Part shown: positions 1 to 64,000 of the stretch, one piece after another
How the letters are laid out: the number at the start of each line of letters is the position of its first letter
Numbering within the stretch: position 1 is the first letter of the stretch
DNA from: Deltaproteobacteria bacterium
GTDB taxonomy: Bacteria; JAMCPX01
NCBI GenBank assembly: GCA_023382265.1
Contig: JAMCPX010000022.1
Location: 1 to 64,000 of the forward strand
DNA: 64,000 nt
Reading direction: 5' to 3'
Position numbers and translations under genes: made by a program
The notes under the pieces: generated by a model
The model's input: only the letters and a program-made list of their open reading frames with translations
What the model was told of the DNA's origin: nothing
The model's database searches: none

Positions 1-216
1 CACAAAGAAACTACGGCAATGGTAGAGATGATGATAACACCAAAGTACAGAACAGCCGAGAGAAACTCCGTTTCTCTCGATAGGAATAAACTTTTCTCTT
101 GACAGGTGCACTTTAAATGGGTGACCCTGTGGTTTTCATCATACGTGCTTGCCGGCGGTGTCATCCCCATAATTGCAGCTCTCCTGCTGCCGTCTGCGAA
201 TATGTTCCGTTTATAG
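1..216 (+). other. possible end of a broken or partial membrane-protein frame
   Basis: Frame 1 is open from the window edge to a TGA at 100-102, then open again to a TAG at 214-216. The second part (106-216, GTG at 106) would encode about 36 residues ending in a hydrophobic helix-like stretch (VLAGGVIPIIAALLLP). It could be the C-terminus of a membrane protein with an in-frame stop or frameshift, or chance. No family is recognised. The stop codon of the convergent lipoprotein gene on the other strand lies directly beyond it. Confidence 0.2.
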
Positions 217-783
217 TTATAATGTCACGCTGAGATTCAGAGACGATGACGCGAGGCCGTTTACCTTAACCTGAATCCTGTATGCTCCAGGGGACAGTTT
301 TCCGGGAATGGTAAGCATGACCATTTTCTCGGATGCCTCACCCTTTACATATTTCCTGTCGAGAAGCGTAACTGCTTTATGAACGCCGGACTCCGGCGAT
401 AGTATCACATCAACCTCTGCAGCAGCCGGTGCCGGACCCGCAAGATTAAACCCGATCCTGTCGCCCGGATGAACGCGGAACGCCGGTGCATTCATGGAGT
501 CGTTCATTCTTATGTCAATGCGCCTCCTGTTCCATCTGTGTGTGTTGCCGTGTCCTCCGAAGTATATGGAGCCGGAGGTAAAGTCCACAACCAACGCTAC
601 CACGCCCGGAACAACACCGGCAAGAAGCCACAGGCAATCCATGACAAGTACCGTTCCATCAATGACCCCGGGCCTGTTTCCTCTCCTTTCGGGGTAGAGA
701 AGGAAGCCGCAATTGACCGTCGACAACATCATAAAGATCAAAACAACTGCAATAAGAAAACGAGACTTCATGAACTTTTTCAC
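217..783 (-). CDS. small exported lipoprotein-like protein of unknown function
   Basis: 188 aa. The start is GTG at 783-781, supported by AAGGAGG seven bases upstream. Residues 1-26 form a signal peptide with Lys/Arg followed by a hydrophobic core ending at Cys26; the residue before the Cys is Asn, so the lipobox is atypical and lipidation is uncertain. After the Cys comes a motif of the type LLYPERRG-x-R-x-G-xx-D, then a hydrophobic segment ending in PGVVALVVDFTSGSIYF. This arrangement is known from short bacterial lipoproteins often mis-annotated as nucleotidyltransferases. The C-terminal half (from about residue 95) is predicted all-beta, like a small Ig-type domain. It is transcribed alone, next to mobile-element debris. 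The family resemblance is from memory; the function is unknown. Confidence 0.65.
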   Translation of the reverse strand: MKKFMKSRFLIAVVLIFMMLSTVNCGFLLYPERRGNRPGVIDGTVLVMDCLWLLAGVVPGVVALVVDFTSGSIYFGGHGNTHRWNRRRIDIRMNDSMNAPAFRVHPGDRIGFNLAGPAPAAAEVDVILSPESGVHKAVTLLDRKYVKGEASEKMVMLTIPGKLSPGAYRIQVKVNGLASSSLNLSVTL

Positions 784-909
784 TTTATTCCCTCCTTAGT
801 AACGATAGAGAATTTTATTTACTTTTTTAAAAACTAACAATTCCCTGCGAATTCGTCAAGAGCGGATCATGGACAGGGCAGCAAACTTATTCCCCCGCGG
901 CCCGGGTAG

Positions 910-1077
910 CTTACTATAGATTTTATTCTTGGGTATTTTGATGAACGTTTGAGAGGAGGGCAGATGAAATATGTTGAGTTTGTAGAAGCCATGACAGGTC
1001 AGATATATGAGAGTCCTTTAAAGGCTGCGGTTGCATCGAGCATACTTGTGGGTGAGGATTTTCATCAAATAGGCTGA
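910..1077 (+). pseudogene. C-terminal remnant of a REP-associated Y1 (IS200-like) transposase
   Basis: Open frame of about 55 codons after a TAG at 907. It reads in part DERLRGGQMKYVEFVEAMTG and then SPLKAAVASSILVGEDF. REP-associated tyrosine transposases (RayT/Y1_Tnp) typically carry this tail: a YxxFV helix, then a SPL...ILGxExFV segment. The N-terminal HUH and tyrosine parts are absent upstream, and the frame ends abruptly where the neighbouring fragment begins, so this is a truncated relic. The assignment rests on remembered motif order only. Confidence 0.45.
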
Positions 1078-1335
1078 AATATGGGGTTTCAATTCAATAA
1101 GGCATAGTACTTGCTCACTGTTTTGGCTATCATAAAGGACTACATCCGGTTGCTTTCTGTCAGCGCCAACAGTCTCCTGTTCAGCAATACCAAGGGGCAG
1201 ATGCCTTTCTTTGACTATCTGATTGATCCATTCAACAAACTTCTGATTGCCTGTGCGTTCTGTTTTATGTGATGTTGTGTCATAGGGCCCAGTGACCCGT
1301 GTAGACTTTTCTGTAAGCTTGGAATGTTTCATCAA
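1018..1335 (-). pseudogene. N-terminal fragment of a restriction/modification-type protein
   Basis: 105 codons. The first 85 or so read like the N-terminal domain of a restriction/DNA-methylase-related protein: ERTGNQKFVEWINQIVKERH, then KQPDVVLYDSQNSEQV and CLIELKP. The D...xE-x-K arrangement (PDVVLYD, then IELK) fits a PD-(D/E)xK nuclease-like fold. From about position 1075 downward the frame runs antisense into the transposase remnant, so the natural protein was cut there. No good ribosome site precedes the ATG. I read it as a truncated remnant, not a working gene. The exact family is uncertain. Confidence 0.4.
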
Positions 1336-1387
1336 TTTTATTTACTTACTGCAAGAGATACTTCTACAGGATGTTTTTTGAATCTGT

Positions 1388-1444
1388 TTATGCCTCTGAA
1401 CCGGGTTCCCGCAATTTCCCGCCGGCATGCGCCCATGTATCCAT
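1388..1444 (-). CDS. tiny ORF behind a promoter, possibly a truncated leader of a lost gene
   Basis: ATG at 1444 preceded by GGAGG with 7-nt spacing, encoding 18 residues (MDTWAHAGGKLREPGSEA) before TAA. A promoter-like pair with an inverted repeat lies about 30 nt upstream. A second frame, shifted by two bases and starting at a nearby ATG, stays open longer (about 33 codons), so a frameshifted remnant is equally possible. No homolog is recognised. Confidence 0.2.
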   Translation of the reverse strand: MDTWAHAGGKLREPGSEA

Positions 1445-1474
1445 GATTATTCCTCCAGATAATGTGTTTTATGC

Positions 1475-1505
1475 TTTATAATCTATTGTTGATTCGGGTC
1501 AACAA
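1475..1505 (-). promoter_or_regulatory. promoter with overlapping inverted repeat (candidate operator)
   Basis: On the minus strand TTGACC (1502-1497) is separated by 16 nt from TATAAA (1480-1475). The -35 box sits inside a 7-bp-arm inverted repeat, TTGTTGACCCGAATCAACAA (1505-1486). Downstream are GGAGG and an ATG at 1444. Placing a palindrome over the -35 is typical of an autoregulated mobile-element or toxin-antitoxin promoter. That role is inferred. Confidence 0.4.
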
Positions 1506-1577
1506 AAGGGGGGTTTCTCATTTACTGCCTTATTGAATTATATGGTTTAACCAAAAAAAATGCATTTAAAAATCATA

Positions 1578-2900
1578 TCAAAAATAGGACTTAACCGGTG
1601 CAATCATAACATCGTTAACTAAATTATGTATATACGATTGTGCCCTTTTAATGATGAATGCCCTTTTTTCATCTTTTTTCAATCCATTTATATCCGTAAA
1701 CAACCCGAAATTTATATTCATTGGCTGAAACGGCTGATGCGCAGGATCGGTAATATAATTAATAAGTGCACCCATCGCAGTATGCTCCGGCATTGCAAAC
1801 GGTTCAAGACCTCTTATTATTCTTGAGGCATTTATCCCTGCAAAAATACCTGCCGCTGAGGATTCCATATAACCCTCTACACCTGCTAATTGCCCTGCTA
1901 TAAATAAGCTGGGTTTGTTACGGACCCTCAGGAATCTATCGAGTACAATCGGGGCATTGATAAAGCTATTTCTATGTATACTGCCGTATCTCGCAAACTC
2001 GGCATGTTCAAGTCCCGGTATCATACGAAAAACGCGCATCTGTTCTGAGTATTTAAGCTTCGTTTGAAAACCAACAATATTATATAATGTCCCCTGTTTA
2101 TTTTCTCTTCTCAACTGGACAACTGCATACGGACTTTTTCCATCAGGCATTATTAAACCAAAAGGCTTCATTGGACCATGCTTTAACACATCAGTCCCCC
2201 TTTTTGCCATAACCTCGACAGGCAGGCATCCTTCGAAGTATTTAACATCTTCAAATGCCTCCGGTTCAACCGACCTGGCTCTTAGAATAACATCAACAAA
2301 ATCTTTGTATTGTTGTTCCGTCATCGGACAATTTATATAATCCCGATTCTCCTGATATCTTGAGCCGAACCATACCATGGAGAGGTCTATCGAATCGGCT
2401 ATAATAATGGGGGATATAGCATCATAAAAGTGAAGCATATCATTGCCGATGAGCCTTTTTATATCCTGTGCAAGTGCATTTGAGGTTAAAGGTCCTGTTG
2501 CTATAATTATGATTTCATCATCGGGAATCTTTTTTATCTCTTCCCTTATAACATGCACGTGCTTAAGAGACTGAACATGATCTGTAATATCTTTTGAGAA
2601 TAGACTTCTATCAACCGCGAGTGCCTTGCCTGCCGGGGTCTTGTGTTTATAAGCAAATTTCAAAATAATCGAATCCAGCATCTGCATCTCATGTTTTAAT
2701 AAGGCATCGATTGAGCCAGGCTCGTATGATTTAAAAGAGTTACTGCAAACAAGTTCCGCGAAAAGATTTGTTTTATGAGCCTCTGTCATTACGGATGGCC
2801 TCATTTCATAAAGTACCGTGTCTATTCCGTATTTATCAAGCTGATGAACGGCTTCAACACCTGCAAGCCCTGCACCGATTACATAAACTTTTCTACTCAT
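1578..2900 (-). CDS. trmFO: methylenetetrahydrofolate-tRNA-(uracil-5-)-methyltransferase TrmFO
   Basis: 440 aa, the normal family length. It makes ribothymidine at position 54 of the tRNA T-loop, using methylene-THF as carbon donor and FADH2 as reductant (family knowledge). Visible are the N-terminal FAD-binding loop GAGLAG at residues 9-14, the TEAHKTNLFAELVCSNSFKS block containing the conserved Cys52, the FEGCLPVEVMAKRG block with the second conserved Cys, and the C-terminal LFIAGQLAGVEGYMESSAAG segment. It lies 58 nt behind the multihaem lipoprotein gene on the same strand and may be co-transcribed, although the functions look unrelated. The organism therefore uses the folate route rather than SAM-dependent TrmA, at least at this locus. 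Confidence 0.97.
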   Translation of the reverse strand: MSRKVYVIGAGLAGVEAVHQLDKYGIDTVLYEMRPSVMTEAHKTNLFAELVCSNSFKSYEPGSIDALLKHEMQMLDSIILKFAYKHKTPAGKALAVDRSLFSKDITDHVQSLKHVHVIREEIKKIPDDEIIIIATGPLTSNALAQDIKRLIGNDMLHFYDAISPIIIADSIDLSMVWFGSRYQENRDYINCPMTEQQYKDFVDVILRARSVEPEAFEDVKYFEGCLPVEVMAKRGTDVLKHGPMKPFGLIMPDGKSPYAVVQLRRENKQGTLYNIVGFQTKLKYSEQMRVFRMIPGLEHAEFARYGSIHRNSFINAPIVLDRFLRVRNKPSLFIAGQLAGVEGYMESSAAGIFAGINASRIIRGLEPFAMPEHTAMGALINYITDPAHQPFQPMNINFGLFTDINGLKKDEKRAFIIKRAQSYIHNLVNDVMIAPVKSYF

Positions 2901-2958
2901 TATTATGAATTATTAAGGGTACAAAAGAAGAACTCATATTTATCAAAACCATACCATG

Positions 2959-3798
2959 CTATTTGTAGATCAATATTGAGGGGGCATGACCGCTTAGATG
3001 ACAGTTGTAACATACAGCCTTTGCCTGCTCGCTCGGGGAACTTCCGTTGACCGATACATGACAGTAATTACATGAACCGGGCATAAGATTAGAGTGCATT
3101 GTATGCAATGATGTGAAGGTAGTAGAACCGTCAAGAGCAGAAACATTGACAAAATTGTGACAATTGAGGCATGTCGGCACAAATCCATGCCGTGTTGTTT
3201 CATAATTATGGCACGCACCGCATCCGGAGGGTAAATGGTACACATTTAAGGTATCGTCGGATGGATTTCCATTATAGCCATGATAATATATCTGGGAATG
3301 CAAATCACCCGATTGTAAAAGTGTCTCGGGCATTATACTGCCTGTGTATGTCCCTGTTGTTATATTCGTTGAGAGCCATGTATGGCATTGCCCGGCACAA
3401 TTAACCCCGCCCTCATAAAGCTTTGATAATGCTTCCGGAGGATAAAAAGCAAGTGAATGTCCTTGAGTGCCGTTTGTAAGTTTATGACACCCACCGCATG
3501 CCTGGAGGTCCTGAGGATGCCTGCCCCTGTTTTGCCATTGCATGGAAAGATTATCAAGCGGACCGGAAGAGATCAGTGACGAAGTTCTTATAAGACCATT
3601 ACTCGAGATATCCATCCATTCACGCGGTCCTGCACTCTCATTTGATAAAGGCTGTGTTATATTTGAATAATCATGACAATAGCAGCTAGCCCTTGTAAGC
3701 GGTGGAGTTGTTTGCGGGACATCTCTGGTACAATTGTTTACAAGAAAAGCAGCACCCAATATTATAAAAACAGTATATCTACGGAAGATTACCATCAT
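2959..3798 (-). CDS. multihaem c-type cytochrome lipoprotein
   Basis: 279 aa. The hydrophobic N-terminus ends at Cys23 (LVNNC), a possible lipidation site. Five canonical haem c motifs are present: C101-GG-CH, C193-GA-CH, C210-LN-CH, C243-NY-CH and C263-YN-CH. Two further Cys-His clusters are off-pattern: C134-AGQ-CH (three residues between the cysteines) and C39-Y-CH (one residue). Additional histidines (for example H114, H167, H173, H188, H204, H232, H235) could act as distal ligands. The start overlaps the end of the upstream subunit gene by 20 nt, so it is translated with the GMC dehydrogenase set. It is therefore the likely electron acceptor, carrying electrons from the flavoenzyme to the envelope respiratory chain. 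Whether the two odd motifs bind haem cannot be told from sequence. Confidence 0.85.
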   Translation of the reverse strand: MMVIFRRYTVFIILGAAFLVNNCTRDVPQTTPPLTRASCYCHDYSNITQPLSNESAGPREWMDISSNGLIRTSSLISSGPLDNLSMQWQNRGRHPQDLQACGGCHKLTNGTQGHSLAFYPPEALSKLYEGGVNCAGQCHTWLSTNITTGTYTGSIMPETLLQSGDLHSQIYYHGYNGNPSDDTLNVYHLPSGCGACHNYETTRHGFVPTCLNCHNFVNVSALDGSTTFTSLHTMHSNLMPGSCNYCHVSVNGSSPSEQAKAVCYNCHLSGHAPSILIYK

Positions 3799-4357
3799 TG
3801 GTAAGCTCCTGACTCATCTGTGTATTAAAAGAAAAACCCTGATCCACATACCCAAGGTTGGCCCCTGGATAACCCATATATTGGTATCCAACATCATTAA
3901 CAAATGCAAGATAAAAAGCACCTTCTACAAATTGAATAAGCAGGCTTATATAGGCAAGCTGTTTTTCCACAATTGACAGAACAGAGGTCCTTGAGTTAAG
4001 GTCTAACTCATAGAATGCCTTATTATAACTATTCTGCGCCTCATTGTTTAGTAAAGCCGTAGCAATAGGAATAAATGTGTAGGTTGGATAGCTCCTATCA
4101 AAAAGCACCGTGAGTGCCCCTGCTTCTAATGCACCGGGGGAGCCTTCCGGATCCGAAGCATAACCCGGCAGGACAGCATCTATAAATGCACTCATCGTCT
4201 TTTCCTCCGTTGTAGCGGGTGTAAAAGAAGGGGGAATCGTCTGCGGATTAAACTTCCCGCTGCCGCAGCCTGCTAAGCTGCAAACATCGAGTGCACCAAA
4301 CAATGATGCGTACAGTGTAGAATATCCAATATATTTTAGAAATTCTCTTCGTGTCAT
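3779..4357 (-). CDS. small partner subunit of a GMC dehydrogenase (gluconate 2-dehydrogenase subunit 3-like)
   Basis: I place the start at ATG 4357, which overlaps the stop of the GMC gene as ATGA, although the frame is open further upstream. The 192-aa product begins MTRREFLKYIG, a Tat-like twin-arginine start, followed by a hydrophobic stretch and SLAGCGSG, so it may be a lipoprotein. The rest (FIDAVLPGYASDPEGSPGALEAG, then a helical region ending in YMGYPGANLGY) has the usual order of the small (gamma/subunit 3) component of FAD-dependent sugar and alcohol dehydrogenases, which carries the folded catalytic subunit through the Tat system (family knowledge). The GMC subunit has no export signal of its own, which fits hitch-hiker export. 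The assignment by homology is moderate; the operon context strengthens it. Confidence 0.7.
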   Translation of the reverse strand: MTRREFLKYIGYSTLYASLFGALDVCSLAGCGSGKFNPQTIPPSFTPATTEEKTMSAFIDAVLPGYASDPEGSPGALEAGALTVLFDRSYPTYTFIPIATALLNNEAQNSYNKAFYELDLNSRTSVLSIVEKQLAYISLLIQFVEGAFYLAFVNDVGYQYMGYPGANLGYVDQGFSFNTQMSQELTNDGNLP

Positions 4358-5787
4358 ACTAATGATACTATATAGTTTGCGACCCTTTCTGCATTTGCAG
4401 AAATAGTTAAAGCAGGATTTATCCCTGTCCCGCCCGGAATTGCACTGCTGTCTGTAACAAATAGCCCCGGATATCCTCTTACCTGACAATTGGGATCTAA
4501 AACAGAGCGTGCCGGATCATCGCCCATCCTGCATGTGCCAAGAAGGTGTGCATCTCCAAATGGGACATCGGGAGACGGTACAAATAATTCCGCATTGTTT
4601 GCCTTGGCAATGCTGTTCAGTATATTAACAACCTTTTGCTGATAGTTTAATAACCCGGTTGTCATCGGTAAATTTATAACCGGTGAATCATTGGATAAAT
4701 TAACCTCGCCTTCACCTGTTAAAAGACCCATAACAGTACCGCCTATGATCCTCTGCGGATAATAAGCCTTTGCAAAATGCTTGTAAGCCAATCCCCATGT
4801 TTGCATGCCCTGTTTTTGAATAATGTTGCCTGCAAATATCCCGGCCGGCGATGTACCCGATTCTATGGTCATTTGATATTGGTTCCAGAATGCATACGTT
4901 ATGACTCCAGCGCTGAGCATACCTTCATAAGTGTTAAAATACGGAAACCCGCTGCTGGGTAAACCAAAGTGTACCGGGAAATTTCCATTGTTATTGAAGT
5001 TTTTACCCACCTGATCGGAAAGACCGGTAAGCAAGCTGTTCTGCTGTGATCTTAGCAGTATCTCTGCCGTAAAAGGTGACCCTGCTGCGAGTATTACGAT
5101 TTCTCCTTCAACCTCATTTGTATTCTGATACATATCTATATACTGCACCGTGTAACCGCCGCTCGACGGGTACACTTGTCTTGCCTTACATCCATCCAAG
5201 AATTCAGCACCCACTGACTCCGCCTGCGGGATATAATTATGAAGGAGATGCTGTTTTACACCGAACATGCAGCCAACTTCGCAAAAACCACACTGCCTGC
5301 AATTAACATAGGGATACCTGCCTCTATCGGCTGTCAAGCCCATGTTATTAAGCATCTGTGCAAAGATTCCACCGCTTTTGGGAACATTGTTCCATCCGGC
5401 CTGTGTTATCTGCATGTTCTGCTCAACAACATCGTAGTATGGATCAAGCACCTGCCTATTAACCTCAACCGGCCACACAGGATATCCGGTATTATCAACA
5501 AAATTGAAAGCATCGCTCGGCATTCTCGGGCTTAAACCTGAATAGAGCATAGAACCGCCGCCTACAAGGTTTGAAGTTCTGTATATTATTGAATAATCCG
5601 GCGCATTTATCATAAAGTAAAAACGATTAAGATTACGCATCGACCAGTCCTGTTTAAAATCCTTATCCTGAAGACGATAACCCCTTTCAAGAACAACTAC
5701 CTTTTTCCCTCTCTGAGCAATTCTCAGAGCGGGGATAGAACCGCCGAATCCGGATCCGATTATAACCACATCATAATGTGTAACCAT
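4354..5787 (-). CDS. GMC-family FAD-dependent oxidoreductase/dehydrogenase
   Basis: 477 aa. The N-terminal FAD loop GSGFGG is at residues 11-16, a GMC-type segment around LVGGGSMLYSG lies at about 74-84, and the C-terminus carries HLLGTCRMGDDP and TDSSAIPGGTGINPALTISA, the family's catalytic His and FAD-closing motifs. Four cysteines at 163, 166, 169 and 173 make a C-x2-C-x2-C-x3-C pattern (NCRQCGFCEVGC). Similar Cys sets occur in cholesterol-oxidase-like and FAD-sugar-dehydrogenase GMC proteins, where an iron-sulfur cluster can pass electrons on. No signal peptide is seen. The two genes behind it encode a Tat-type small subunit and a multihaem cytochrome, so I infer a dehydrogenase rather than an oxidase. 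The substrate (alcohol, sugar or sterol) cannot be read from sequence. Confidence 0.85.
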   Translation of the reverse strand: MVTHYDVVIIGSGFGGSIPALRIAQRGKKVVVLERGYRLQDKDFKQDWSMRNLNRFYFMINAPDYSIIYRTSNLVGGGSMLYSGLSPRMPSDAFNFVDNTGYPVWPVEVNRQVLDPYYDVVEQNMQITQAGWNNVPKSGGIFAQMLNNMGLTADRGRYPYVNCRQCGFCEVGCMFGVKQHLLHNYIPQAESVGAEFLDGCKARQVYPSSGGYTVQYIDMYQNTNEVEGEIVILAAGSPFTAEILLRSQQNSLLTGLSDQVGKNFNNNGNFPVHFGLPSSGFPYFNTYEGMLSAGVITYAFWNQYQMTIESGTSPAGIFAGNIIQKQGMQTWGLAYKHFAKAYYPQRIIGGTVMGLLTGEGEVNLSNDSPVINLPMTTGLLNYQQKVVNILNSIAKANNAELFVPSPDVPFGDAHLLGTCRMGDDPARSVLDPNCQVRGYPGLFVTDSSAIPGGTGINPALTISANAERVANYIVSLV

Positions 5788-5901
5788 ATTATTGTTTTTT
5801 TAATAAATTTTTTATCCTATTGCAATGTTTTTTTAATCAAATTATTCCGGCAATATATTGCCATAGCTTATGTACAAACAGAATAAAAAGCGATGATCAT
5901 T

Positions 5902-6204
5902 TTATCTTATACTTAAAGCCAGGGATATCAATCCCCTGTAGACAAGCGGTTGTAAAAACATGATAAGAAGAAACGCTATGATCGGAGATATATCTATACC
6001 GGAACCAATACCAAGAGGAATGATCCTTCTTATAGGTGCAAGTATTGGCTCTGTTACTCTATATATAAATCTTACAACCGGATTATAAGGATCAGGATTA
6101 ACCCAGCTTAACAATGCACGTACAATAATTAACAAATACAGTACCGTAAGTGACACATCTATAATCTTAGCTAAAATTATTATAAAATCCGATAGTATGT
6201 TCAT
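5902..6204 (-). CDS. YggT family membrane protein
   Basis: 100 aa with two hydrophobic segments (about residues 7-27 and 70-95). Between them are the family-typical ALLSWVNPDPYNPVVRFIYR and TEPILAPIRRIIP. YggT proteins are small inner-membrane proteins of poorly defined role, linked in some bacteria to osmotic protection or division. It is separated by about 110 nt from both neighbours, with no operon partner evident. Confidence 0.85.
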   Translation of the reverse strand: MNILSDFIIILAKIIDVSLTVLYLLIIVRALLSWVNPDPYNPVVRFIYRVTEPILAPIRRIIPLGIGSGIDISPIIAFLLIMFLQPLVYRGLISLALSIR

Positions 6205-6316
6205 TATACATTCTTTCTTTATTCAAATAGAACAGGCGGCTCTATCAGGTTAAGAAGTGATTTGCTCCATTTTTGATATTCTATTAAAAACGTTTAAGCT
6301 GCTTTTTACTTTATTC

Positions 6317-7303
6317 TTATCCATTAATCGTTTTCATCCCGGATTCGTGGTATCTCATACCGGCAGCAACCCCGACGGGTGCAACGTTGTTTATCTTCTC
6401 AATATCCTGTGGTGTCAATTTAACCGTGAGTGCTTGAACATTTTCTTCAAGATATTTTCTTCTTTTTGTACCCGGTATGGGGACTATACCTTTGCCACGG
6501 GATAGAACCCATGCAATCGCGAGTTGTGAAGGCGTACAGTTTTTTTCTTTTGCTATCTCTTCAAGACGTTTAAGAAAATTGAGATTCTTTTTAAGGTTTT
6601 CATCCTGAAACCGCGGATGATTTCTCCTGTAATCATTCTGTGTTAAACTCTCCTTATCGTTTATCTTTCCTGTAAGGAATCCGCGTCCCATGGGACTGTA
6701 TGCAACAAAACCTATCCCAAGCTCATTACATACCGGAAGTATTTCAGACTCGGGGTCGCGTGTCCACAAAGAATATTCCGTCTGAAGTGCACTAATCTGG
6801 TGAACCTTATTTGCCTTTCTAATTGTTTGAGCCGACGCTTCCGATAATCCAATAAATCTCACCTTACCTTGTTCTACAAGTTTTGACATAGCACCCACAG
6901 TTTCCTCAATAGGGGTGTTCGGATCAACACGATGCTGATAATAAAGATCGATGGTCTCTATCCCAAGCCGCTTAAGGCTTGCTTCGCATGCCTGCTTGAC
7001 ATACCCCGGTTTGCCGTTTATTCCAAGAAAACTACCATCCCTGCCGCGAACATTTCCAAATTTTGTAGCAATAATAACCTTATCGCGATAGCCTTTCAGG
7101 GCTTTACCAACCAGTTCTTCGTTTGCACCGACCCCATACATATCAGCCGTATCAAAAAAGTTTATACCAAGTTCAATAGCTCTATGGATCGTAGCTATAG
7201 ATTCTTCATCATCTCTTTCACCATAAAAATCAGACATACCCATGCAGCCAAGCCCAATGGCTGAAACCGCCAGTCCTTGTTTTCCTAATTTTCTTTGTTC
7301 CAA
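6317..7303 (-). CDS. aldo/keto reductase
   Basis: 328 aa from a TTG start at 7303, chosen because GGGAGG lies seven bases upstream; an in-frame ATG at 7342 has no ribosome site. It reduces aldehydes or ketones with NADPH in the cytoplasm (family). The catalytic tetrad is visible in order: Asp in [10 protein letters not shown], Tyr of the same segment, Lys in KVIIATKFG, and His in [10 protein letters not shown]. The C-terminal [19 protein letters not shown] is the NADPH-phosphate binding loop. Its closest look is to the YakC/AKR13-type reductases. The physiological substrate is unknown. It lies alone, between tRNA-His and yggT. Confidence 0.93.
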
Positions 7304-7416
7304 GTTATTGCCTCCCTGGTTTAATAGTACTTCAATAATCATATTAAAGTATTTTTGCTTCCATTGTCAATAATAGGTAAAAGAAGAAAATACATTATCC
7401 GGGTGTTATCACATCA

Positions 7417-7493
7417 TGGGGTGGGTGAAGGGAATTGAACCCTCAACCCTTGGAGCCACAGTCCAATGCTCTAACCGTTGAGCTACACCCACC
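7417..7493 (-). tRNA. tRNA-His (anticodon GTG)
   Basis: On the minus strand the acceptor GGTGGGTG (7493-7486) pairs with CACCCACC (7427-7420), followed by an encoded CCA (7419-7417). The first G is the extra G-1 pairing with C73, the identity element of tRNA-His. The anticodon loop reads CT-GTG-GC, and the T-arm GGTTCAATTCC is regular. It lies directly downstream of a decayed integrase on the same strand. Confidence 0.96.
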
Positions 7494-7517
7494 ATAAATC
7501 AAAATACTCTCTACCAT

Positions 7518-7714
7518 TTAACCGATTGGGAATACCAATCCTTCGCCGTTCTTCGTGTATTCAAGTATAACCAGATTTCTATTAAGATCAACATCATGTC
7601 ATCTCAATTCTCTGATATTATTTTTTCATACCAGTATATAACGCTGTTATCAATATAAATCTAACATGCATTAAGTAAAGCCTGCTCTTCATCGTCTGTC
7701 AAACATCTAAGATG
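7518..7714 (-). pseudogene. remnant of a tyrosine recombinase (integrase)
   Basis: Two pieces of one family sequence survive in different frames. The first (7714-7664) reads HLRCLTDDEEQALLNAC, the start of an integrase catalytic domain. After an internal loss, the second (about 7619-7518) reads RELR-stop-HDVDL, then NRNLVILEYTKNGEGLVFP and TAA. That matches the family's GLRWxDVDL...TKNGxxRxVPL block with the Trp codon turned to TGA. The catalytic HxxR and Tyr parts are missing. It ends 24 nt before the tRNA-His gene. The open frame continues upstream to 7897 (MWLGIEEV...), but I cannot match that part to integrases. Confidence 0.6.
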
Positions 7715-7905
7715 TTGTATGCGGATGGTCAACCACATAGGTCTGTCCATACAATAAATTACCCCGGTTTTTGGCCATACCCGTGTCCCTGCTGGATTCA
7801 CACTGGAATTCACCCCGTACTTGACGCGTGTGGTAATGACACGGGATAAAGCAGGTTTTTCACTCACCACACAAACTTCCTCTATTCCCAGCCACATTTT
7901 TGGGT

Positions 7906-9525
7906 TTAAGATGATTTATTCATCATCCTGAACAGTTTCTTGTTTTTCGTGTACAACTCTTTAAACACGGTAAAACTCTTATCGTACATTTCTTTGTACT
8001 CGGCTCTCGGTGTATATATCCTGTCGACCGGTATAAGGGGTTTTGCCTCTTTGAAGGATTTGATCAATCCGAGCCCTACAGCGCATACAATAGCTGCACC
8101 GTTTGTGCCGGCATTCTGAGGATTTTCAATAGTCTCAATATTCCTGCCTGTTATGTCTGCCATGATCTGACACCAGACATCGGATTTTGCGCCTCCGCCT
8201 ACAAAACGGATATTTTTTTGATATGGTATCTTTTTCTCTATCGCTTCAAGCATCCACCTTTTGTGGAATGCAACACCCTCAAGCACAGAGCGGATCATCT
8301 GGCGCTTGCCTGTGCTTAGACTGAGGTTGAAAAACATGCCTCTTGCGTATGCATCCTCTCTAGGAGATCTATTGCCTTGCAGCCATGGCGTAAATATAAT
8401 GCCGCCTGCTCCGGGAGGTGTTTGTCCAACAACTTCGTTTAAGAATTCATAAAGACTTGTATACACGGCATTTGTATCAACTATATGCTTTGCATCAGGA
8501 TACATGCCTATTTCATCAAGGGCAAGATGATCTCGCACCCATTGGAGGCATATACCCGAGGTTTCTTGTTCCGCGGTGTAAACGTATTCACCGGGGATTG
8601 CACTCAATATTGATGCTACAAAGTTACTTATGTCTACTGTCCTTCTGTCAATATTTGCTGCTACCCATCCTGAAGTTCCAACATAGATGTGTGTATCATA
8701 AAGGTCGAGTGCTCCTGAGCCGACAGCCGTAAGAAATGTATCACCTCCGCCTCCGAAAACCGGAATGCCGGGTATAAGTCCCATTTTATCAGCCGCCTGC
8801 TGCGTTAAACCTCCTATAATGTCGGTTGACCTTACAACGGTCGGTAAATGATCCATGTTTACATCAAATGTTTTGCAAAGACTCTCCGACCATCTCAGTT
8901 TCCCTTTTCTTGTATCAAAAACCCATGTCAGATGAGCAGAATCGTATGTCATGCCGTACTTACCTGTGCACCTGAGTGTAAGATAATCTTTAACGTCAAG
9001 CCACTTATAAACTTTTTTAAATGCCTCTGGTTCATTATCTTTGACCCAATGATATTTCCAGAGCGGGTCATTTGGAGTTGCAGCAAGTCCGCCTGTAATA
9101 AAGAGCGATTTTAATCCTATAAGAGCATTCCAATTATCAATCCTCGGGAAGCCGTGATAAAGATATTTTGCAATCTGTGCGGTTGACCGCTGGTCCATGT
9201 ATGTCATAGGATTTCGCAGTGCATTTCCTTCCTTATCAACCACGACAGATCCCTGCATTTGTGAAGAGAATGCAATGCCATTGATCCGGGACGGCTTTAA
9301 TGATGTGCGTTTTATAATCTCACGCGTTGAACTGCATACGGCATTCCACCAGTCATCAGCTTTTTGTTCGGCACCACCATCCACGGTTGTGTAGAGAGGG
9401 TATTCTGCAAGATAAGAATCTATAAGCTCTATTTTACCGCCGATTTTATAAAGACAGGATTTATTGCCGGTAGTTCCGAGGTCAAACGCAAGGATATATG
9501 TTCCATCCACTGACATAGGGTTCAT
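7906..9525 (-). CDS. FGGY-family carbohydrate kinase (xylulokinase-like)
   Basis: 539 aa from the ATG at 9525, with AAGGAG upstream. It phosphorylates a sugar or polyol with ATP in the cytoplasm (family). The N-terminal ATPase phosphate-1 loop is LAFDLGTTGNKSCLY (residues 12-26). INGIAFSSQMQGSVVVD and MTYMDQRST resemble the substrate-site segment of xylulokinases. The phosphate-2/adenosine side shows VGTSGWVAAN, then FVGGGAKSDVWCQIMADITG and NAGTNGAAIVCAVG. It stands alone, with a plausible promoter directly upstream, and no sugar transporter or isomerase is nearby to tell the substrate. Xylulokinase is the best guess. Confidence 0.85.
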   Translation of the reverse strand: MNPMSVDGTYILAFDLGTTGNKSCLYKIGGKIELIDSYLAEYPLYTTVDGGAEQKADDWWNAVCSSTREIIKRTSLKPSRINGIAFSSQMQGSVVVDKEGNALRNPMTYMDQRSTAQIAKYLYHGFPRIDNWNALIGLKSLFITGGLAATPNDPLWKYHWVKDNEPEAFKKVYKWLDVKDYLTLRCTGKYGMTYDSAHLTWVFDTRKGKLRWSESLCKTFDVNMDHLPTVVRSTDIIGGLTQQAADKMGLIPGIPVFGGGGDTFLTAVGSGALDLYDTHIYVGTSGWVAANIDRRTVDISNFVASILSAIPGEYVYTAEQETSGICLQWVRDHLALDEIGMYPDAKHIVDTNAVYTSLYEFLNEVVGQTPPGAGGIIFTPWLQGNRSPREDAYARGMFFNLSLSTGKRQMIRSVLEGVAFHKRWMLEAIEKKIPYQKNIRFVGGGAKSDVWCQIMADITGRNIETIENPQNAGTNGAAIVCAVGLGLIKSFKEAKPLIPVDRIYTPRAEYKEMYDKSFTVFKELYTKNKKLFRMMNKSS

Positions 9526-9548
9526 ATTTTAATTCTCCTTCAGATTTA

Positions 9549-9577
9549 TTATTAACCTAAAAGAATGCAATAGACAA
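9549..9577 (-). promoter_or_regulatory. sigma-70-type promoter of the FGGY kinase
   Basis: On the minus strand TTGTCT (9577-9572), a 17-nt spacer and TAATAA (9554-9549). It lies 24 nt upstream of the kinase ATG, just ahead of the AAGGAG ribosome site. Confidence 0.4.
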
Positions 9578-9818
9578 GATTTGCTGCTATAATCTCATTG
9601 CAAAAGCGTCAATACAATAACAGGTGGAATGGATTGAATCCTGAGCAAAGTGAAGAATCAGCGGACCGCATGATATGTCTAAATAGTCTGCTTCGGGAAC
9701 TACATCCATATCAGTGTCAAAGATAAAACCGATGGTAGACAGATATTTATATACCAGTAATTGTGTGCTATGATAAAATATCGTGCTATAGAATTCTAAT
9801 TTGTTAGAAAGGAAGATT
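9578..9818. other. intergenic region between divergent kinase and nadB, with a repeat-like element
   Basis: No gene is seen. At 9640-9659 it carries CCTGAGCAAAGTGAAGAATC, which resembles the short dispersed CTGAGCGAAGCGAAGAATC-type repeat common in many proteobacterial genomes. A weaker relative occurs at 63142-63163. The nadB promoter must lie at the right end (an AT-rich TATGATAAAAT stretch at about 9771-9781), but no clear -35 box is visible. Confidence 0.3.
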
Positions 9819-11429
9819 ATGAGTATTCAAAAAATAGACATGCTTGTTATAGGTAGCGGGGTATCAGGGCTATACTATGCGATAAAGACTCACAAATATG
9901 GCAGTATTATGATCATAAACAAAACACCAAACAAATACGAATCTGCCACATATTATGCACAGGGAGGGATCGCATCCGTGTTTTCTACGGAGGATAGTTT
10001 TGAAGAGCATATAAATGACACACTTATAGCCGGTGATGGCTTATGCCATAAAGATGCGGTAACACTTGTTGTAAAAGATGCTCCTGCAAGGATTAAAGAG
10101 CTTATAGACTTTGGTGTTCATTTTAGCAAAGTGAATGATCCTATTGATAACGATCTTGTCTATGACCTGACCCGCGAAGGCGGGCATTCAAAAAGGAGGA
10201 TCCTGCACGCGGATGACCTTACAGGACGAGAGATAGAAGTAACTCTTATGCGTATACTTGAGTCACTTGGTATTAAGGTCCATGAACATTATATGGCCGT
10301 TGATCTTATCACAAAAAATAAGATTTTTAAGACAAAAAATCCGGATGACCGTGTGCTTGGCGCATACATACTGGACACACAAACAGGAGAGATCCATACA
10401 ATACTCGCAAAGGTTGTCATTATTGCAACAGGTGGTGCCGGCAAGGTTTATTTGTACACAAGCGACCCGGATACGGAAACAGGGGATGGGATTGCAATGG
10501 CATACAGGGCGGGTGCATCTATAGCAAATATGGAGTTTATACAGTTTCACCCGACATGTCTTTATCATCCTGAAGCAAAGTCTTTTCTTATATCGGAATC
10601 GGTAAGAGGAGAAGGAGGAATATTGAGAAAGAAAAACGGCTCTACTTTTATGGAATCTTACCACCCATTGAAAGAACTTGCGCCAAGAGATGTTGTAGCA
10701 AGAGCAATAGATAGTGAGCTTAAAAAAGCAGGCGATGATTATGTATTACTTGATATTACACATCTTGATCACGATTTTATAAAAAACAGATTCCCCTACA
10801 TTTATAACACACTTCTCAAATACGGAATAGACATGACGAGCCAGCCGATTCCGGTTGTCCCTGCGGCACATTATACATGCGGCGGGGTACTTGTTGACCT
10901 TAATGGCAAAACAGATATTGAAGGTTTATTTGCTATTGGAGAGACAGCCTGCACAGGATTGCATGGTGCAAACAGGCTTGCATCAAACAGCCTTATAGAG
11001 GGGCTTGTATTTGCAAACCAGGTTGCAATGATTACACCGCAATATCTTAAGAATGATCTCTCCCATGAGGCAATACCTCCATGGACATCCGGGAATGCAG
11101 TAGATAGTGATGAAATGGTTGTTGTATCGCACAACTGGGATGAGATACGAAGACTCATGTGGAACTATGTCGGTATAGTAAGATCAAACAAAAGGCTTGC
11201 ACGCGCAAGAGCAAGGATCGAATTACTAAAAGAAGAGATCAATGAATATTATTGGAACTTTAGAATCACAAAGGATCTCCTTGAATTGAGAAATATTGCT
11301 ACAGCAGCAGAACTCGCTATAAAATCAGCACAGATGAGGAAAGAATCAAGGGGTATACATTATAATATTGACTATCCGCACAAAGATGAAGCAAACTGGC
11401 TCAAAGATACCATAATAAAGAGGACATAA
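9819..11429 (+). CDS. nadB: L-aspartate oxidase NadB
   Basis: 536 aa from ATG 9819, chosen over an upstream in-frame TTG at 9801 because AAAGGAAG lies just ahead of it. The enzyme oxidises L-aspartate to iminoaspartate, the first step of de novo NAD synthesis. The N-terminal FAD loop is VIGSGVSGLYYA. ATYYAQGGIASVFS, DLTREGGHSKRRILHADD and IATGGAGKVYLYTSDP are NadB hallmarks, as are HPTCLY, the SVRGEGG segment and the ANRLASNSLIEGLVF block. The C-terminal helical domain is complete. NadA and NadC are not in this window. It is transcribed alone, convergent with lspA. Confidence 0.96.
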   Translation: MSIQKIDMLVIGSGVSGLYYAIKTHKYGSIMIINKTPNKYESATYYAQGGIASVFSTEDSFEEHINDTLIAGDGLCHKDAVTLVVKDAPARIKELIDFGVHFSKVNDPIDNDLVYDLTREGGHSKRRILHADDLTGREIEVTLMRILESLGIKVHEHYMAVDLITKNKIFKTKNPDDRVLGAYILDTQTGEIHTILAKVVIIATGGAGKVYLYTSDPDTETGDGIAMAYRAGASIANMEFIQFHPTCLYHPEAKSFLISESVRGEGGILRKKNGSTFMESYHPLKELAPRDVVARAIDSELKKAGDDYVLLDITHLDHDFIKNRFPYIYNTLLKYGIDMTSQPIPVVPAAHYTCGGVLVDLNGKTDIEGLFAIGETACTGLHGANRLASNSLIEGLVFANQVAMITPQYLKNDLSHEAIPPWTSGNAVDSDEMVVVSHNWDEIRRLMWNYVGIVRSNKRLARARARIELLKEEINEYYWNFRITKDLLELRNIATAAELAIKSAQMRKESRGIHYNIDYPHKDEANWLKDTIIKRT

Positions 11430-11498
11430 AATGGTCTAACTCCCGCTTACTGTAATAGTGATCGGTGAAGTGAACGCAAATATCAGTCACCTAAGTTT

Positions 11499-11984
11499 CT
11501 ACACCTTCTTTCTTGAGAAAAGAAGATCTATACCAAGCAATACAGCACCTATGGTAATTGCACTATCCGCCACATTGAATGTAGGCCAGTGTGAATGTTT
11601 AATATACGCATCTATAAAATCAACGACATACCCCTGTCTTAATCTATCTATGATATTACCCATGGCACCGCCTATGATCATGGACAATGAAACCATTGAT
11701 AACAATGTTATATCCTTTGAAGCTATGTAGACAGAAATAAGCATAATCAATACGCCGACAGAAAGCAGTGTAAGCAACTTACTGTTTAGAAGACATTGAG
11801 GCTTGTTAAAAAATCCGAATGCTATACCATGGTTATACGCCTTAACAAGTTCCAGCATCCCTGGAATTATAACAAGAGGATAGGATAGATAGTGAACGAC
11901 AACGTACTTTGAGATTTGATCAATGAGGATCACAATCAAACTAATAATAAGTAAATAACTTATTCTCTTTTTAAACGGGATCAT
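11499..11984 (-). CDS. lspA: lipoprotein signal peptidase (signal peptidase II)
   Basis: 161 aa with four hydrophobic helices. It cleaves the signal peptide of diacylglyceryl-modified prolipoproteins in the inner membrane. The two catalytic aspartates are visible in GGAMGNIIDRLRQGYVVDF and TFNVADSAITIG, and the YNHGIAFGFF segment is the conserved NxGxAFG loop. Its ATG overlaps the ileS stop as ATGA, the common ileS-lspA pair. Confidence 0.96.
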   Translation of the reverse strand: MIPFKKRISYLLIISLIVILIDQISKYVVVHYLSYPLVIIPGMLELVKAYNHGIAFGFFNKPQCLLNSKLLTLLSVGVLIMLISVYIASKDITLLSMVSLSMIIGGAMGNIIDRLRQGYVVDFIDAYIKHSHWPTFNVADSAITIGAVLLGIDLLFSRKKV

Positions 11985-14779
11985 GCTTTTATCACCTCAA
12001 CACATCTATGGCATAATGTCGGATACGATTTATCCGTGCCAACTGTTTCTGAATAATTCCAGCACCTCTCACACTTTTCTCCGTGCGCCTTTTGTATCTG
12101 TACGTTCATGATTTCTGCCCCTTCTTTTAATTCAACATTGGAAACGATAAATAGCTCGGTCAGATCATCTTTGTATTTTTCTAATAATACGTGGTCTTCT
12201 TTTCCCGACTGAACAACAACCAGCGCCTCAAGCGATGAACCGATTGTCTTGTTTGCCCGCTGTACCTCAAGGGCCTTGTTTACCTCGTTTCTTATTACTC
12301 TCAACCTTTCGTAATCCTGATAAACGGTGCTGTCTTTTTCAGGGAACACCGTCTTCTGAAGGTGATCCGTTAAAAAGATACTTTCTGTTTCCCTGTTAGG
12401 GATATATTTCCATGCCTCTTCTGCTGTAAAGGATAATACCGGCGCAAGCATGGTAACAAGAGAAATCAGGATGTCGTACAGCACTGTTTGCGAGGCACGC
12501 CTTGCCTTTGAACCGGATTTTGATACGTATAATCTGTCCTTTAGGATGTCCAAATAAAATGAACTAAGGTCAACGACGCAAAAATCAAGGATCGCATGAT
12601 ATACAACGTGGAAATCATACTCATTGTAAGCCCTGTCTATCCTTTTAACGAGTTCCGCAGTCTTGTACAGCATATACAGATCAACGGGCCGCATCTCCTT
12701 GTAATCCATTCTATCTTTTTTCTGATCAAAATCGTACAGGTTTCCGAGTATAAACTTTATTGTGTTTCTGATCTTTCGGTAAGCCTCTTTCAACCGCTCC
12801 AGTATGTCATTTGAAACACTTACATCTCCTCTGAAATCCTCGGCAGAGACCCACAGCCTGAGGACATCGGCACCATACTTATCAATAACCTCCTGCGGTG
12901 CAACAACGTTACCGACCTGTTTGCTCATCTTTCTGCCTTTTTCATCTACAACGAATCCATGGGTAAGTATTGACCGGTACGGTATACCGTGTCCCGCTGT
13001 CATGGACGTGAGGAGCGTTGACTGGAACCACCCCCTGTGCTGATCGCTTCCCTCGAGATAAAGGTCCGCAGGCCAGACAAGATTATTGGCATGTTTCAGC
13101 ACAACTGCATGGCTGACACCGGAATCAAACCACACGTCAAGTATATTTTCTTCCTTTTCAAATGTTTCACCTTTGCATTTAGGACATTTGTAACCCTGGG
13201 GTATAAAGTAATCTGCCGGCTTCTCAAACCAGATATCGGCACCATTTTCTTTAAACAGCTCCGACACACGCAAAGCCACGTCCGGGTCAGCTATGCTCTG
13301 TCCGCACTGCTTGCAGTAAAAAACAGGGATTGGAACGCCCCATATGCGTTGGCGGGATATACACCAGTCCGGTCTTGTTTCGAGCATTCCCTGTATCCTG
13401 TCCTTGCCCCAGGAAGGTATCCATGCCACTTTATCTATCGCTTTCAACGCCTCTTTTCTCAGGCCATGCGTTTCAACCGATATGAACCACTGTTCCGTGG
13501 CCCTCGTTATCACGGGCTTTTTGCACCGCCAGCAGTGCGGGTATGAATGCGGGTAGTCCTGCTGTTTTAACAGAGCACCGTTTTCTTTGAGCTTTTCTAT
13601 TATCTCTTTATTGGCATCGAATACAAATTGACCTCCAAAAAACTCCACGTCCTGTGTGAACTTGCCGTACTTGTCCACAGGGGAATAAACCTCAAGCCCG
13701 TATCTCTCTCCGGTCTGGTAATCATCTGCGCCGTGACCCGGTGCGGTATGAACACAACCGGTACCTATATCGGTTGTAACATAATCCCCGAGTGTGATGA
13801 CAGAGTCTCTCTGATACATGGGATGCTGTGCAACAATACCTTCAAGCGTTTTTCCTTTGAATGATGTTATAGTACGGCCTTCTCTCCAGCCCGGCAGTAT
13901 TTCCTTAAGGTTCTCAAGTAATGCCTGCGCGGCAATATAAACATTCTCTATGGGTTGTGACGTTACTCCCGGAGCATAAGAAGCATCTGTTTTGACCCCG
14001 AAAGCAACATACTCAAGCTCCGGATGAAGCGTTATCGCAAGGTTTGCCGGCAGTGTCCACGGGGTTGTCGTCCATATTACAAAATAAGTATTTTTGTCTC
14101 TTAATGATGCCGGCAGTTTTCCTTTGTCATCTTTTACCCTGAACCGTACATAAACAGAAGGAGACACATGGTTTTCGTATTCAACCTCTGCCTCTGCAAG
14201 TGCTGTTACACAGTGGGCACACCAGTAAACGGGTTTTTTCCCCTTGTAAACATACCCATTCCGCATGATCTTTGACAGTTCTTCCACGATCGCGGATTCA
14301 TAGCTGTAATTCATGGTAAGGTACGGCTCTTGCCACCTGCCGAGTACCCCGAGTCGTATAAACTCCTGCCTCTGTATATCAACAAACTGCTGTGCAAACT
14401 TCCTGCACTCCCTGCGTATCTCAAGTTTTGACATGGTATGTTTTTTCTGACCCAGTGATTTGTCAACGTTATGCTCTATGGGCAGGCCGTGGCAGTCCCA
14501 GCCGGGCACATACTCTGCTTTGTAACCACGCATTGCCTTGTCCTTGATGATTATATCTTTTAAGATCTTGTTGAGCGCGTGGCCTATATGTATGTGTCCG
14601 TTTGCATACGGCGGTCCGTCGTGCAGCATAAATGTCCTGCCATCGCTGTTCTTCTTTATGATCTTTTCGTAGACAGAGTTTTCCTCCCAGAACTTCAGGA
14701 TGTCCGGTTCCTTTTTTGGCAGGTCGGCCTTCATCGGAAAATCGGTCTTCGGCAAATTTAATGTATTTTTATAATCCAT
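11981..14779 (-). CDS. ileS: isoleucyl-tRNA synthetase
   Basis: 932 aa, full length. It charges tRNA-Ile in the cytoplasm. The class I HIGH motif is at residues 64-67 within PPYANGHIHIGHALNK. The second signature reads KMSKQ (about residue 616) rather than the usual KMSKS. The editing domain (TTPWTLPANLAI, GTGCVHTAPGHG) is complete. A C-terminal zinc finger C-ER-CWN...LCHRC is present, so this is the bacterial type with the zinc tail. It is followed by lspA with overlapping stop and start. A clear promoter lies upstream at 14792-14820. No T-box leader is seen. Confidence 0.97.
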   Translation of the reverse strand: MDYKNTLNLPKTDFPMKADLPKKEPDILKFWEENSVYEKIIKKNSDGRTFMLHDGPPYANGHIHIGHALNKILKDIIIKDKAMRGYKAEYVPGWDCHGLPIEHNVDKSLGQKKHTMSKLEIRRECRKFAQQFVDIQRQEFIRLGVLGRWQEPYLTMNYSYESAIVEELSKIMRNGYVYKGKKPVYWCAHCVTALAEAEVEYENHVSPSVYVRFRVKDDKGKLPASLRDKNTYFVIWTTTPWTLPANLAITLHPELEYVAFGVKTDASYAPGVTSQPIENVYIAAQALLENLKEILPGWREGRTITSFKGKTLEGIVAQHPMYQRDSVITLGDYVTTDIGTGCVHTAPGHGADDYQTGERYGLEVYSPVDKYGKFTQDVEFFGGQFVFDANKEIIEKLKENGALLKQQDYPHSYPHCWRCKKPVITRATEQWFISVETHGLRKEALKAIDKVAWIPSWGKDRIQGMLETRPDWCISRQRIWGVPIPVFYCKQCGQSIADPDVALRVSELFKENGADIWFEKPADYFIPQGYKCPKCKGETFEKEENILDVWFDSGVSHAVVLKHANNLVWPADLYLEGSDQHRGWFQSTLLTSMTAGHGIPYRSILTHGFVVDEKGRKMSKQVGNVVAPQEVIDKYGADVLRLWVSAEDFRGDVSVSNDILERLKEAYRKIRNTIKFILGNLYDFDQKKDRMDYKEMRPVDLYMLYKTAELVKRIDRAYNEYDFHVVYHAILDFCVVDLSSFYLDILKDRLYVSKSGSKARRASQTVLYDILISLVTMLAPVLSFTAEEAWKYIPNRETESIFLTDHLQKTVFPEKDSTVYQDYERLRVIRNEVNKALEVQRANKTIGSSLEALVVVQSGKEDHVLLEKYKDDLTELFIVSNVELKEGAEIMNVQIQKAHGEKCERCWNYSETVGTDKSYPTLCHRCVEVIKA

Positions 14780-14791
14780 AATAAGTTTATT

Positions 14792-14820
14792 TTTTTAACG
14801 ACAATACACCGCCGTGTCAA
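14792..14820 (-). promoter_or_regulatory. sigma-70-type promoter of ileS-lspA
   Basis: On the minus strand TTGACA (14820-14815) is followed after 17 nt by TAAAAA (14797-14792), 13 nt before the ileS ATG. The -35 is a perfect consensus; the -10 is weak. Confidence 0.45.
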
Positions 14821-14903
14821 GTATGACAGGTACTTTGTCCTCACTCGGTTTTATCCTTGCAAGACAACAAATCCAAAAACAGCATTTTATAATATAGTCT
14901 ATT

Positions 14904-16520
14904 TCATTTTTCCTGTAAGGTTGTAAGTGATTCAATCTTTGAAGGGAGGTTTGCTGCTTTTAATGCATTTTCAACATCTGGCGGAATTTGTATGGCAAGT
15001 TCAACATTCCTGTCGGATACCTGACCTTCTGCACCGCTTGTATTATCCCCAACCTGAATATCTTTCAAAGAAAGCGATCTCGAAATTGCGGACATAGAGC
15101 CATCCGGAGAGTTATGATCAACCATTGTTGCAAAAATGTATCCTGTGCCGTTTCCATCATCAACAATCTCTATTATCCTTGATTGCTGTGGGTAATCTAT
15201 CAAACTTGAGGTTTCTATTTCCCAGTAACCCGGCTGCGTTGCCGACAAACCGGCCCTTGGTGTTACCATGTTATAGTGCCCGTGCCCAACAAGGTGCAAA
15301 ATAACATTCGGATAGCTTGCAAGTATATTAATAAACTCAGTACCTGTAATCTCGGAACCGGAATCGAGAGCATCAGGATACTGATGGCTTACAACAATCA
15401 CCAGTTTATGATTATTATACGCATCTTCCAATTCAGGTATAAGAAAGTTGTTTACCTCATCCGATCTGATACATCCGTTATCACCACCGCCCCTGCATTC
15501 CCAGTCAAGCACTATTACCCTTAAAGGTATGGATGGGTCGGGGTCAAAAGCATAATCACCGTATCCGTTTGTTATATTCGTTGTGCTAAAGCCATGACCA
15601 ACGGGTAGTGACGCAGTCGTAAAAAACAGCTGCATATAATCAACAGGGCCAAGCAAGGCTCTGACGGTATCTGGTGTTATCGTCGTCCCTTTATGAATTA
15701 TATTGCCATAATCATCTTCTGAACCGAGATAAACATCACCACCTGTTGCTATCTGTGCAAATTGAGCTGTTATTGCAAAATTCCCATTGATAAGCCCGTC
15801 ATGGTTACCGACAGTCGTGTACCATGGTACCTGTTTATCAAGTCCCCATGGTAGAAAGGGGTCATGTGGATCGTTCAGAGGACCAGGAACAACGTCCACA
15901 TGCTTGCCGCTGTCCGGAGTGATAACAGTACCGTCAAGCACACCGATAAACCAACGAGCCTCGTTTGTTTGTGTGTTATCTACGGTATCACCAAGCGCAA
16001 TTAAAAAATCATAATGCCTTGCATGGCTAAAATCATTAAGTGTTCTTATCATTGCATCAAGTACCTGGGTAGTGTAACGATCCTGCGGTCTGTACGCACC
16101 TTCAAATAAACCATAGCTGTCCATATCGCAAAACCTCAAAGGTGATTTCGTATCCATAATGTGTATATCTGTTATAACCGGGAAATAGATTACAGAGCGT
16201 GCCGATATGGATGGAGCTGGGGCTGAACCGACGATGCCAAGATCATCTCTAAATATAAAATTTTCACCAGTGCCTGTTATGAACTTGCCGAAATTGTTAA
16301 GCATATCTTGAGGGATATTATTTGGATCAACTGGATTTACAGCCGGTTCAACAGGTACGAGTGTCTGAACAAGTGTTGTAGTCGATTTTGAAAGTGTAAA
16401 ATTGGGACCGGGCAGATGTCCTATAGCCGTATAGTTTTTGGCTGTTGTCCCGCTACCGCAATCCGAAAAAACTAATGAAATAGCTATAAATATTGCTAAA
16501 CTGTAACATTTTTTACCCAT
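14904..16520 (-). CDS. secreted/lipoprotein metallophosphoesterase
   Basis: 538 aa. Residues 1-21 form a signal peptide ending at Cys21; the residue before it is Asp, so lipidation is uncertain. All calcineurin-type metal ligands are present in order: FPVITDIHIMD (D-x-H), IALGDTVDN (GDxxD), TVGNHDG (GNHD), VVSHQYPD and LVGHGHYNM (GHxH). This predicts a two-metal phosphoesterase outside the cytoplasm; the substrate (nucleotide, phospholipid or phosphoprotein) is unknown. The insert between the metal motifs is large and there is no C-terminal nucleotidase domain. It starts 12 nt behind cutA and is probably the last gene of the long minus-strand run. Confidence 0.85.
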   Translation of the reverse strand: MGKKCYSLAIFIAISLVFSDCGSGTTAKNYTAIGHLPGPNFTLSKSTTTLVQTLVPVEPAVNPVDPNNIPQDMLNNFGKFITGTGENFIFRDDLGIVGSAPAPSISARSVIYFPVITDIHIMDTKSPLRFCDMDSYGLFEGAYRPQDRYTTQVLDAMIRTLNDFSHARHYDFLIALGDTVDNTQTNEARWFIGVLDGTVITPDSGKHVDVVPGPLNDPHDPFLPWGLDKQVPWYTTVGNHDGLINGNFAITAQFAQIATGGDVYLGSEDDYGNIIHKGTTITPDTVRALLGPVDYMQLFFTTASLPVGHGFSTTNITNGYGDYAFDPDPSIPLRVIVLDWECRGGGDNGCIRSDEVNNFLIPELEDAYNNHKLVIVVSHQYPDALDSGSEITGTEFINILASYPNVILHLVGHGHYNMVTPRAGLSATQPGYWEIETSSLIDYPQQSRIIEIVDDGNGTGYIFATMVDHNSPDGSMSAISRSLSLKDIQVGDNTSGAEGQVSDRNVELAIQIPPDVENALKAANLPSKIESLTTLQEK

Positions 16521-16532
16521 AAGTTCCTCCTT

Positions 16533-16877
16533 TTATTTGATTATATTATCGTTAATCCATTTTAAATAATTATGCAATCCATATTTAATATCAACCGAAA
16601 TGAACTCTGGTAATTCGTACGGGTGAATTTCAATCAATCTTTTTTCTATCGCCGATAATAAATTGCGATGCGTCTTAATAATTAGGAGTGACTCTTTTGA
16701 GTTAACCATTTTCCCTTTCCATCTATAAATGGAATTCAATCCATAAACTATATTAACACAGGCTGAAAGCCTTTCTTTGACTAGTATCTTTGCAATGCGG
16801 ATTGCATCTTTCTTTCTTTCCACTGTTGTATAAACTATGACATAACCTGCTTTATTATTTTTTTCCTTCAACCGCAT
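16533..16877 (-). CDS. cutA: divalent-cation tolerance protein CutA
   Basis: 114 aa, the normal size. CutA forms a small trimer of ferredoxin-like domains; it is linked to copper tolerance, but its true role is unclear. Motifs: VIVYTTVERKKDAIRIAKIL at the N-terminus, LSACVNIVYGLNSIYRWKGK, then HPYELPEFISVDI, the family signature. The ATG chosen overlaps the SRPBCC gene by 23 nt. The first nine residues are extra compared with typical CutA, so a slightly later start is possible. Confidence 0.93.
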   Translation of the reverse strand: MRLKEKNNKAGYVIVYTTVERKKDAIRIAKILVKERLSACVNIVYGLNSIYRWKGKMVNSKESLLIIKTHRNLLSAIEKRLIEIHPYELPEFISVDIKYGLHNYLKWINDNIIK

Positions 16878-17298
16878 CTTTCAGCTCTTCCATTGATTTT
16901 TTCATTGCAACGTTGTTGAGTGTATTGATGATCGGGCCTGGTACCCAGAAGCCGGGATCAACATAAGTGGAAAATGTCGCAAGCGTTTTGTTTTTATCAA
17001 TCTTTTCAAATGTGTAACTTCCCGTCACGTCCTTTACATCTCCCTCTACATAACTCCAGCTAATCCCATATTCTTTTTCATTATACTTGTAATCGAGGAC
17101 ATATCTTACTTCTTTACCGAGTACACTAATTCTAAACTCAACTATCTTTGGTTTTCCTGTTTTATCTTTTTTCAACACCTTAACTTCTTTCACCGCAGAT
17201 TGCCAATCGGGATAGCTTACAAAATCGCATATCCTATGATAGCATTTACCAATAACGCCGTTTATTTCTATTGTTCTTGTCAATTCTTTTCCAGACAT
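16855..17298 (-). CDS. SRPBCC/START-like ligand-binding protein
   Basis: 147 aa with a good AAGGAGG site before the ATG at 17298. The sequence follows the SRPBCC fold: an initial beta strand (TIEINGVIGKCYHRI), a helix with FVSYPDWQ, a run of beta strands, and a long C-terminal helix (NTLNNVAMKKSMEELKDAV). VDPGFWVPGPI is typical of polyketide-cyclase/dehydrase-like members, which bind hydrophobic ligands such as lipids or quinones. No catalytic residues are known for this branch. It sits between a flavoprotein-like gene and cutA. Confidence 0.75.
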   Translation of the reverse strand: MSGKELTRTIEINGVIGKCYHRICDFVSYPDWQSAVKEVKVLKKDKTGKPKIVEFRISVLGKEVRYVLDYKYNEKEYGISWSYVEGDVKDVTGSYTFEKIDKNKTLATFSTYVDPGFWVPGPIINTLNNVAMKKSMEELKDAVEGKK

Positions 17299-17307
17299 AA
17301 ACCCTCC

Positions 17308-18636
17308 TTAAAGTTTTCTGATAAATAAATTTATTTGTTCCCTGATGGATTCGTATGTGTCTTCATAAGTATAATTATGCAGAAACTCGGTATTCACCAT
17401 CATAATGTTATTATTGTACATACGTACATCTTTTGTATCCCATAGTATGTACGGCTCTGTAAAATAAATATTATCCACATACTCATCAAAAAACGGAATA
17501 AACCATTTCATATATTTAAGTACCGTATCCCTTATGGAGGATAATCTCACTATGCTGTTTTCACTTATCAAAGTAGTTATTGATAATGCAGTCATTTCAT
17601 GGCTGGCCATTTTTATGTTGTTTAAGGGATTTGCGTTTAAAAAAACAATATTGCCGTCAATAAGCGGATGATGATAGTTGAACACAAGTACTGCGTTATT
17701 AACCCTGCTGAACACCTCAGGTAATGCTTCACGCTTTATGCCGACAAATATATTATCCACATAAAATCTCTTCTTTATATTTTTACGAATATGATTATCA
17801 TCTTGAAGGATCGACATACTCTTTTCATGTATCGGTTCTAAGATGATTTTCCTCGATCTAACCGTGTCAGAGTGATCAAGAAATATATTAAAATATCTTT
17901 TATAATTTATTGATTGTACACTTCTGTCGGATATTACGTTTACATTACGGTTAATAAGTGTATCTAAAAGTAATTTTTTTAGACCGTCGTTGCCGTCGGA
18001 GATGTAGAATCTCTTTTTTAATATCTGAGGAACAACCCCGTTAATTTTGCGGGCATCGCTTTCAAAATACGGATAAACATATTTAGAAATCGAGTTAAAA
18101 AATACATTCAACGGTATGGACTTTTCTATCTCCTGATAAATGGATTTTAAAACGCGCCTTTCACCTGTCAAAAATTCATTTAATCTTATCTTATTTGACG
18201 TCCTTTTTAGCAGGCTTATGCTCTTATCTCTGTCTAATTGCCTTAGTTTGTCCTGGATATCATTGATTTTGTCTTCTTTCGTTAAGTAATCTATTAACAG
18301 ATCAGCCTCGCTCCCAAACCTTAATTTGGCTGATGGAATCATTTTTTGAATATGTGAGAAAACATCAATCCTTCTATCCGGTAAGATCACATGATAGGCA
18401 GGATTACTATACACTTCGTAATTTACATTTAATTCTTTAATAACATCCGCCGGCTCATAATAAGATATTATATTATATGGATAATATTCAAATTTATAAT
18501 TATTTATATTAAGAACCGGATTGTAATTATCGATAACCACAATAGAAATATCTGTTTTTGAAAGCTCATACGCTGATAATAAGCCGTTAATTCCCTCCGT
18601 TATAACTGCTACATCAAAAAATTTACCGGTACTCAT
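17308..18636 (-). CDS. Rossmann/FAD-like protein with degenerate dinucleotide motif
   Basis: 442 aa, ATGA overlap with purN. The N-terminus FDVAVITEGINGLLSAYELSKT, followed by SIVVIDN, has the layout of an FAD-binding beta-alpha-beta unit of amine-oxidase/phytoene-desaturase type proteins. But the usual GxGxxG reads EGINGL, so the first glycines are lost. In the middle FYISDGNDGLKKLLLDTLINR resembles the GG-x-x-x-L segment that feeds a modelled substrate site, and the last third alternates strands and helices as in these enzymes. It may be a pseudo-enzyme, or a divergent flavoprotein acting on a lipid, given the adjacent SRPBCC gene. Function unknown. Confidence 0.5.
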   Translation of the reverse strand: MSTGKFFDVAVITEGINGLLSAYELSKTDISIVVIDNYNPVLNINNYKFEYYPYNIISYYEPADVIKELNVNYEVYSNPAYHVILPDRRIDVFSHIQKMIPSAKLRFGSEADLLIDYLTKEDKINDIQDKLRQLDRDKSISLLKRTSNKIRLNEFLTGERRVLKSIYQEIEKSIPLNVFFNSISKYVYPYFESDARKINGVVPQILKKRFYISDGNDGLKKLLLDTLINRNVNVISDRSVQSINYKRYFNIFLDHSDTVRSRKIILEPIHEKSMSILQDDNHIRKNIKKRFYVDNIFVGIKREALPEVFSRVNNAVLVFNYHHPLIDGNIVFLNANPLNNIKMASHEMTALSITTLISENSIVRLSSIRDTVLKYMKWFIPFFDEYVDNIYFTEPYILWDTKDVRMYNNNIMMVNTEFLHNYTYEDTYESIREQINLFIRKL

Positions 18637-19301
18637 TGTGATTCCAATGAGTCAAAAGGATTAATAACAAATGAATCCGTCAGTTTATTGTAATCCTTCA
18701 CTAAAACTCTTCTTCCCTGTACAAAAAGCCTGCCCTCTGCATACAATTGAATAGCAACGGGATAGATAATATGTTCTTTTTCGTGTATCCTGTTGGCCAG
18801 AGTTTCTTCGGAATCAGTATCCCTTATAGGAACAACTGCCTGAATGATAATAGGGCCCGTATCGGTTCCTTCATCAACAAAATGAACAGTGCAACCTGTA
18901 AATTTTACTCCATAATCAAATGCCTTTTTTATAACATTAACCCCCGGAAATGACGGTAACAACGCTGGGTGGATATTCATGATCTTCATATAAAATGCAT
19001 TAATAAGTCTGCTCGTAATAAGTTTCATATAGCCTGCAAGCACAACAAGCTCAACATTAAAAGATCTTAATACTTTTATTATACCATCTTCCGTCTCTTC
19101 TCTCTTAATTGAAGCTTTGTAATTTACAATATGAATGGGAATATGATTGGCTCTTGCTCTTTCAAGTGCGTATGCCCCTTCATTGTCAGAGATAACCACT
19201 TCTACACTCGCATAAAGTTTTTTAGCTCTCACATTATCTATAATAGACTGAAGATTGGTTCCATTCCCTGAAACGAGCACAGCAAGTTTAATCTTACTCA
19301 T
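18633..19301 (-). CDS. purN: phosphoribosylglycinamide formyltransferase PurN
   Basis: 222 aa. Transfers formyl from 10-formyl-THF to GAR in purine synthesis. Motifs: AVLVSGNGTNLQSIIDN (phosphate loop), LVVLAGYMKLI, MNIHPALLPSFPG (catalytic Asn-x-His) and GCTVHFVDEGTDTGPII (catalytic Asp). AGGAG precedes the ATG. It follows the AgmX gene by about 70 nt on the same strand and may ride on that transcript. Confidence 0.96.
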   Translation of the reverse strand: MSKIKLAVLVSGNGTNLQSIIDNVRAKKLYASVEVVISDNEGAYALERARANHIPIHIVNYKASIKREETEDGIIKVLRSFNVELVVLAGYMKLITSRLINAFYMKIMNIHPALLPSFPGVNVIKKAFDYGVKFTGCTVHFVDEGTDTGPIIIQAVVPIRDTDSEETLANRIHEKEHIIYPVAIQLYAEGRLFVQGRRVLVKDYNKLTDSFVINPFDSLESQ

Positions 19302-19372
19302 ATATGCCTACTCCTGCATGGAGCTTTTGATTATGTGTTTCAAAAAATCAATATTATAATTATATTTTTTGT

Positions 19373-20722
19373 TTATCCCAAAGACGGTGTAAAGATAAAT
19401 GGGAATACTACATCTACAGTGCCGCCATTGTAAGGCTTTGGAAATATCCATCTTTTGATAACTATTGCAATACATTGTTCAACCTGAGGGGCGTTCATAG
19501 TTGAACGTTTTATCTGAGAGAGAGTAACAGAACCATCTGCACCTATAACAAAATGTACGGTAACCTTACCTTTTAATTCCGGATTATTCTTTAATCCCGT
19601 TTCATAGCAATACTTAATAGATGCAAGATTAGAATTTACAACCTGTCTGATTATATCGCTTGATAAACCACCTTTAACATTTAATCCCCCCTCTTCCCCG
19701 CCGGATATGGATGCGATTTTCCCACCCTTTTTTGTACCCAATCCAATATAACGGCCGCCGCCGCCAAGACCTGCGATACCTGCTCCACCACCTACAAGTC
19801 CGGCACCTCTTGCCTGCTTTAGTTCACCGGCACCGCCTGCAACTTGGAAACCGCTTATTCCCTTCAAAGCCTTATTAAGATTCATAGCAGGTGCTTGAGA
19901 TAAAACATCTCCTGTCGTTCCAGTTGATTTTCCTGTTGATACTATAAGCGCGAGCAATCCTTTTGAACTGACCTTTGCTACCATTTCTTGTCGTGTACGT
20001 GCAGCCGCCGGTTTACTACTTTTGCCTTTACCTGCTCCGCCACCCTCTTTGGGAACTTCTTTTTGCTCAGTCTGTTGCGGTGCTTGACCTTTAAATGTCT
20101 TTTTTGGCTTTGGTACCCGTATTAACAGCTTTGCCAGCCTTGGCGGTATGCCGCTAAGCTCAGTAGACGAATAAGCAGATTTTATAGTCAATGTATTAAC
20201 CATATACACAAAACCCGACATTATAATAGTCATCAAGATTAAAATTACATAAAATAATCTGGTATCTTTTGTTACATATTTCCTTTTTAACTCTCTTGGA
20301 AGCTTAGCCTTTTTGATCGTAATTGGTTTGGGTGGAGGCGGCGGGGGTACGGCAAATTCAAAATCTATATGTATATCGCCAAAATTCAGGCTGCCCTTTC
20401 CATCCTCTGATAAATAAATTACTGATTTCTTGATTTTTCCGCTTGTTCCATGCAGTCTTGCAAACTCCTTAAGATCAATAGTATTGTTACCTATCTGAAT
20501 AGTTCCGTTAAGCCATGATACAAGCCGCAGATAAAACACACCGCGCTTCTCTCCGAATAACCTGTATGATTTTGGCAAACCATTCTTACGGCATATTACA
20601 TCATTATTATTAGAAGTCCCCACTAAAAGTTTTTTATCGGTTAAATAAATAACATCAGGCCGTTCTTCACCCCTGTAAATAACCAATTTTGGTACAGCTT
20701 TTTTTGTAAGTTTATTAGCCAT
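19373..20722 (-). CDS. FHA-like/TonB-like protein with AgmX/PglI C-terminal domain
   Basis: 449 aa from ATG 20722 (MANKLTKK...), preferred because the longer frame overlaps the TolR-type gene. N-terminal 120 residues: a beta-rich FHA-like module in the cytoplasm (VIYLTDKKLLVGTSNNNDVI). Then a PPPPPPKP stretch, one membrane helix (FYVILILMTIIMSGFVYMV), a Gly/Ala-rich low-complexity periplasmic linker, and a C-terminal domain (DIIRQVVNSNLASIKYCYET, GKVTVHFVIGADGSV, IVIKRWIFPKP) of the AgmX/PglI type, which is TonB-like. Together with the TolQ/TolR genes it forms a motor-plus-transducer set, as GltG/GltJ do in Myxococcus gliding and focal-adhesion complexes. Exact orthology is not claimed. Confidence 0.8.
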   Translation of the reverse strand: MANKLTKKAVPKLVIYRGEERPDVIYLTDKKLLVGTSNNNDVICRKNGLPKSYRLFGEKRGVFYLRLVSWLNGTIQIGNNTIDLKEFARLHGTSGKIKKSVIYLSEDGKGSLNFGDIHIDFEFAVPPPPPPKPITIKKAKLPRELKRKYVTKDTRLFYVILILMTIIMSGFVYMVNTLTIKSAYSSTELSGIPPRLAKLLIRVPKPKKTFKGQAPQQTEQKEVPKEGGGAGKGKSSKPAAARTRQEMVAKVSSKGLLALIVSTGKSTGTTGDVLSQAPAMNLNKALKGISGFQVAGGAGELKQARGAGLVGGGAGIAGLGGGGRYIGLGTKKGGKIASISGGEEGGLNVKGGLSSDIIRQVVNSNLASIKYCYETGLKNNPELKGKVTVHFVIGADGSVTLSQIKRSTMNAPQVEQCIAIVIKRWIFPKPYNGGTVDVVFPFIFTPSLG

Positions 20723-20747
20723 AATTTTTATTAAAAAATATAATATA

Positions 20748-21242
20748 TCATGAGCCCTTCTGCATAACTTCAAGACTCATAGTACTATAACCTGCTTGAC
20801 CTGCCGTATACATGATCTTCTCAAGCAATTGAAACGGTATATTTTTATCTCCCTGTATCATCATTTCACCTTTAAATGGATTGGCACCTTTGCTGAGTTT
20901 TTCTAAATAAAGCCCCTTCTGTGCTTCTTTTTTCAAAGCATTGTATAGTTGCGGAAACAATAATGTTTGTGATGAGATATCAGCCTGATTGATTGTCTGT
21001 ACTTCCTTACCCTCTACAAGAATATAGCTCTCATTAACAGCAACGGTTAAAACGGCCTGCGGCTGTTTGTTTGACGTAGATGCAGGAAGTACGAGATCCT
21101 TTGCTGTTGCCCCGACGTAGCCGGTGGCAGAATAATTTTTAAGTAGAAATATTACAAGAACAGTAAACACATCTATCATTGGTGTCAAATTAAGGTTAGT
21201 TATTACGTGTCTATCTCTTTTTTTGCCTTTTATATAAGCCAT
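20748..21242 (-). CDS. TolR/ExbD-type proton-channel subunit (second copy)
   Basis: 164 aa. One N-terminal membrane helix with the conserved aspartate (LNLTPMIDVFTVLVIFLL) and a periplasmic domain ending in a helix-strand pattern (IPFQLLEKIMYTAGQAGYSTMSLEV). This domain is larger than in TolR. The start overlaps the stop of the first TolR-type gene by one base (TAATG), so translation is coupled. Two non-identical TolR subunits beside one TolQ is the AglQ/AglS-AglR arrangement of Myxococcus. Confidence 0.88.
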   Translation of the reverse strand: MAYIKGKKRDRHVITNLNLTPMIDVFTVLVIFLLKNYSATGYVGATAKDLVLPASTSNKQPQAVLTVAVNESYILVEGKEVQTINQADISSQTLLFPQLYNALKKEAQKGLYLEKLSKGANPFKGEMMIQGDKNIPFQLLEKIMYTAGQAGYSTMSLEVMQKGS

Positions 21243-21751
21243 TATCTAACAACCTCCCCTATTGAGATATTCGGGAATAATGCCATTTGTTCTTTAACCC
21301 CATTTTCTATTACAGTTGCTTGTCTTACAGTATCCATAACATGTATTAAGATATCATACTTTATATTCGGTTCTGAAAGTAATATGACATCCTCTGTGTC
21401 CGGATACATTTTTTTAATCTCAACAAGTTTGTCGGACAAAGCCTTATAATCGTACTCGTTATTCTTTAATGGAATCGGTGGTAAAATAGCGCCGCTTCCG
21501 CCTATTGTGAATCCTTTACTGTCTATTGCAACCGTTAAATTAATATTGTTTTTTTGCGGCTGCACCTTATTATTAACAACTGCGGGTGAATTCGCCGACG
21601 GCAGATTCACATTCAAGATAGCGGCAGGAGCTACAACAATCGTAGCTATAAGGAAGACAATGAGTGAAACAAGGAAGTCAATATAAGGAGTAAGGTTAAG
21701 CCCTAAGGCACCCCTATCTATATGACTTCGCGCAGATGGTTTCTCAATCAT
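21242..21751 (-). CDS. TolR/ExbD-type proton-channel subunit (first copy)
   Basis: 169 aa. N-terminal helix with conserved aspartate (LNLTPYIDFLVSLIVFLIAT) and a periplasmic ExbD fold (VILLSEPNIKYDILIHVMDTVRQA). Starts one base after the TolQ-type gene ends. With the partner subunits it would form a proton-driven channel in the inner membrane that powers the AgmX transducer. Confidence 0.9.
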   Translation of the reverse strand: MIEKPSARSHIDRGALGLNLTPYIDFLVSLIVFLIATIVVAPAAILNVNLPSANSPAVVNNKVQPQKNNINLTVAIDSKGFTIGGSGAILPPIPLKNNEYDYKALSDKLVEIKKMYPDTEDVILLSEPNIKYDILIHVMDTVRQATVIENGVKEQMALFPNISIGEVVR

Positions 21752-21752
21752 T

Positions 21753-22391
21753 TTAACCTCGTTTTAAATGTGTAATCAGGTTCATCATCTTTATAGATAA
21801 TTCATCTATTTCATCAATTATTGAGGTCTGTCTTGTAAATAAATATGAATGCGCAAGCATAAACGTTATTGCCATAAAGAGTCCAAATGCCGTATTATTC
21901 ATAGCCATTGATATACCGTACGCAAGTAAAGCAGCTTTTTGTGACGGATCAGCCGCTCCCACAGCAGCAAAAGCCTTGATAAGTCCGGTGATCGTGCCAA
22001 GTAACCCGAAAAGCGTTGAAACATTGGCAAGCATGGCAAGATAATGCGTGCGTTTTTCTACCACAGGTATTACCTCCAGTGCGCTTTCATCCACAGCATT
22101 CTGAATATTTTTGTCACTTTCATGGAAATTGATTATGGCCCGAAGGAATATTTTAGCTACCGGTGCTTTGATGGCTTCGCATAAAATTTTAGCCTCATTC
22201 ACCTTACCCTCTGTAAGGTACCTTTTAATCTTTTCCCAAAAAGTTTTACCATCAAGGTTCCATAGCAACACAAGAACTATGAACCTTTCCGCTATTATGG
22301 ATAAGCCAAAAACAGCTACAAGCAATATAGCATACATGAATGGCCCACCTTCTTTAAAAAAATTGATTAAAAAACTTAATGGCCCGCCCAT
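21753..22391 (-). CDS. MotA/TolQ/ExbB-type proton-channel protein
   Basis: 212 aa with three membrane helices. One is near residues 18-42, and two form the conserved C-terminal pair (LANVSTLFGLLGTITGLIKAFAAVG and GISMAMNNTAFGLFMAITFML). The TolQ/ExbB signatures LLGTITG and the Thr/Asn of the second pore helix are visible. The start overlaps the small exported protein gene by 16 nt. It is followed directly by two TolR-type genes, so this is the core of a proton-motive-force motor (family knowledge). Confidence 0.92.
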   Translation of the reverse strand: MGGPLSFLINFFKEGGPFMYAILLVAVFGLSIIAERFIVLVLLWNLDGKTFWEKIKRYLTEGKVNEAKILCEAIKAPVAKIFLRAIINFHESDKNIQNAVDESALEVIPVVEKRTHYLAMLANVSTLFGLLGTITGLIKAFAAVGAADPSQKAALLAYGISMAMNNTAFGLFMAITFMLAHSYLFTRQTSIIDEIDELSIKMMNLITHLKRG

Positions 22392-22684
22392 TTTTTCTCC
22401 TCCTCATTTTTAAAAGTTTTATTGTTTATTGTTTTATAAATCTTTTTAGAAAAATCTTTTGAATCAGCTTCAAGCGGATTCGCAGCATATATCTCTGTAG
22501 ATGACTTGTGAATAATATACATAGCCTGTGGTTTTGGTAACCTGCCTCTTATAAGAAAACCCGATAATTGTACATTCTCGTATGTAGATTTTTCTTTTTT
22601 ATTCTTTTCTTTCGCATAAATATTACCTGTTACAACGAACAAAGTTATAAGCAATAAGAGAATAAATCTTAAGGTTTTTCTCAT
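22376..22684 (-). CDS. small exported protein of the TolQ/TPR operon
   Basis: 102 aa. A signal peptide (residues 1-24, cleavage near NIYAKEK) is followed by a Lys-rich stretch, then YENVQLSGFLIRGRLPKPQAMYIIHK, a charged helical tail and KKWAGH. The central segment resembles short periplasmic proteins that accompany Agl/Glt-type operons (RGRLPKPQA motif), but I cannot name a family. Its start overlaps the upstream TPR gene as ATGA and its end overlaps TolQ, so it belongs to the same translation unit. Confidence 0.7.
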   Translation of the reverse strand: MRKTLRFILLLLITLFVVTGNIYAKEKNKKEKSTYENVQLSGFLIRGRLPKPQAMYIIHKSSTEIYAANPLEADSKDFSKKIYKTINNKTFKNEEEKKWAGH

Positions 22685-23679
22685 TGTTTTGCTCCATTGG
22701 ATGTAGTTGTAAAAGTTACGCTTATAGCATTTTTTAGATTTTTTATCTGTTTTTCAACTTCAATATTCCGTTTATCATTTCCCGGTAATAATGATCTATA
22801 CTTTTCCAAATACTTTATGGCTTCAGGATAATTTTTAAGGTAACCCTGTTCAAGGACAGAAAGATCATAATATGCTTCTTTGAGCCCGGGATCTATTTCT
22901 ATAGATTTCTTATATGCATAAAGTGCATCATTATAATTATTCATAAATCTATACGCCACACCAAGGTTTAAATAACAGTATGCGCAGTTTGGTTTTCTTA
23001 ATATGGCTTTACTATAATAGCTTATAGCATATTTATAATCACCGCCATCCGAATAAATGATGCCGATGTTGTTAAGTACTACAGGATCGTCCTGCTGTAT
23101 CTTAGCAGCTTTTGAGAATGACTCGAGCGCCAGATCCTTCCTTCCGAGTTTATAATATAAAATGCCGAGCTTGTTGTATATGTATGGATCATCCGGATAT
23201 CTGCTTTGAAGCTCTTTCAAAATAGATAATCCCAATTCCGATAACCCTATCTGCTGATAAGCATCTGCGATATTCTCAAGCATACTTTTATATTTGAAAT
23301 ATTTTTCGTTTAATCCCTGTATGAGTGTTATGGTTTGCTGAACATCCCCATCTTTTTCATAAGCGTTCGCTAATTCCATAACAACGTACGGGTTTCCATT
23401 GGTAGCTTTTAAACCAGCTTCGCCATAACTAATAGCCTGTTTAAAAGCCCCGGTCTCTGTTAGCCATTTTACAATATCTATGTATGCAAGCGTGAATGTA
23501 TTGTCATGCTTCAATAAATTCTTTAGTACGTCTACCGCCATATTTGTATTCCCTACCTTATACATTACCTCTGCTTTATGAAACTCGTCCATTCTGTTAA
23601 TCATATTATCGGCAAAAACAACAGATGGAATAAGTAGTATACACATTATAATTTCAATTGCAAAATGTTTTTTATACAT
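22681..23679 (-). CDS. exported TPR-repeat protein (332 aa)
   Basis: Signal peptide (residues 1-23, cleavage near VFADN). At least seven tandem 34-residue TPR units follow, clearest in YIYNKLGILYYKLGRKDLAL, VVLNNIGIIYSDGGDYKYAI, AYCYLNLGVAYRFMNNYNDAL and EAYYDLSVLEQGYLKNYPEA. It begins one base inside the stop of the 1071-aa TPR gene (TAATG). Likely a periplasmic scaffold of the TolQ/AgmX machine, similar in size and place to GltE-like proteins. That parallel is inferred from context. Confidence 0.8.
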   Translation of the reverse strand: MYKKHFAIEIIMCILLIPSVVFADNMINRMDEFHKAEVMYKVGNTNMAVDVLKNLLKHDNTFTLAYIDIVKWLTETGAFKQAISYGEAGLKATNGNPYVVMELANAYEKDGDVQQTITLIQGLNEKYFKYKSMLENIADAYQQIGLSELGLSILKELQSRYPDDPYIYNKLGILYYKLGRKDLALESFSKAAKIQQDDPVVLNNIGIIYSDGGDYKYAISYYSKAILRKPNCAYCYLNLGVAYRFMNNYNDALYAYKKSIEIDPGLKEAYYDLSVLEQGYLKNYPEAIKYLEKYRSLLPGNDKRNIEVEKQIKNLKNAISVTFTTTSNGAKQ

Positions 23680-26600
23680 TAGTCTGTCCCTAAATTTAAG
23701 GTAGTTATTCTATAGCCGTTATTCGACTCATAAAACAATAAAAACGGTCCCCTGAATCTTCTGATATACGATTCATTGTGTTCAGCAGTTATATTTATCT
23801 TCTCTGTTGATACCTGAAGTACAGGTGTCTTTAGTATATTCAATTCCCGATCCGGATATGAAAGACTGGCGTTGGGATCAAGTCTATCCAAACCTTCTTT
23901 TGCGTTAACAACATATTTATTTGTAATACCAAACTGATAAGCCTTGTTCAGCGTTTTTTTATAGATACCAATAGCGTTGTTCTTTACGGGTAAAACCTTT
24001 TCTGAAAGCACAGACATATAAATATTTTGTTCAGCATCACTTAAACCTTTCGGTACCGGTGAATTCATTACATCGGTATAAAACTGTTCATACGCGTTTG
24101 CATCAAGATACGATGCAGCAATTACGTAATGAGGCACCCCGAGATCAACTATACCTGTTAATATCTTGTTCAATTTTGCAAGCATATTGGTCTTCTCAGT
24201 AAAAACCTTTTGTAGCTTTGCGGTGGATTTAAACTTCAATGAGTTATAGAGTGCGAAGTACTCTTTTGCATTAAAAAAGCGTGCACCCGCATAGTAAAAG
24301 AGATATGGCGCATTTTCATTTGCATTAAGCTTGTCAAACTGTGATATTACCCTGTCATAGAATTTTTTAGCCTCTCTGGATGAATCAATCTCCAGCATCT
24401 TACCTGCTTTGAAACAAGCCTGAATCGATATTTTGACATCTGCAGAATTATAACATACATCTTTATAAATATTTAATGCCTTTCCCGTGTTCCCTGCTTT
24501 TGAATAGTCTTCTGCTGTAAATAAAGCGATCTTCGGTTTTTCATCTTTTGAAGCATACAGCTTTTCATATTTCCCGTATTCTGATGCGGCGTCACCATAC
24601 TGCCCGAGTTTCTCTTTTAGAATGGCAAGGTTAAACATTGCATCTTTTGCTTTATCACTCTCAGAATAATTATTAATGATTGACTCATACATCTCTATCG
24701 CTTTGTTAAATCTTAAAGCCTTTTCATACGATAATCCAAGTTCCAGCCTGGCAGAAGAAACAAATTTTGATGAGGGATAGTTTTTTATGAGTGTGTTGAA
24801 GACACTTCTTGCCTCTTTAAATCTATTTAGTTTATTAAGAACAACACCCATATTGTAAACCGCAGAATCAATGGTAATGGTTTTATCCTGCTGATTTGAA
24901 TTAATGTATGCGACGGCCTTTTTGTAATACCTGTATGCTTCTTTCCATTGAGCTTTATCGTAAGCCTTATTTGCCTTTACAAACCATAGTTTACCGAGCA
25001 CATTTTTAAGATACATGATGGCTTCATTGTTATTTCTTAAGATATTGTATTTTAACGTTTTTACAGCCCACGACTCAAGCCCTGTATCGTTTTTATCTGC
25101 TATGAATGCAGAAACAATATATTTAAGGGAATCCATGATAAGGCTGTCGTTAGGATACGTAAGGAGCAGTTTCCGAAACACTTTTATAGAATCCGTAAAA
25201 TAATCGGCTTTATATAGGACCTCTCCTGACTTGTAAAGCATCTTGGGGGAATCAGGATTTTCAGGATAAAGAGATACATACATATCGCACGCATTTACAA
25301 ATACGGTTAATTTATTATAGTATGTTGATGTGTCGGTGATATTCAAATTTTCTTCATAAGATTTGACCATATCGAACGCAGCATCACTTCTATATTTATT
25401 ATCCTCATACATAGGCGTTAGTGCTGCCTTACTGTAGAACTCACCCGCAAGTGCATAATTCTTTAACTGATAAGCTATGTCTGCATAAAAGAAATACACA
25501 ATGGGCAGCTCTTTATCACCAGGAAACTCACTAATATAGCTTTCAAGGATCTTTTGTGCACTGAGATACTGCCCGGTTGTTGGTTGTTTATGCTTTTGCT
25601 TGGGCAATGCAATAAGATCTTTTACAAGCGATAGCATCGCCTTCTTTACTAAATTTATAGCATATTTCTTTGTCGTATTCTCTTTTACACCCGCTAAAAA
25701 TGGCGAACCAACACCATAGTTTTGTATAATATTTAATCTTACGTCATTCGCGTTATTAAACTTACCTATCTTTTCGTACAACTCCATTTCACCATAAAGA
25801 GCCTCTAACGAGTCTAAGGTTTCGGGCGCATTTTGAGTTGTATAATTGTATGCCTGAATTGCAAAATCATAAAGGGCAAGCTTTGTATAAATTGCGCCTA
25901 TTTTATTCATAATCAGAGGGTAATACCTGTTCCATTTTATACTTTTTAGGAAGGCATCCGCATCCGTTGGAGGTTTGTTCTCTCCAAATATCAAGCTTAT
26001 ATACTCTATCGCTTCATTTTTCATGGACTCTCTTTTTTCTGAGCCGGCAGCCATATCTGCCCTGTTAACAACCTGGACAAAAAATGATAAAGCCTGATCA
26101 TATTTATTTTCTCTATAATATGTCCATGCTAATTTATAAAGTGCCATATCATAAAACTGGCTATTCTTATATTTCATTGCATTAGAATATGCATTCTCGG
26201 CAGAACTTAACAAATCATTATTAAAATAATACTCCCCTATCCTGAACCACACTTCCGGCATAAATGTTGATTCGGGAAACAGCTTTGTCAAAGTGATATA
26301 GCTGTCTGCAGCTTCTTTTTCGTTTCCCTCCTCACCGTAGCAGTAACCCATTAAATAGTAAGCCAGGGCGTCGTATTTGTTGTGAGGGAATTGGCTTAAA
26401 AAGCGTTTATAGAGCGATATAGAAGTACTATAGGAAATATGAGGCGGCGGGCCTGTCGATTTACCGGTTGATAGCCCTTTCTCAAATTGCCGCATGCTCT
26501 GCATAAATAGATCATTTGAATGCTCATAGTGCAGCTCAGCGAGCCTTAAGATAACATATGGTATCAGAGGTGATGACGGATACTTATTCAATATCAGGGT

Positions 26601-26894
26601 GAGACCCTTAATCTCATTTTGCCTTTTCTCGTGTTCAATCTTAACAAGACTTTCTGTTGCCTCTTTTAATGATTGCTTTGCACGATTAACAGCGTCTGCC
26701 TCCCTTCTTATGATAAAAGCATTCACATCTTTATTTAAATGTGATATCTGTTGTACTGTGTACAATATATCTATTCTCGTATCGATATCCGATTGAGAAT
26801 CACTAATCATATCCGCATTCAGTTCAGAAGTAAACGCAGAGAGGAACGCGAATACAATACATATCAATAATATAATGCGGTTTACAATATTCAT
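23679..26894 (-). CDS. very large exported TPR-repeat protein (1071 aa)
   Basis: Signal peptide at residues 1-27 (ELNADM). Nearly the whole length is TPR/Sel1-like helical repeats of YbgF type, for example PHNKYDALAYYLMGYCYGEE, STFMPEVWFRIGEYYFNN, AVYNMGVVLNKLNRFKEARS and SSARLELGLSYEKALRFNKA. The C-terminus (about the last 60 residues) is non-repeat and beta-rich. Size and context recall AgmU/GltD-like TPR proteins of Myxococcales, which form a periplasmic platform at adhesion sites (family knowledge). It is separated by one base from the 709-aa TPR gene and overlaps the next. Confidence 0.82.
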   Translation of the reverse strand: MNIVNRIILLICIVFAFLSAFTSELNADMISDSQSDIDTRIDILYTVQQISHLNKDVNAFIIRREADAVNRAKQSLKEATESLVKIEHEKRQNEIKGLTLILNKYPSSPLIPYVILRLAELHYEHSNDLFMQSMRQFEKGLSTGKSTGPPPHISYSTSISLYKRFLSQFPHNKYDALAYYLMGYCYGEEGNEKEAADSYITLTKLFPESTFMPEVWFRIGEYYFNNDLLSSAENAYSNAMKYKNSQFYDMALYKLAWTYYRENKYDQALSFFVQVVNRADMAAGSEKRESMKNEAIEYISLIFGENKPPTDADAFLKSIKWNRYYPLIMNKIGAIYTKLALYDFAIQAYNYTTQNAPETLDSLEALYGEMELYEKIGKFNNANDVRLNIIQNYGVGSPFLAGVKENTTKKYAINLVKKAMLSLVKDLIALPKQKHKQPTTGQYLSAQKILESYISEFPGDKELPIVYFFYADIAYQLKNYALAGEFYSKAALTPMYEDNKYRSDAAFDMVKSYEENLNITDTSTYYNKLTVFVNACDMYVSLYPENPDSPKMLYKSGEVLYKADYFTDSIKVFRKLLLTYPNDSLIMDSLKYIVSAFIADKNDTGLESWAVKTLKYNILRNNNEAIMYLKNVLGKLWFVKANKAYDKAQWKEAYRYYKKAVAYINSNQQDKTITIDSAVYNMGVVLNKLNRFKEARSVFNTLIKNYPSSKFVSSARLELGLSYEKALRFNKAIEMYESIINNYSESDKAKDAMFNLAILKEKLGQYGDAASEYGKYEKLYASKDEKPKIALFTAEDYSKAGNTGKALNIYKDVCYNSADVKISIQACFKAGKMLEIDSSREAKKFYDRVISQFDKLNANENAPYLFYYAGARFFNAKEYFALYNSLKFKSTAKLQKVFTEKTNMLAKLNKILTGIVDLGVPHYVIAASYLDANAYEQFYTDVMNSPVPKGLSDAEQNIYMSVLSEKVLPVKNNAIGIYKKTLNKAYQFGITNKYVVNAKEGLDRLDPNASLSYPDRELNILKTPVLQVSTEKINITAEHNESYIRRFRGPFLLFYESNNGYRITTLNLGTD

Positions 26895-26895
26895 G

Positions 26896-29025
26896 TCAAA
26901 TATGTTTTTCCATTTCCTTAAGTTTATTCATATTCTCTTTCAAACGATTTAAATATCCCTTAAGCGAATTGAGGTTCCCTCTTTCAATATTGATCGTGGT
27001 CGTCGTCGGGAGAGTTCCAACAATACCAGCTTCATGCTTTCTCATATTGGTATACTCATTTGTTATATTTCTTACATCCTTTTCACTTTCATTATACGCT
27101 TTATTAATTCGTTCAGTATATGCCTCTTTACTCAAGGTTCTTACATCAATAAAAGCTATAGTAGCTTGTGATGCAAGAACCTCCAGAGAGCCTGCAATAT
27201 TACTGTACACGTCTTTCAGAGTTAATCCCTCTGCATACTTCAGCCATACCGAGGTCAGACTGGTGTACGTATTGTTAAGTTCTAATGCTTCATTCGAAGC
27301 ATCTCTGTACTTGTAATCTATAAGGTTTTCCATTGTTTGTTTTATACCTGCAAGCATGCTCTCATCTTTCTGAACAGCATGCATAACCGGTTTAGTTTTA
27401 TCATTAAGCAAGCCGTCCTTCATTACCATCATCATTTGTAAATTCAAAGAATTAGTTCGTGCTTTACTTATGTCCCGCCCTAAATTCATCATGTTTTTGT
27501 ATGGATCATAAACGTAAAACGTGTTTTCATGCGCCTTCGCATAAGCCGGCAAATTGATGTCTTCCATGCTGGCAGAACTTAACGTCATAAAATATCGCAT
27601 CATCAATTCTCTTGACAGCCCGGCATAATCAAAACTTTTTAAAATGGAAATCTTGTCTTTCGCGCTGTTAAAGTATTCGGACAGAAGAATCCTCAACACC
27701 GAATCCTCTGCATCTTCAACACCAACGGAATAACCTCTGAGTAACTTATCATTTAAAAAAATATCTTGATCGAGTTGCATCTTAGACTCTTTTACAAAGC
27801 TGTTAAGGCCGTTCATATTCGGATACACCATCGCTGATTTATTATAAATGTTATTTATCTGATTATAAAAACTGCTGCTCCTTATAAAAGAGCCAACATT
27901 TGCTGCTGTCCAATTCTTGCTATTCTGCAATACATCTAATGCTGGATTGGTTTTTAATATATGAATAGCCTGATCATACTGGTCTATTACATCATTAAAA
28001 TAATCTGTTGCCTGATCATATCTTTTAAGTTTTACAAGTATATAACCCTTTAAAACCTTTGCCTTCAACTTATCGAGACTCGGCATTTTATCAGCTATAA
28101 GCTTATCTACAAGTTCTAACGCTTTTGCAAAATCATTCGCTTTCTGGGCAGCCCATGATCCTTCATAAAGAGCGTCTGTATAATAAACAGAAGTACTCGG
28201 TACTTGCTCGTAAAATGTCATGGCATCTTTATAATCACCCGCATCATATAATATCCTTGCAATTGAAAGCAGCGAAAGTATATAAGGCTCTCTATTCCTT
28301 GCCAAGGTCTTCTCATTTATTAATCCGGTAAATATATCCTGAGACTTCTTTTTTTTGCCCTGCTTTAACAGCGATACAGCCAACAGATAACGCGCTTTTA
28401 AACCCGTATCGGTATTATCCTTTATCTTAACAAAAAAGGTTTGTGCACTGATAGGATAACCAGCTAATAGATAAAACCATCCCGCTGAAAAATCAAAATC
28501 ATCGTCCGACACATCTCCCATCCTGTTTATGCCCGAATTAATAACATTCATAAGATTATAACTATGTTCTATATAAAAATATTTAATTCCTTCTAAAATC
28601 GCCGACCTCAGGAGTACTCTATTGTTGGTTCCTGAAATAACGGGAACAAGATAATGAATTGCGCTTAAAACATCACCAGTATGCCCAAAGCATTTTGATA
28701 TGGTAAAATATATTTCGTTTTTATTTTTTATGCTATAAAAATTGGTAGAATCGGTAACACCCATAAAATATTTTAATGGAGCTATCGACATGCTCCATCC
28801 ATTCATGTTCATATCCAGAGAATCGGTAACAGCTATAAGGTATTCCAAGGAAGCCTCATAGTTCCCCTGTTTATAAAACAACATACCCTTTTCCAATAGG
28901 GCCTGCAATGGCAGTATGTCCTTATTATAAGCCTCGGGATACTTGAAATCCGCAACCGCTTTGGATTGGGATAAAAACAAGGATATAGCCAAAAATAGTA
29001 TTAAATACAGAAATAATTTTTTCAT
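26896..29025 (-). CDS. exported TPR-repeat protein (709 aa)
   Basis: Signal peptide residues 1-25 (AVADFKY). The N-terminal half carries TPR-like helix pairs (LEKGMLFYKQGNYEASLEYL, ARILYDAGDYKDAMTFYEQV). The C-terminal half is long-helical with coiled-coil character, ending in NLNSLKGYLNRLKENMNKL. A region around residues 470-560 is non-repeat. Together with the two TPR proteins behind it, it makes a three-protein helical scaffold. No direct homolog is named. Confidence 0.78.
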   Translation of the reverse strand: MKKLFLYLILFLAISLFLSQSKAVADFKYPEAYNKDILPLQALLEKGMLFYKQGNYEASLEYLIAVTDSLDMNMNGWSMSIAPLKYFMGVTDSTNFYSIKNKNEIYFTISKCFGHTGDVLSAIHYLVPVISGTNNRVLLRSAILEGIKYFYIEHSYNLMNVINSGINRMGDVSDDDFDFSAGWFYLLAGYPISAQTFFVKIKDNTDTGLKARYLLAVSLLKQGKKKKSQDIFTGLINEKTLARNREPYILSLLSIARILYDAGDYKDAMTFYEQVPSTSVYYTDALYEGSWAAQKANDFAKALELVDKLIADKMPSLDKLKAKVLKGYILVKLKRYDQATDYFNDVIDQYDQAIHILKTNPALDVLQNSKNWTAANVGSFIRSSSFYNQINNIYNKSAMVYPNMNGLNSFVKESKMQLDQDIFLNDKLLRGYSVGVEDAEDSVLRILLSEYFNSAKDKISILKSFDYAGLSRELMMRYFMTLSSASMEDINLPAYAKAHENTFYVYDPYKNMMNLGRDISKARTNSLNLQMMMVMKDGLLNDKTKPVMHAVQKDESMLAGIKQTMENLIDYKYRDASNEALELNNTYTSLTSVWLKYAEGLTLKDVYSNIAGSLEVLASQATIAFIDVRTLSKEAYTERINKAYNESEKDVRNITNEYTNMRKHEAGIVGTLPTTTTINIERGNLNSLKGYLNRLKENMNKLKEMEKHI

Positions 29026-29031
29026 AAAGAT

Positions 29032-29667
29032 TTATTTTATCCCGGGTGGCTGCCTTACAGACTGCTCAAATTTTACACTCGTCCTTGCAGGGGTGTCTCC
29101 TTTACCTGTGTCGATACAAACTATATCCAGATGGGTAAAAACACCGGGCCTGGCATCAAGAGTACCCGTGGCAGTAAAGTTATAATTCTTCCCCTCACCA
29201 ATACCGAGGAAACCGGATGTTTGAAGAAGTACATAAACCTCTACGCTATGCTTACCGGGAACTATGGGGCCGTTGAAAATCATATCTTTTGCCTTTGCGA
29301 GTGACGTGCTGCCAGGAATATTTAATTTAAAACCATCTATGTAAACAGCTATTTTTTTGGGTACAAAATCACCGTGCGGGAAATATGTATTAAGATTAAT
29401 CTGAACAGGTGCACCTTGTGATATACTATAGACAATGCCTTCACCAAATAACAATAATCTTCCTTTTAGTTTAATCATCTGCCTGTTCAATTCACTTAAA
29501 GTAGCATCAATATCCTTCATATTGTGTGTGTCGTAATAGCTTGAGAAACTGTCCGAACTTAAGAGGCTATCACCTGCACAAAAAACATTTAACGGATTCA
29601 AAAGAAAAAAGATAAACAGCAGAAAAGTTGAATATATGTATTTATGTTTAAATATGTGTTTCATCAT
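29032..29667 (-). CDS. exported protein of unknown function (211 aa)
   Basis: Signal peptide (hydrophobic residues 14-31, cleavage near VFCAG; a Cys at the end could be lipidated). A short helical region (MKDIDATLSELNRQMIKLKG) precedes a beta-rich domain: IAVYIDGFKLNIPG, PGKHSVEVYVLLQTSGFLGI, YNFTATGTLDARPG. This looks like an Ig/PEGA-like surface or binding module. Twelve nt behind the barrel-like protein gene; probably part of the envelope machine. Not recognised as a known family. Confidence 0.7.
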   Translation of the reverse strand: MMKHIFKHKYIYSTFLLFIFFLLNPLNVFCAGDSLLSSDSFSSYYDTHNMKDIDATLSELNRQMIKLKGRLLLFGEGIVYSISQGAPVQINLNTYFPHGDFVPKKIAVYIDGFKLNIPGSTSLAKAKDMIFNGPIVPGKHSVEVYVLLQTSGFLGIGEGKNYNFTATGTLDARPGVFTHLDIVCIDTGKGDTPARTSVKFEQSVRQPPGIK

Positions 29668-29679
29668 TTTTTATCTCTC

Positions 29680-31197
29680 CTATTTTTTTAGTACAAATTC
29701 AAGCATTGTTTTTTTACCTTCTGCAATAATTACTTTTGATACCACAGGTTGATATCCCTGTGCAAGGATTGTTATGTAATAAATCCCGGGCTTTAAGTTT
29801 GTAGAAAAATACCCTGTTGACGGATCCGTTAAAACGTCTTCAACGTTCCACTTATCAAACTTAATTGTAGCAAGAATTGGTTTACCCTGCGCATCCACAA
29901 CCCTGCCTATAAAGCTGCCAAATGAATAGATTCTCTTCAAATAAAAGTTTTGAGTAATACCCTGATGTGGTAAAGCAAGCCTTGTTACAGTAACACTCTC
30001 ATAACCATTTTTTCGTGCCTCTATTGTGACAGGTCCTATATTCAACAAACATGATTTATAAGTACTCGTCGTTATTCCTGTAATAATATCGGAACATTTA
30101 ACATTAGTACCCTTTATTGAAATGATAGTGCGCGGCAATATTTCTTTTGTTTTTGCATCATAAACGCTACCCGTAAACCATCCGTAAGGTAATGTATTTT
30201 TTGGCACCAGAAGTTGAAGATTGGGCATCACCCTTTTAAGCCTGAAAACTGCCTTCATGAATGAAGGTTTAAATATATAAGCCAGGGAAAAATATAAATC
30301 CCACGCAGGCACCGCTCTTATATTGTGTCCGATTATATTCTGTACAGAACTCAGTCCGATATCAACGGCGGTATCTATTGTTAATGGTTTTATTGGCTGA
30401 ATCCTGATTCCGGGGGTAATCCTCTGGGGGCTGTCCCCAAAACTTTCTATGAGTATTTTCCTTAAATTATACTCTATAAACGGAGTTACAAATGTGTTCG
30501 GGATAGGGGCTAATATATCGAATGAAAAAAGATATTGATCCGACGGATAGATACCAAGAGCAGTTTTTATGTCGGGTGGAGTAAGATAGCTGTTAGATAA
30601 AAGTTTATCCGAGTTATCGTAATGATAACCTAAATTCACATTCAACATTAGTGGTAATTTTGTATCTCTTCTTGCATCATAGCTAAAAAGCAAAAGGCCG
30701 TAAAAACCGGTAGCTGAAAAATTATAAAATAGTTGCTGGATCTGACTCATTGTTTGTATACTACCGCTGACACCTATACTGAACACAGAATTGATCTTGT
30801 AAGCATATTTTAGTCCAACCCTAAAATCCGCAATTGATTCCAAGAGGCTATAAGAACTATACTGAGGATAATACTGTTGTGTACTTGATGCAATCACACC
30901 TGCAAACCCTTCAAGACCTTTGTATAAACCGCCTGTAACAAATCCAAAACTACCAATATTCTCTGTGTTTGAGGCATTGGTCATAGACAGCTCGTTTGAA
31001 TAATAGTAATTCATACCTCCTATAAGACTAAAACTCCCCGGGTCGAGTGAGTATGGAATACTAATTCTCAGTAGGCCGGTTCCGCCAGTTGCAGAAGGCG
31101 CATCTATAACAAACTGCCCAGCCGCATAACAAATATTTGATAAACCGGCTAACACCAGAAAAAATATTATACCTATAAATAATTTTATTTGTCTCAT
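29680..31197 (-). CDS. outer-membrane beta-barrel protein with carboxypeptidase-regulatory-like repeats
   Basis: 505 aa. Signal peptide residues 1-25 (CYAAGQF). Residues about 30-330 alternate short amphipathic strands with Tyr/Phe ends (GLKYAYKINSVFSIGVSGSI, MLNVNLGYHYDN, TPFIEYNLRKILIES), typical of a barrel. The C-terminal 170 residues hold two beta-sandwich units of CarboxypepD-regulatory type: FTGSVYDAKTKEILPRTIIS and SFIGRVVDAQGKPILATIKF, the second ending in ITILAQGYQP. It is the outer-membrane-facing candidate of the operon, playing the part GltA/B-type barrels play in Myxococcus. That role is inferred from order, not homology. Confidence 0.7.
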   Translation of the reverse strand: MRQIKLFIGIIFFLVLAGLSNICYAAGQFVIDAPSATGGTGLLRISIPYSLDPGSFSLIGGMNYYYSNELSMTNASNTENIGSFGFVTGGLYKGLEGFAGVIASSTQQYYPQYSSYSLLESIADFRVGLKYAYKINSVFSIGVSGSIQTMSQIQQLFYNFSATGFYGLLLFSYDARRDTKLPLMLNVNLGYHYDNSDKLLSNSYLTPPDIKTALGIYPSDQYLFSFDILAPIPNTFVTPFIEYNLRKILIESFGDSPQRITPGIRIQPIKPLTIDTAVDIGLSSVQNIIGHNIRAVPAWDLYFSLAYIFKPSFMKAVFRLKRVMPNLQLLVPKNTLPYGWFTGSVYDAKTKEILPRTIISIKGTNVKCSDIITGITTSTYKSCLLNIGPVTIEARKNGYESVTVTRLALPHQGITQNFYLKRIYSFGSFIGRVVDAQGKPILATIKFDKWNVEDVLTDPSTGYFSTNLKPGIYYITILAQGYQPVVSKVIIAEGKKTMLEFVLKK

Positions 31198-31230
31198 TAG
31201 AGGCTTCTATAATTTAATATTAGTCTTATG

Positions 31231-31794
31231 TCAAACATTATGGATCCTGTCTATAACATCAATAAGCCTTTTTCTAAACTGTTCCTTATCCGTGCTGTTC
31301 CCTTTATTTAAATAAGCTGCAGGTTTTGTAAGATTCATTATCTTTTTAAAGTTGTCATCGCATTTTACAACAGAGAAAAATACAATGGGTATTTTTTTTG
31401 TTTTCTTTAAACCGGTTTCCATTGCCCTCATTGTTCTCGCTGCGTCTATCCCGCTAATAATCGGCATATTAACATCAAGTATTGCAAGATCCACATCCAA
31501 GTTGTTTTTAAAAAGTTCACTCAACCGCGACAGGAAAGCCCTTCCGTTTTCACTTTCTATAAGATCGATAGAGATCCTACTGTTTATAAGTGCTTCAGCA
31601 ACCTGCTTTCTCATTATTGTGGAATCATCTGCGATAATGATTCTGTTCAATACTTCCTGTTTATACACTTTTTTAGAAAGATCTAGTCCGCATTCGGAAC
31701 AATGGATGCGTTCCTCTCCGTTAGAAATCATTACGAATATATCAACCGATTCGCCGCAGCTTGGACAAAAAACTTTCGGTACTTGCGAAGACAT
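31231..31794 (-). CDS. response regulator with N-terminal zinc ribbon
   Basis: 187 aa. The N-terminal zinc ribbon has Cys10-x2-Cys13 and Cys32-x2-Cys35 (VFCPSCGES...RIHCSECG). From about residue 50 a CheY-like receiver follows, with the acidic pair (IIADDSTIMRKQV), the phospho-acceptor Asp (DLAILDVNMPIISG), Ser/Thr (IVFFSVVK) and Lys (AYLNKGN). There is no output domain, so it signals by protein contact, with the ribbon as a possible partner site. It is squeezed between dnaJ (5 nt) and the barrel gene (33 nt), coupling the chaperone genes to the envelope-machine genes. No kinase is nearby. Confidence 0.88.
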   Translation of the reverse strand: MSSQVPKVFCPSCGESVDIFVMISNGEERIHCSECGLDLSKKVYKQEVLNRIIIADDSTIMRKQVAEALINSRISIDLIESENGRAFLSRLSELFKNNLDVDLAILDVNMPIISGIDAARTMRAMETGLKKTKKIPIVFFSVVKCDDNFKKIMNLTKPAAYLNKGNSTDKEQFRKRLIDVIDRIHNV

Positions 31795-31799
31795 ACGTT

Positions 31800-32906
31800 T
31801 TACTGGAAAAGATCCTTTACTTTATCAAAGATACCTTTTGCATTATTTTGTTTATTTTCTTTTAAGATTTCATCAAATTCTTTTAGAAGCTCCTTTTGTC
31901 TCTCTGTTACATATTTTGGAACCTCTATATGAACTTTTACAACCTGATCTCCTTTTCTCCGATCATAAGGACTCGTTACGCCTTTATGTTTTAATATGAA
32001 TGATTGTCCTGAGTTTGTTCCTGGGGTGATTTTAAGTTCTTCCTCACCATATAAAGTCGGGATTTTTATAGTATCACCAAGAACAGCTTGTGTAAAAGAA
32101 ATATTCGTATCAAGTATAATATCATGACCGTCTCTTTTGAATACCTGGTGATCTTTTACTTTTATTATTATATGCAGATCACCGGAAGCTCCGCCGTTAT
32201 AACCTTCACTACCTTTACCCTGTATTCTTAAAACACTCTCGTTGTCAACACCCGCCGGAATATTTATTTTTATTTTATCCTGCCTTCTTATCCTGCCCGT
32301 TCCTCCACAATTCCTGCATTTATCTATTATTTCATAACCCGCACCATTGCATACATTACATGTTCTTGTAACGGTAAGGAAACTCTGCCTATAATTTATT
32401 TGTCCTCTTCCTCCGCAAGTCCTGCATGTAATTGGTTTTGTACCCGGTTTTGCACCCGTTCCCGAGCATACATCACACAAGCCTATGCGTTCAATGGGGA
32501 TTTCCTTCTCTGTACCTAAAACAGCCTCCTCAAATTCTAATTCAAGAATAGTTTCCACATCTCTCCCGCGAACCCTTTTATTGGAAGCACCCCTTGTACC
32601 AAAAAAGTCACTAAAAACATCACCTATCAAATCTTCAAAGATCGTTGTCGAACCGAACAAATCATCGTAAGATGAATTCATCCTTTCAAAACCGTGTCCG
32701 TACTTATCATACTGTGCTTTTTTTTCAGCATTACCCAGTACGCTGTACGCTTCATTTATTTCCTTGATCTTTTCTTCCGCTTCTTTATCTCCCGGCCTTT
32801 TATCAGGGTGATATTCCAATACCAATTTTCTATAAGCCTTTTTTATATCAACATCGCTGGCATCTTTGCTGACGTTGAGTATCTCGTAGTAATCTTTTTT
32901 CTTCAC
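31800..32906 (-). CDS. dnaJ: chaperone DnaJ
   Basis: 368 aa. GTG start at 32906 overlapping the dnaK stop as GTGA. J domain with EYHPDKRPGD (HPD), a Gly/Phe-rich segment that is short, four zinc-binding CxxCxGxG repeats (CDVCSGTG, CRTCGGRG, CNVCNGAG, CRNCGGTG), and the C-terminal substrate-binding domain. It activates DnaK ATPase. Confidence 0.97.
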   Translation of the reverse strand: MKKKDYYEILNVSKDASDVDIKKAYRKLVLEYHPDKRPGDKEAEEKIKEINEAYSVLGNAEKKAQYDKYGHGFERMNSSYDDLFGSTTIFEDLIGDVFSDFFGTRGASNKRVRGRDVETILELEFEEAVLGTEKEIPIERIGLCDVCSGTGAKPGTKPITCRTCGGRGQINYRQSFLTVTRTCNVCNGAGYEIIDKCRNCGGTGRIRRQDKIKINIPAGVDNESVLRIQGKGSEGYNGGASGDLHIIIKVKDHQVFKRDGHDIILDTNISFTQAVLGDTIKIPTLYGEEELKITPGTNSGQSFILKHKGVTSPYDRRKGDQVVKVHIEVPKYVTERQKELLKEFDEILKENKQNNAKGIFDKVKDLFQ

Positions 32907-34732
32907 TGTGTATTATTCTCCTCTGCTTGAGTTTTTCTATAAAGCACTTCTGCTATCTTATGAGACAGTGTACTTAAATTATCAACAGCATCTCGAAGTA
33001 CGGCTATATCATCCATATTCCTTTTATTTTTTACATCTTCAATGGCTGATAGAATTTTATCGTAATCTTCTTCTGTGAGGAAATCCCTGTATTCCTCAAT
33101 CGAATTAGTCGTAGCGTATACAAGTCCATCCGCTCTGTTCTTAAGATCTACCAATTGTTTTCTTTTTCGATCATCCTCTTCATGCTTTTGCGCATCACCT
33201 ATAATACCATTTATTTGTTCCTCTGTTAAGCCGCTCCCGCCTTTGACCCTGACCTTTTGTTCTTTCCCAGTACCGAGATCTTTTGCCCTTACATTTAGAA
33301 TACCATTTGCATCTATTTCAAAAGTTACTTCTATAAGATCGATAGAGATCCTAGCAGGAGGAAGACCCATGAGCTGAAAACTTGCAAGTGTCCTATTATC
33401 CTTTGCAAGCTCCCTTTCACCCTGTAATACATGGATATTGACAAAATCCTGATCATCCTCTGTTGTTGAAAATACCATGGTTTTTCTTGTTGGAATCGTC
33501 GTATTTCTTGGCATGATCTTTGTAAAAATACCACCCTGCGTTTCAACACCAAGAGATAGCGGTGTAACATCAAGCAAGATAATGTCTTTTACAACCCCTT
33601 TCAATACAGCACCTTGTATTGCAGCGCCAGTTGCAACCACTTCATCAGGGTTTACACCTTTTACAGGCTGTTTCCCAAAAATCTTTTCTGCCTTTGCCAC
33701 AACGGCAGGCATCCTTGTCATACCTCCAACAAGAATGATATTATCTATATCTTCTTTTTTAAGTTCTGCATCTTTAATAGCAATCTCACACGGCTCACTA
33801 AGCTTATCAAGCAAATCCTGTACAAGTGATTCAAACTGTGATCTGTTGATCGTTTTTGTAAGATGTTTTGGCGCCGAGCCGTCCGATGCAATAAATGGGA
33901 GGTTTACCTCTGTTTCCTTTAAAGTTGACAACTCCATCTTGGCTTTCTCTGCTGCATCTTTTATTCTTTGTATAGCCACCTTATCTTTCGTAAGGTCTAT
34001 ACCCGTTTCGTTTTTGAACTCTTTAACAAGCAAACCGATCAATGCCCTGTCAAAATCCTCTCCTCCAAGAAATGTATTGCCATTTGTTGCTAAAACTTCA
34101 AATACACCATCATTTAGTTCAAGAATGGATATATCAAATGTCCCGCCGCCGAGATCAAAAACGGCTATTTTTAAATTTTGATCCTTGTTTAGCCCATAAG
34201 CAAGGGATGCCGCAGTTGGCTCGTTAATGATCCTTAATACATTAAGTCCCGCTATCCTTCCCGCATCTTTTGTTGCCTGTCTCTGGCTATCATTGAAGTA
34301 TGCAGGAACCGTAATCACAGCATCTTCAATTTTTTCTCCTAAAAAATCCTCCGCGTAATATTTCATTTTTGCAAGTATATAGGCAGAGACTTCTGCCGGA
34401 CTGACTTTTTTATCTTTTATCTCAATCCACGCGTCATTATTATCCGCGCATATAATCTTATAAGGCATTACCCTGCTGCTTTGAACGACCTCTGGTGAAT
34501 CGAATTTTCTTCCTATCAATCTTTTAACGGCAAAGACGGTATTTTCAGCATTTGTTACCGACTGCCTCTTTGCAAGATTTCCGACAATTAATTCGCCTTT
34601 ATCATTGAAAGCAACCATAGAAGGCGTAGTTCTTCCACCTTCTGCATTCGGTATAACAACAGGCGAATCCCCCTCCATATAAGCGACACAGGAGTTTGAG
34701 GTACCCAAATCTATCCCTATTACTCTACTCAC
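32903..34732 (-). CDS. dnaK: chaperone DnaK (Hsp70)
   Basis: 609 aa, slightly short because the C-terminal disordered tail is brief. Actin-like ATPase: IGIDLGTSNSCVAYMEG (phosphate 1), AVFDLGGGTFDISIL (phosphate 2), NIILVGGMTRMPAV (adenosine). DVTPLSLGVET begins the substrate-binding domain. It works with DnaJ and GrpE, and the three genes are consecutive (grpE-dnaK-dnaJ). No hrcA or CIRCE element is seen in front. Confidence 0.97.
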   Translation of the reverse strand: MSRVIGIDLGTSNSCVAYMEGDSPVVIPNAEGGRTTPSMVAFNDKGELIVGNLAKRQSVTNAENTVFAVKRLIGRKFDSPEVVQSSRVMPYKIICADNNDAWIEIKDKKVSPAEVSAYILAKMKYYAEDFLGEKIEDAVITVPAYFNDSQRQATKDAGRIAGLNVLRIINEPTAASLAYGLNKDQNLKIAVFDLGGGTFDISILELNDGVFEVLATNGNTFLGGEDFDRALIGLLVKEFKNETGIDLTKDKVAIQRIKDAAEKAKMELSTLKETEVNLPFIASDGSAPKHLTKTINRSQFESLVQDLLDKLSEPCEIAIKDAELKKEDIDNIILVGGMTRMPAVVAKAEKIFGKQPVKGVNPDEVVATGAAIQGAVLKGVVKDIILLDVTPLSLGVETQGGIFTKIMPRNTTIPTRKTMVFSTTEDDQDFVNIHVLQGERELAKDNRTLASFQLMGLPPARISIDLIEVTFEIDANGILNVRAKDLGTGKEQKVRVKGGSGLTEEQINGIIGDAQKHEEDDRKRKQLVDLKNRADGLVYATTNSIEEYRDFLTEEDYDKILSAIEDVKNKRNMDDIAVLRDAVDNLSTLSHKIAEVLYRKTQAEENNTQ

Positions 34733-34757
34733 TTACTCCCTCAACACCATTATATTA

Positions 34758-35540
34758 TTAACCATTATCCGAGTTATCAGAGTTATTTTGATCTCTCGAT
34801 TGCTCGGTATCTTGTTTAGAGATCTTTCTCCCTACAATTACTTTGGCAGACCTTAACAACCTATCCTTGTAAAGGTAACCCTTCTCAACCTCTTTTACTA
34901 TAACATTGTCTTCATAATCCCCGCCCTCTTCAATTCCGATACCTTCATGAAAATTAGGATCAAATATCTGACCAACCGTTTGTATGGATGTAACGTTGAA
35001 TCCCGCCAATACCTTTTTTAGCAATTTTGATGTAAGTTCTATACCTTCATAAAGGCTGTCAGGTTGTGCATTTTTTTTTGCATACTCAAGTGCACGATCA
35101 AGATTATCAATGATTGGTAAAAGTTCTTTTATCAATGCTTCATAACCATACTTTAATGAATCGAGTTTTTCCTTGTGAACGCGCTTTCTGAAATTATCAA
35201 AATCCGCCTCTGCTCTAAGCCATTTATCTTTATTAAGTGTAACCTCTTTATTTAATTTATCTATCTCTGCTTTTAATCTTTCCACTTCTGCCGTTTGAGA
35301 CTCTGATAAGAATTCCTCCTCTACAGTATCCTTGACCCCTGCGGCAGATTGATTTTTTTTAAGGTCTGCACCATGATCTCTAACCTCTGAATCAATAAGG
35401 GCTTCTCCCCGAATATTCCCAGTCCTGTCATTGGCTTTATTCGCAGTTTTAGAACTGTGTTCTGCATTATCCTGTTCCTTTATCTCTTTTTCTGATTCAG
35501 ATTGCTCCCTGTTTTTTTGTTCTTGATTATTATTTTCCAT
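34758..35540 (-). CDS. grpE: nucleotide exchange factor GrpE
   Basis: 260 aa from ATG 35540, chosen because AAAGGTGG lies five bases upstream; the frame is open to 35612 without such a site. The N-terminal 85 residues are a highly charged, low-complexity tail (many Asn, Glu, Lys, Gln). A long coiled coil follows (VERLKAEIDKLNKEVTLNKD, then KWLRAEADFDNFRKR), then the C-terminal beta wing (FDPNFHEGIGIEEGG, KGYLYKDRLLRSAKVIV). The long acidic/basic tail is unusual in GrpE, which usually has only 30-50 such residues. Confidence 0.95.
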   Translation of the reverse strand: MENNNQEQKNREQSESEKEIKEQDNAEHSSKTANKANDRTGNIRGEALIDSEVRDHGADLKKNQSAAGVKDTVEEEFLSESQTAEVERLKAEIDKLNKEVTLNKDKWLRAEADFDNFRKRVHKEKLDSLKYGYEALIKELLPIIDNLDRALEYAKKNAQPDSLYEGIELTSKLLKKVLAGFNVTSIQTVGQIFDPNFHEGIGIEEGGDYEDNVIVKEVEKGYLYKDRLLRSAKVIVGRKISKQDTEQSRDQNNSDNSDNG

Positions 35541-35602
35541 TCTACCACCTTTGATTTTTCTCTTCTTTTTATTATCATGTGCCATCAAAACACCATTTTT
35601 TT

Positions 35603-35631
35603 GTTTTAACAATCATAAATAATAATGTCAA
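35603..35631 (-). promoter_or_regulatory. weak candidate promoter for the grpE-dnaK-dnaJ run
   Basis: On the minus strand TTGACA (35631-35626), a 17-nt gap, then TAAAAC (35608-35603). The -35 is consensus and the -10 poor. No sigma-32 box (CTTGAA...CCCCAT) or CIRCE repeat was found, so heat-shock control is not visible. Confidence 0.2.
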
Positions 35632-35669
35632 TATACAGATATATCATATAAGCTAATATATTGATTTCA

Positions 35670-36302
35670 TTAGTCAATAGAGATTGTATGTTTTATACCA
35701 AACCATCCAAAGTATAATGCAAAAGAAAGAAATATAAAGCCACTTATAATCATTATTACCTTAAAACCTTTTGAGCCTATAAACCTTTTAATATATCCAA
35801 AAAACAGGGCAACTACACTATACCATGCAAGATCTGCAAGTATATGTCCCATATAGAAAACAACTATACCTTTCAGACCATATTTAAAGGAAAGCACAAT
35901 ATAACTCAATCCTATAGTAATCCACCATATAAGCAAATAAGGATTGGATAGAGAGGTTAAGATACCTGATATGTATGCCGAATTACTCTTTGTATCCTTA
36001 TTATACGTTAATAAATCGCCCGAATATCGAAAAGCACCATAAGCCATGCCCAGCAACACAATGCCGCCGGCTATACCGATAATAGCAAGCGCGGTATTGC
36101 TTTTTAGAAAATGCCCAAGACCAAAATAAAGACCCAGTACCAATAAGACCTCAAGTGTCCCGTGTCCCATTACAATAAAAATACCTGCTCTCAATCCTTT
36201 CTTACTGCTATGGAGAACAGTTGCGGTAAACATAGGTCCTGGCATCATAGCACCAGAGAACGCAATTATAAAAGAACTAAAAAATATTCCAATCAATCCC
36301 AT
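35670..36302 (-). CDS. LysE family amino-acid exporter
   Basis: 210 aa with six hydrophobic helices. The family's N-terminal GAMMPGPMF loop (residues about 17-25), AGIFIVMGHGTLEVLLVLGL, and SLSNPYLLIWWITIGLSYI match RhtB/LysE translocators, which export amino acids or small amines across the inner membrane. Substrate unknown. It diverges from msbA across an AT-rich gap. Confidence 0.85.
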   Translation of the reverse strand: MGLIGIFFSSFIIAFSGAMMPGPMFTATVLHSSKKGLRAGIFIVMGHGTLEVLLVLGLYFGLGHFLKSNTALAIIGIAGGIVLLGMAYGAFRYSGDLLTYNKDTKSNSAYISGILTSLSNPYLLIWWITIGLSYIVLSFKYGLKGIVVFYMGHILADLAWYSVVALFFGYIKRFIGSKGFKVIMIISGFIFLSFALYFGWFGIKHTISID

Positions 36303-36606
36303 AGAGTCTTTTATACACCTTACATGATTAACATAAACAATTTTTTTAGTAAAAAAATAGACTTATGTGGTTTTTACAAAATCGGACTTTTGAAGGACTT
36401 TTTTCTTATCTCGATTAAAAATCGCACGTACCTTTTGATTAAGGTTCTGGCGCACTATAAAAAATGCTTTGATTGTTTGCGCAGGATATTATAAGTATTA
36501 AACAAGCTTATAGACGAATCATGAACCGTCTTCCCGGGCAAATGCTTTATGTTATAGAATGGTTTATACGCAAATAATATGGAAAGGAAAAAAATAAATA
36601 CTGATT
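36303..36606. other. AT-rich intergenic region between divergent lysE and msbA
   Basis: No gene is supported. The region must hold both promoters. Several TATAAA/TATAAG/TATAGA-like hexamers occur, but none has a good -35 at 16-18 nt, so I do not call a site. No repeat or hairpin was noticed. Confidence 0.3.
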
Positions 36607-38406
36607 ATGTTTAAAGGTAATATAAAAAGGCTATTGGGATATCTTACTCCATACATCGATAGATTTATCTTTGCGATGATTTTAATGATCATGCTCTCGC
36701 TTATGACAGGTGCAATTGCATACTTAGCAGGTCCACTCGTGAAGTACATAATAAATCCGTCGGAAACGACTTTGCATGTAGCAGGTCCGTTTAAATTCCT
36801 TTTGAAAATACCAAAAAAGGAGTTGTTTTATTATCTGCCGATTACGCTTATCGTTGTTGCTTTTTTAAAAGGCCTTTCATTTTATGGGCAGGCTTATTTT
36901 ATGGGGAATATAGGACAGAAGATTATAAGAGATATAAGGAATGATCTGTTCGGACATATTCAATACCTGCCGTTAGCTTATTTTTCAAATGTTAATACGG
37001 GAACGCTTGTCTCAAGGATCATGAACGATGTGGGACTTATCCAGGGTGCAGTAACGAGCGCCGTTGCGGGCAGCTTAAGGGACAGCTTTTCTATAATCGT
37101 ACTTATCGGTCTTGCTTTTTATCTTGACTGGCAATTGTCCCTTCTCACATTTCTTGTTTATCCCTTAGTAGGATACGCCATCGTATGGGTTGGAAGAAAA
37201 CTTCAGAAGGTGAGTATACAGGGACAGGTTGCCGCGGCCAATCTCAACAATAAACTATTCGAATCAATCTCGAGTATCAACATAGTTAAGGCGTTTAACA
37301 GTGAAGATCATGAAGTGAACAGGTTCAAGAAATTTACGTCAGACTTTTACGTAGCGATTATGAGGGGCGTAAAGGTAAACGCATTGTTCACCCCTTCCAT
37401 GGAATTTCTTATGGTGGTAGGATTTGTCGGCGCATTCTGGTATGGCGGATGGAGGATCATGAACGGTACACTTACACCCGAGAGTTTTTTATCGTTTTTT
37501 GCTGCCATAGGTTTATTATATCAGCCGGTTAAAAACCTTAGTAATATAAACAGTATAATACAGGATGGGCTTGCAGCATCAAAACGTGTATTCGAGGTAC
37601 TCGATGAACCATTAGAGACGGGCAGGGACGGCAGTAAAATTGTTACAGAAGTAAAAGAAGGCATATCCTTTAAAAATGTAAGCTTTAAATACAAGGATCA
37701 AGATGTATTGAAGAACATCAGCATGGATATAAGGAAAGGAGAGATCATTGCAATTGTTGGAGATAGCGGCGCAGGAAAATCAACACTTGTAAGCCTTATA
37801 CCTCGTTTTTATGATGTAACATCAGGTTCAATAAAGATAGACTCCGTTGATATAAGCGAAATAAAAATTAAAGCCTTGAGGGACATGATTGGTATAGTTA
37901 CACAGGAAACCGTTTTGTTTGATGATACCGTTTACAACAACATAATCTATGGTGCCAAAGATGCCACTTTTGAAGAGGTCGTAAATGCGGCAAAGGCTGC
38001 TTATGCACATAAATTCATAATGGAACTATCGGATGGTTATAATACAAATCTTGGTGAAAGGGGTGCTAAATTATCCGGAGGCGAAAGGCAGAGGATCTCA
38101 ATAGCAAGAGCGATATTGAAAAACCCCGCGATACTTATTCTTGATGAAGCCACATCAAACCTTGATGCAAAATCAGAAGGTGAGGTGCAAAAGGCACTTG
38201 AAAACCTTATGCGCGGTAAGACCACATTTTTAATTGCACACAGGCTATATACTGCTGAACGGGCAGACAGGATAGCAGTGATAGTAAAAGGAATCCTTGA
38301 AGAAGAAGGACATCACGACATGCTCATGAAGAATGATGGATATTACAAAAAACTTTACATGCTTCAGCACACACTTTTTGAAAAAGAACAAAAAAATATG
38401 CAATGA
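36607..38406 (+). CDS. msbA: MsbA-like lipid A/lipid exporting ABC transporter
   Basis: 599 aa half-transporter with fused membrane and ATPase domains. Six helices lie in the first 320 residues. The ATPase has Walker A GDSGAGKST, the ABC signature KLSGGERQRISIARAIL, Walker B LILDEATSNLD and the H-loop LIAHRLYT. It flips lipid A core or other lipids across the inner membrane (family). It is followed with a 4-nt overlap by a DUF374 acyltransferase, which supports a lipid A role. GGAAAGG precedes the ATG. Confidence 0.9.
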   Translation: MFKGNIKRLLGYLTPYIDRFIFAMILMIMLSLMTGAIAYLAGPLVKYIINPSETTLHVAGPFKFLLKIPKKELFYYLPITLIVVAFLKGLSFYGQAYFMGNIGQKIIRDIRNDLFGHIQYLPLAYFSNVNTGTLVSRIMNDVGLIQGAVTSAVAGSLRDSFSIIVLIGLAFYLDWQLSLLTFLVYPLVGYAIVWVGRKLQKVSIQGQVAAANLNNKLFESISSINIVKAFNSEDHEVNRFKKFTSDFYVAIMRGVKVNALFTPSMEFLMVVGFVGAFWYGGWRIMNGTLTPESFLSFFAAIGLLYQPVKNLSNINSIIQDGLAASKRVFEVLDEPLETGRDGSKIVTEVKEGISFKNVSFKYKDQDVLKNISMDIRKGEIIAIVGDSGAGKSTLVSLIPRFYDVTSGSIKIDSVDISEIKIKALRDMIGIVTQETVLFDDTVYNNIIYGAKDATFEEVVNAAKAAYAHKFIMELSDGYNTNLGERGAKLSGGERQRISIARAILKNPAILILDEATSNLDAKSEGEVQKALENLMRGKTTFLIAHRLYTAERADRIAVIVKGILEEEGHHDMLMKNDGYYKKLYMLQHTLFEKEQKNMQ

Positions 38407-39050
38407 AGCATTATATAAGTTCTATTAAAACGTGGATCCTGGGTTTGGTAATATGGGCATTAACCTATTTAATGGCATTAACCCTTAGATACACTTTTAA
38501 AGGAAAAGAAACATTCGATAAATTCATTTCGAAAAATCCTACCGTAGCTGTATTCTGGCATGGCGAGTTTTTCCTCTTACCTTACCTATATAGAAAACAA
38601 AAGGTGGCTACATTTGTAAGTCCAAGTAAAGACGGCAACATATCAAATGCGGTTCTAAGAAGATACAAATTCGGCAGGATAAGAGGGTCAAGCACAAGAG
38701 GAGGTGTGTCGGCTTCCCGCGAGGCTATTAATTATATAAAGAACGGTTATGCTATAGGTATAACGGCGGATGGACCAAGGGGGCCTTATCACAAATTAAA
38801 ACCCGGAGCTGTATGGCTTGCACAGCAGATGAACATCCCTGTTGTGACTGTTACAGTAAGGTTAAAGCATTCATTAAAATTAGGTTCATGGGATAAATTT
38901 GCCATACCGGTACCATTTACAAAGGTTATCGTTATTTATGGAGAACTTATAGATATAAAAACTAAGAACAGACAGGAAGCTGTAGAAGTTGTCCAGAAAA
39001 AGCTTGAAGAGCAAGGTAAAGAGGCAGACTTAACGATAGAAAATCTTTAA
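38403..39050 (+). CDS. DUF374/LPLAT-type acyltransferase
   Basis: 215 aa, ATGA overlap with msbA. An N-terminal membrane helix is followed by VAVFWHGEFFLLPYLYRK, whose H-x-x-x-x-L replaces the H(x4)D of ordinary acyltransferases, as in DUF374 proteins. SPSKDGNISNAVLRRYKFG, RGSSTRGGVSASREAI and ITADGPRGPYHKLKPGAV are the DUF374 core. It probably acts on lipid A or related precursors, given its location behind msbA (inference). Confidence 0.85.
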   Translation: MKHYISSIKTWILGLVIWALTYLMALTLRYTFKGKETFDKFISKNPTVAVFWHGEFFLLPYLYRKQKVATFVSPSKDGNISNAVLRRYKFGRIRGSSTRGGVSASREAINYIKNGYAIGITADGPRGPYHKLKPGAVWLAQQMNIPVVTVTVRLKHSLKLGSWDKFAIPVPFTKVIVIYGELIDIKTKNRQEAVEVVQKKLEEQGKEADLTIENL

Positions 39051-39106
39051 CCCGGAAAACACGATTCAATTTTTTCTCATCCGGCATCTCTAAAGTATTC
39101 TTCACG

Positions 39107-41929
39107 CTACAAGATTGTACCTATGTAGAAGTCCCATGCCGTAAGAGCCTCTCCCGTCCTTCTATCGAGCTTGAAGCCTATATCAATATTAAGAGCGCCA
39201 GCCGGTGTAACATACCTTAAACCAACACCAGCGGTTTTTCTTATATCATGCATACCCTTCAGAACGAATGTTGACTGTGATGACCACACATTACCGCCGT
39301 CTGTAAATATAACCCCATCAAAATTCCATATCATTTTTATGCGAAGCTCTGTTTGATAATTCAGCATAATATCTCCTCCAAGGGGTACGTTTCCCGGTCC
39401 TATGGGACCTACAGAGTCCTCTGTAAATCCCCTTAAAGTTGAACCGCCGCCGAGATAGAACCTTTTTTCTATAGGTAAATCAAGCGTTGTCCCGAGAGGC
39501 CATGCATAACCACCTCTTAATGATATAACCCATACCAGATCTTTGTTTAAGGGTATGTACTTGGTAGTTGCAGAATACAATTTTAGATACTCTTCCTGAG
39601 AATAAAACCAGTTTTTTGCCCAATCAAGTCTGAAGATTTCCAAAAATCCATTTGTAGGGTTAAATGGATTATTGCGCTCGTCGATAAAGATCAGCGGAGA
39701 TATAATGCCAAGCTGGGTCATCTCCACATCGGCAGGGGTGAGGACGGCAGCGGGGTTAACATTAAGAGGCTCCCTTAATTCAAACTCATATTGCAGGGAC
39801 AATTTTATTCTGGAATCAATGTTTTTATCAACACCCATAATTGCACCCAGCGTTTTTAAACTGTACCCGACCCACAAATTTCTTATGTAAGAATCAATCA
39901 GGTTAACCCTGCCCGTCAAATGAGTTCTGAATAAATAATTTTCTTTATACCCAAGTTCTAAATCCCTCTGATTGGTTATATAGTTGCTATGATTGAACAT
40001 AGGTTTAAACGAATAAATCTGAGGCTGCACACCTCCACCGACATGAAGATCAATTGATCTTGCCGTGCCCATTATATTATTGTCATAAATATCTGCAGTA
40101 CCCCTATAGCCTACTGCAGTACTATAACCGGCAGAGAATTCTATACCATGCTTTTTTCGTTCTTTTAAAATCACTTCTATATCTACGGTGTTACCTGATC
40201 CATTTTCTGCTGACAGGGGTTTTATTTCCACCCTGTCAAAATATCCGGTTCTTAAAAGATTAATTCTGCTCTGCACAACCTCATCGGGAATAAAATATGA
40301 CCCGCTCTTTAAAATGAGATTCTCCATTATAACCCATGTAGCTGTTTGCCTATTCCCAACTATAATAATCCTTCCTATGTGAATTCTTTTACCTTCTTTT
40401 ATTGTAAATGAAATATCTGCAAGATGTTTATTTATCAAATAATTATAATCTACGGAGGCATTTATGTAGCCTTTCGAAAAGTATAATCGTTCTATAGCCC
40501 TTTTGACATTCTGCAATTCCCACATATCAAATGCACTATTTGGTTTTATTTTATTTAAGATATTTAAAACTGCTGCATTCATAGCTTCGGATAAGCCACT
40601 CATACTTATACTTTTAACAAGGGTTTGTTTGCCCTCATCTATGAAGATATTTACATTAATCCATTCTTTCCTTTTATCCATAAAATCTATTTTGATATCC
40701 TTTATATTTGCATCAAGAAATCCGTCCATCTTGTATAGATAAACAATGGCTTTTAAGTCTTCATCAAATCTCTGGGGCGATAAAATTCCATTATATTGAT
40801 AATCATAGATATAAGCGTACAATCTCCATGGAGATGTTAACATCTGGGCTTTTAAAGCAGAGCTTGATTCATGTTTGTTGCCGTGGAAAAAAATACCCGC
40901 GATGTATATCTTTTTACCTTCATGAATATTATAAATCACATGAATATCTTTTCCCCTTATAATGTGATAATTGACTTTTGCATAAAAAAATCCTCTGTCT
41001 TTGTATGCGATTTCTATTTTTGTTTTATAAAGCTCAAAATTGAGAAAACCTGCCGACTTTTTAATTCCCATAACATCCAAAAGCTCATTATTGCTAATAT
41101 TTTTATTACCCTTAAATTCAAACAAAAATTTCTTTCCGGTATTCACATAAATACTTATGTATGCATTATCGAGATTCTCTGAATATATTATTTTGAGTTT
41201 TGATATATAAACCTGCCAGTAGCCAAGAGAATAATAGTAGCTATCAAGTAATGCAGGTATGCTGTCTATTTTATTTTTTACGATAGGCTCGCCCCTCTTT
41301 ATTCCCATCTCATCCATAAGAGCAGCTTTTGTTATGAGCGGATTCCCGAACACCTCTATTTTATTTATGATTGTAGGCTGTCCCTCATCTATATTTACAA
41401 CGATATTACCGCCGCTGTATGAGGTTTTTTTGAATTTTGCAGTTACCTCTGCCCGTGTATATCCATTATCATAATAGAACTTCTTTATTCTTTCTTTTAA
41501 TTTATCCAAAATACCCGTGTAAAAAACAGTACCTCTTTGGATATATACTGCGTGTTCGAGTTCTGCATTATTAAATGCATGGACTCCCTTAAATTCGATC
41601 TTCTCCACTCCTACGATAGGCTCACACCTATATATAATTGCGATAGTATTATCTGCTGTAATATTAATCATCATTTCAACATCCGAGCATTGAGACGTTG
41701 AGTATATCAGCTTTATTGTGTTATCTGCGTCGCTAAGGTTAAAGGGCGTACCTATCTTTGTTTTTATAAATGCCTTTATACCTTCCATTTTCACGTCGGG
41801 GGGAAGCTTAAGCTCAACATTGGATATCATCATACCATTGTATGAACCGATATATTGATCTGCAGGTGCACTTGCAGATAAAGAGATCAGGATCAATATG
41901 ATAAATATGATATATCTAAGGACGGCCAT
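39107..41929 (-). CDS. Omp85-family outer-membrane assembly protein (TamA/BamA-like)
   Basis: 940 aa. Signal peptide (residues 1-23, APADQ), then five or more POTRA-like units of about 75 residues (for example IEFKGVHAFNNAELEHAVYI, IEVFGNPLITKAALMDEMG, ISMSGLSEAMNAAVLNIL, IIVGNRQTATWVIMENLIL). The C-terminal barrel has the conserved LGGGSTLRGFTEDSVGPIGP loop, the family's L/VRGF insertion motif, and ends in Leu rather than Phe. The start overlaps the tamB stop by one base (TGATG). Adjacent to tamB, it is more likely a TamA-type partner than the only BamA, though its length and POTRA number resemble BamA. Confidence 0.88.
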   Translation of the reverse strand: MAVLRYIIFIILILISLSASAPADQYIGSYNGMMISNVELKLPPDVKMEGIKAFIKTKIGTPFNLSDADNTIKLIYSTSQCSDVEMMINITADNTIAIIYRCEPIVGVEKIEFKGVHAFNNAELEHAVYIQRGTVFYTGILDKLKERIKKFYYDNGYTRAEVTAKFKKTSYSGGNIVVNIDEGQPTIINKIEVFGNPLITKAALMDEMGIKRGEPIVKNKIDSIPALLDSYYYSLGYWQVYISKLKIIYSENLDNAYISIYVNTGKKFLFEFKGNKNISNNELLDVMGIKKSAGFLNFELYKTKIEIAYKDRGFFYAKVNYHIIRGKDIHVIYNIHEGKKIYIAGIFFHGNKHESSSALKAQMLTSPWRLYAYIYDYQYNGILSPQRFDEDLKAIVYLYKMDGFLDANIKDIKIDFMDKRKEWINVNIFIDEGKQTLVKSISMSGLSEAMNAAVLNILNKIKPNSAFDMWELQNVKRAIERLYFSKGYINASVDYNYLINKHLADISFTIKEGKRIHIGRIIIVGNRQTATWVIMENLILKSGSYFIPDEVVQSRINLLRTGYFDRVEIKPLSAENGSGNTVDIEVILKERKKHGIEFSAGYSTAVGYRGTADIYDNNIMGTARSIDLHVGGGVQPQIYSFKPMFNHSNYITNQRDLELGYKENYLFRTHLTGRVNLIDSYIRNLWVGYSLKTLGAIMGVDKNIDSRIKLSLQYEFELREPLNVNPAAVLTPADVEMTQLGIISPLIFIDERNNPFNPTNGFLEIFRLDWAKNWFYSQEEYLKLYSATTKYIPLNKDLVWVISLRGGYAWPLGTTLDLPIEKRFYLGGGSTLRGFTEDSVGPIGPGNVPLGGDIMLNYQTELRIKMIWNFDGVIFTDGGNVWSSQSTFVLKGMHDIRKTAGVGLRYVTPAGALNIDIGFKLDRRTGEALTAWDFYIGTIL

Positions 41930-44900
41930 CAGAATTGTAATTTATATTTTAGATCTCCGCCAATATTCCCCACGTTATTATTTGTATTGGATTGTTGTAT
42001 GACCGACATTTCATTATCCCAATCACCCGTCAGATATAATCTTTTACTCAGCCTGTATTCGGACTGAAAACGTTGAAAATTATATCCGTTAAGATCATAA
42101 GAATAATTGACCACGAAGTTATTGGTTATCCTCTTAGAAACAGTAACCTTTAGGCTCGTCGATGAAAGACCTCTCGGGTAATACGGTTCGATCTGAAGAT
42201 TATCAATCCAAAAGTATTTCTTTACATTATTCAGATTTGTGCTGCCCATAAATTCGGAAAACATATCCTTTGCAAGCTTGCTTCCTACAGCAGCCCCAAG
42301 CTCATAAGCCGCTACAGAGCTGACTCCGCTTTTAGCAAGATCAAATGTAGTTACACCGTACGTAAGTAAACTTATAATATCCGTCTCATCAAGGTTTGGG
42401 GGATTTGACGTGAGTATTATATTAAGCTTGCCAAGTTCACCAGAAACGTTCAGGTAAATCATATAATCAGTGTATTCATTATTAACCATATATTGATTTT
42501 CCATAGAAGCACGCACTTCTACAAACGGGTTTCCGGGATGCTCCCGCGTGTACGTAAGAAGAATATTATCTATATTAAATGTAGATGACCTATATACAAT
42601 TTGCCCGCTATTTGATGTTATATTGCCCAGAATAACAGGGTCATCTATATCTCCAATAACCTTTAAATCCATACTTAATACGCTGTTCACTAAATTATTA
42701 TCAACAACTATGCTGTCATTCGCGTATATGCTTACATCCAAATGTAAAGGATTAAGCTTTTTATTTTCTATACTTTTTACTTCATACTTTCTGTGTTGAA
42801 ATTTTAACAGCTCATCCTCCCAGTTAATGTAATCCGTATATGATGCATTAATAATGTCTACGTTACCCTGAAGTACGGGCTGCTTATAATTACCTTTCAA
42901 ACCGAGTGAAGCGTTAAAATGCACAGGGATGGTATTGTTATAAACATAGTTCATACCTTTAATCATTAAAGAGAGGTCAAAGACTTCCGGCAGGATCCCC
43001 TTAGTAATTATTTTCCCGCTGCCAGACATAGAGCCTCCATTGATTATGCCGGTGAGTTCATTTATAGTAATACTATTATTACGGATAAAAACCGATGTTC
43101 TTAAAGATGAAATAGCAACAGGGTATTGTGAAAGCGTTATAGCTCCGTTGAGTTCTGAATTACCGTTTATCATGGTATGCCCAGCTTTACCCTCTATTCT
43201 GGCATCAAGTTTAAATCTACCGCTTGAACCTGCAACCATATTTGTAAACAATGGCAAATAGTTTAAATTGATATCTGCATCAACGAGTGTATCGATATTG
43301 CCGTTAAAATTAACAAAACCTTTTAGCTGTAAAAAACTACTCTTCCCTTTTATTAAAAAATTCCTGAAGTATAAATCATTGTTAGCCACATCCACAAATA
43401 CCGGTCCCCCATTCTTGAGAACAGCAAAATGATTACCCAACGTGAGATTCGTTAAGTACACATACCCGACAATAGAATCCGGCACATCTTTTAACTTTCC
43501 CACAAACCATGCCTTACCGGTAATACCGTTCGCTATATCATTTTTTGAGAAAAGTTTTATAAATGGAGACATGCTGAAATTGTTAAATTTTGAGGCCAGC
43601 TCAAATTCATACCCATTACCTATCCTGAGACTTGCATCACCATACAGAGAATCACCGAATAACCTCGCCCGGATAAAAAGCTCATCATTCTTTAGGTTCA
43701 ACTCGATTCTTGAGTCGGATAATAACTTATCTCGATAATAGGAATCCAGTACTTTTACAGATAAGTCTGCTTTTGGCTTTGTCAGCTTCCCGTACACATT
43801 GCCTGTAAAAGAAAGCAATGCTTTTACCGGTAGTTGTGATTTATTGACGAGATCAATCTCTTTAATGAAAAATTTGTTTGAATCAAAATCAAGGTTCACC
43901 TCATTGCTTTCTGATAGTGTGCCCCTTACATTTATTTCGCCCCTACCCTTCTTAAATATGCACCTATCGAATTTTACAATACCGTTGTTCATGCTTATTT
44001 TAACAACGCCTTTATCAAAGGACTGCCATTGCACGGATGGCTGAGAAAAATAAAGATCGGTATAGCCGTTCATCTTTTTTACTGGCCCGTCAATCATTAT
44101 TGTCCCCGTGGCATAACCACCCGCTGTAAGCTTTTTATCAATATTGTACGCGATATCAGCCATCGAAAGATGTTTGAGTATAGCCACAAGATGGAGCCTT
44201 ACCCCTTTTGTAAAACTTATACCTCCATTAACATAAGCTTTTGTATCCCCGCGGTTTATCCGGATTGCTTCGAGAGCTAAGACGTTTTTACTGAATCTTA
44301 TCCCGCCTTTTGTATGCCCCATGTGTATACCCTCCATACCATAATGCGAAAAATCGGTTAAGCCGTATATGACAATATCTGTAAATGGACCTGCTATATA
44401 GCCGTGCACGGCTCCTATACCTGTATACGGTATAGAGGCTATTGGGCTGACATCGATCATATCAACGTGGGATGAATTAAATTCAAGAAACATTGCACCT
44501 GTAAAATAAAGAGCCGTGTTAGTGTAAACGATAGAGTGATCCGTTTTTGCAGATGTCTGATAGAGGTACGCATACCGGTCATTTATAATAAATCTGGAAT
44601 CAACGAGAGCCGGCTTCACCGTTAAGATCTTCATCTTTTTACTCGCAAGAAAATAATCATTGTAGACAGAAAATCTTTTAAATTCAGTGCGGGTTGTTCC
44701 TGAAAAATAAATAGGATTAAAACTGCCTTTTACATTCACCTTTCCTGTTAAGGATGCATCAACATAAGGTGTTGGAACTCCCAATGACTTGAGGAGTTTA
44801 CCGAAACTTACATTATCAAGGCTGAGCACGAACTTAGAAGGTATTTTGTTATCGAACATATTAATTGACCCGTCGAATTTTACCATACCGCCCGCAATAT

Positions 44901-45885
44901 CTATGTCGGCATTTTTTATATGGAGTTTATGTGCCTTCAGGGTATAATTGATTTTTCCTGTACCACCCTGAATATTACCTATTTTAAGGTTTTCAAAAAC
45001 AATGTACCCATAAGCGTCGGGGTTAAAAACACTTCCCCTTATCCTGCTGTCAATGTCAATGCCGCCTTGAATATCCGGGAATGAAATCGGGAATATTCTT
45101 CTTGCAGCATTGAGCTGAGCAACATCGGGGAAAGACGCTTTAACGTGCATAGTAAGATATGGATTCACATAATTATTTAGAAAACCACTTACCACAATGT
45201 TCCCGGAATTATCTTTTATTCTGAATCGGTTAATCATCATACCGGTTCTGTCCACCCTGCCGTCAAATGACACCCCAGCTATTGTTAGTGCACCTCTGTT
45301 ATTCGATAAATAAATATCCTTCAAATCTATTACCCCGCTGCCGTTCTCGTTGTGTATATCCGTATAAATGTTCATTGAAGTGTTTTTTATATTGATCAAT
45401 GCTTTGTAGGATGGAATACTGAATGATAAGTTTGCGTTACTTACAATAATGTGATCAACCGTAAACGGCAAATTCTTTATACTCTCCTCAAAATTCGACT
45501 TTCGCCTTTTTGCTGCAAACAAATTATTTCCAACATTCAATACGGCAAATGCATGTACGTCTTGCAAGTCTAAAAACTTAATTCTTGGCTTTTCTTTAAG
45601 AATACTTGGAGGCTCAAATACCAATTTCACCCGTCCTATGCTTACGTTATAGCTGCTTCCTTTTTTTATATTAAGCGCTGAAAGTATGATCGTAGATTTA
45701 AATAAATATGTATGAATATTGCCTATAGAAACACTAATACCGGTTTTGTTATATACGTACTTTTCTAACTTTCTTTCGAGTTTACGCTCTATAATACCGG
45801 TACCAAAAACAATGCCTATAACAAGCAATAGAAGTACTATGATACCATAGAATATGTATACTTTAGTTTTTCTTTCTTTTATCAT
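41929..45885 (-). CDS. tamB: TamB-like translocation/assembly protein
   Basis: 1318 aa. One N-terminal membrane anchor ([22 protein letters not shown]), then about 1200 residues of repeating beta strands with the [19 protein letters not shown]-type pattern of a periplasm-spanning beta-taco. The C-terminal DUF490 domain is clear ([51 protein letters not shown]). TamB-like proteins carry lipids or help outer-membrane protein insertion (family). Overlaps yacG by 23 nt and the Omp85 gene by one base, so the three are translationally coupled. Confidence 0.88.
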
Positions 45886-46045
45886 GTTTTACTATCTCAT
45901 CATGTGCATCTGCTCCTATGCGGTATTCTTCATTTAACCATTTACCCAGATCTATGAGTTTGCATCTTTTAGAGCAGAATGGTCTATAAGGATTGTTGGT
46001 CCATTCCACTTCTTTACCGCATGTAGGGCAGCACACTTTCATCAT
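45863..46045 (-). CDS. yacG: YacG family zinc-binding protein (DNA gyrase inhibitor)
   Basis: 60 aa. Four Cys zinc site in two pairs: [11 protein letters not shown] and [21 protein letters not shown], the YacG signature. E. coli YacG binds GyrB and blocks gyrase. The second Met (46042) is an equally good start. The tail ([15 protein letters not shown]) overlaps the tamB start. Confidence 0.9.
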
Positions 46046-46119
46046 AACTATTGTATACCAATAAAAGAAAAATATTTAAAGAGATTAATTAAATCTTCAC
46101 CCGTTGAGGAGATTAGACA

Positions 46120-46196
46120 ATGAAACAATATTTTTATTCTTAACGATTACAGGCATTGCGTTTGTATTCGCAGGATTAGGGGATCCGGTTCTTTAA
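46120..46196 (+). pseudogene. frameshifted remnant of a small lipoprotein/signal peptide
   Basis: ATG 46120 with a GAGGAG site five to six bases upstream, but the frame stops after seven codons. One frame over (from 46128), the sequence reads IFLFLTITGIAFVFAGLGDPVL to a TAA, a clear signal-peptide core. A third frame then carries GSGSLNKAGTQGNFPRVGG. The pieces look like one short exported lipoprotein broken by two frameshifts. No family is recognised. Confidence 0.35.
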
Positions 46197-46322
46197 ACAA
46201 AGCTGGGACTCAGGGGAATTTTCCAAGGGTAGGTGGCTCCCCGCACAATAGAAGTATAGCATGTAGATGCAATTAATGAATTACCAAAATTAAAATAAAA
46301 AGAAGAAGGGAGGCATAAGGAT

Positions 46323-46517
46323 ATGAAGAATAAAATAGCCTTAGAACTCATGTCTGCTATATTGTTCGTGGCAGTCTGCTCCGGAAGCAAAAGAACGGTT
46401 GTACAGGGTGCATCGCCTGTAGTCCAGAGCTTATCTGTTCAAGTGCTCTCGTCTGTACCGGGCGGGACACATCATAAGAGAATTGTTGACACAACAACGT
46501 TATTTATGCTGTATTGA
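46323..46517 (+). CDS. short exported/lipoprotein-like ORF, possibly decayed
   Basis: 64 aa with AAGGGAGG nine bases before the ATG. Residues 1-19 form a signal-like helix ending at Cys19 (LFVAVCSGSKR); the residue before Cys is Val, atypical for lipidation. The mature part is Ser/Val-rich with no known motif and ends abruptly. It follows another broken signal-peptide frame, so this stretch may be a decaying set of small lipoproteins ahead of the M23 gene. Could still be a real small protein. Confidence 0.35.
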   Translation: MKNKIALELMSAILFVAVCSGSKRTVVQGASPVVQSLSVQVLSSVPGGTHHKRIVDTTTLFMLY

Positions 46518-46542
46518 TAGTTAATTCAAAAAAAGGACCGTT

Positions 46543-47469
46543 ATGAATAAGAAAAAAAGAATTACTGTTTTAGTTATTCCGGATGGGACTGAAAAGACAA
46601 AGCGGTTTTCAATAAGTATTGGTATTATTAAGGCGGTTGTTCTGGTAATCGGTATTATCGGTATATCCTTTTTAACTTTAATTTACAGTGTATTCGATCA
46701 ACAATATCGGTCGCACGAGTTGTTTAAAACGAAGAAATTGGTAGTAGAACAGAATAATCAGATCATGAACTTTTCAAACAAGATACAGGATTTACAATCA
46801 AGGCTCGAATCCTTGCAGCAGTTGGATATGAAGATCAGGATCCTTGCGAACATAGAGAATCCAAGAACAAACAATAATACAACGTACAGCATGGGAGGTC
46901 CAACGCTTGACATGGGAGGCTATTCAATACCATCTTCCGATGTAAATAAGGGTATGCTCGTAAAAAAAATGAATATGGATATGAATGAGCTGCTTTCAAA
47001 AACAGGTATAGAGGAACAAAGCCTGCATCAGATATATGAGGGCATACTTGATAAAAAAGACATTTTACTTGCAACGCCTTCTATCTGGCCGGCAAGGGGA
47101 TGGATTACATCTCCATTTGGAATGCGTATCGATCCATTTACAGGTAAAAGGGCTCTTCATGAGGGTATCGACATTGCAACACAAACAGGTAATCCGGTTA
47201 TTGCACCCGCAAACGGTATTGTAACGCATGCAGGACCCGACGATGGGTTTGGGAACGCTGTAATTATTGATCACGGTTATGGGGTAACCACACTTTATGG
47301 TCATCTCAGCAGAGTTGACGTAAAAGTAGGACAGATAGTAAAAAGGGGCCAGTTAATTGGCAATATAGGAGATACGGGCATGTCAACTGGGCCGCATCTG
47401 CACTATCAAGTAATGATAAACGGCGTACCTGTAAATCCAATGCGATATCTGATCGGCTCAAGCCAATAA
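46543..47469 (+). CDS. M23 family peptidoglycan endopeptidase
   Basis: 308 aa. Short cytoplasmic N-terminus, one membrane helix (residues about 25-48), then a coiled coil (LVVEQNNQIMNFSNKIQDLQ), a linker, and a C-terminal LytM domain with all zinc ligands: GKRALHEGIDIA (H and D of HxxxD), YGHLSRVDVKVGQ and GPHLHYQVMING (HxH). The domain is catalytically intact. It cuts peptide cross-links of peptidoglycan. The coiled coil resembles MepM/NlpD/EnvC-type proteins. FtsEX lies 9 kb away, not adjacent. AAAGGA precedes the ATG. Confidence 0.93.
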   Translation: MNKKKRITVLVIPDGTEKTKRFSISIGIIKAVVLVIGIIGISFLTLIYSVFDQQYRSHELFKTKKLVVEQNNQIMNFSNKIQDLQSRLESLQQLDMKIRILANIENPRTNNNTTYSMGGPTLDMGGYSIPSSDVNKGMLVKKMNMDMNELLSKTGIEEQSLHQIYEGILDKKDILLATPSIWPARGWITSPFGMRIDPFTGKRALHEGIDIATQTGNPVIAPANGIVTHAGPDDGFGNAVIIDHGYGVTTLYGHLSRVDVKVGQIVKRGQLIGNIGDTGMSTGPHLHYQVMINGVPVNPMRYLIGSSQ

Positions 47470-47478
47470 TTTTTTTGC

Positions 47479-48075
47479 ATGTATGTAAGAAAAGACAGCT
47501 ATTACAGGCTTGCAAAGCAAAAAGGCTACAGATCAAGAGCCTCTTTTAAGCTGCAGCAGCTTAACAATTCTTATAAGATCATAAACAAAAACGATCTTGT
47601 GCTTGATATCGGTGCCTCACCAGGCGGATGGATGCAGGTCATACTTGAACTCATAGGTGCAAAAGGGGTTGTAGTTGGTATTGATCTGCTTGATGTACAA
47701 CCGCTAAACCATAAAAATTCGTTCTTTTTGAAAGGCGATATTCTTGAACCGGGAATCAGGGAAAAGGCACTTTCAAAAATAGCCAATAAAAAATTCGATG
47801 CTATAGTATCGGATCTGTCCGTTAATCTTTCAGGAAATACCGATACTGATATCTATAGGAATTTTTCGCTGGTAAAAAATATCATCGGATTTTTAAACGA
47901 ACTTTTAAAATCAAACGGGAACTTTCTCATAAAATTGTTTTACAGTACAGAGCTAAAACCTTATTTAAAAGAGATAGAGCACCTCTTCAAATCGGTTTAT
48001 ATTACAAAACCGGACGCATCCCGCAACTCGTCTTCAGAACTATACATGATCGGCAAAGGATTTAAAATTGAGTGA
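47479..48075 (+). CDS. rlmE: 23S rRNA 2'-O-ribose methyltransferase RlmE (FtsJ/RrmJ)
   Basis: 198 aa. Methylates U2552 of 23S rRNA with SAM. Motifs: YRSRASFKLQQLN (catalytic Lys), VLDIGASPGGWMQV (SAM loop), VVGIDLL, IVSDLSVNLSGNTDTD (catalytic Asp), NFLIKLF (Lys) and SSELYMIGKG (Glu). The K-D-K-E tetrad is complete. Its heat-shock link in E. coli (ftsJ) is not reflected here. The start is nine bases after the M23 stop. Confidence 0.95.
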   Translation: MYVRKDSYYRLAKQKGYRSRASFKLQQLNNSYKIINKNDLVLDIGASPGGWMQVILELIGAKGVVVGIDLLDVQPLNHKNSFFLKGDILEPGIREKALSKIANKKFDAIVSDLSVNLSGNTDTDIYRNFSLVKNIIGFLNELLKSNGNFLIKLFYSTELKPYLKEIEHLFKSVYITKPDASRNSSSELYMIGKGFKIE

Positions 48076-48799
48076 AAAGATCCTTCTTATGCACGGGCTT
48101 TCGGGTACCCCCGACGATATGGTTTATTTAGCAGAAAGGCTTAAAAAACCGGGTTATGATATAATAAACATAACACTTCCCGGACACGCTAAAAATCCGG
48201 AGGCATTATTGCCGGTAACCATGGAGGATTGGATAAATGCCGTTTTCGAGCAGATCATGCGCATTGATGACGGAGTATGCCTTATAGGTCAATCTATGGG
48301 TGCTTTAATAGCCGTACATGCGGCTTATATCTTTAAAGACAGGATAAAAAGCATAATCCTCCTTGCGCCTGCTATAAAACTTTACGGCATCTTCAACAGG
48401 ATATTTATGCATGCTCTCTATGTATATGGAAGTCTGTTCCATATACCCGAATTATATTACAGTAAGAAAAACGGCAGCGACATAGCAGATAACCATGTAA
48501 AGACCGCTTACAATGGCTATAAAAAGATACCCTTAAAAGCATTGTTTGAATTTGAAAGATTAAGAAGGCTTGCATATAAGGAACTGAAACACATCACCTG
48601 CCCCATCCTTACAATATACTCGCAGCAGGATCATACGATATCTAAAGATGCGGGCATTACAATTATTAAACTTGCGGATTCCGAGATAAAAAGCTCTATT
48701 GTTCTCAGAAGACCTTATCATGTCATATCAATCGATCTTGATAAAGAACAGGCTGCTGATAACATACTGCATTTTTTGGATTATAAGAGCAAATCATAG
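48068..48799 (+). CDS. alpha/beta hydrolase (carboxylesterase-like)
   Basis: 243 aa from TTG 48068, overlapping the rlmE end, with AAAGGA seven bases upstream. Catalytic Ser in CLIGQSMGALIAV (G-x-S-x-G), Asp in IYSQQDHTISK and His in RRPYHVISID. The N-terminal LMHGLSGTPDDM loop matches monoacylglycerol-lipase/carboxylesterase (Est30-like) proteins. Substrate unknown. The stop codon abuts the purB stop from the opposite strand with no bases between. Confidence 0.88.
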   Translation: MSEKILLMHGLSGTPDDMVYLAERLKKPGYDIINITLPGHAKNPEALLPVTMEDWINAVFEQIMRIDDGVCLIGQSMGALIAVHAAYIFKDRIKSIILLAPAIKLYGIFNRIFMHALYVYGSLFHIPELYYSKKNGSDIADNHVKTAYNGYKKIPLKALFEFERLRRLAYKELKHITCPILTIYSQQDHTISKDAGITIIKLADSEIKSSIVLRRPYHVISIDLDKEQAADNILHFLDYKSKS

Positions 48800-50095
48800 T
48801 TACCCTCCAAACACCTGTTTATAAATATGATCAATGTGTTTTAAATGACTTTCTATCCCAAGCATTTGTTCTATGTCTGAATGTTTTAGAAGTCTCGACA
48901 CATTTTCATCTGTTGAGAGCACCTCTACAAAATCCTTTCCACTATCAAATGCACTAAAAGCACATCTTTGAACCATTGCATAAGCGTCTTCTCTTGAAAG
49001 TCCTTTATCAATAAGCGCAAGCATGATCTTTTCAGAATCATACAAGCCTTTTGTCATATCAAGATTTGCCCGCATCCTGTCCTCATGCACAACAAGATTA
49101 TCAACAAGCCATGTAACCCTTGCAAGCATAAAATCAATAAGTATGGTTGCATCTGGAGCTATAACCCGTTCTACAGAAGAATGGCTTATATCACGTTCAT
49201 GCCACAATGGTACGTCTTCAAGTGCAGCAATAAGGTATGACCTTACCACCCTTGAAAGTCCTGTAATATTTTCAGAAAGTATCGGGTTTCGCTTATGAGG
49301 CATAGCGGATGAGCCTTTCTGTCCTTCCGTAAAATATTCTTCCGCTTCTCTAACTTCTGTCCGCTGAAGATGTCTGACCTCTATTGCTATCCGCTCCATG
49401 CTTGCTGCGAGTATGGCAAGCGCTGAAAAGTATTCTGCATGTCTGTCCCTTGCAATCACCTGCGTTGATACGGGATCAACATTTAATCCAAGCTTATCGC
49501 ATGCATAAGCCTCTATAAAGGGATCAAGATTCCCGTAGGTGCCGACAGCACCTTTTATTTTACCATACCTTACATTTTCTATTGCCCTTTCGAATCTTAT
49601 TCTATTCCGTTTCATTTCCTCGTACCATGATACAAACTTCAAACCAAACACTATGGGCTCTGCATGAATACCATGCGTCCTTCCAATCATGGGTAATGAT
49701 CTGTACTTGTACGCCTTTTCCTTCAATACCGCTAATAGATTATCAATATCGTTAAGAATCAGTTTACCCGCATTGATAAGCTGAATTGCAAATGCCGTAT
49801 CAAGCACGTCCGACGACGTAAGCCCTATGTGTATGTACTTGGCATCCTCCCCCACCCTCTCTTTCACAGCAGTTAAAAATGCTATTACATCATGCTTTAC
49901 AACAAGCTCTATTTCATCCACCTTTCTTGTATCAAAACCTGCCTTTGCCTTTATCTTTTCAAAAGATGACTGCGGGATTTTTTTTGTTTTTGCGTATGCT
50001 TCACACACGGCAAGCTCAACATCCAGCCATGCCTTATATTTAGCATCATTAGTCCACATATCACTGCATTCTTTTCTACTGTACCTTTTAATCAT
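48800..50095 (-). CDS. purB: adenylosuccinate lyase
   Basis: 431 aa. Cleaves SAICAR and adenylosuccinate in purine synthesis. HIGLTSSDVLDTAFAIQ, the SSAMPHKRNPILSENITGL signature with the Ser loop, and TEVREAEEYFTEGQKGSSAM are visible. Gene order fba-pyk-purB on one strand with gaps of about 2 and 50 nt suggests an operon. Confidence 0.96.
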   Translation of the reverse strand: MIKRYSRKECSDMWTNDAKYKAWLDVELAVCEAYAKTKKIPQSSFEKIKAKAGFDTRKVDEIELVVKHDVIAFLTAVKERVGEDAKYIHIGLTSSDVLDTAFAIQLINAGKLILNDIDNLLAVLKEKAYKYRSLPMIGRTHGIHAEPIVFGLKFVSWYEEMKRNRIRFERAIENVRYGKIKGAVGTYGNLDPFIEAYACDKLGLNVDPVSTQVIARDRHAEYFSALAILAASMERIAIEVRHLQRTEVREAEEYFTEGQKGSSAMPHKRNPILSENITGLSRVVRSYLIAALEDVPLWHERDISHSSVERVIAPDATILIDFMLARVTWLVDNLVVHEDRMRANLDMTKGLYDSEKIMLALIDKGLSREDAYAMVQRCAFSAFDSGKDFVEVLSTDENVSRLLKHSDIEQMLGIESHLKHIDHIYKQVFGG

Positions 50096-50116
50096 ACACG
50101 TTTCCCTTTCCTGTAT

Positions 50117-51547
50117 TTATATTTTCTTTTTTATCTTTAACACCTCTACCATGTTCGTAGAACCGGGCTCCGAGTTTGTTGAAGATGCCACAAAAACGAT
50201 ACTATCATTATTTTTTACAAGCCGCCTTCTTGTAAGATATCTTATCGCATCTTTAATAAGTAAAGTGGAATTCTGTTTTAATTTCATCTGCATTGAATAA
50301 ACACCCCACCATAAACTTGCGCGATTTACAATCAAAGATGAAGGCGTAAACGTGATTATTCTTGATTTTGGCCTGAGTCTCGAGATCCTTATCGCACTTG
50401 CACCTGTCCTTGAAAATACCACAATAACGGGGCTTTCAAGCTTATCCGCCATACTACATGCTGCAACGCTAACCGCATCATATATATTATTAACGGCACT
50501 GTTATCAGAGCCCTGATCAAGCCATTCTTTGTACGGAAGAACCTGCGCGGTTCTGGTCAATACGTCATCCATTATCCGGACAGATTCCTGTGCATATTTT
50601 CCGATCGCTGTCTCCGCTGACAGCATAACAGCATCGCTACCTTGATAAACCGCTTCTGCAACATCGCTAACCTCTGCCCTTGTTGGCAACGGGTTTTCTA
50701 TCATACTTTCAAGCATCTGTGTTGCTGTAATAACCGGCTTTCCATACATCCTGCTTAATGACACGATCCTGCGCTGGGCAATAGGTACATCGGCCAAAGG
50801 TATCTCGACCCCCAAATCTCCGCGCGCTACCATTACCCCATCGGACGCCTTAATAATCTCTTCAAGGTTTGTCAATGCCTCGTGCTTTTCAATCTTCGCT
50901 ACTATAAATATATCTTTATACCCGTAATCTTTTGTTTTTTTTCTTATTAGTCCAATGTCATTTGCACTCCTTACAAATGATACCGCCACCATATCTATCC
51001 CGTGACTTAATCCGAATTTTAAAGATTTTAAATCCTCTCTCGTTACCGACGGCGTGTTAAGAATAACTCCCGGGACATTTATTCCTTTACCGGAACTGAG
51101 CGGCCCTCCATGTTCTACTCTGCATTGCACCTGGATACCTGTCACACCCGTTACACTTAATCTAATAGCACCATCATTTAAAAATATCTTATTACCCTTT
51201 TTTACATCTCTTGATAGACCGCTGTATGTTATATTGATAATATGATTTGAGATGTCTGCCTTTTCCGGAGAGAGAATAATAAATTCTCTGTCTTTTAACA
51301 CCACACCTTTACCGATATCACCTACCCTGATCTTCGGTCCCGGTAGGTCCTGCAGTATTGCTATGTGTTTACCCGTATCGGTGGAAACGGTTCGTATATT
51401 CTTTATCCATTTCTTAAAAGTGGCGTAACTCCCATGCGAGAAATTCAACCTCGCCACATCCATACCCGATTTGGCAAGCCCTGTAATCGCATGCATATCT
51501 CCTGAAGCAGGTCCTATTGTACACACAATTTTTGTCTTTCTTTCCAT
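50117..51547 (-). CDS. pyk: pyruvate kinase
   Basis: 476 aa from ATG 51547, two bases after the fba stop; an ATG nine bases earlier overlaps it. TIM barrel with RKTKIVCTIGPASG, ARLNFSHG, VMVARGDLGVEIP (Mg/Lys/Asp), PVITATQMLESMIENPLPTR and AEVSDVAEAVYQGSDAVMLS. Followed by an allosteric C-domain with the effector-site segment (VVFSRTGASAIRISRLRPKS). Converts PEP and ADP to pyruvate and ATP. Confidence 0.97.
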   Translation of the reverse strand: MERKTKIVCTIGPASGDMHAITGLAKSGMDVARLNFSHGSYATFKKWIKNIRTVSTDTGKHIAILQDLPGPKIRVGDIGKGVVLKDREFIILSPEKADISNHIINITYSGLSRDVKKGNKIFLNDGAIRLSVTGVTGIQVQCRVEHGGPLSSGKGINVPGVILNTPSVTREDLKSLKFGLSHGIDMVAVSFVRSANDIGLIRKKTKDYGYKDIFIVAKIEKHEALTNLEEIIKASDGVMVARGDLGVEIPLADVPIAQRRIVSLSRMYGKPVITATQMLESMIENPLPTRAEVSDVAEAVYQGSDAVMLSAETAIGKYAQESVRIMDDVLTRTAQVLPYKEWLDQGSDNSAVNNIYDAVSVAACSMADKLESPVIVVFSRTGASAIRISRLRPKSRIITFTPSSLIVNRASLWWGVYSMQMKLKQNSTLLIKDAIRYLTRRRLVKNNDSIVFVASSTNSEPGSTNMVEVLKIKKKI

Positions 51548-51549
51548 AT

Positions 51550-52473
51550 CTAACATTTCCCTGATGAGCCAAAAACTCCTATTCTGTTAAGCACCATATC
51601 TTTTACTGCTTGCCTCCCAGCACCAAGGATCTCTCTGAGATCAAAAACCCCGGGATGCGTATTAAGTTCTTTTCTAATAGCCGTTGTAAAGGATAATCTG
51701 AGATCGGTATCCGTGTTTATCTTGGATATACCTCTTCTTATTGCCTGGCTCATGATATCATCGGGTACACCCTTTGCACCCTGAATCATTGCACCGTATC
51801 GGTTAGCCTCTTCTATAATATGCTGCGGAACGCTCGAAGCGCCATGTAATACAAGCGGGATGTCAAGAAGTCTTGCTACGGTTTCAAGCCTGTTCAGATC
51901 AAGCTTTGGCTCTCCCTTGAACTTAAATGCACCGTGCGATGTACCGATTGCAGTCGCGAGTGCATCAACACCCGTTTCGTTTACGAATTTCAGTGCCTGT
52001 TCCGGAACAACAAGGCTTGAGTCTGCCTCATCTACATTTAATCTATCCTCTATGCCTCTCAGCCTTCCGAGTTCCGCCTCAACAGAAACACCAACAGTAT
52101 GTGAGATCGTTACAACCTCTTTTGTCAAGACAATATTCTCTTCAAAAGGCTTATCCGACGCATCTATCATTACAGAGGTATATCCGTGCCTTATTGCCGT
52201 CATTATGGTATTAAGGGATTTCCCGTGATCAAGATGAAGCGCAACATCTACGTGTGCCTTTTCTGCCGCAGTTATGCCTATAGCAGCAAGATACTCTATG
52301 CCTGCATACTCAATAGCCCCTTCCGTTGTTTGAATGATCACCGGAGAATGGGCATCCTCTGCTGCATCAATAATACCCTGAAGCATTTCAAGGTTCACAA
52401 AGTTAAATGCACCAACTGCGTAGCCGTTTCCCTTTGCATGTGTTAGAATATGTTTCAGATTAACGAGTGCCAT
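51550..52473 (-). CDS. fba: class II fructose-bisphosphate aldolase
   Basis: 307 aa from ATG 52473 (MALVNL), since AAGGAG is spaced six bases from it but abuts an earlier ATG at 52479. Zinc ligands: LHLDHGKSL (first His), the later HGA segment of LVLHGASSVP, and FKFKGEP...GTSHGAFKF. TDTDLRLSFTTAIR is the family's active-site end. Cleaves fructose-1,6-bisphosphate; placed ahead of pyk, so a glycolytic pair. Confidence 0.95.
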   Translation of the reverse strand: MALVNLKHILTHAKGNGYAVGAFNFVNLEMLQGIIDAAEDAHSPVIIQTTEGAIEYAGIEYLAAIGITAAEKAHVDVALHLDHGKSLNTIMTAIRHGYTSVMIDASDKPFEENIVLTKEVVTISHTVGVSVEAELGRLRGIEDRLNVDEADSSLVVPEQALKFVNETGVDALATAIGTSHGAFKFKGEPKLDLNRLETVARLLDIPLVLHGASSVPQHIIEEANRYGAMIQGAKGVPDDIMSQAIRRGISKINTDTDLRLSFTTAIRKELNTHPGVFDLREILGAGRQAVKDMVLNRIGVFGSSGKC

Positions 52474-52656
52474 CAGCATCTCCTTTTACGAGTTTTATAC
52501 AACAAAGGAATAACCGGTTCAAGGATTCTTGTATAACCAAAAAATTACGCTGGAAAGCCGGAGCTAACGGTTACTGGCAAACCTATCATCCGTTTATCAA
52601 TCCATTTCACATTTCAATACGCTTTTCAATTTTAAACGACACGCACGATTTATACC

Positions 52657-52685
52657 TTGAAACCTTATTGATTCTGTTGTAAAAT
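52657..52685 (+). promoter_or_regulatory. strong sigma-70 promoter of the mnmA-ftsEX operon
   Basis: TTGAAA (52657-52662), a 17-nt spacer, then TAAAAT (52680-52685). The mnmA ATG is only 11 nt downstream of the -10, so the start point (about 52692) leaves a leader of three to five bases or none. Confidence 0.65.
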
Positions 52686-52695
52686 ATTTTTCGGT

Positions 52696-53769
52696 ATGAA
52701 GATAAACAATGAAAAGAGTGTTATTGTAGGAATGAGCGGCGGAGTGGATAGCTCTGTCACCGCACTTTTACTCAAAGAGCAGGGCTATAGGATAAGGGGT
52801 GTGGCCCTTAAACTATGGGCTTACAACTCAGAGAACCCATGCTGTTCTTTAAAAGATCTTCATGATGCAGAGATAATATCAAAACAGCTCGGCATCGAAT
52901 TTGAGATAATAGATATGCGGGATCAATTTAGAGATAATGTTGTTGATTACTATACAAGAGAACTCGTGTCGGGCAGAACGCCGAATCCATGTATTTTTTG
53001 TAATGACAGGCTAAAGTTTGGTTTGCTGCTTGATTACGCATTAAAAAACAACTTTGATTATGTAGCGACTGGCCATTATGCAAGGGTTGAGTATGATGGT
53101 GTTAAGTATAAACTTTTGAAAGGTATTGATCTTAACAAGGATCAGTCTTATTTTCTTTTTATGCTTGATCAGAACAGGCTTGCGAAAACATTATTTCCCA
53201 TCGGCCGGCTTGATAAAACAGGTGTAAGAAAACTGGCGCAAGAATCCGAACTTATAACATGTGCTAAGGATGACAGCCAGGAGCTGTGTTTTTTGCCGTC
53301 AGGCGGTATTGATGAGTTTTTAAGTGAATACACAAATATAGAAGTACATAGTGGTGAAATTGTAAACACAAAAGGCTTGACTATGGGTAAACATAGGGGT
53401 TTACCATTTTACACAATAGGGCAGAGAAAAGGTATAGGGGTGTATGGCTTAAAGCCTGTTTATGTGGTAGATATAGATGGGAAAGGCAATAAAATAGTGG
53501 TTGATGATGAAGTAAAACTTATGAGAGATACTTTTACAGTAAGTGCTGTTAACTGGATAGCCGGAGAAGAACCCTTATTACCATTGCATGCCGATGTCAG
53601 GATAAGATACAGGCATAAGGAATCAAGGGCATTGATTGATAAAGATCGAGACAGGCTGATAGTAAAATTTGAAAAACCTCAAAGGGCTATTACACCCGGT
53701 CAGGCTGCTGTATTTTATTATGATTCTGAGGTTTTAGGAGGAGGCTGGATATGGGAAGTTCTAAATTAG
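52696..53769 (+). CDS. mnmA: tRNA-specific 2-thiouridylase MnmA
   Basis: 357 aa. Makes s2U34 in tRNA for Lys, Glu and Gln. PP-loop GMSGGVDSS at residues 12-20, PNPCIFCNDRLKF with Cys102 (and Cys99 as neighbour), and the second catalytic Cys198 in DDSQELCFLP. C-terminal beta domains present (FYTIGQRKGIGVYG). It needs a sulfur relay; a rhodanese follows with a 19-nt overlap, which suggests a direct supply. No ribosome site precedes the ATG, consistent with a leaderless or very short leader transcript. Confidence 0.97.
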   Translation: MKINNEKSVIVGMSGGVDSSVTALLLKEQGYRIRGVALKLWAYNSENPCCSLKDLHDAEIISKQLGIEFEIIDMRDQFRDNVVDYYTRELVSGRTPNPCIFCNDRLKFGLLLDYALKNNFDYVATGHYARVEYDGVKYKLLKGIDLNKDQSYFLFMLDQNRLAKTLFPIGRLDKTGVRKLAQESELITCAKDDSQELCFLPSGGIDEFLSEYTNIEVHSGEIVNTKGLTMGKHRGLPFYTIGQRKGIGVYGLKPVYVVDIDGKGNKIVVDDEVKLMRDTFTVSAVNWIAGEEPLLPLHADVRIRYRHKESRALIDKDRDRLIVKFEKPQRAITPGQAAVFYYDSEVLGGGWIWEVLN

Positions 53770-54257
53770 ATTTTAACAATTCATGGAAGACCGTTATTTT
53801 TACGACAATAGGTATTTACCTGGCGGCATTTATACTCGGTATAATCCTTCATGCCCAGGGGAGTAACTCCGACGTAAAGCAGATGCTTCCGGAAAGCTAT
53901 GTACAATCTATCACTTCATTGAAAACGATTTCCATAGAGGATGCGTATAATGATTTTACCGGCAAAAAGGCTGTGTTCATAGATGCGCGTGATAACGCAG
54001 AGTACGTTGAAGGACATATAAAGGGTGCGATCAACATACCTTATGATAAATTTGGCGAGTACTACCAAAAAAATGAAGGCATGTTACCCAAGGGCCGGAT
54101 CTTAATCACATACTGCCACGGGATTGGCTGTGGATTGAGCGTGGATGTTGCAAAGCATCTCATAGCAATGGGATACATAAACGTTTATGTGTTAACCGAG
54201 GGTTGGCCAGGATGGGTTAGTGCTAATCTGCCAACATCTGTTGGAAAGGAGCCGTAA
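53751..54257 (+). CDS. membrane-anchored rhodanese-like protein
   Basis: 168 aa. One N-terminal membrane helix (residues about 13-34), then a single rhodanese domain with AVFIDARDNAEYVEGHIKGAINIP and the active loop ITYCHGIGCGLS, whose first Cys is the sulfur carrier. The active site may face the periplasm. It overlaps mnmA by 19 nt and precedes a MauE-like membrane protein. The combination of tRNA thiolase, rhodanese and redox membrane protein suggests sulfur or thiol chemistry, but no transfer partner is proven. Confidence 0.88.
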   Translation: MGSSKLDFNNSWKTVIFTTIGIYLAAFILGIILHAQGSNSDVKQMLPESYVQSITSLKTISIEDAYNDFTGKKAVFIDARDNAEYVEGHIKGAINIPYDKFGEYYQKNEGMLPKGRILITYCHGIGCGLSVDVAKHLIAMGYINVYVLTEGWPGWVSANLPTSVGKEP

Positions 54258-54258
54258 T

Positions 54259-54741
54259 ATGGAGAGAAGATGTATAATTAATTTTCAAATGTTAAGACCG
54301 GTTATTATTTTTGTATTAAGGATATTGCTCGGCGGTATATTTATTATAGCAGCTTATGGCAAGCTTTTGCATCCTCAATCACTGGAGTCGATTGTTGTCA
54401 ATTATAATATATTGCCGCTCTTTATGGCAAGATACTTTGCGTACGCTCTTCCGTGGGCTGAGCTTTTAGCAGGTATAATGCTCGTCCTTGGTATATTTAC
54501 AAGAGGTTCTGCCCTGGCTGTCGGCTTATTGTTGGCGGCGTTTATATTTGCTGTTTCTATAAACATATTCAGAGGCGTTTCAATGGATTGCGGCTGCTTT
54601 GATATCTTTGGCATGCATGAGAAAATAGGATCTGTTATAATAATAAGGGACATAATATTCTTTGTTGTTTCCGTATTTCTTGTTTATACGAGAGAGTTTA
54701 TATTCAGTATAGATAACTATCTTAAAAAATATTTCAAATAA
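54259..54741 (+). CDS. DoxX/MauE-like membrane protein
   Basis: 160 aa from ATG 54259, seven bases after AAAGGAG; the open frame runs upstream to 54220 without a site. Four hydrophobic helices; RILLGGIFIIAAYGKLLHPQ and YFAYALPWAELLAGIMLVLG are typical of the DoxX/MauE fold. A MDCGCFDIFG loop with two cysteines sits between helices 3 and 4, as in MauE-type proteins thought to help disulfide or thiol chemistry. Starts directly after the rhodanese stop. Confidence 0.8.
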   Translation: MERRCIINFQMLRPVIIFVLRILLGGIFIIAAYGKLLHPQSLESIVVNYNILPLFMARYFAYALPWAELLAGIMLVLGIFTRGSALAVGLLLAAFIFAVSINIFRGVSMDCGCFDIFGMHEKIGSVIIIRDIIFFVVSVFLVYTREFIFSIDNYLKKYFK

Positions 54742-55161
54742 ATGCTTTTAGGCCACAATCACAACATAGTTCATAAGGGTATAACATTTCATATTCAAAC
54801 AGAAGATAGCGGCATGGATAATCCGTATATAGTAACCCATCTGTTTATCGGCGGGAATATACTTGCTACCAAAAAGACCAGCTATCAGGACATTATTAAA
54901 ATTGATGGACTTGAGAAGATCGTTAATGATTTGATGAAAGACCAGCACAAAAAAATGATAATTGAACTCAGGGATGGTGTTTATGATTCTCACGAAATGA
55001 TCAAATCGCAACTTAATAACAATAAAGCCGCTGCTGCAGAACCGAAACAATCATCCGAAAAAATTCAAAGGGTAGAAGAGAACACAATAAATATTGACGA
55101 AACAAAGAATCTCGATGAGGTAATACTGGATTATCTGGTAGAGACGGCAGAAGAAAAATAA
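54742..55161 (+). CDS. conserved protein of unknown function (139 aa)
   Basis: Starts the base after the MauE-like gene ends. The N-terminal about 90 residues are compact: HNIVHKGITFHIQTEDSG, NPYIVTHLFIGGNILATKKT and IIELRDGVYDSHEMIKSQL. I recall similar short domains in deltaproteobacterial genomes, without known function. The C-terminal 45 residues are charged, low-complexity and probably disordered. No signal or membrane segment, so cytoplasmic. Confidence 0.6.
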   Translation: MLLGHNHNIVHKGITFHIQTEDSGMDNPYIVTHLFIGGNILATKKTSYQDIIKIDGLEKIVNDLMKDQHKKMIIELRDGVYDSHEMIKSQLNNNKAAAAEPKQSSEKIQRVEENTINIDETKNLDEVILDYLVETAEEK

Positions 55162-55162
55162 G

Positions 55163-55252
55163 ATGGAAGAAGGCTTGCAGGAAACCATCACACTTGATGA
55201 TAAGCCCGAACAAAAAACAATTGCTTTAAAGATTGATACCTTAAGAAAATGA
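55163..55252 (+). CDS. 29-aa ORF coupled to ftsE
   Basis: ATG 55163 to TGA 55252, whose stop overlaps the ftsE ATG as ATGA. Product MEEGLQETITLDDKPEQKTI plus a nine-residue tail. It begins one base after the previous stop. The tight overlaps favour a real coupled mini-gene, or a translational relay that brings ribosomes to ftsE, which has no ribosome site of its own. No family is recognised. Confidence 0.35.
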   Translation: MEEGLQETITLDDKPEQKTIALKIDTLRK

Positions 55253-55905
55253 TCCAATTCTTTCACGTTTATAAATATTATTTAAAAGGCAGCGAGGTGC
55301 TTGAGGATCTTAATCTGCAGATAGAGAAAGGAGAATTCGTTTTTGTAACTGGTCCAAGCGGTGCCGGGAAAACAACCCTTCTTAAACTCATGTTCTCTGC
55401 CGAATTGCCAACAAGAGGGCAGGTCATAATTAACGGCCATAATGTAACGCGTTTAAAAAGAAACTCCATACCATATCTGAGGCGAAATATAGGCGTGGTT
55501 TTTCAGGACTTTAAATTACTTTATGACAGGACGGTTTTTGATAATGTTGCGCTTGCACTATCCGTATTAGATGTTAAGAAAAAAGAAATCCGAAAAAAGG
55601 TATTGGAGATACTAAAAATGCTTGGGCTGCATCAGAAGATAAATGCTTATCCTATAAGGTTATCAGGCGGTGAACAGCAAAGAATCGCAATAGCAAGAGC
55701 TCTTGTCAGTGAACCTGTAATACTGCTTGCGGATGAGCCGACGGGTAATCTTGATCCTGATTTGACAATTGAAACCATAAGGCTTTTTGAAGAAGTAAAT
55801 GCAAAAGGTACCACCGTAGTAGTTGCAACTCATGATAAAAATCTTATTTCAAAGTACAGGAAGAGGGTGATAACACTTGAGCATGGAAGGATTACGGATA
55901 AGTAA
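55249..55905 (+). CDS. ftsE: cell-division ATP-binding protein FtsE
   Basis: 218 aa. Walker A GPSGAGKTT at 35-43, signature RLSGGEQQRIAIARALV, Walker B ILLADEPTGNLD, H-loop VATHDKN. The N-terminus MIQFFHVYKYYLKGSEVLEDLNL matches FtsE. Works with FtsX to control peptidoglycan hydrolases at the septum. Confidence 0.96.
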   Translation: MIQFFHVYKYYLKGSEVLEDLNLQIEKGEFVFVTGPSGAGKTTLLKLMFSAELPTRGQVIINGHNVTRLKRNSIPYLRRNIGVVFQDFKLLYDRTVFDNVALALSVLDVKKKEIRKKVLEILKMLGLHQKINAYPIRLSGGEQQRIAIARALVSEPVILLADEPTGNLDPDLTIETIRLFEEVNAKGTTVVVATHDKNLISKYRKRVITLEHGRITDK

Positions 55906-55920
55906 AATCATTTTTATAAC

Positions 55921-56820
55921 ATGGACAAAATCTTTTATTTTATATCAACCACAATAAAAAGAATAAAGATCAATTTGTATCTCAATATCATAACCGTTGT
56001 TACTATAGCTGTAGCTTTACTTATCCTGAATATATTCTTTCTTATATATATAAATGTTCATTCTGTGCTTGGTGAATGGCAGGGTAAGATAAACATTATA
56101 GCGTATGTAAAAAACGGGATTAGTGCTGATGAGATAAGGCAAGTAAGTGATAGGTTGAGGGCAATTAGCGGTGTAAAAGGTATAAAGTATTATTCTCAGC
56201 AGGAAGCCTTTAGTGAGTTTAAAAAAGAATTAAAAGGTCAATCGGCTATACTGAAGGGAGTGTCTCCCGATATCCTGCCTGCATATTTCGTTATTTCACT
56301 GAGAGATAAGGCTATAGCAGAGAATAGAATCGATAATGTTGCATCTTCTATAAAAAGACTTATGGGCATCTCAGACGTCCAGTATGGAAAAGAACTTGCA
56401 TCAAAACTATCCGGTGTTATTATTCTCATGAAAATGCTCAGTATAGGAATAGGCGGATTTATCATATTTTCTATTCTGATCATTATATCAAATACCATTC
56501 GCATATCTATATTTTCAAAAAAAGACGAAATAGGGATATTAAAACTTGTTGGTGCAACGAATCTTTTTATAGAGATACCATTTATTCTTGAAGGCATAGT
56601 CCAAATTACATTTGGAACAGGACTTTCTATTCTTTTACTTTATGCCATATATGAATTTTTCATATACAAACTTGAAGGCAGTATGGGAGTATTTTTCACA
56701 AATGTAAGCGTGATATTTTTATCAAGAGAAGCCATCATTGCCATATTCATAGGCAGTATACTTCTTGGCATAGCAGGCAGCATAATAACAGCAGGAAAGT
56801 TTATACGAAATGCCAATTAA
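55921..56820 (+). CDS. ftsX: cell-division protein FtsX
   Basis: 299 aa. First membrane helix at about 22-46, an extracytoplasmic domain with IIAYVKNGISADEIRQVSDR and VKGIKYYSQQEAFSEFKKEL, then three C-terminal helices with IFSKKDEIGILKLVGATNLF and IPFILEGIVQI, the FtsX permease signature. Starts 15 nt after ftsE. It normally recruits a M23 or other hydrolase activator; a M23 gene is found 9 kb upstream, not in this operon. Confidence 0.96.
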   Translation: MDKIFYFISTTIKRIKINLYLNIITVVTIAVALLILNIFFLIYINVHSVLGEWQGKINIIAYVKNGISADEIRQVSDRLRAISGVKGIKYYSQQEAFSEFKKELKGQSAILKGVSPDILPAYFVISLRDKAIAENRIDNVASSIKRLMGISDVQYGKELASKLSGVIILMKMLSIGIGGFIIFSILIIISNTIRISIFSKKDEIGILKLVGATNLFIEIPFILEGIVQITFGTGLSILLLYAIYEFFIYKLEGSMGVFFTNVSVIFLSREAIIAIFIGSILLGIAGSIITAGKFIRNAN

Positions 56821-56911
56821 CCCAACGATGCAATAGGGTTGCAGTAACGGGTTTTAAACCATCTTCTGCTTCTCAACACTGAGATCCTCCTGATACACTT
56901 CCGGAATTAAT

Positions 56912-58369
56912 CTATTTTTTAGAAATAAATTGCGATAGTATTGCGTTAAGGTGTTTCAAGTCCGGAGGAATATTTTTCAGTTCTGCTCTATTTTCTATAT
57001 GGCCAAGTGTGGTCTCAAGATATATCTTGAGATTATGCATTGTTTTACGAAGTTCTGAAAGCTTAAATTTATTTAAAAGATCTTCATCCCTGAACATGCT
57101 TAGTCTATCAAAAAAGCCCTCAAACCCTTCATGATCACTGTATCTTACGAGTGAAAACCCTATGTCCTGAAAATAATAAATATAATCCCTTACAATATTA
57201 AAAAGTTCTTCCATGGAATAGCTGCCCATAGAACCATTCTCGTTTGTATTCTGCTCAAAAAACTCTACTACACTCTTAAAAAGCCATATATCCTCTCTCA
57301 GTCTAAGGGATTGCTCAACTTTTGAAATAAAATCAGGGAATATCTCTTTCCCTTTTATATAAGGATCAAAGCTCTGGGCAAGCAGTATTATTGATTGCTG
57401 TATAAAGTTGCTTAGTATGCCTTTTGCTGAATCAACAACTACTTTTAATTTTGTAAGATTGCCTATCTCAACAGAATCCTTCAATATCTGGTCAAAAACC
57501 TTCCTCAATTCTATACTCAGCTGAAAAGCAAGAGAATCTATTGTGGATACAGTTTTTTCGCGGTATTTAACTTCCGTTTTATATTTAAGAAATTCTTCTT
57601 CAAGGAATTTCGTAAGCGTCTTCGCTTCTGAATTTACAAGTGTAAATATGAGTATTGAAGTTTTCAGTTCTTCAAAATCTTCCGATTCGTTTTTTATGTA
57701 TCTCATAAATCTTAGTAATCTGAACAAAGATAAAAATACAACAGAGAGTTTTAGCCTGAGATTATCATCTGCAATCTGACTTACAATACCTCTTATATTA
57801 TGATCATGAATTTTATCGTATCTATCAAAGAATGGCTCGAAAGGGATCGGGCTAAAATATTTATTAACCGATATCTCCCTGCTGGTTATCTGACCAAGAT
57901 TCATATAAAGGCTGAACGGTACCTTCTTATTTTGTGATGCGGATTCGTAAATATTGGCAAGGTTTAAGAATGTTATATAAAGTAAATAAAGGCTATCTCT
58001 TGGCGATGACTGTGTAAGATACAGTTCTATTACTTTATCCCTTGCATGATCGGCAAGAAGACGATTCTCTATGTAGCTTTGAAAATAAAAGGCACTTGAT
58101 GATTCGTCTATTATAAAAAATCTTATGATTGAAACGATCCTTTTAGCTATAAAGGTTAATATCTTTAATTCATTATGAAAATTTTTTCCGATTGCCTGTT
58201 CTTTATGAGATATTGGTAAATTATTTATATTGAAAAATCTTTCTGTGCCTTTAAGCAGCATCTCAAGCTCAAACAAAAGTCTATCCTTTCCATCTATACT
58301 TAGAGATTCAAGCCATTGATTACGTTCAATGGTAAGGGCTTTTTTCATTACATAATCTGTTTTATTCAT
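56912..58369 (-). CDS. large all-helical protein of unknown function
   Basis: 485 aa, cytoplasmic by appearance (no signal or membrane helix), very rich in Leu, Phe, Ser and Glu, with amphipathic helices throughout (KILTFIAKRIVSIIRFFIID, RLKLSVVFLSLFRLLRFMRY, LRKTMHNLKIYLETTLGHIE). No catalytic or nucleotide motif was found. Transcribed alone on the strand opposite ftsX, 90 nt apart. I do not recognise a family; similar proteins may exist in related deltaproteobacteria. Confidence 0.6.
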   Translation of the reverse strand: MNKTDYVMKKALTIERNQWLESLSIDGKDRLLFELEMLLKGTERFFNINNLPISHKEQAIGKNFHNELKILTFIAKRIVSIIRFFIIDESSSAFYFQSYIENRLLADHARDKVIELYLTQSSPRDSLYLLYITFLNLANIYESASQNKKVPFSLYMNLGQITSREISVNKYFSPIPFEPFFDRYDKIHDHNIRGIVSQIADDNLRLKLSVVFLSLFRLLRFMRYIKNESEDFEELKTSILIFTLVNSEAKTLTKFLEEEFLKYKTEVKYREKTVSTIDSLAFQLSIELRKVFDQILKDSVEIGNLTKLKVVVDSAKGILSNFIQQSIILLAQSFDPYIKGKEIFPDFISKVEQSLRLREDIWLFKSVVEFFEQNTNENGSMGSYSMEELFNIVRDYIYYFQDIGFSLVRYSDHEGFEGFFDRLSMFRDEDLLNKFKLSELRKTMHNLKIYLETTLGHIENRAELKNIPPDLKHLNAILSQFISKK

Positions 58370-58587
58370 AATTTTCGTCTTTTGGATAAATATATAGCTG
58401 CCATTATTATTTATTTTCCCCTGGTTTTTATCTTCATAGCAGATATTTGTGTAACAGTATATTCAATTCAGTAAATCAGAAAAGATCAATCCGCATAAAA
58501 GAAATCGTTTAAACCCATCTCTTTCTTAAAATACATGTTGCCCCCGGTAGCTTGCCGAAAGGTAATTAACTCTGAAAATTCTTGATA

Positions 58588-59058
58588 CTATTTTTTACCT
58601 TCAAGCACCCCGATTATCTCTTTTATATCAGGTAATTCGTTTATAGGGTAAACCTTTAAAAAAACGATCTTACCATTTTCATCAACAATGATATTTGCTC
58701 TTTCGGAAAAACCGTTAGCTTCCCTGAAAATCCCGTATTTTCTTGCAACCTCACCATGCCGCCAGAAATCGGCAAGCAATGCTGTATTCTTTATATCCAG
58801 TTCCTTTGCCCATGCTTTTTTCGAGGGAGATGTATCTATGCTCAAACCGAGTGCTACCGTATTTATTTTTTCAAATGTCTTCACATTGTCCTCAAGAGAC
58901 TTCATCTGTTTAGCGCATACTCCGGTCCATGCAAGTGGATGGAACGATAAAAGAACCTTTTTACCCTTAAAATCCGAAAGACTTACATCTTTATCATTCT
59001 GATCCTTGAGTTTAAAATCCGGTGCGTTATCCCCTACTTTTAGTCTTTCCTCTGCCAT
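58588..59058 (-). CDS. one-Cys AhpE/BCP-type peroxiredoxin
   Basis: 156 aa. Thioredoxin fold with APDFKLKDQNDKDVSLSDFK and the peroxidatic Cys in HPLAWTGVCAKQMKSLE (T-x-x-C). It is the only cysteine in the protein, so resolution must use an outside thiol, as in AhpE-like enzymes. Reduces H2O2 or alkyl hydroperoxides. Single gene between the helical unknown and the glycosyltransferase. Confidence 0.92.
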   Translation of the reverse strand: MAEERLKVGDNAPDFKLKDQNDKDVSLSDFKGKKVLLSFHPLAWTGVCAKQMKSLEDNVKTFEKINTVALGLSIDTSPSKKAWAKELDIKNTALLADFWRHGEVARKYGIFREANGFSERANIIVDENGKIVFLKVYPINELPDIKEIIGVLEGKK

Positions 59059-59163
59059 ATTGATATCCTCCTTTCTATAAGTTGAATTTACTCAGTGTGT
59101 TGGCATTTTTCAATATTGACTCGAAAAATAAAGTTTCAGGCAGGAGCTGAGGACTGCCTGATG

Positions 59164-60075
59164 TTATGCCTTAAACTGAGCGATAATCGCCTCTTTGAAG
59201 TTTGAAAACCAGTAAGAGAGGAACTGATCATCCGTTCTTATAAAACCAAGCTTATGAGCGGCATACCTTAAGGATAAACCTGCTATATTAAGTAACCTTA
59301 TGATCATTGACTGTGTCTTGCCAAGATACTGATTGCAGAAGACATAATAGTTTTTATACATAAGTATGTATCGCTCCGATATGAACGTAGATTTACTTTT
59401 ATTGAAATGGTGTTTAACCGATGCTTTCGGGGTATAGATGATCTCATACCCGGCTTGTTTAATTCTATAGCACCATTCCATATCTTCACCGAACATAAAG
59501 TATGTATTATCAAAACCTCTTGTCTTCTCATATATCTCTTTTCTTATAATCATACACGCACCCATTACCCAATCGACGTTTGACTGTTGGCCATAATCAA
59601 AATACCGCCCGGCTAAAACACGAGACTTCATTGCTTGCGGCAGAAATAAACCTATACCGGTAGCAGACAAAAAAGCATATCCAATGTTCGGGAACCTGCT
59701 AACGGATGCTTGCGTACTTCCATCCGTGTTTACAAGCCGGCAGCCGGCAAGTCCATAATTTTTATTTGAATTAACCAATTCTACTGCATTTTTCAGGCTA
59801 TCATCAAACAGTTCAGCATCACTATTTATAAGTACAAACACATCGCCGTTTGCGATTTCCATTGCTTGATTGTTTGCTCTTCCGAACCCAACATTATCAT
59901 TGTTGATTATGATCCTTGTATCGGGGAAGTCTTTTTTGACCATACCACTGCTTCCATCCTTGGATGCATTATCCACAACAATGACCTCAGCATCTGCGAA
60001 GTACTGCTTTATAGAACTCAAAAGCCCTTTAAGCATATCCGTTGTATTATAATTGACAATGATAAAGGAGATCAT
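59164..60075 (-). CDS. family 2 glycosyltransferase (rhamnosyltransferase-like)
   Basis: 303 aa. GT-A core: SFIIVNYNTTDMLKGLLSSI, VIVVDNASKDGSSGMVKKDF, NVGFGRANNQAM and FVLINSDAEL (D-x-D-like Mg site), then CRLVNTDGSTQASVSRFPN and FDNTYFMFGEDMEWCYRIKQ (acceptor/catalytic region). Resembles dTDP-rhamnose transferases of O-antigen or capsule. A helical tail follows. Substrate unknown; the acyl-CoA synthetase upstream is unrelated. Confidence 0.9.
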   Translation of the reverse strand: MISFIIVNYNTTDMLKGLLSSIKQYFADAEVIVVDNASKDGSSGMVKKDFPDTRIIINNDNVGFGRANNQAMEIANGDVFVLINSDAELFDDSLKNAVELVNSNKNYGLAGCRLVNTDGSTQASVSRFPNIGYAFLSATGIGLFLPQAMKSRVLAGRYFDYGQQSNVDWVMGACMIIRKEIYEKTRGFDNTYFMFGEDMEWCYRIKQAGYEIIYTPKASVKHHFNKSKSTFISERYILMYKNYYVFCNQYLGKTQSMIIRLLNIAGLSLRYAAHKLGFIRTDDQFLSYWFSNFKEAIIAQFKA

Positions 60076-60106
60076 ATTTATTCATTGGAGATATTTATAC
60101 TGGGAC

Positions 60107-61900
60107 TCACTCTTTATACATTTTCTCAATAAACTCTTTATATTTTTCATTAACAATCTTTCTGCGCACCTTTAATGTCGGAGTCAGTTCATCCGTCTCC
60201 TGAGAAAAATCTTTTGGGAGGAGGGTAAACTTTTTTATGCCTTCATACCTTGCAAGTTCATTGTTCACCTTTTCAACAAATTCGGATATTACTTGATTTA
60301 TTTTTGGGTGTCTTGAAAGTGCTTCAGTGTTTGTTTCATTTATACCGTTTTCCTTTGCAAACTTTATAACATTCTCGCTGTTGAGTGTTAACAGGGCAGT
60401 GAGGTATGCCCTTTTATCCCCTATAACGACTACCTGACTGATCATCGGGTTGGCTTTAAGCATGCTCTCTATATTTGAGGGGGAAACATTTTTGCCCCCA
60501 GATGTTATAATAAGATCCTTTTTCCTATCGGTTACCTTAACATGGCCGTCTTTATCTATCTCTCCGATATCGCCGGAATAAAGCCATACATCTTTTAGGG
60601 TCTCTAAAGTTGATTCAGGATTTTTATAGTATCCCATAAATACATTACCGCCCTTAACAAGAATTTCACCATCTGGCGCAATTTTTACGGATACTCCGGG
60701 TACGGCGGGGCCTGTTGTATCAAACTTTATGTGTCCATGCTCGTGTATTGATGTCGGTCCCGTTACTTCTGTTTGTCCATAAACGACGCATAGTGGAATA
60801 TTTATTGAATGGAAAAACCTTAAAATCTCGGAAGGCACAGGAGCTCCTCCTGCAATAAGCAGCCTTCCCCTCGAGAAACCTAGCTCGTGTTTCAGCTTTT
60901 TATAAACGAGAATGTCTGCTATGTTCCTTTTTAGTTTTAAACCGGCAGATGGCGCGGTTCCTTTTTCTATATGAGCAACCCACTGATTTCCTGTCCTTAT
61001 TGCAAAATCTACAATCTTTTTCTTAGTCCCTGTGGTATGTGATAACGCTACTTTTATACCAGCATAAAATTTCTCCATTACCCTTGGGACGGCAAACATT
61101 ACATGCGGCTGGATAACTTTAATATCATTTGCAAACTTATCAATGCTCTCGGGTATGCCGACCGTACCATTGGTGTACATGAACATGTAGTAGATCCCGA
61201 TCCTTTCAGCGATATGAGAAAGAGGCAGATAGCTCATATACATATCGGTATCGGAATAATCATTTGCCTTTGTAAGTGCGTCACATGTCCACACGATATT
61301 ATTGTGTGAGAGCATAGCGCCTTTTGGAGGTCCTGTTGTGCCAGATGTATAAACAATAGTTGCAAGCGATTCCGGATTTATTTCCCGGGTCCTCTTTTCC
61401 ACAACCCCACTCTGAGTTTCCCTGGCTTCTTTTCCAATGGCCTCGAGTTTATCAAGGCTAATAATCAATGGATCATTAACATCTTGAGGCATCTCCCAGA
61501 CTATGATCTTTTTTATGTTTGGGATTGAAGCTCTTATGGATATTAACTTGTCCAACTGTATTTTATTTTCCACAAAAATGAATACCGCCTCACTATGAAC
61601 TGTTATGTATTCAACCTGTTTGGACGTGTTGGTATGATATACGGGTACGGATACCGCGCCGTTGCTCAGTATTGCCAGATCGGAGTAGAACCATTCGGGT
61701 CTGTTTGTCCCAATTAAAGCTACTCTATCCTGAGCTTTAATACCAAGACCGAGCAAACCGTAAGCTACATTTGTAACATGCTCGTTGTATTCTTTCCATG
61801 TGACGTTTTGCCATTTGCCTTTGTTGTTCCACATAATAGCAACCTTATCAGGATGTTCACTTACCCTCCCATTAAAAACATTTACAATTGATGTTTCCAT
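60107..61900 (-). CDS. long-chain acyl-CoA synthetase (AMP-forming)
   Basis: 597 aa. Activates fatty acids to acyl-CoA through acyl-AMP. ATP loop YTSGTTGPPKGAML, VVYGQTEVTGPTS, the GDIGEIDKDGHVKVTDRKKD hinge, and the ITSGGKNVSPSNIES end with the C-domain. It is of the FadD15-like type (short N-terminus, IGTNRPEWFYSDLAILSNGA). Beta-oxidation genes are not in view. Ends about 30 nt before the GT2 gene. Confidence 0.93.
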   Translation of the reverse strand: METSIVNVFNGRVSEHPDKVAIMWNNKGKWQNVTWKEYNEHVTNVAYGLLGLGIKAQDRVALIGTNRPEWFYSDLAILSNGAVSVPVYHTNTSKQVEYITVHSEAVFIFVENKIQLDKLISIRASIPNIKKIIVWEMPQDVNDPLIISLDKLEAIGKEARETQSGVVEKRTREINPESLATIVYTSGTTGPPKGAMLSHNNIVWTCDALTKANDYSDTDMYMSYLPLSHIAERIGIYYMFMYTNGTVGIPESIDKFANDIKVIQPHVMFAVPRVMEKFYAGIKVALSHTTGTKKKIVDFAIRTGNQWVAHIEKGTAPSAGLKLKRNIADILVYKKLKHELGFSRGRLLIAGGAPVPSEILRFFHSINIPLCVVYGQTEVTGPTSIHEHGHIKFDTTGPAVPGVSVKIAPDGEILVKGGNVFMGYYKNPESTLETLKDVWLYSGDIGEIDKDGHVKVTDRKKDLIITSGGKNVSPSNIESMLKANPMISQVVVIGDKRAYLTALLTLNSENVIKFAKENGINETNTEALSRHPKINQVISEFVEKVNNELARYEGIKKFTLLPKDFSQETDELTPTLKVRRKIVNEKYKEFIEKMYKE

Positions 61901-61965
61901 ACCTCCTCCTATAATCAGAATACTATAGTATATCTAAATATTTTTCAATATCTCATGGATTATAC

Positions 61966-62634
61966 TTAATGATTACTGTACAGGTTTTTTAAGGCTTCCG
62001 CGTTTATTATATCAATGATGCCGCGTTCTGTTTTTATGTAACCCTTATCCTCTATCTGTCTTACAATCCTTATTGTTGTTTCAACTGTGGTACCGCACAT
62101 CTCTGCGATATCCTGTCTTTTTATTTTTAATGTATGACTACCTGTAGCTTCGTATAGTTTTAGAAGTGTTATGATAATCCTTTTATCAACATGCTCTGTT
62201 GCTATGTTCTTTACGGTATCAAGCAAATCCCTGAGTTTTCTTCCAAGGTCGGAAATGATATCAAGAGTAATCTGCGGCTCATTATTAAGCAGTTCTATCA
62301 GCTTGTATCTTTCAAGAACGAATGCCTTTGTATCAACCATTGCAACGGCTGAGGCAGGGTAGGGTTTATTGTCGAATACGGCAACCTCTCCGAATATCTG
62401 TCCATTATCAATAATGCGTACGATAACATCTTTGCCTTCGGGTGAATGTTTAACAACCTTTATTCTACCTTCAATGATCAGTCCCATTGCTTTCGGACTT
62501 TCACCTTCGTTGAATATACACTCGTCCTTTACGTAAGATTTCTTGATACCTATTTTGCCGACCTTCTCAAGCAGTACATCCGAGACAGTGTAGAAGAATG
62601 GAAATTTTTTAAGTATAGGTACTACGTTATCCAT
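61966..62634 (-). CDS. Crp/Fnr family transcription regulator
   Basis: 222 aa. Cyclic-nucleotide-binding fold at residues about 10-125, with RIIDNGQIFGEVAVFDN and PYPASAVAMVDT (the usual cAMP Arg is replaced in part, so the ligand is uncertain), a long dimer helix, and a C-terminal winged helix (LKIKRQDIAEMCGTTVETTI, then RIVRQIEDKGYI). It lacks the Cys set of oxygen-sensing FNR. It may control the acyl-CoA synthetase gene downstream or the DUF2249/hydrogenase-like genes; no binding site was found. Confidence 0.9.
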   Translation of the reverse strand: MDNVVPILKKFPFFYTVSDVLLEKVGKIGIKKSYVKDECIFNEGESPKAMGLIIEGRIKVVKHSPEGKDVIVRIIDNGQIFGEVAVFDNKPYPASAVAMVDTKAFVLERYKLIELLNNEPQITLDIISDLGRKLRDLLDTVKNIATEHVDKRIIITLLKLYEATGSHTLKIKRQDIAEMCGTTVETTIRIVRQIEDKGYIKTERGIIDIINAEALKNLYSNH

Positions 62635-62663
62635 TTTATTATATTTTTTTGTACTTTTCCATT

Positions 62664-62690
62664 AACAAAAGAGCCTTTGAAAGGCTTTCC
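62664..62690 (-). terminator. rho-independent terminator behind the PIN remnant
   Basis: On the minus strand AGCCT, loop TTCAA, AGGCT (62686-62672) is followed by CTTTTGTT. It lies three bases past the PIN stop, closing the RHH-PIN unit and separating it from the Crp/Fnr gene. Confidence 0.55.
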
Positions 62691-62692
62691 GT

Positions 62693-62812
62693 TTATTGAG
62701 GCACAAGAACAGCACCACCTTTTAAGATAAATTCAATACAGATTCTTTGTGCCTTAAACGCAGGGCCTAAAAGATAAATCGTTTCTGTGAGTACAGGTTC
62801 TGTCGTAATCAA
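62693..62812 (-). pseudogene. truncated PIN-domain (VapC-like) toxin
   Basis: TTG 62812 to TAA, 39 codons. Reads LITTEPVLTETIYLLGP, then AFKAQRICIEFILKGGAVLVP, matching the middle of PIN toxins (PLVTTxPVLTEAxYLLG, with the second acidic residue, E of LTE, kept). The N-terminal DTxxL strand with the first Asp and the C-terminal DxxD part are missing, so no active site is possible. It begins one base after the RHH gene, as a toxin follows its antitoxin. Confidence 0.6.
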
Positions 62813-62813
62813 T

Positions 62814-62939
62814 TTATCCTTTAAATTTTTCCAGTGCCATCCTCAATATATCCGGGCAATTAAGATGCAATCTTTTTGCAAGGTTCGTGATATTCTTTTC
62901 AAGACCATCATGGAGTCTTACTGTTAACTGCGATTGCAT
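62814..62939 (-). CDS. ribbon-helix-helix antitoxin-like protein
   Basis: 41 aa from ATG 62939, eight bases after GGAGG; the longer frame has no site. MQSQLTVRLHDGLEKNITNL is an RHH strand and first helix; the second helix ends ILRMALEKFKG. RHH proteins of this size are antitoxins that bind their own promoter. Here a promoter with a palindrome lies directly upstream, and a broken PIN toxin follows by one base. The gene is therefore an orphan antitoxin of a dead VapBC-like pair. Confidence 0.75.
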   Translation of the reverse strand: MQSQLTVRLHDGLEKNITNLAKRLHLNCPDILRMALEKFKG

Positions 62940-62968
62940 AGTGCCTGCCTCCTTATCTTCTTTTATTA

Positions 62969-62996
62969 AGTGTAACACAATGCAGTACATTGTCAA
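62969..62996 (-). promoter_or_regulatory. promoter with spacer palindrome of the RHH antitoxin
   Basis: On the minus strand TTGACA (62996-62991), 16 nt, TACACT (62974-62969). The palindrome ACAATGTACTGCATTGT (62993-62977, six-base perfect arms) covers the spacer and part of the -35. This is the classic place for RHH autorepression. Confidence 0.6.
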
Positions 62997-63026
62997 ACAG
63001 TACCTATTCAAATTATCGTAAAACAT

Positions 63027-63352
63027 ACTGGGTTCACAGTGTTGTAATTCTTAGATCTATCTATGATAGTGGGACCATGGAGGTTTGGTTTTAAGGACGC
63101 ACCTGCTTTGCCAAAGTAAAACAGGCTGACCGACAATTGTCATTCTGAAGCATAGCTGAAGAAGCTCGATTTGTAACTCATTAAAAAGATTAGATCCTTC
63201 TTTTCGTTCCATTAGATAAAGCTGCTAATTTTGAATTGTCTGGCAGGCTCTTAAGAGGAATAACACCGAAGTTCGAGTTTCTGTAACCCAGTCTTCTATG
63301 ATCCGCGTCATACACCTCTTTAATCTTTTACTATAAAAATATATTTAAAATT
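63027..63352. other. intergenic stretch with repeat-like and possible remnant sequence
   Basis: No gene can be supported. At 63142-63163 the + strand carries a degenerate copy of the TCATTCTGA...GAAGAA dispersed repeat type. On the minus strand (about 63326-63201) a 41-codon frame reads in part HRRLGYRNSNFGVIPLKSLP, which looks protein-like but has no start and no known match; it may be a gene remnant. The DUF2249 promoter is not obvious. Confidence 0.25.
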
Positions 63353-63364
63353 ATGGAGGTGATT

Positions 63365-63601
63365 ATGAGCGAACAAGTTTTTGAACTGGATATAAGACAG
63401 CTTCCGCCTGCTTCACGGCATGTAAAAATATTCGAATTATGGGACCAATTGGGACCCGGACAATCAATCCTGCTTATCAACGATCATGACCCAAAACCGC
63501 TTTATTACCAGTTTGAGACAGAGTTTACCGGGAAGTTTGCATGGCAGTACGAGCAGGAAGGACCTGAAGACTGGGTTGTGACGATAAGTAAACTCCATTA
63601 G
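63365..63601 (+). CDS. DUF2249 domain protein
   Basis: 78 aa from ATG 63365, with GGAGGT four bases upstream; an ATG at 63353 overlaps that site. The whole protein is one DUF2249 unit: ELDIRQLPPASRHVKIFELW, then LLINDHDPKPLYYQF and GPEDWVVTISK. The NDHDPxPL motif is the family's mark; a metal or small-ligand site has been suggested. Such domains occur in anaerobic and nitric-oxide-related proteins (family knowledge). Function unknown. The next gene on the strand begins a hydrogenase-like unit. Confidence 0.88.
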   Translation: MSEQVFELDIRQLPPASRHVKIFELWDQLGPGQSILLINDHDPKPLYYQFETEFTGKFAWQYEQEGPEDWVVTISKLH

Positions 63602-63724
63602 AACAGGCAGAGCTTTCAATCGGGCCAAAAACGCCCTCTCAATCCTGTATTGTATGCTTTTTTTGAATATATTCCGGTTATTTTCTTGACGCGTTGAAGA
63701 AGTTTGTGCTTATGATTTTCACAC

Positions 63725-64000
63725 ATGATAAATCTTTTTTTGAAAATAGTGAGGACCCCCAAAAATATAATTCCGGTTAATACCGATGATCCCGAACAGG
63801 CGGAAATCATTGCCTTCGGCGAAAAAATACAGGACAAGGTAAAGCGATTGTTCAGAGGTTCCCTTTCCATAAGACAGATAGATGCTGGTTCCGACAATGC
63901 CTGCGAACAGGAACTCGTCGCCCTTTCCAATGCTTTCTATGATGTTGAACGTTTTGGTATCCATTTTGTAGCCTCCCCGAAACATGCGGATATGCTTATG
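63725..64000 (+). CDS. NuoB/HyfI-like small subunit, partial (runs off the window)
   Basis: 92 codons from ATG 63725 to the window end, no stop. The N-terminal 45 residues (FLKIVRTPKNI, QAEIIAFGEKIQDKVKRLF) precede GSLSIRQIDAGSDNACEQEL, then FYDVERFGIHFVASPKHADM. This is the small (NuoB-like) subunit of group 4 hydrogenases and related complexes, where the DAGSCNGCE loop holds the first two cysteines of a [4Fe-4S] cluster. Here the first Cys is Asp (SDNACE), so that cluster may be changed or absent. Such loss is compatible with energy-converting hydrogenase-related (Ehr) complexes without hydrogenase activity. No ribosome site is clear. Confidence 0.7.
   Translation, partial: MINLFLKIVRTPKNIIPVNTDDPEQAEIIAFGEKIQDKVKRLFRGSLSIRQIDAGSDNACEQELVALSNAFYDVERFGIHFVASPKHADMLM

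Follow-up and report, generated by a model that had tools for sequence, protein, structure and literature searches.

A block of eleven genes in the DNA analysed here (the window: 64,000 nucleotides of contig JAMCPX010000022.1 from a deltaproteobacterium) encodes, judged by its proteins and their order, the Glt/Agl core complex described by Luciano et al. (2011; PMC3169522). It is probably a complete core complex of the class that carries a 211-aa protein (b211), equipped with a lineage-specific outer-membrane part, and it probably moves or organises an outer-membrane or surface component rather than serving in gliding. A sequence-only reading of the window had called the block AglRQS/Glt-like, and the TolQ tree, the GltG models and the conserved gene order all agree with this. 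As in the core of Luciano et al., AglR, two TolR, GltC, GltD, GltE and GltG are found in one locus; the window differs in adding a GltF-like protein, b211, a zinc-ribbon receiver protein and a lineage-specific 505-aa protein.

The eleven ORFs are co-directional, occupy positions 19373-31794 of the minus strand and are separated by -16 to +33 bases. The dnaJ gene ends 5 bases before the response regulator gene, and purN starts 71 bases after the GltG gene. All the genes of the earlier reading are present on one strand and in the order it gave. They are listed below from the start of the block (signal peptides were assessed by eye, from the sequence only).

31231..31794, minus strand: response regulator with zinc ribbon and receiver, 187 aa, block start (Pfam Response_reg, 43 bits; weak zinc ribbon)
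29680..31197, minus strand: 505-aa exported protein, putative outer-membrane barrel with carboxypeptidase-regulatory-like domains (Pfam CarboxypepD_reg)
29032..29667, minus strand: b211, exported, marks Glt clusters of the b211 class (41/45 loci have a homologue upstream of GltD)
26896..29025, minus strand: GltC-like TPR protein, 709 aa, exported (NCBIfam GltC model under its cut-off, E 1.8e-6; its place between b211 and GltD is conserved)
23679..26894, minus strand: GltD-like TPR protein, 1071 aa, exported (myxobacterial paralogues matched by phmmer at 1e-81, 2e-52 and 5e-31; GltD tree)
22681..23679, minus strand: GltE-like exported TPR protein, 332 aa (TPR; NCBIfam GltE, 37.7 bits, cut-off of 225 not reached; conserved position)
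22376..22684, minus strand: GltF-like small exported protein, 102 aa (family profile; GltF in 42/45 loci)
21753..22391, minus strand: TolQ/AglR-type motor subunit, 212 aa (Pfam MotA_ExbB; tree clade 100/100)
21242..21751, minus strand: first TolR (AglQ/AglS-type), 169 aa, Asp present (Pfam ExbD; Asp alignment)
20748..21242, minus strand: second TolR (AglQ/AglS-type), 164 aa, Asp present (Pfam ExbD; Asp alignment)
19373..20722, minus strand: GltG-like transducer with one transmembrane helix, a flexible periplasmic part and an AgmX/PglI TonB-like C-terminus, without FHA (NF033760, NF033768)

Pfam recognises MotA_ExbB once, ExbD twice, CarboxypepD_reg in the 505-aa protein and TPRs in three proteins, of 332, 709 and 1071 aa. 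For the GltG-like gene, a start at ATG 20722 (449 aa) is more likely from the sequence than one at TTG 20773. The GC content of the cluster tracks that of its host (37% versus 37-40% for the window; 56% versus 57% for genome G003, described below), so a recent foreign origin of the block is not indicated.

Dozens of genomes, across phyla, share the order b211-C-D-E-F-(Q-R-R)-G. Linkage was scored in those 45 loci of the named collection in which GltD has enough flanking sequence on either side: b211 accompanies GltD in 41, GltC in 39, and GltE, GltF and GltG in 42 each, while the motor is linked in 14 and the 505-aa protein in 1. Failure of the TPR and barrel genes to stay linked had been named beforehand as an argument against the Glt-like assignment; the TPR genes and GltG do stay together, in 39 to 42 of these loci. 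The 211-aa protein thus marks a widespread branch of Glt clusters, the b211 class. In an unrelated genome (G098, L060:8516-15407), grpE-dnaK lies upstream of a GltF-Q-R-R-GltG cluster, as it does in the window.

Clusters with a GltA/B-type barrel (Nfs and four others, with Glt) have their GltD proteins in a clade of their own with a support of 99. The b211 clusters are without such a barrel and carry a GltG of about 450 aa. In the quick GltD tree, the window protein falls outside this gliding/spore clade (SH-aLRT 99) and within a deep b211-class set together with proteins from G022, G051 and G056, all from other families; the deep branches of this tree are weak (SH-aLRT 41). The contrast between the two classes (b211 on one side, GltA/B and FHA on the other) hints at the parts that gliding and spore-coat machines gained.

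The sequence-only reading had considered the whole outer part of the machine (the 505-, 211- and 102-aa proteins) to be new. This holds for the 505-aa protein, which is lineage-specific, but not for the other two. A cluster-family profile places the 102-aa protein in one family with the ORFs at the NfsF position (4.7e-9) and the GltF position (1.1e-6), making it a GltF homologue, and the 211-aa protein is the b211 found so widely above. The AF2 model of b211 (pLDDT 80.6) consists of a long helix and a transthyretin/Ig-like beta sandwich, with weak fold matches. Sequence comparison of b211 with solved structures returned only coiled-coil-like chance matches.

The GltG-like protein scores 107 bits with NCBIfam NF033768 (AgmX/PglI C-terminal domain; cut-off 40). 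With NF033760 (GltG) it scores 171 bits against a cut-off of 650, that is, under the equivalog threshold, compared with 1033 bits for the genuine GltG of a myxobacterium (G035). An FHA-like part had been proposed for this protein, but a search as permissive as E<=10 detects no FHA domain in it; the gliding GltG of the myxobacterium, by contrast, has one at 1.9e-14. Comparison with solved structures matches the TonB C-terminus only, and weakly, and a plasmid search for GltG gave no match. GltA/B barrels, sought with a profile (A5) derived from Nfs- and Glt-type barrels, number five in the myxobacterium G035 and none in the window's own genome (G000, 95.8% complete), G003, G005, G022, G051 or G056. 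Full-length GltJ was found in the myxobacterium only; G000 yields the GltG C-terminal domain and short partial matches.

Myxococcota also have clusters of this kind. Their b211 cluster commonly lies directly after mglBA: among 100 loci scanned, 33 have MglB and 35 have MglA. The pair mglB-mglA is directly upstream of a b211-class Glt cluster at L045:7517-8595 and at about 33 other loci. The mglBA-linked cluster of Myxococcaceae shares with the window the order b211-C-D-E-F-G, the lack of GltA/B and a GltG of about 450 aa without FHA. It differs in that it adjoins mglBA and has its Q-R-R motor elsewhere; the operon of the window includes the motor but not mglBA. Going by gene order and by mglA, which we take to be MXAN_1925, this cluster is probably G4/MXAN_1922 of M. 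xanthus. Motility was unaffected by a polar mutation in MXAN_1922, which encodes the GltD of G4 (Luciano et al., PMC3169522). The position of mglBA ties the gliding polarity switch to a Glt cluster that is apparently dispensable for gliding.

The first alternative to be considered is a true gliding machine like Myxococcus Agl-Glt, in which the 505-aa protein replaces GltA/GltB/GltH. The window does share a homologous motor, GltG and GltC-F with the Myxococcus Agl-Glt gliding and Agl-Nfs spore-coat machines (PMC3858216, PMC4488436), and both its TolR keep the Asp, as in two myxobacterial QRR motors. It differs from these machines in the absence of detected GltA/B or full-length GltJ, in a GltG without FHA and in the clade of its GltD. 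The genome also encodes an MglA with 78% identity to the myxobacterial one, but MglA is equally present in G002, which has no cluster, and mglB and mglA (L233:4406-5511) lie away from the Glt block here. Gliding in the absence of GltH, I, J and K has been reported for Bdellovibrio (PMC3169522), so missing parts do not exclude gliding. Because GltD lies outside the gliding clade, GltA/B, full-length GltJ and FHA were not found and the MXAN_1922 mutant is motile, gliding is nevertheless not the default reading, and we regard it as unlikely. The job of the operon would most likely be to move or organise an outer-membrane or surface component (a polymer, an adhesin or a protein patch) rather than to support Myxococcus-like gliding. 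Our guess is that the thing moved is a surface polymer or an outer-membrane protein.

Of the three proteins proposed as a new outer part, only the 505-aa one is lineage-specific. Its orthologues, at 63-65% identity, are restricted to G003 and G005. Its full length can be aligned with that of a 658-aa paralogue from its own genome (34% identity), and in this it resembles OmpA-type outer-membrane proteins with carboxypeptidase-regulatory-like repeats. These have a C-terminal peptidoglycan-binding domain, which the 505-aa protein is without: the paralogue carries a C-terminal OmpA domain and the 505-aa protein ends before it. Similar proteins occur in G022, G051 and G056, and the full-length relatives scanned have a C-terminal OmpA domain, except for a 523-aa one in G022. 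Further related proteins are encoded in the window's genome (C34:6876-8399, L186, and several other contigs), the best of them with an OmpA C-terminal domain. Residues ~20-330 form a putative beta barrel; the AF2 model, built from three sequences, is unusable (pLDDT 37). The protein is not alignable with the GltA/B profile, and b211 and the 505-aa N-terminus were rejected as GltA/GltB barrel homologues (hhalign probability ~0.5%). An iterated profile of the 505-aa protein reached up to 790 bits with myxobacterial proteins, but the domain coordinates showed that only the carboxypeptidase-regulatory-like repeats were matched, and these hits were set aside.

The limits of the block can be judged from related genomes. 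G003 and G005, from another genus of the same family, have the whole block, including the response regulator and the 505-aa gene, after dnaJ. In G001, G002 and G006, dnaJ is followed by a gene of 346-373 aa with no Glt gene between, and in G003 this gene stands directly after GltG. The contig of G008 ends shortly after dnaJ, and the next ORF is not a Glt gene. A search of G002 (99% complete) for GltG found none, with FHA matches only. The empty site can be summarised as follows.

Window 31794-31800, compared with L229, L230, L231 and L048: in related genera the gene after dnaJ is the one that stands after GltG in G003

The block was therefore gained or lost as one unit, which speaks for the response regulator and the 505-aa protein being part of it. 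An alternative is that these two are accidental neighbours and that the functional unit runs from b211 to GltG only. In its favour, 505-like genes are present in only 1 of the 45 Glt clusters, and the two genes are followed by gaps of 33 and 12 bases rather than overlaps. Against it, G003 and G005 carry both genes at the corresponding site, and G001, G002, G006 and G008 lack them along with the rest of the block. In the unrelated G051 and G056, too, a homologous response regulator stands before the cluster (phmmer, E 8e-36 and 7e-38), and we consider accidental neighbourhood decidedly improbable. The block is a natural presence/absence polymorphism between genera, and is compact, with its own motor and a self-contained outer part.

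The motor was compared in a TolQ tree of 58 rows. The window TolQ forms a clade with 100/100 support with other cluster-linked TolQs and two myxobacterial TolQ-TolR-TolR motors, apart from the three other TolQ/ExbB of its own genome; the branching with Tol-Pal or ExbBD that the sequence-only reading had named as grounds for abandoning its proposal is not seen. AglRQS should be one of these two myxobacterial motors and its M2 paralogue the other; which of them is AglRQS we infer solely from closeness to Glt clusters. The genome (2.63 Mb, 95.8% complete) encodes four MotA/ExbB proteins. Besides the window TolQ there is one in a Tol-Pal-like locus (L195), one in a TonB-ExbBD-like locus next to a 747-aa protein (L194) and one in a further ExbBD pair (L193), these three assigned from gene order and sequence rather than from model matches. 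That the operon itself serves outer-membrane stability or uptake, as a Tol-Pal-like or ExbBD/TonB-like system, is highly improbable: its MotA_ExbB/ExbD domains and the YbgF-like TPR scores of the 1071-aa protein would suit such a system, but separate loci of both kinds already exist in the genome, the window TolQ branches away from the L195 and L194 proteins with full support, and the tolQ/exbB equivalog cut-offs are far from reached (33 bits against an ExbB/ExbD cut-off of 206). The tree does not place TolQ in a Tol-Pal clade with TolA, TolB and Pal adjoining, the Tol-Pal-like locus being elsewhere; neither does the operon combine ExbBD equivalog scores with an adjoining TonB-dependent receptor, and the TonB-type locus is also elsewhere.

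Two different TolR/ExbD proteins stand beside TolQ, each of which retrieves its own orthologue set. The pore motifs noted earlier are confirmed: each TolR has its Asp, and TolQ has the pore Thr. We aligned 28 TolR1/TolR2 pairs: the window (20748-21751) and 27 loci (L048-L050, L052, L056, L058, L060, L062, L067, L070, L078, L090, L092, L097, L105-L108, L117, L126, L129, L130, L135, L137, L138, L203 and L204). Eight pairs are Asp/Asp (the window, G003, G005, both myxobacterial motors and three others), 19 are Asn/Asp and one is Asp/Ala, these counts being inflated by near-identical rumen copies. Thus 20 of the 28 motors have one subunit without the proton-carrying Asp (Asn in the first TolR in 19, Ala in the second in one), and no pair is without it in both. 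Mapped on the TolQ tree, the Asp/Asn state of the first TolR shows at least four changes. This pattern is compatible with TolR1-TolR2 heterodimers that need one obligatory Asp, although one TolR may instead form a dead regulatory homodimer. Whether AglQ and AglS form homo- or heterodimers is described as not known in a review (PMC9389320). The pattern bears on this question and makes motor stoichiometry testable.

Driven by proton flow that requires Asp28 of AglQ, the Agl motors set Glt or Nfs complexes and surface glycan in motion, and AglQ with the D28N change is reported to support neither gliding nor sporulation (PMC3858216). GltA/B/C form an outer-membrane/periplasmic subcomplex (PMC4488436), and it has been proposed that GltG/GltJ pull through the wall like TonB and that GltF resembles a TonB box (PMC9389320). 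By homology to Agl-Glt, the operon should work likewise, with the 505-aa protein as the part pulled on. Ion flow through the TolQ-TolR1/TolR2 motor would drive conformational cycles in GltG, whose TonB-like end would reach through the peptidoglycan and pull a TPR relay (GltC/D/E with GltF and b211). The relay would in turn engage the 505-aa protein in the outer membrane, and gating of the motor, from the cytoplasmic side, would fall to the receiver protein. Since it is without the peptidoglycan anchor of its OmpA-type paralogues, the 505-aa protein could be moved. A fuller scheme, which we put forward only tentatively and hold to be somewhat doubtful, is a b211-class machine outside the gliding branch in which a recruited OmpA-type protein lost its anchor so that the motor drags it, with a heterodimeric TolR1-TolR2 axle needing one Asp, as in its relatives.

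A minor observation concerns an additional TPR protein of 360-390 aa with the GltD C-terminal motif, which is encoded upstream of b211 in G056, G022 and G051. It looks like a shortened GltD paralogue and is found at the following positions.

L057:6794-7903, short TPR protein like a shortened GltD paralogue
L050:11829-13004, the same
L054:13776-14852, the same
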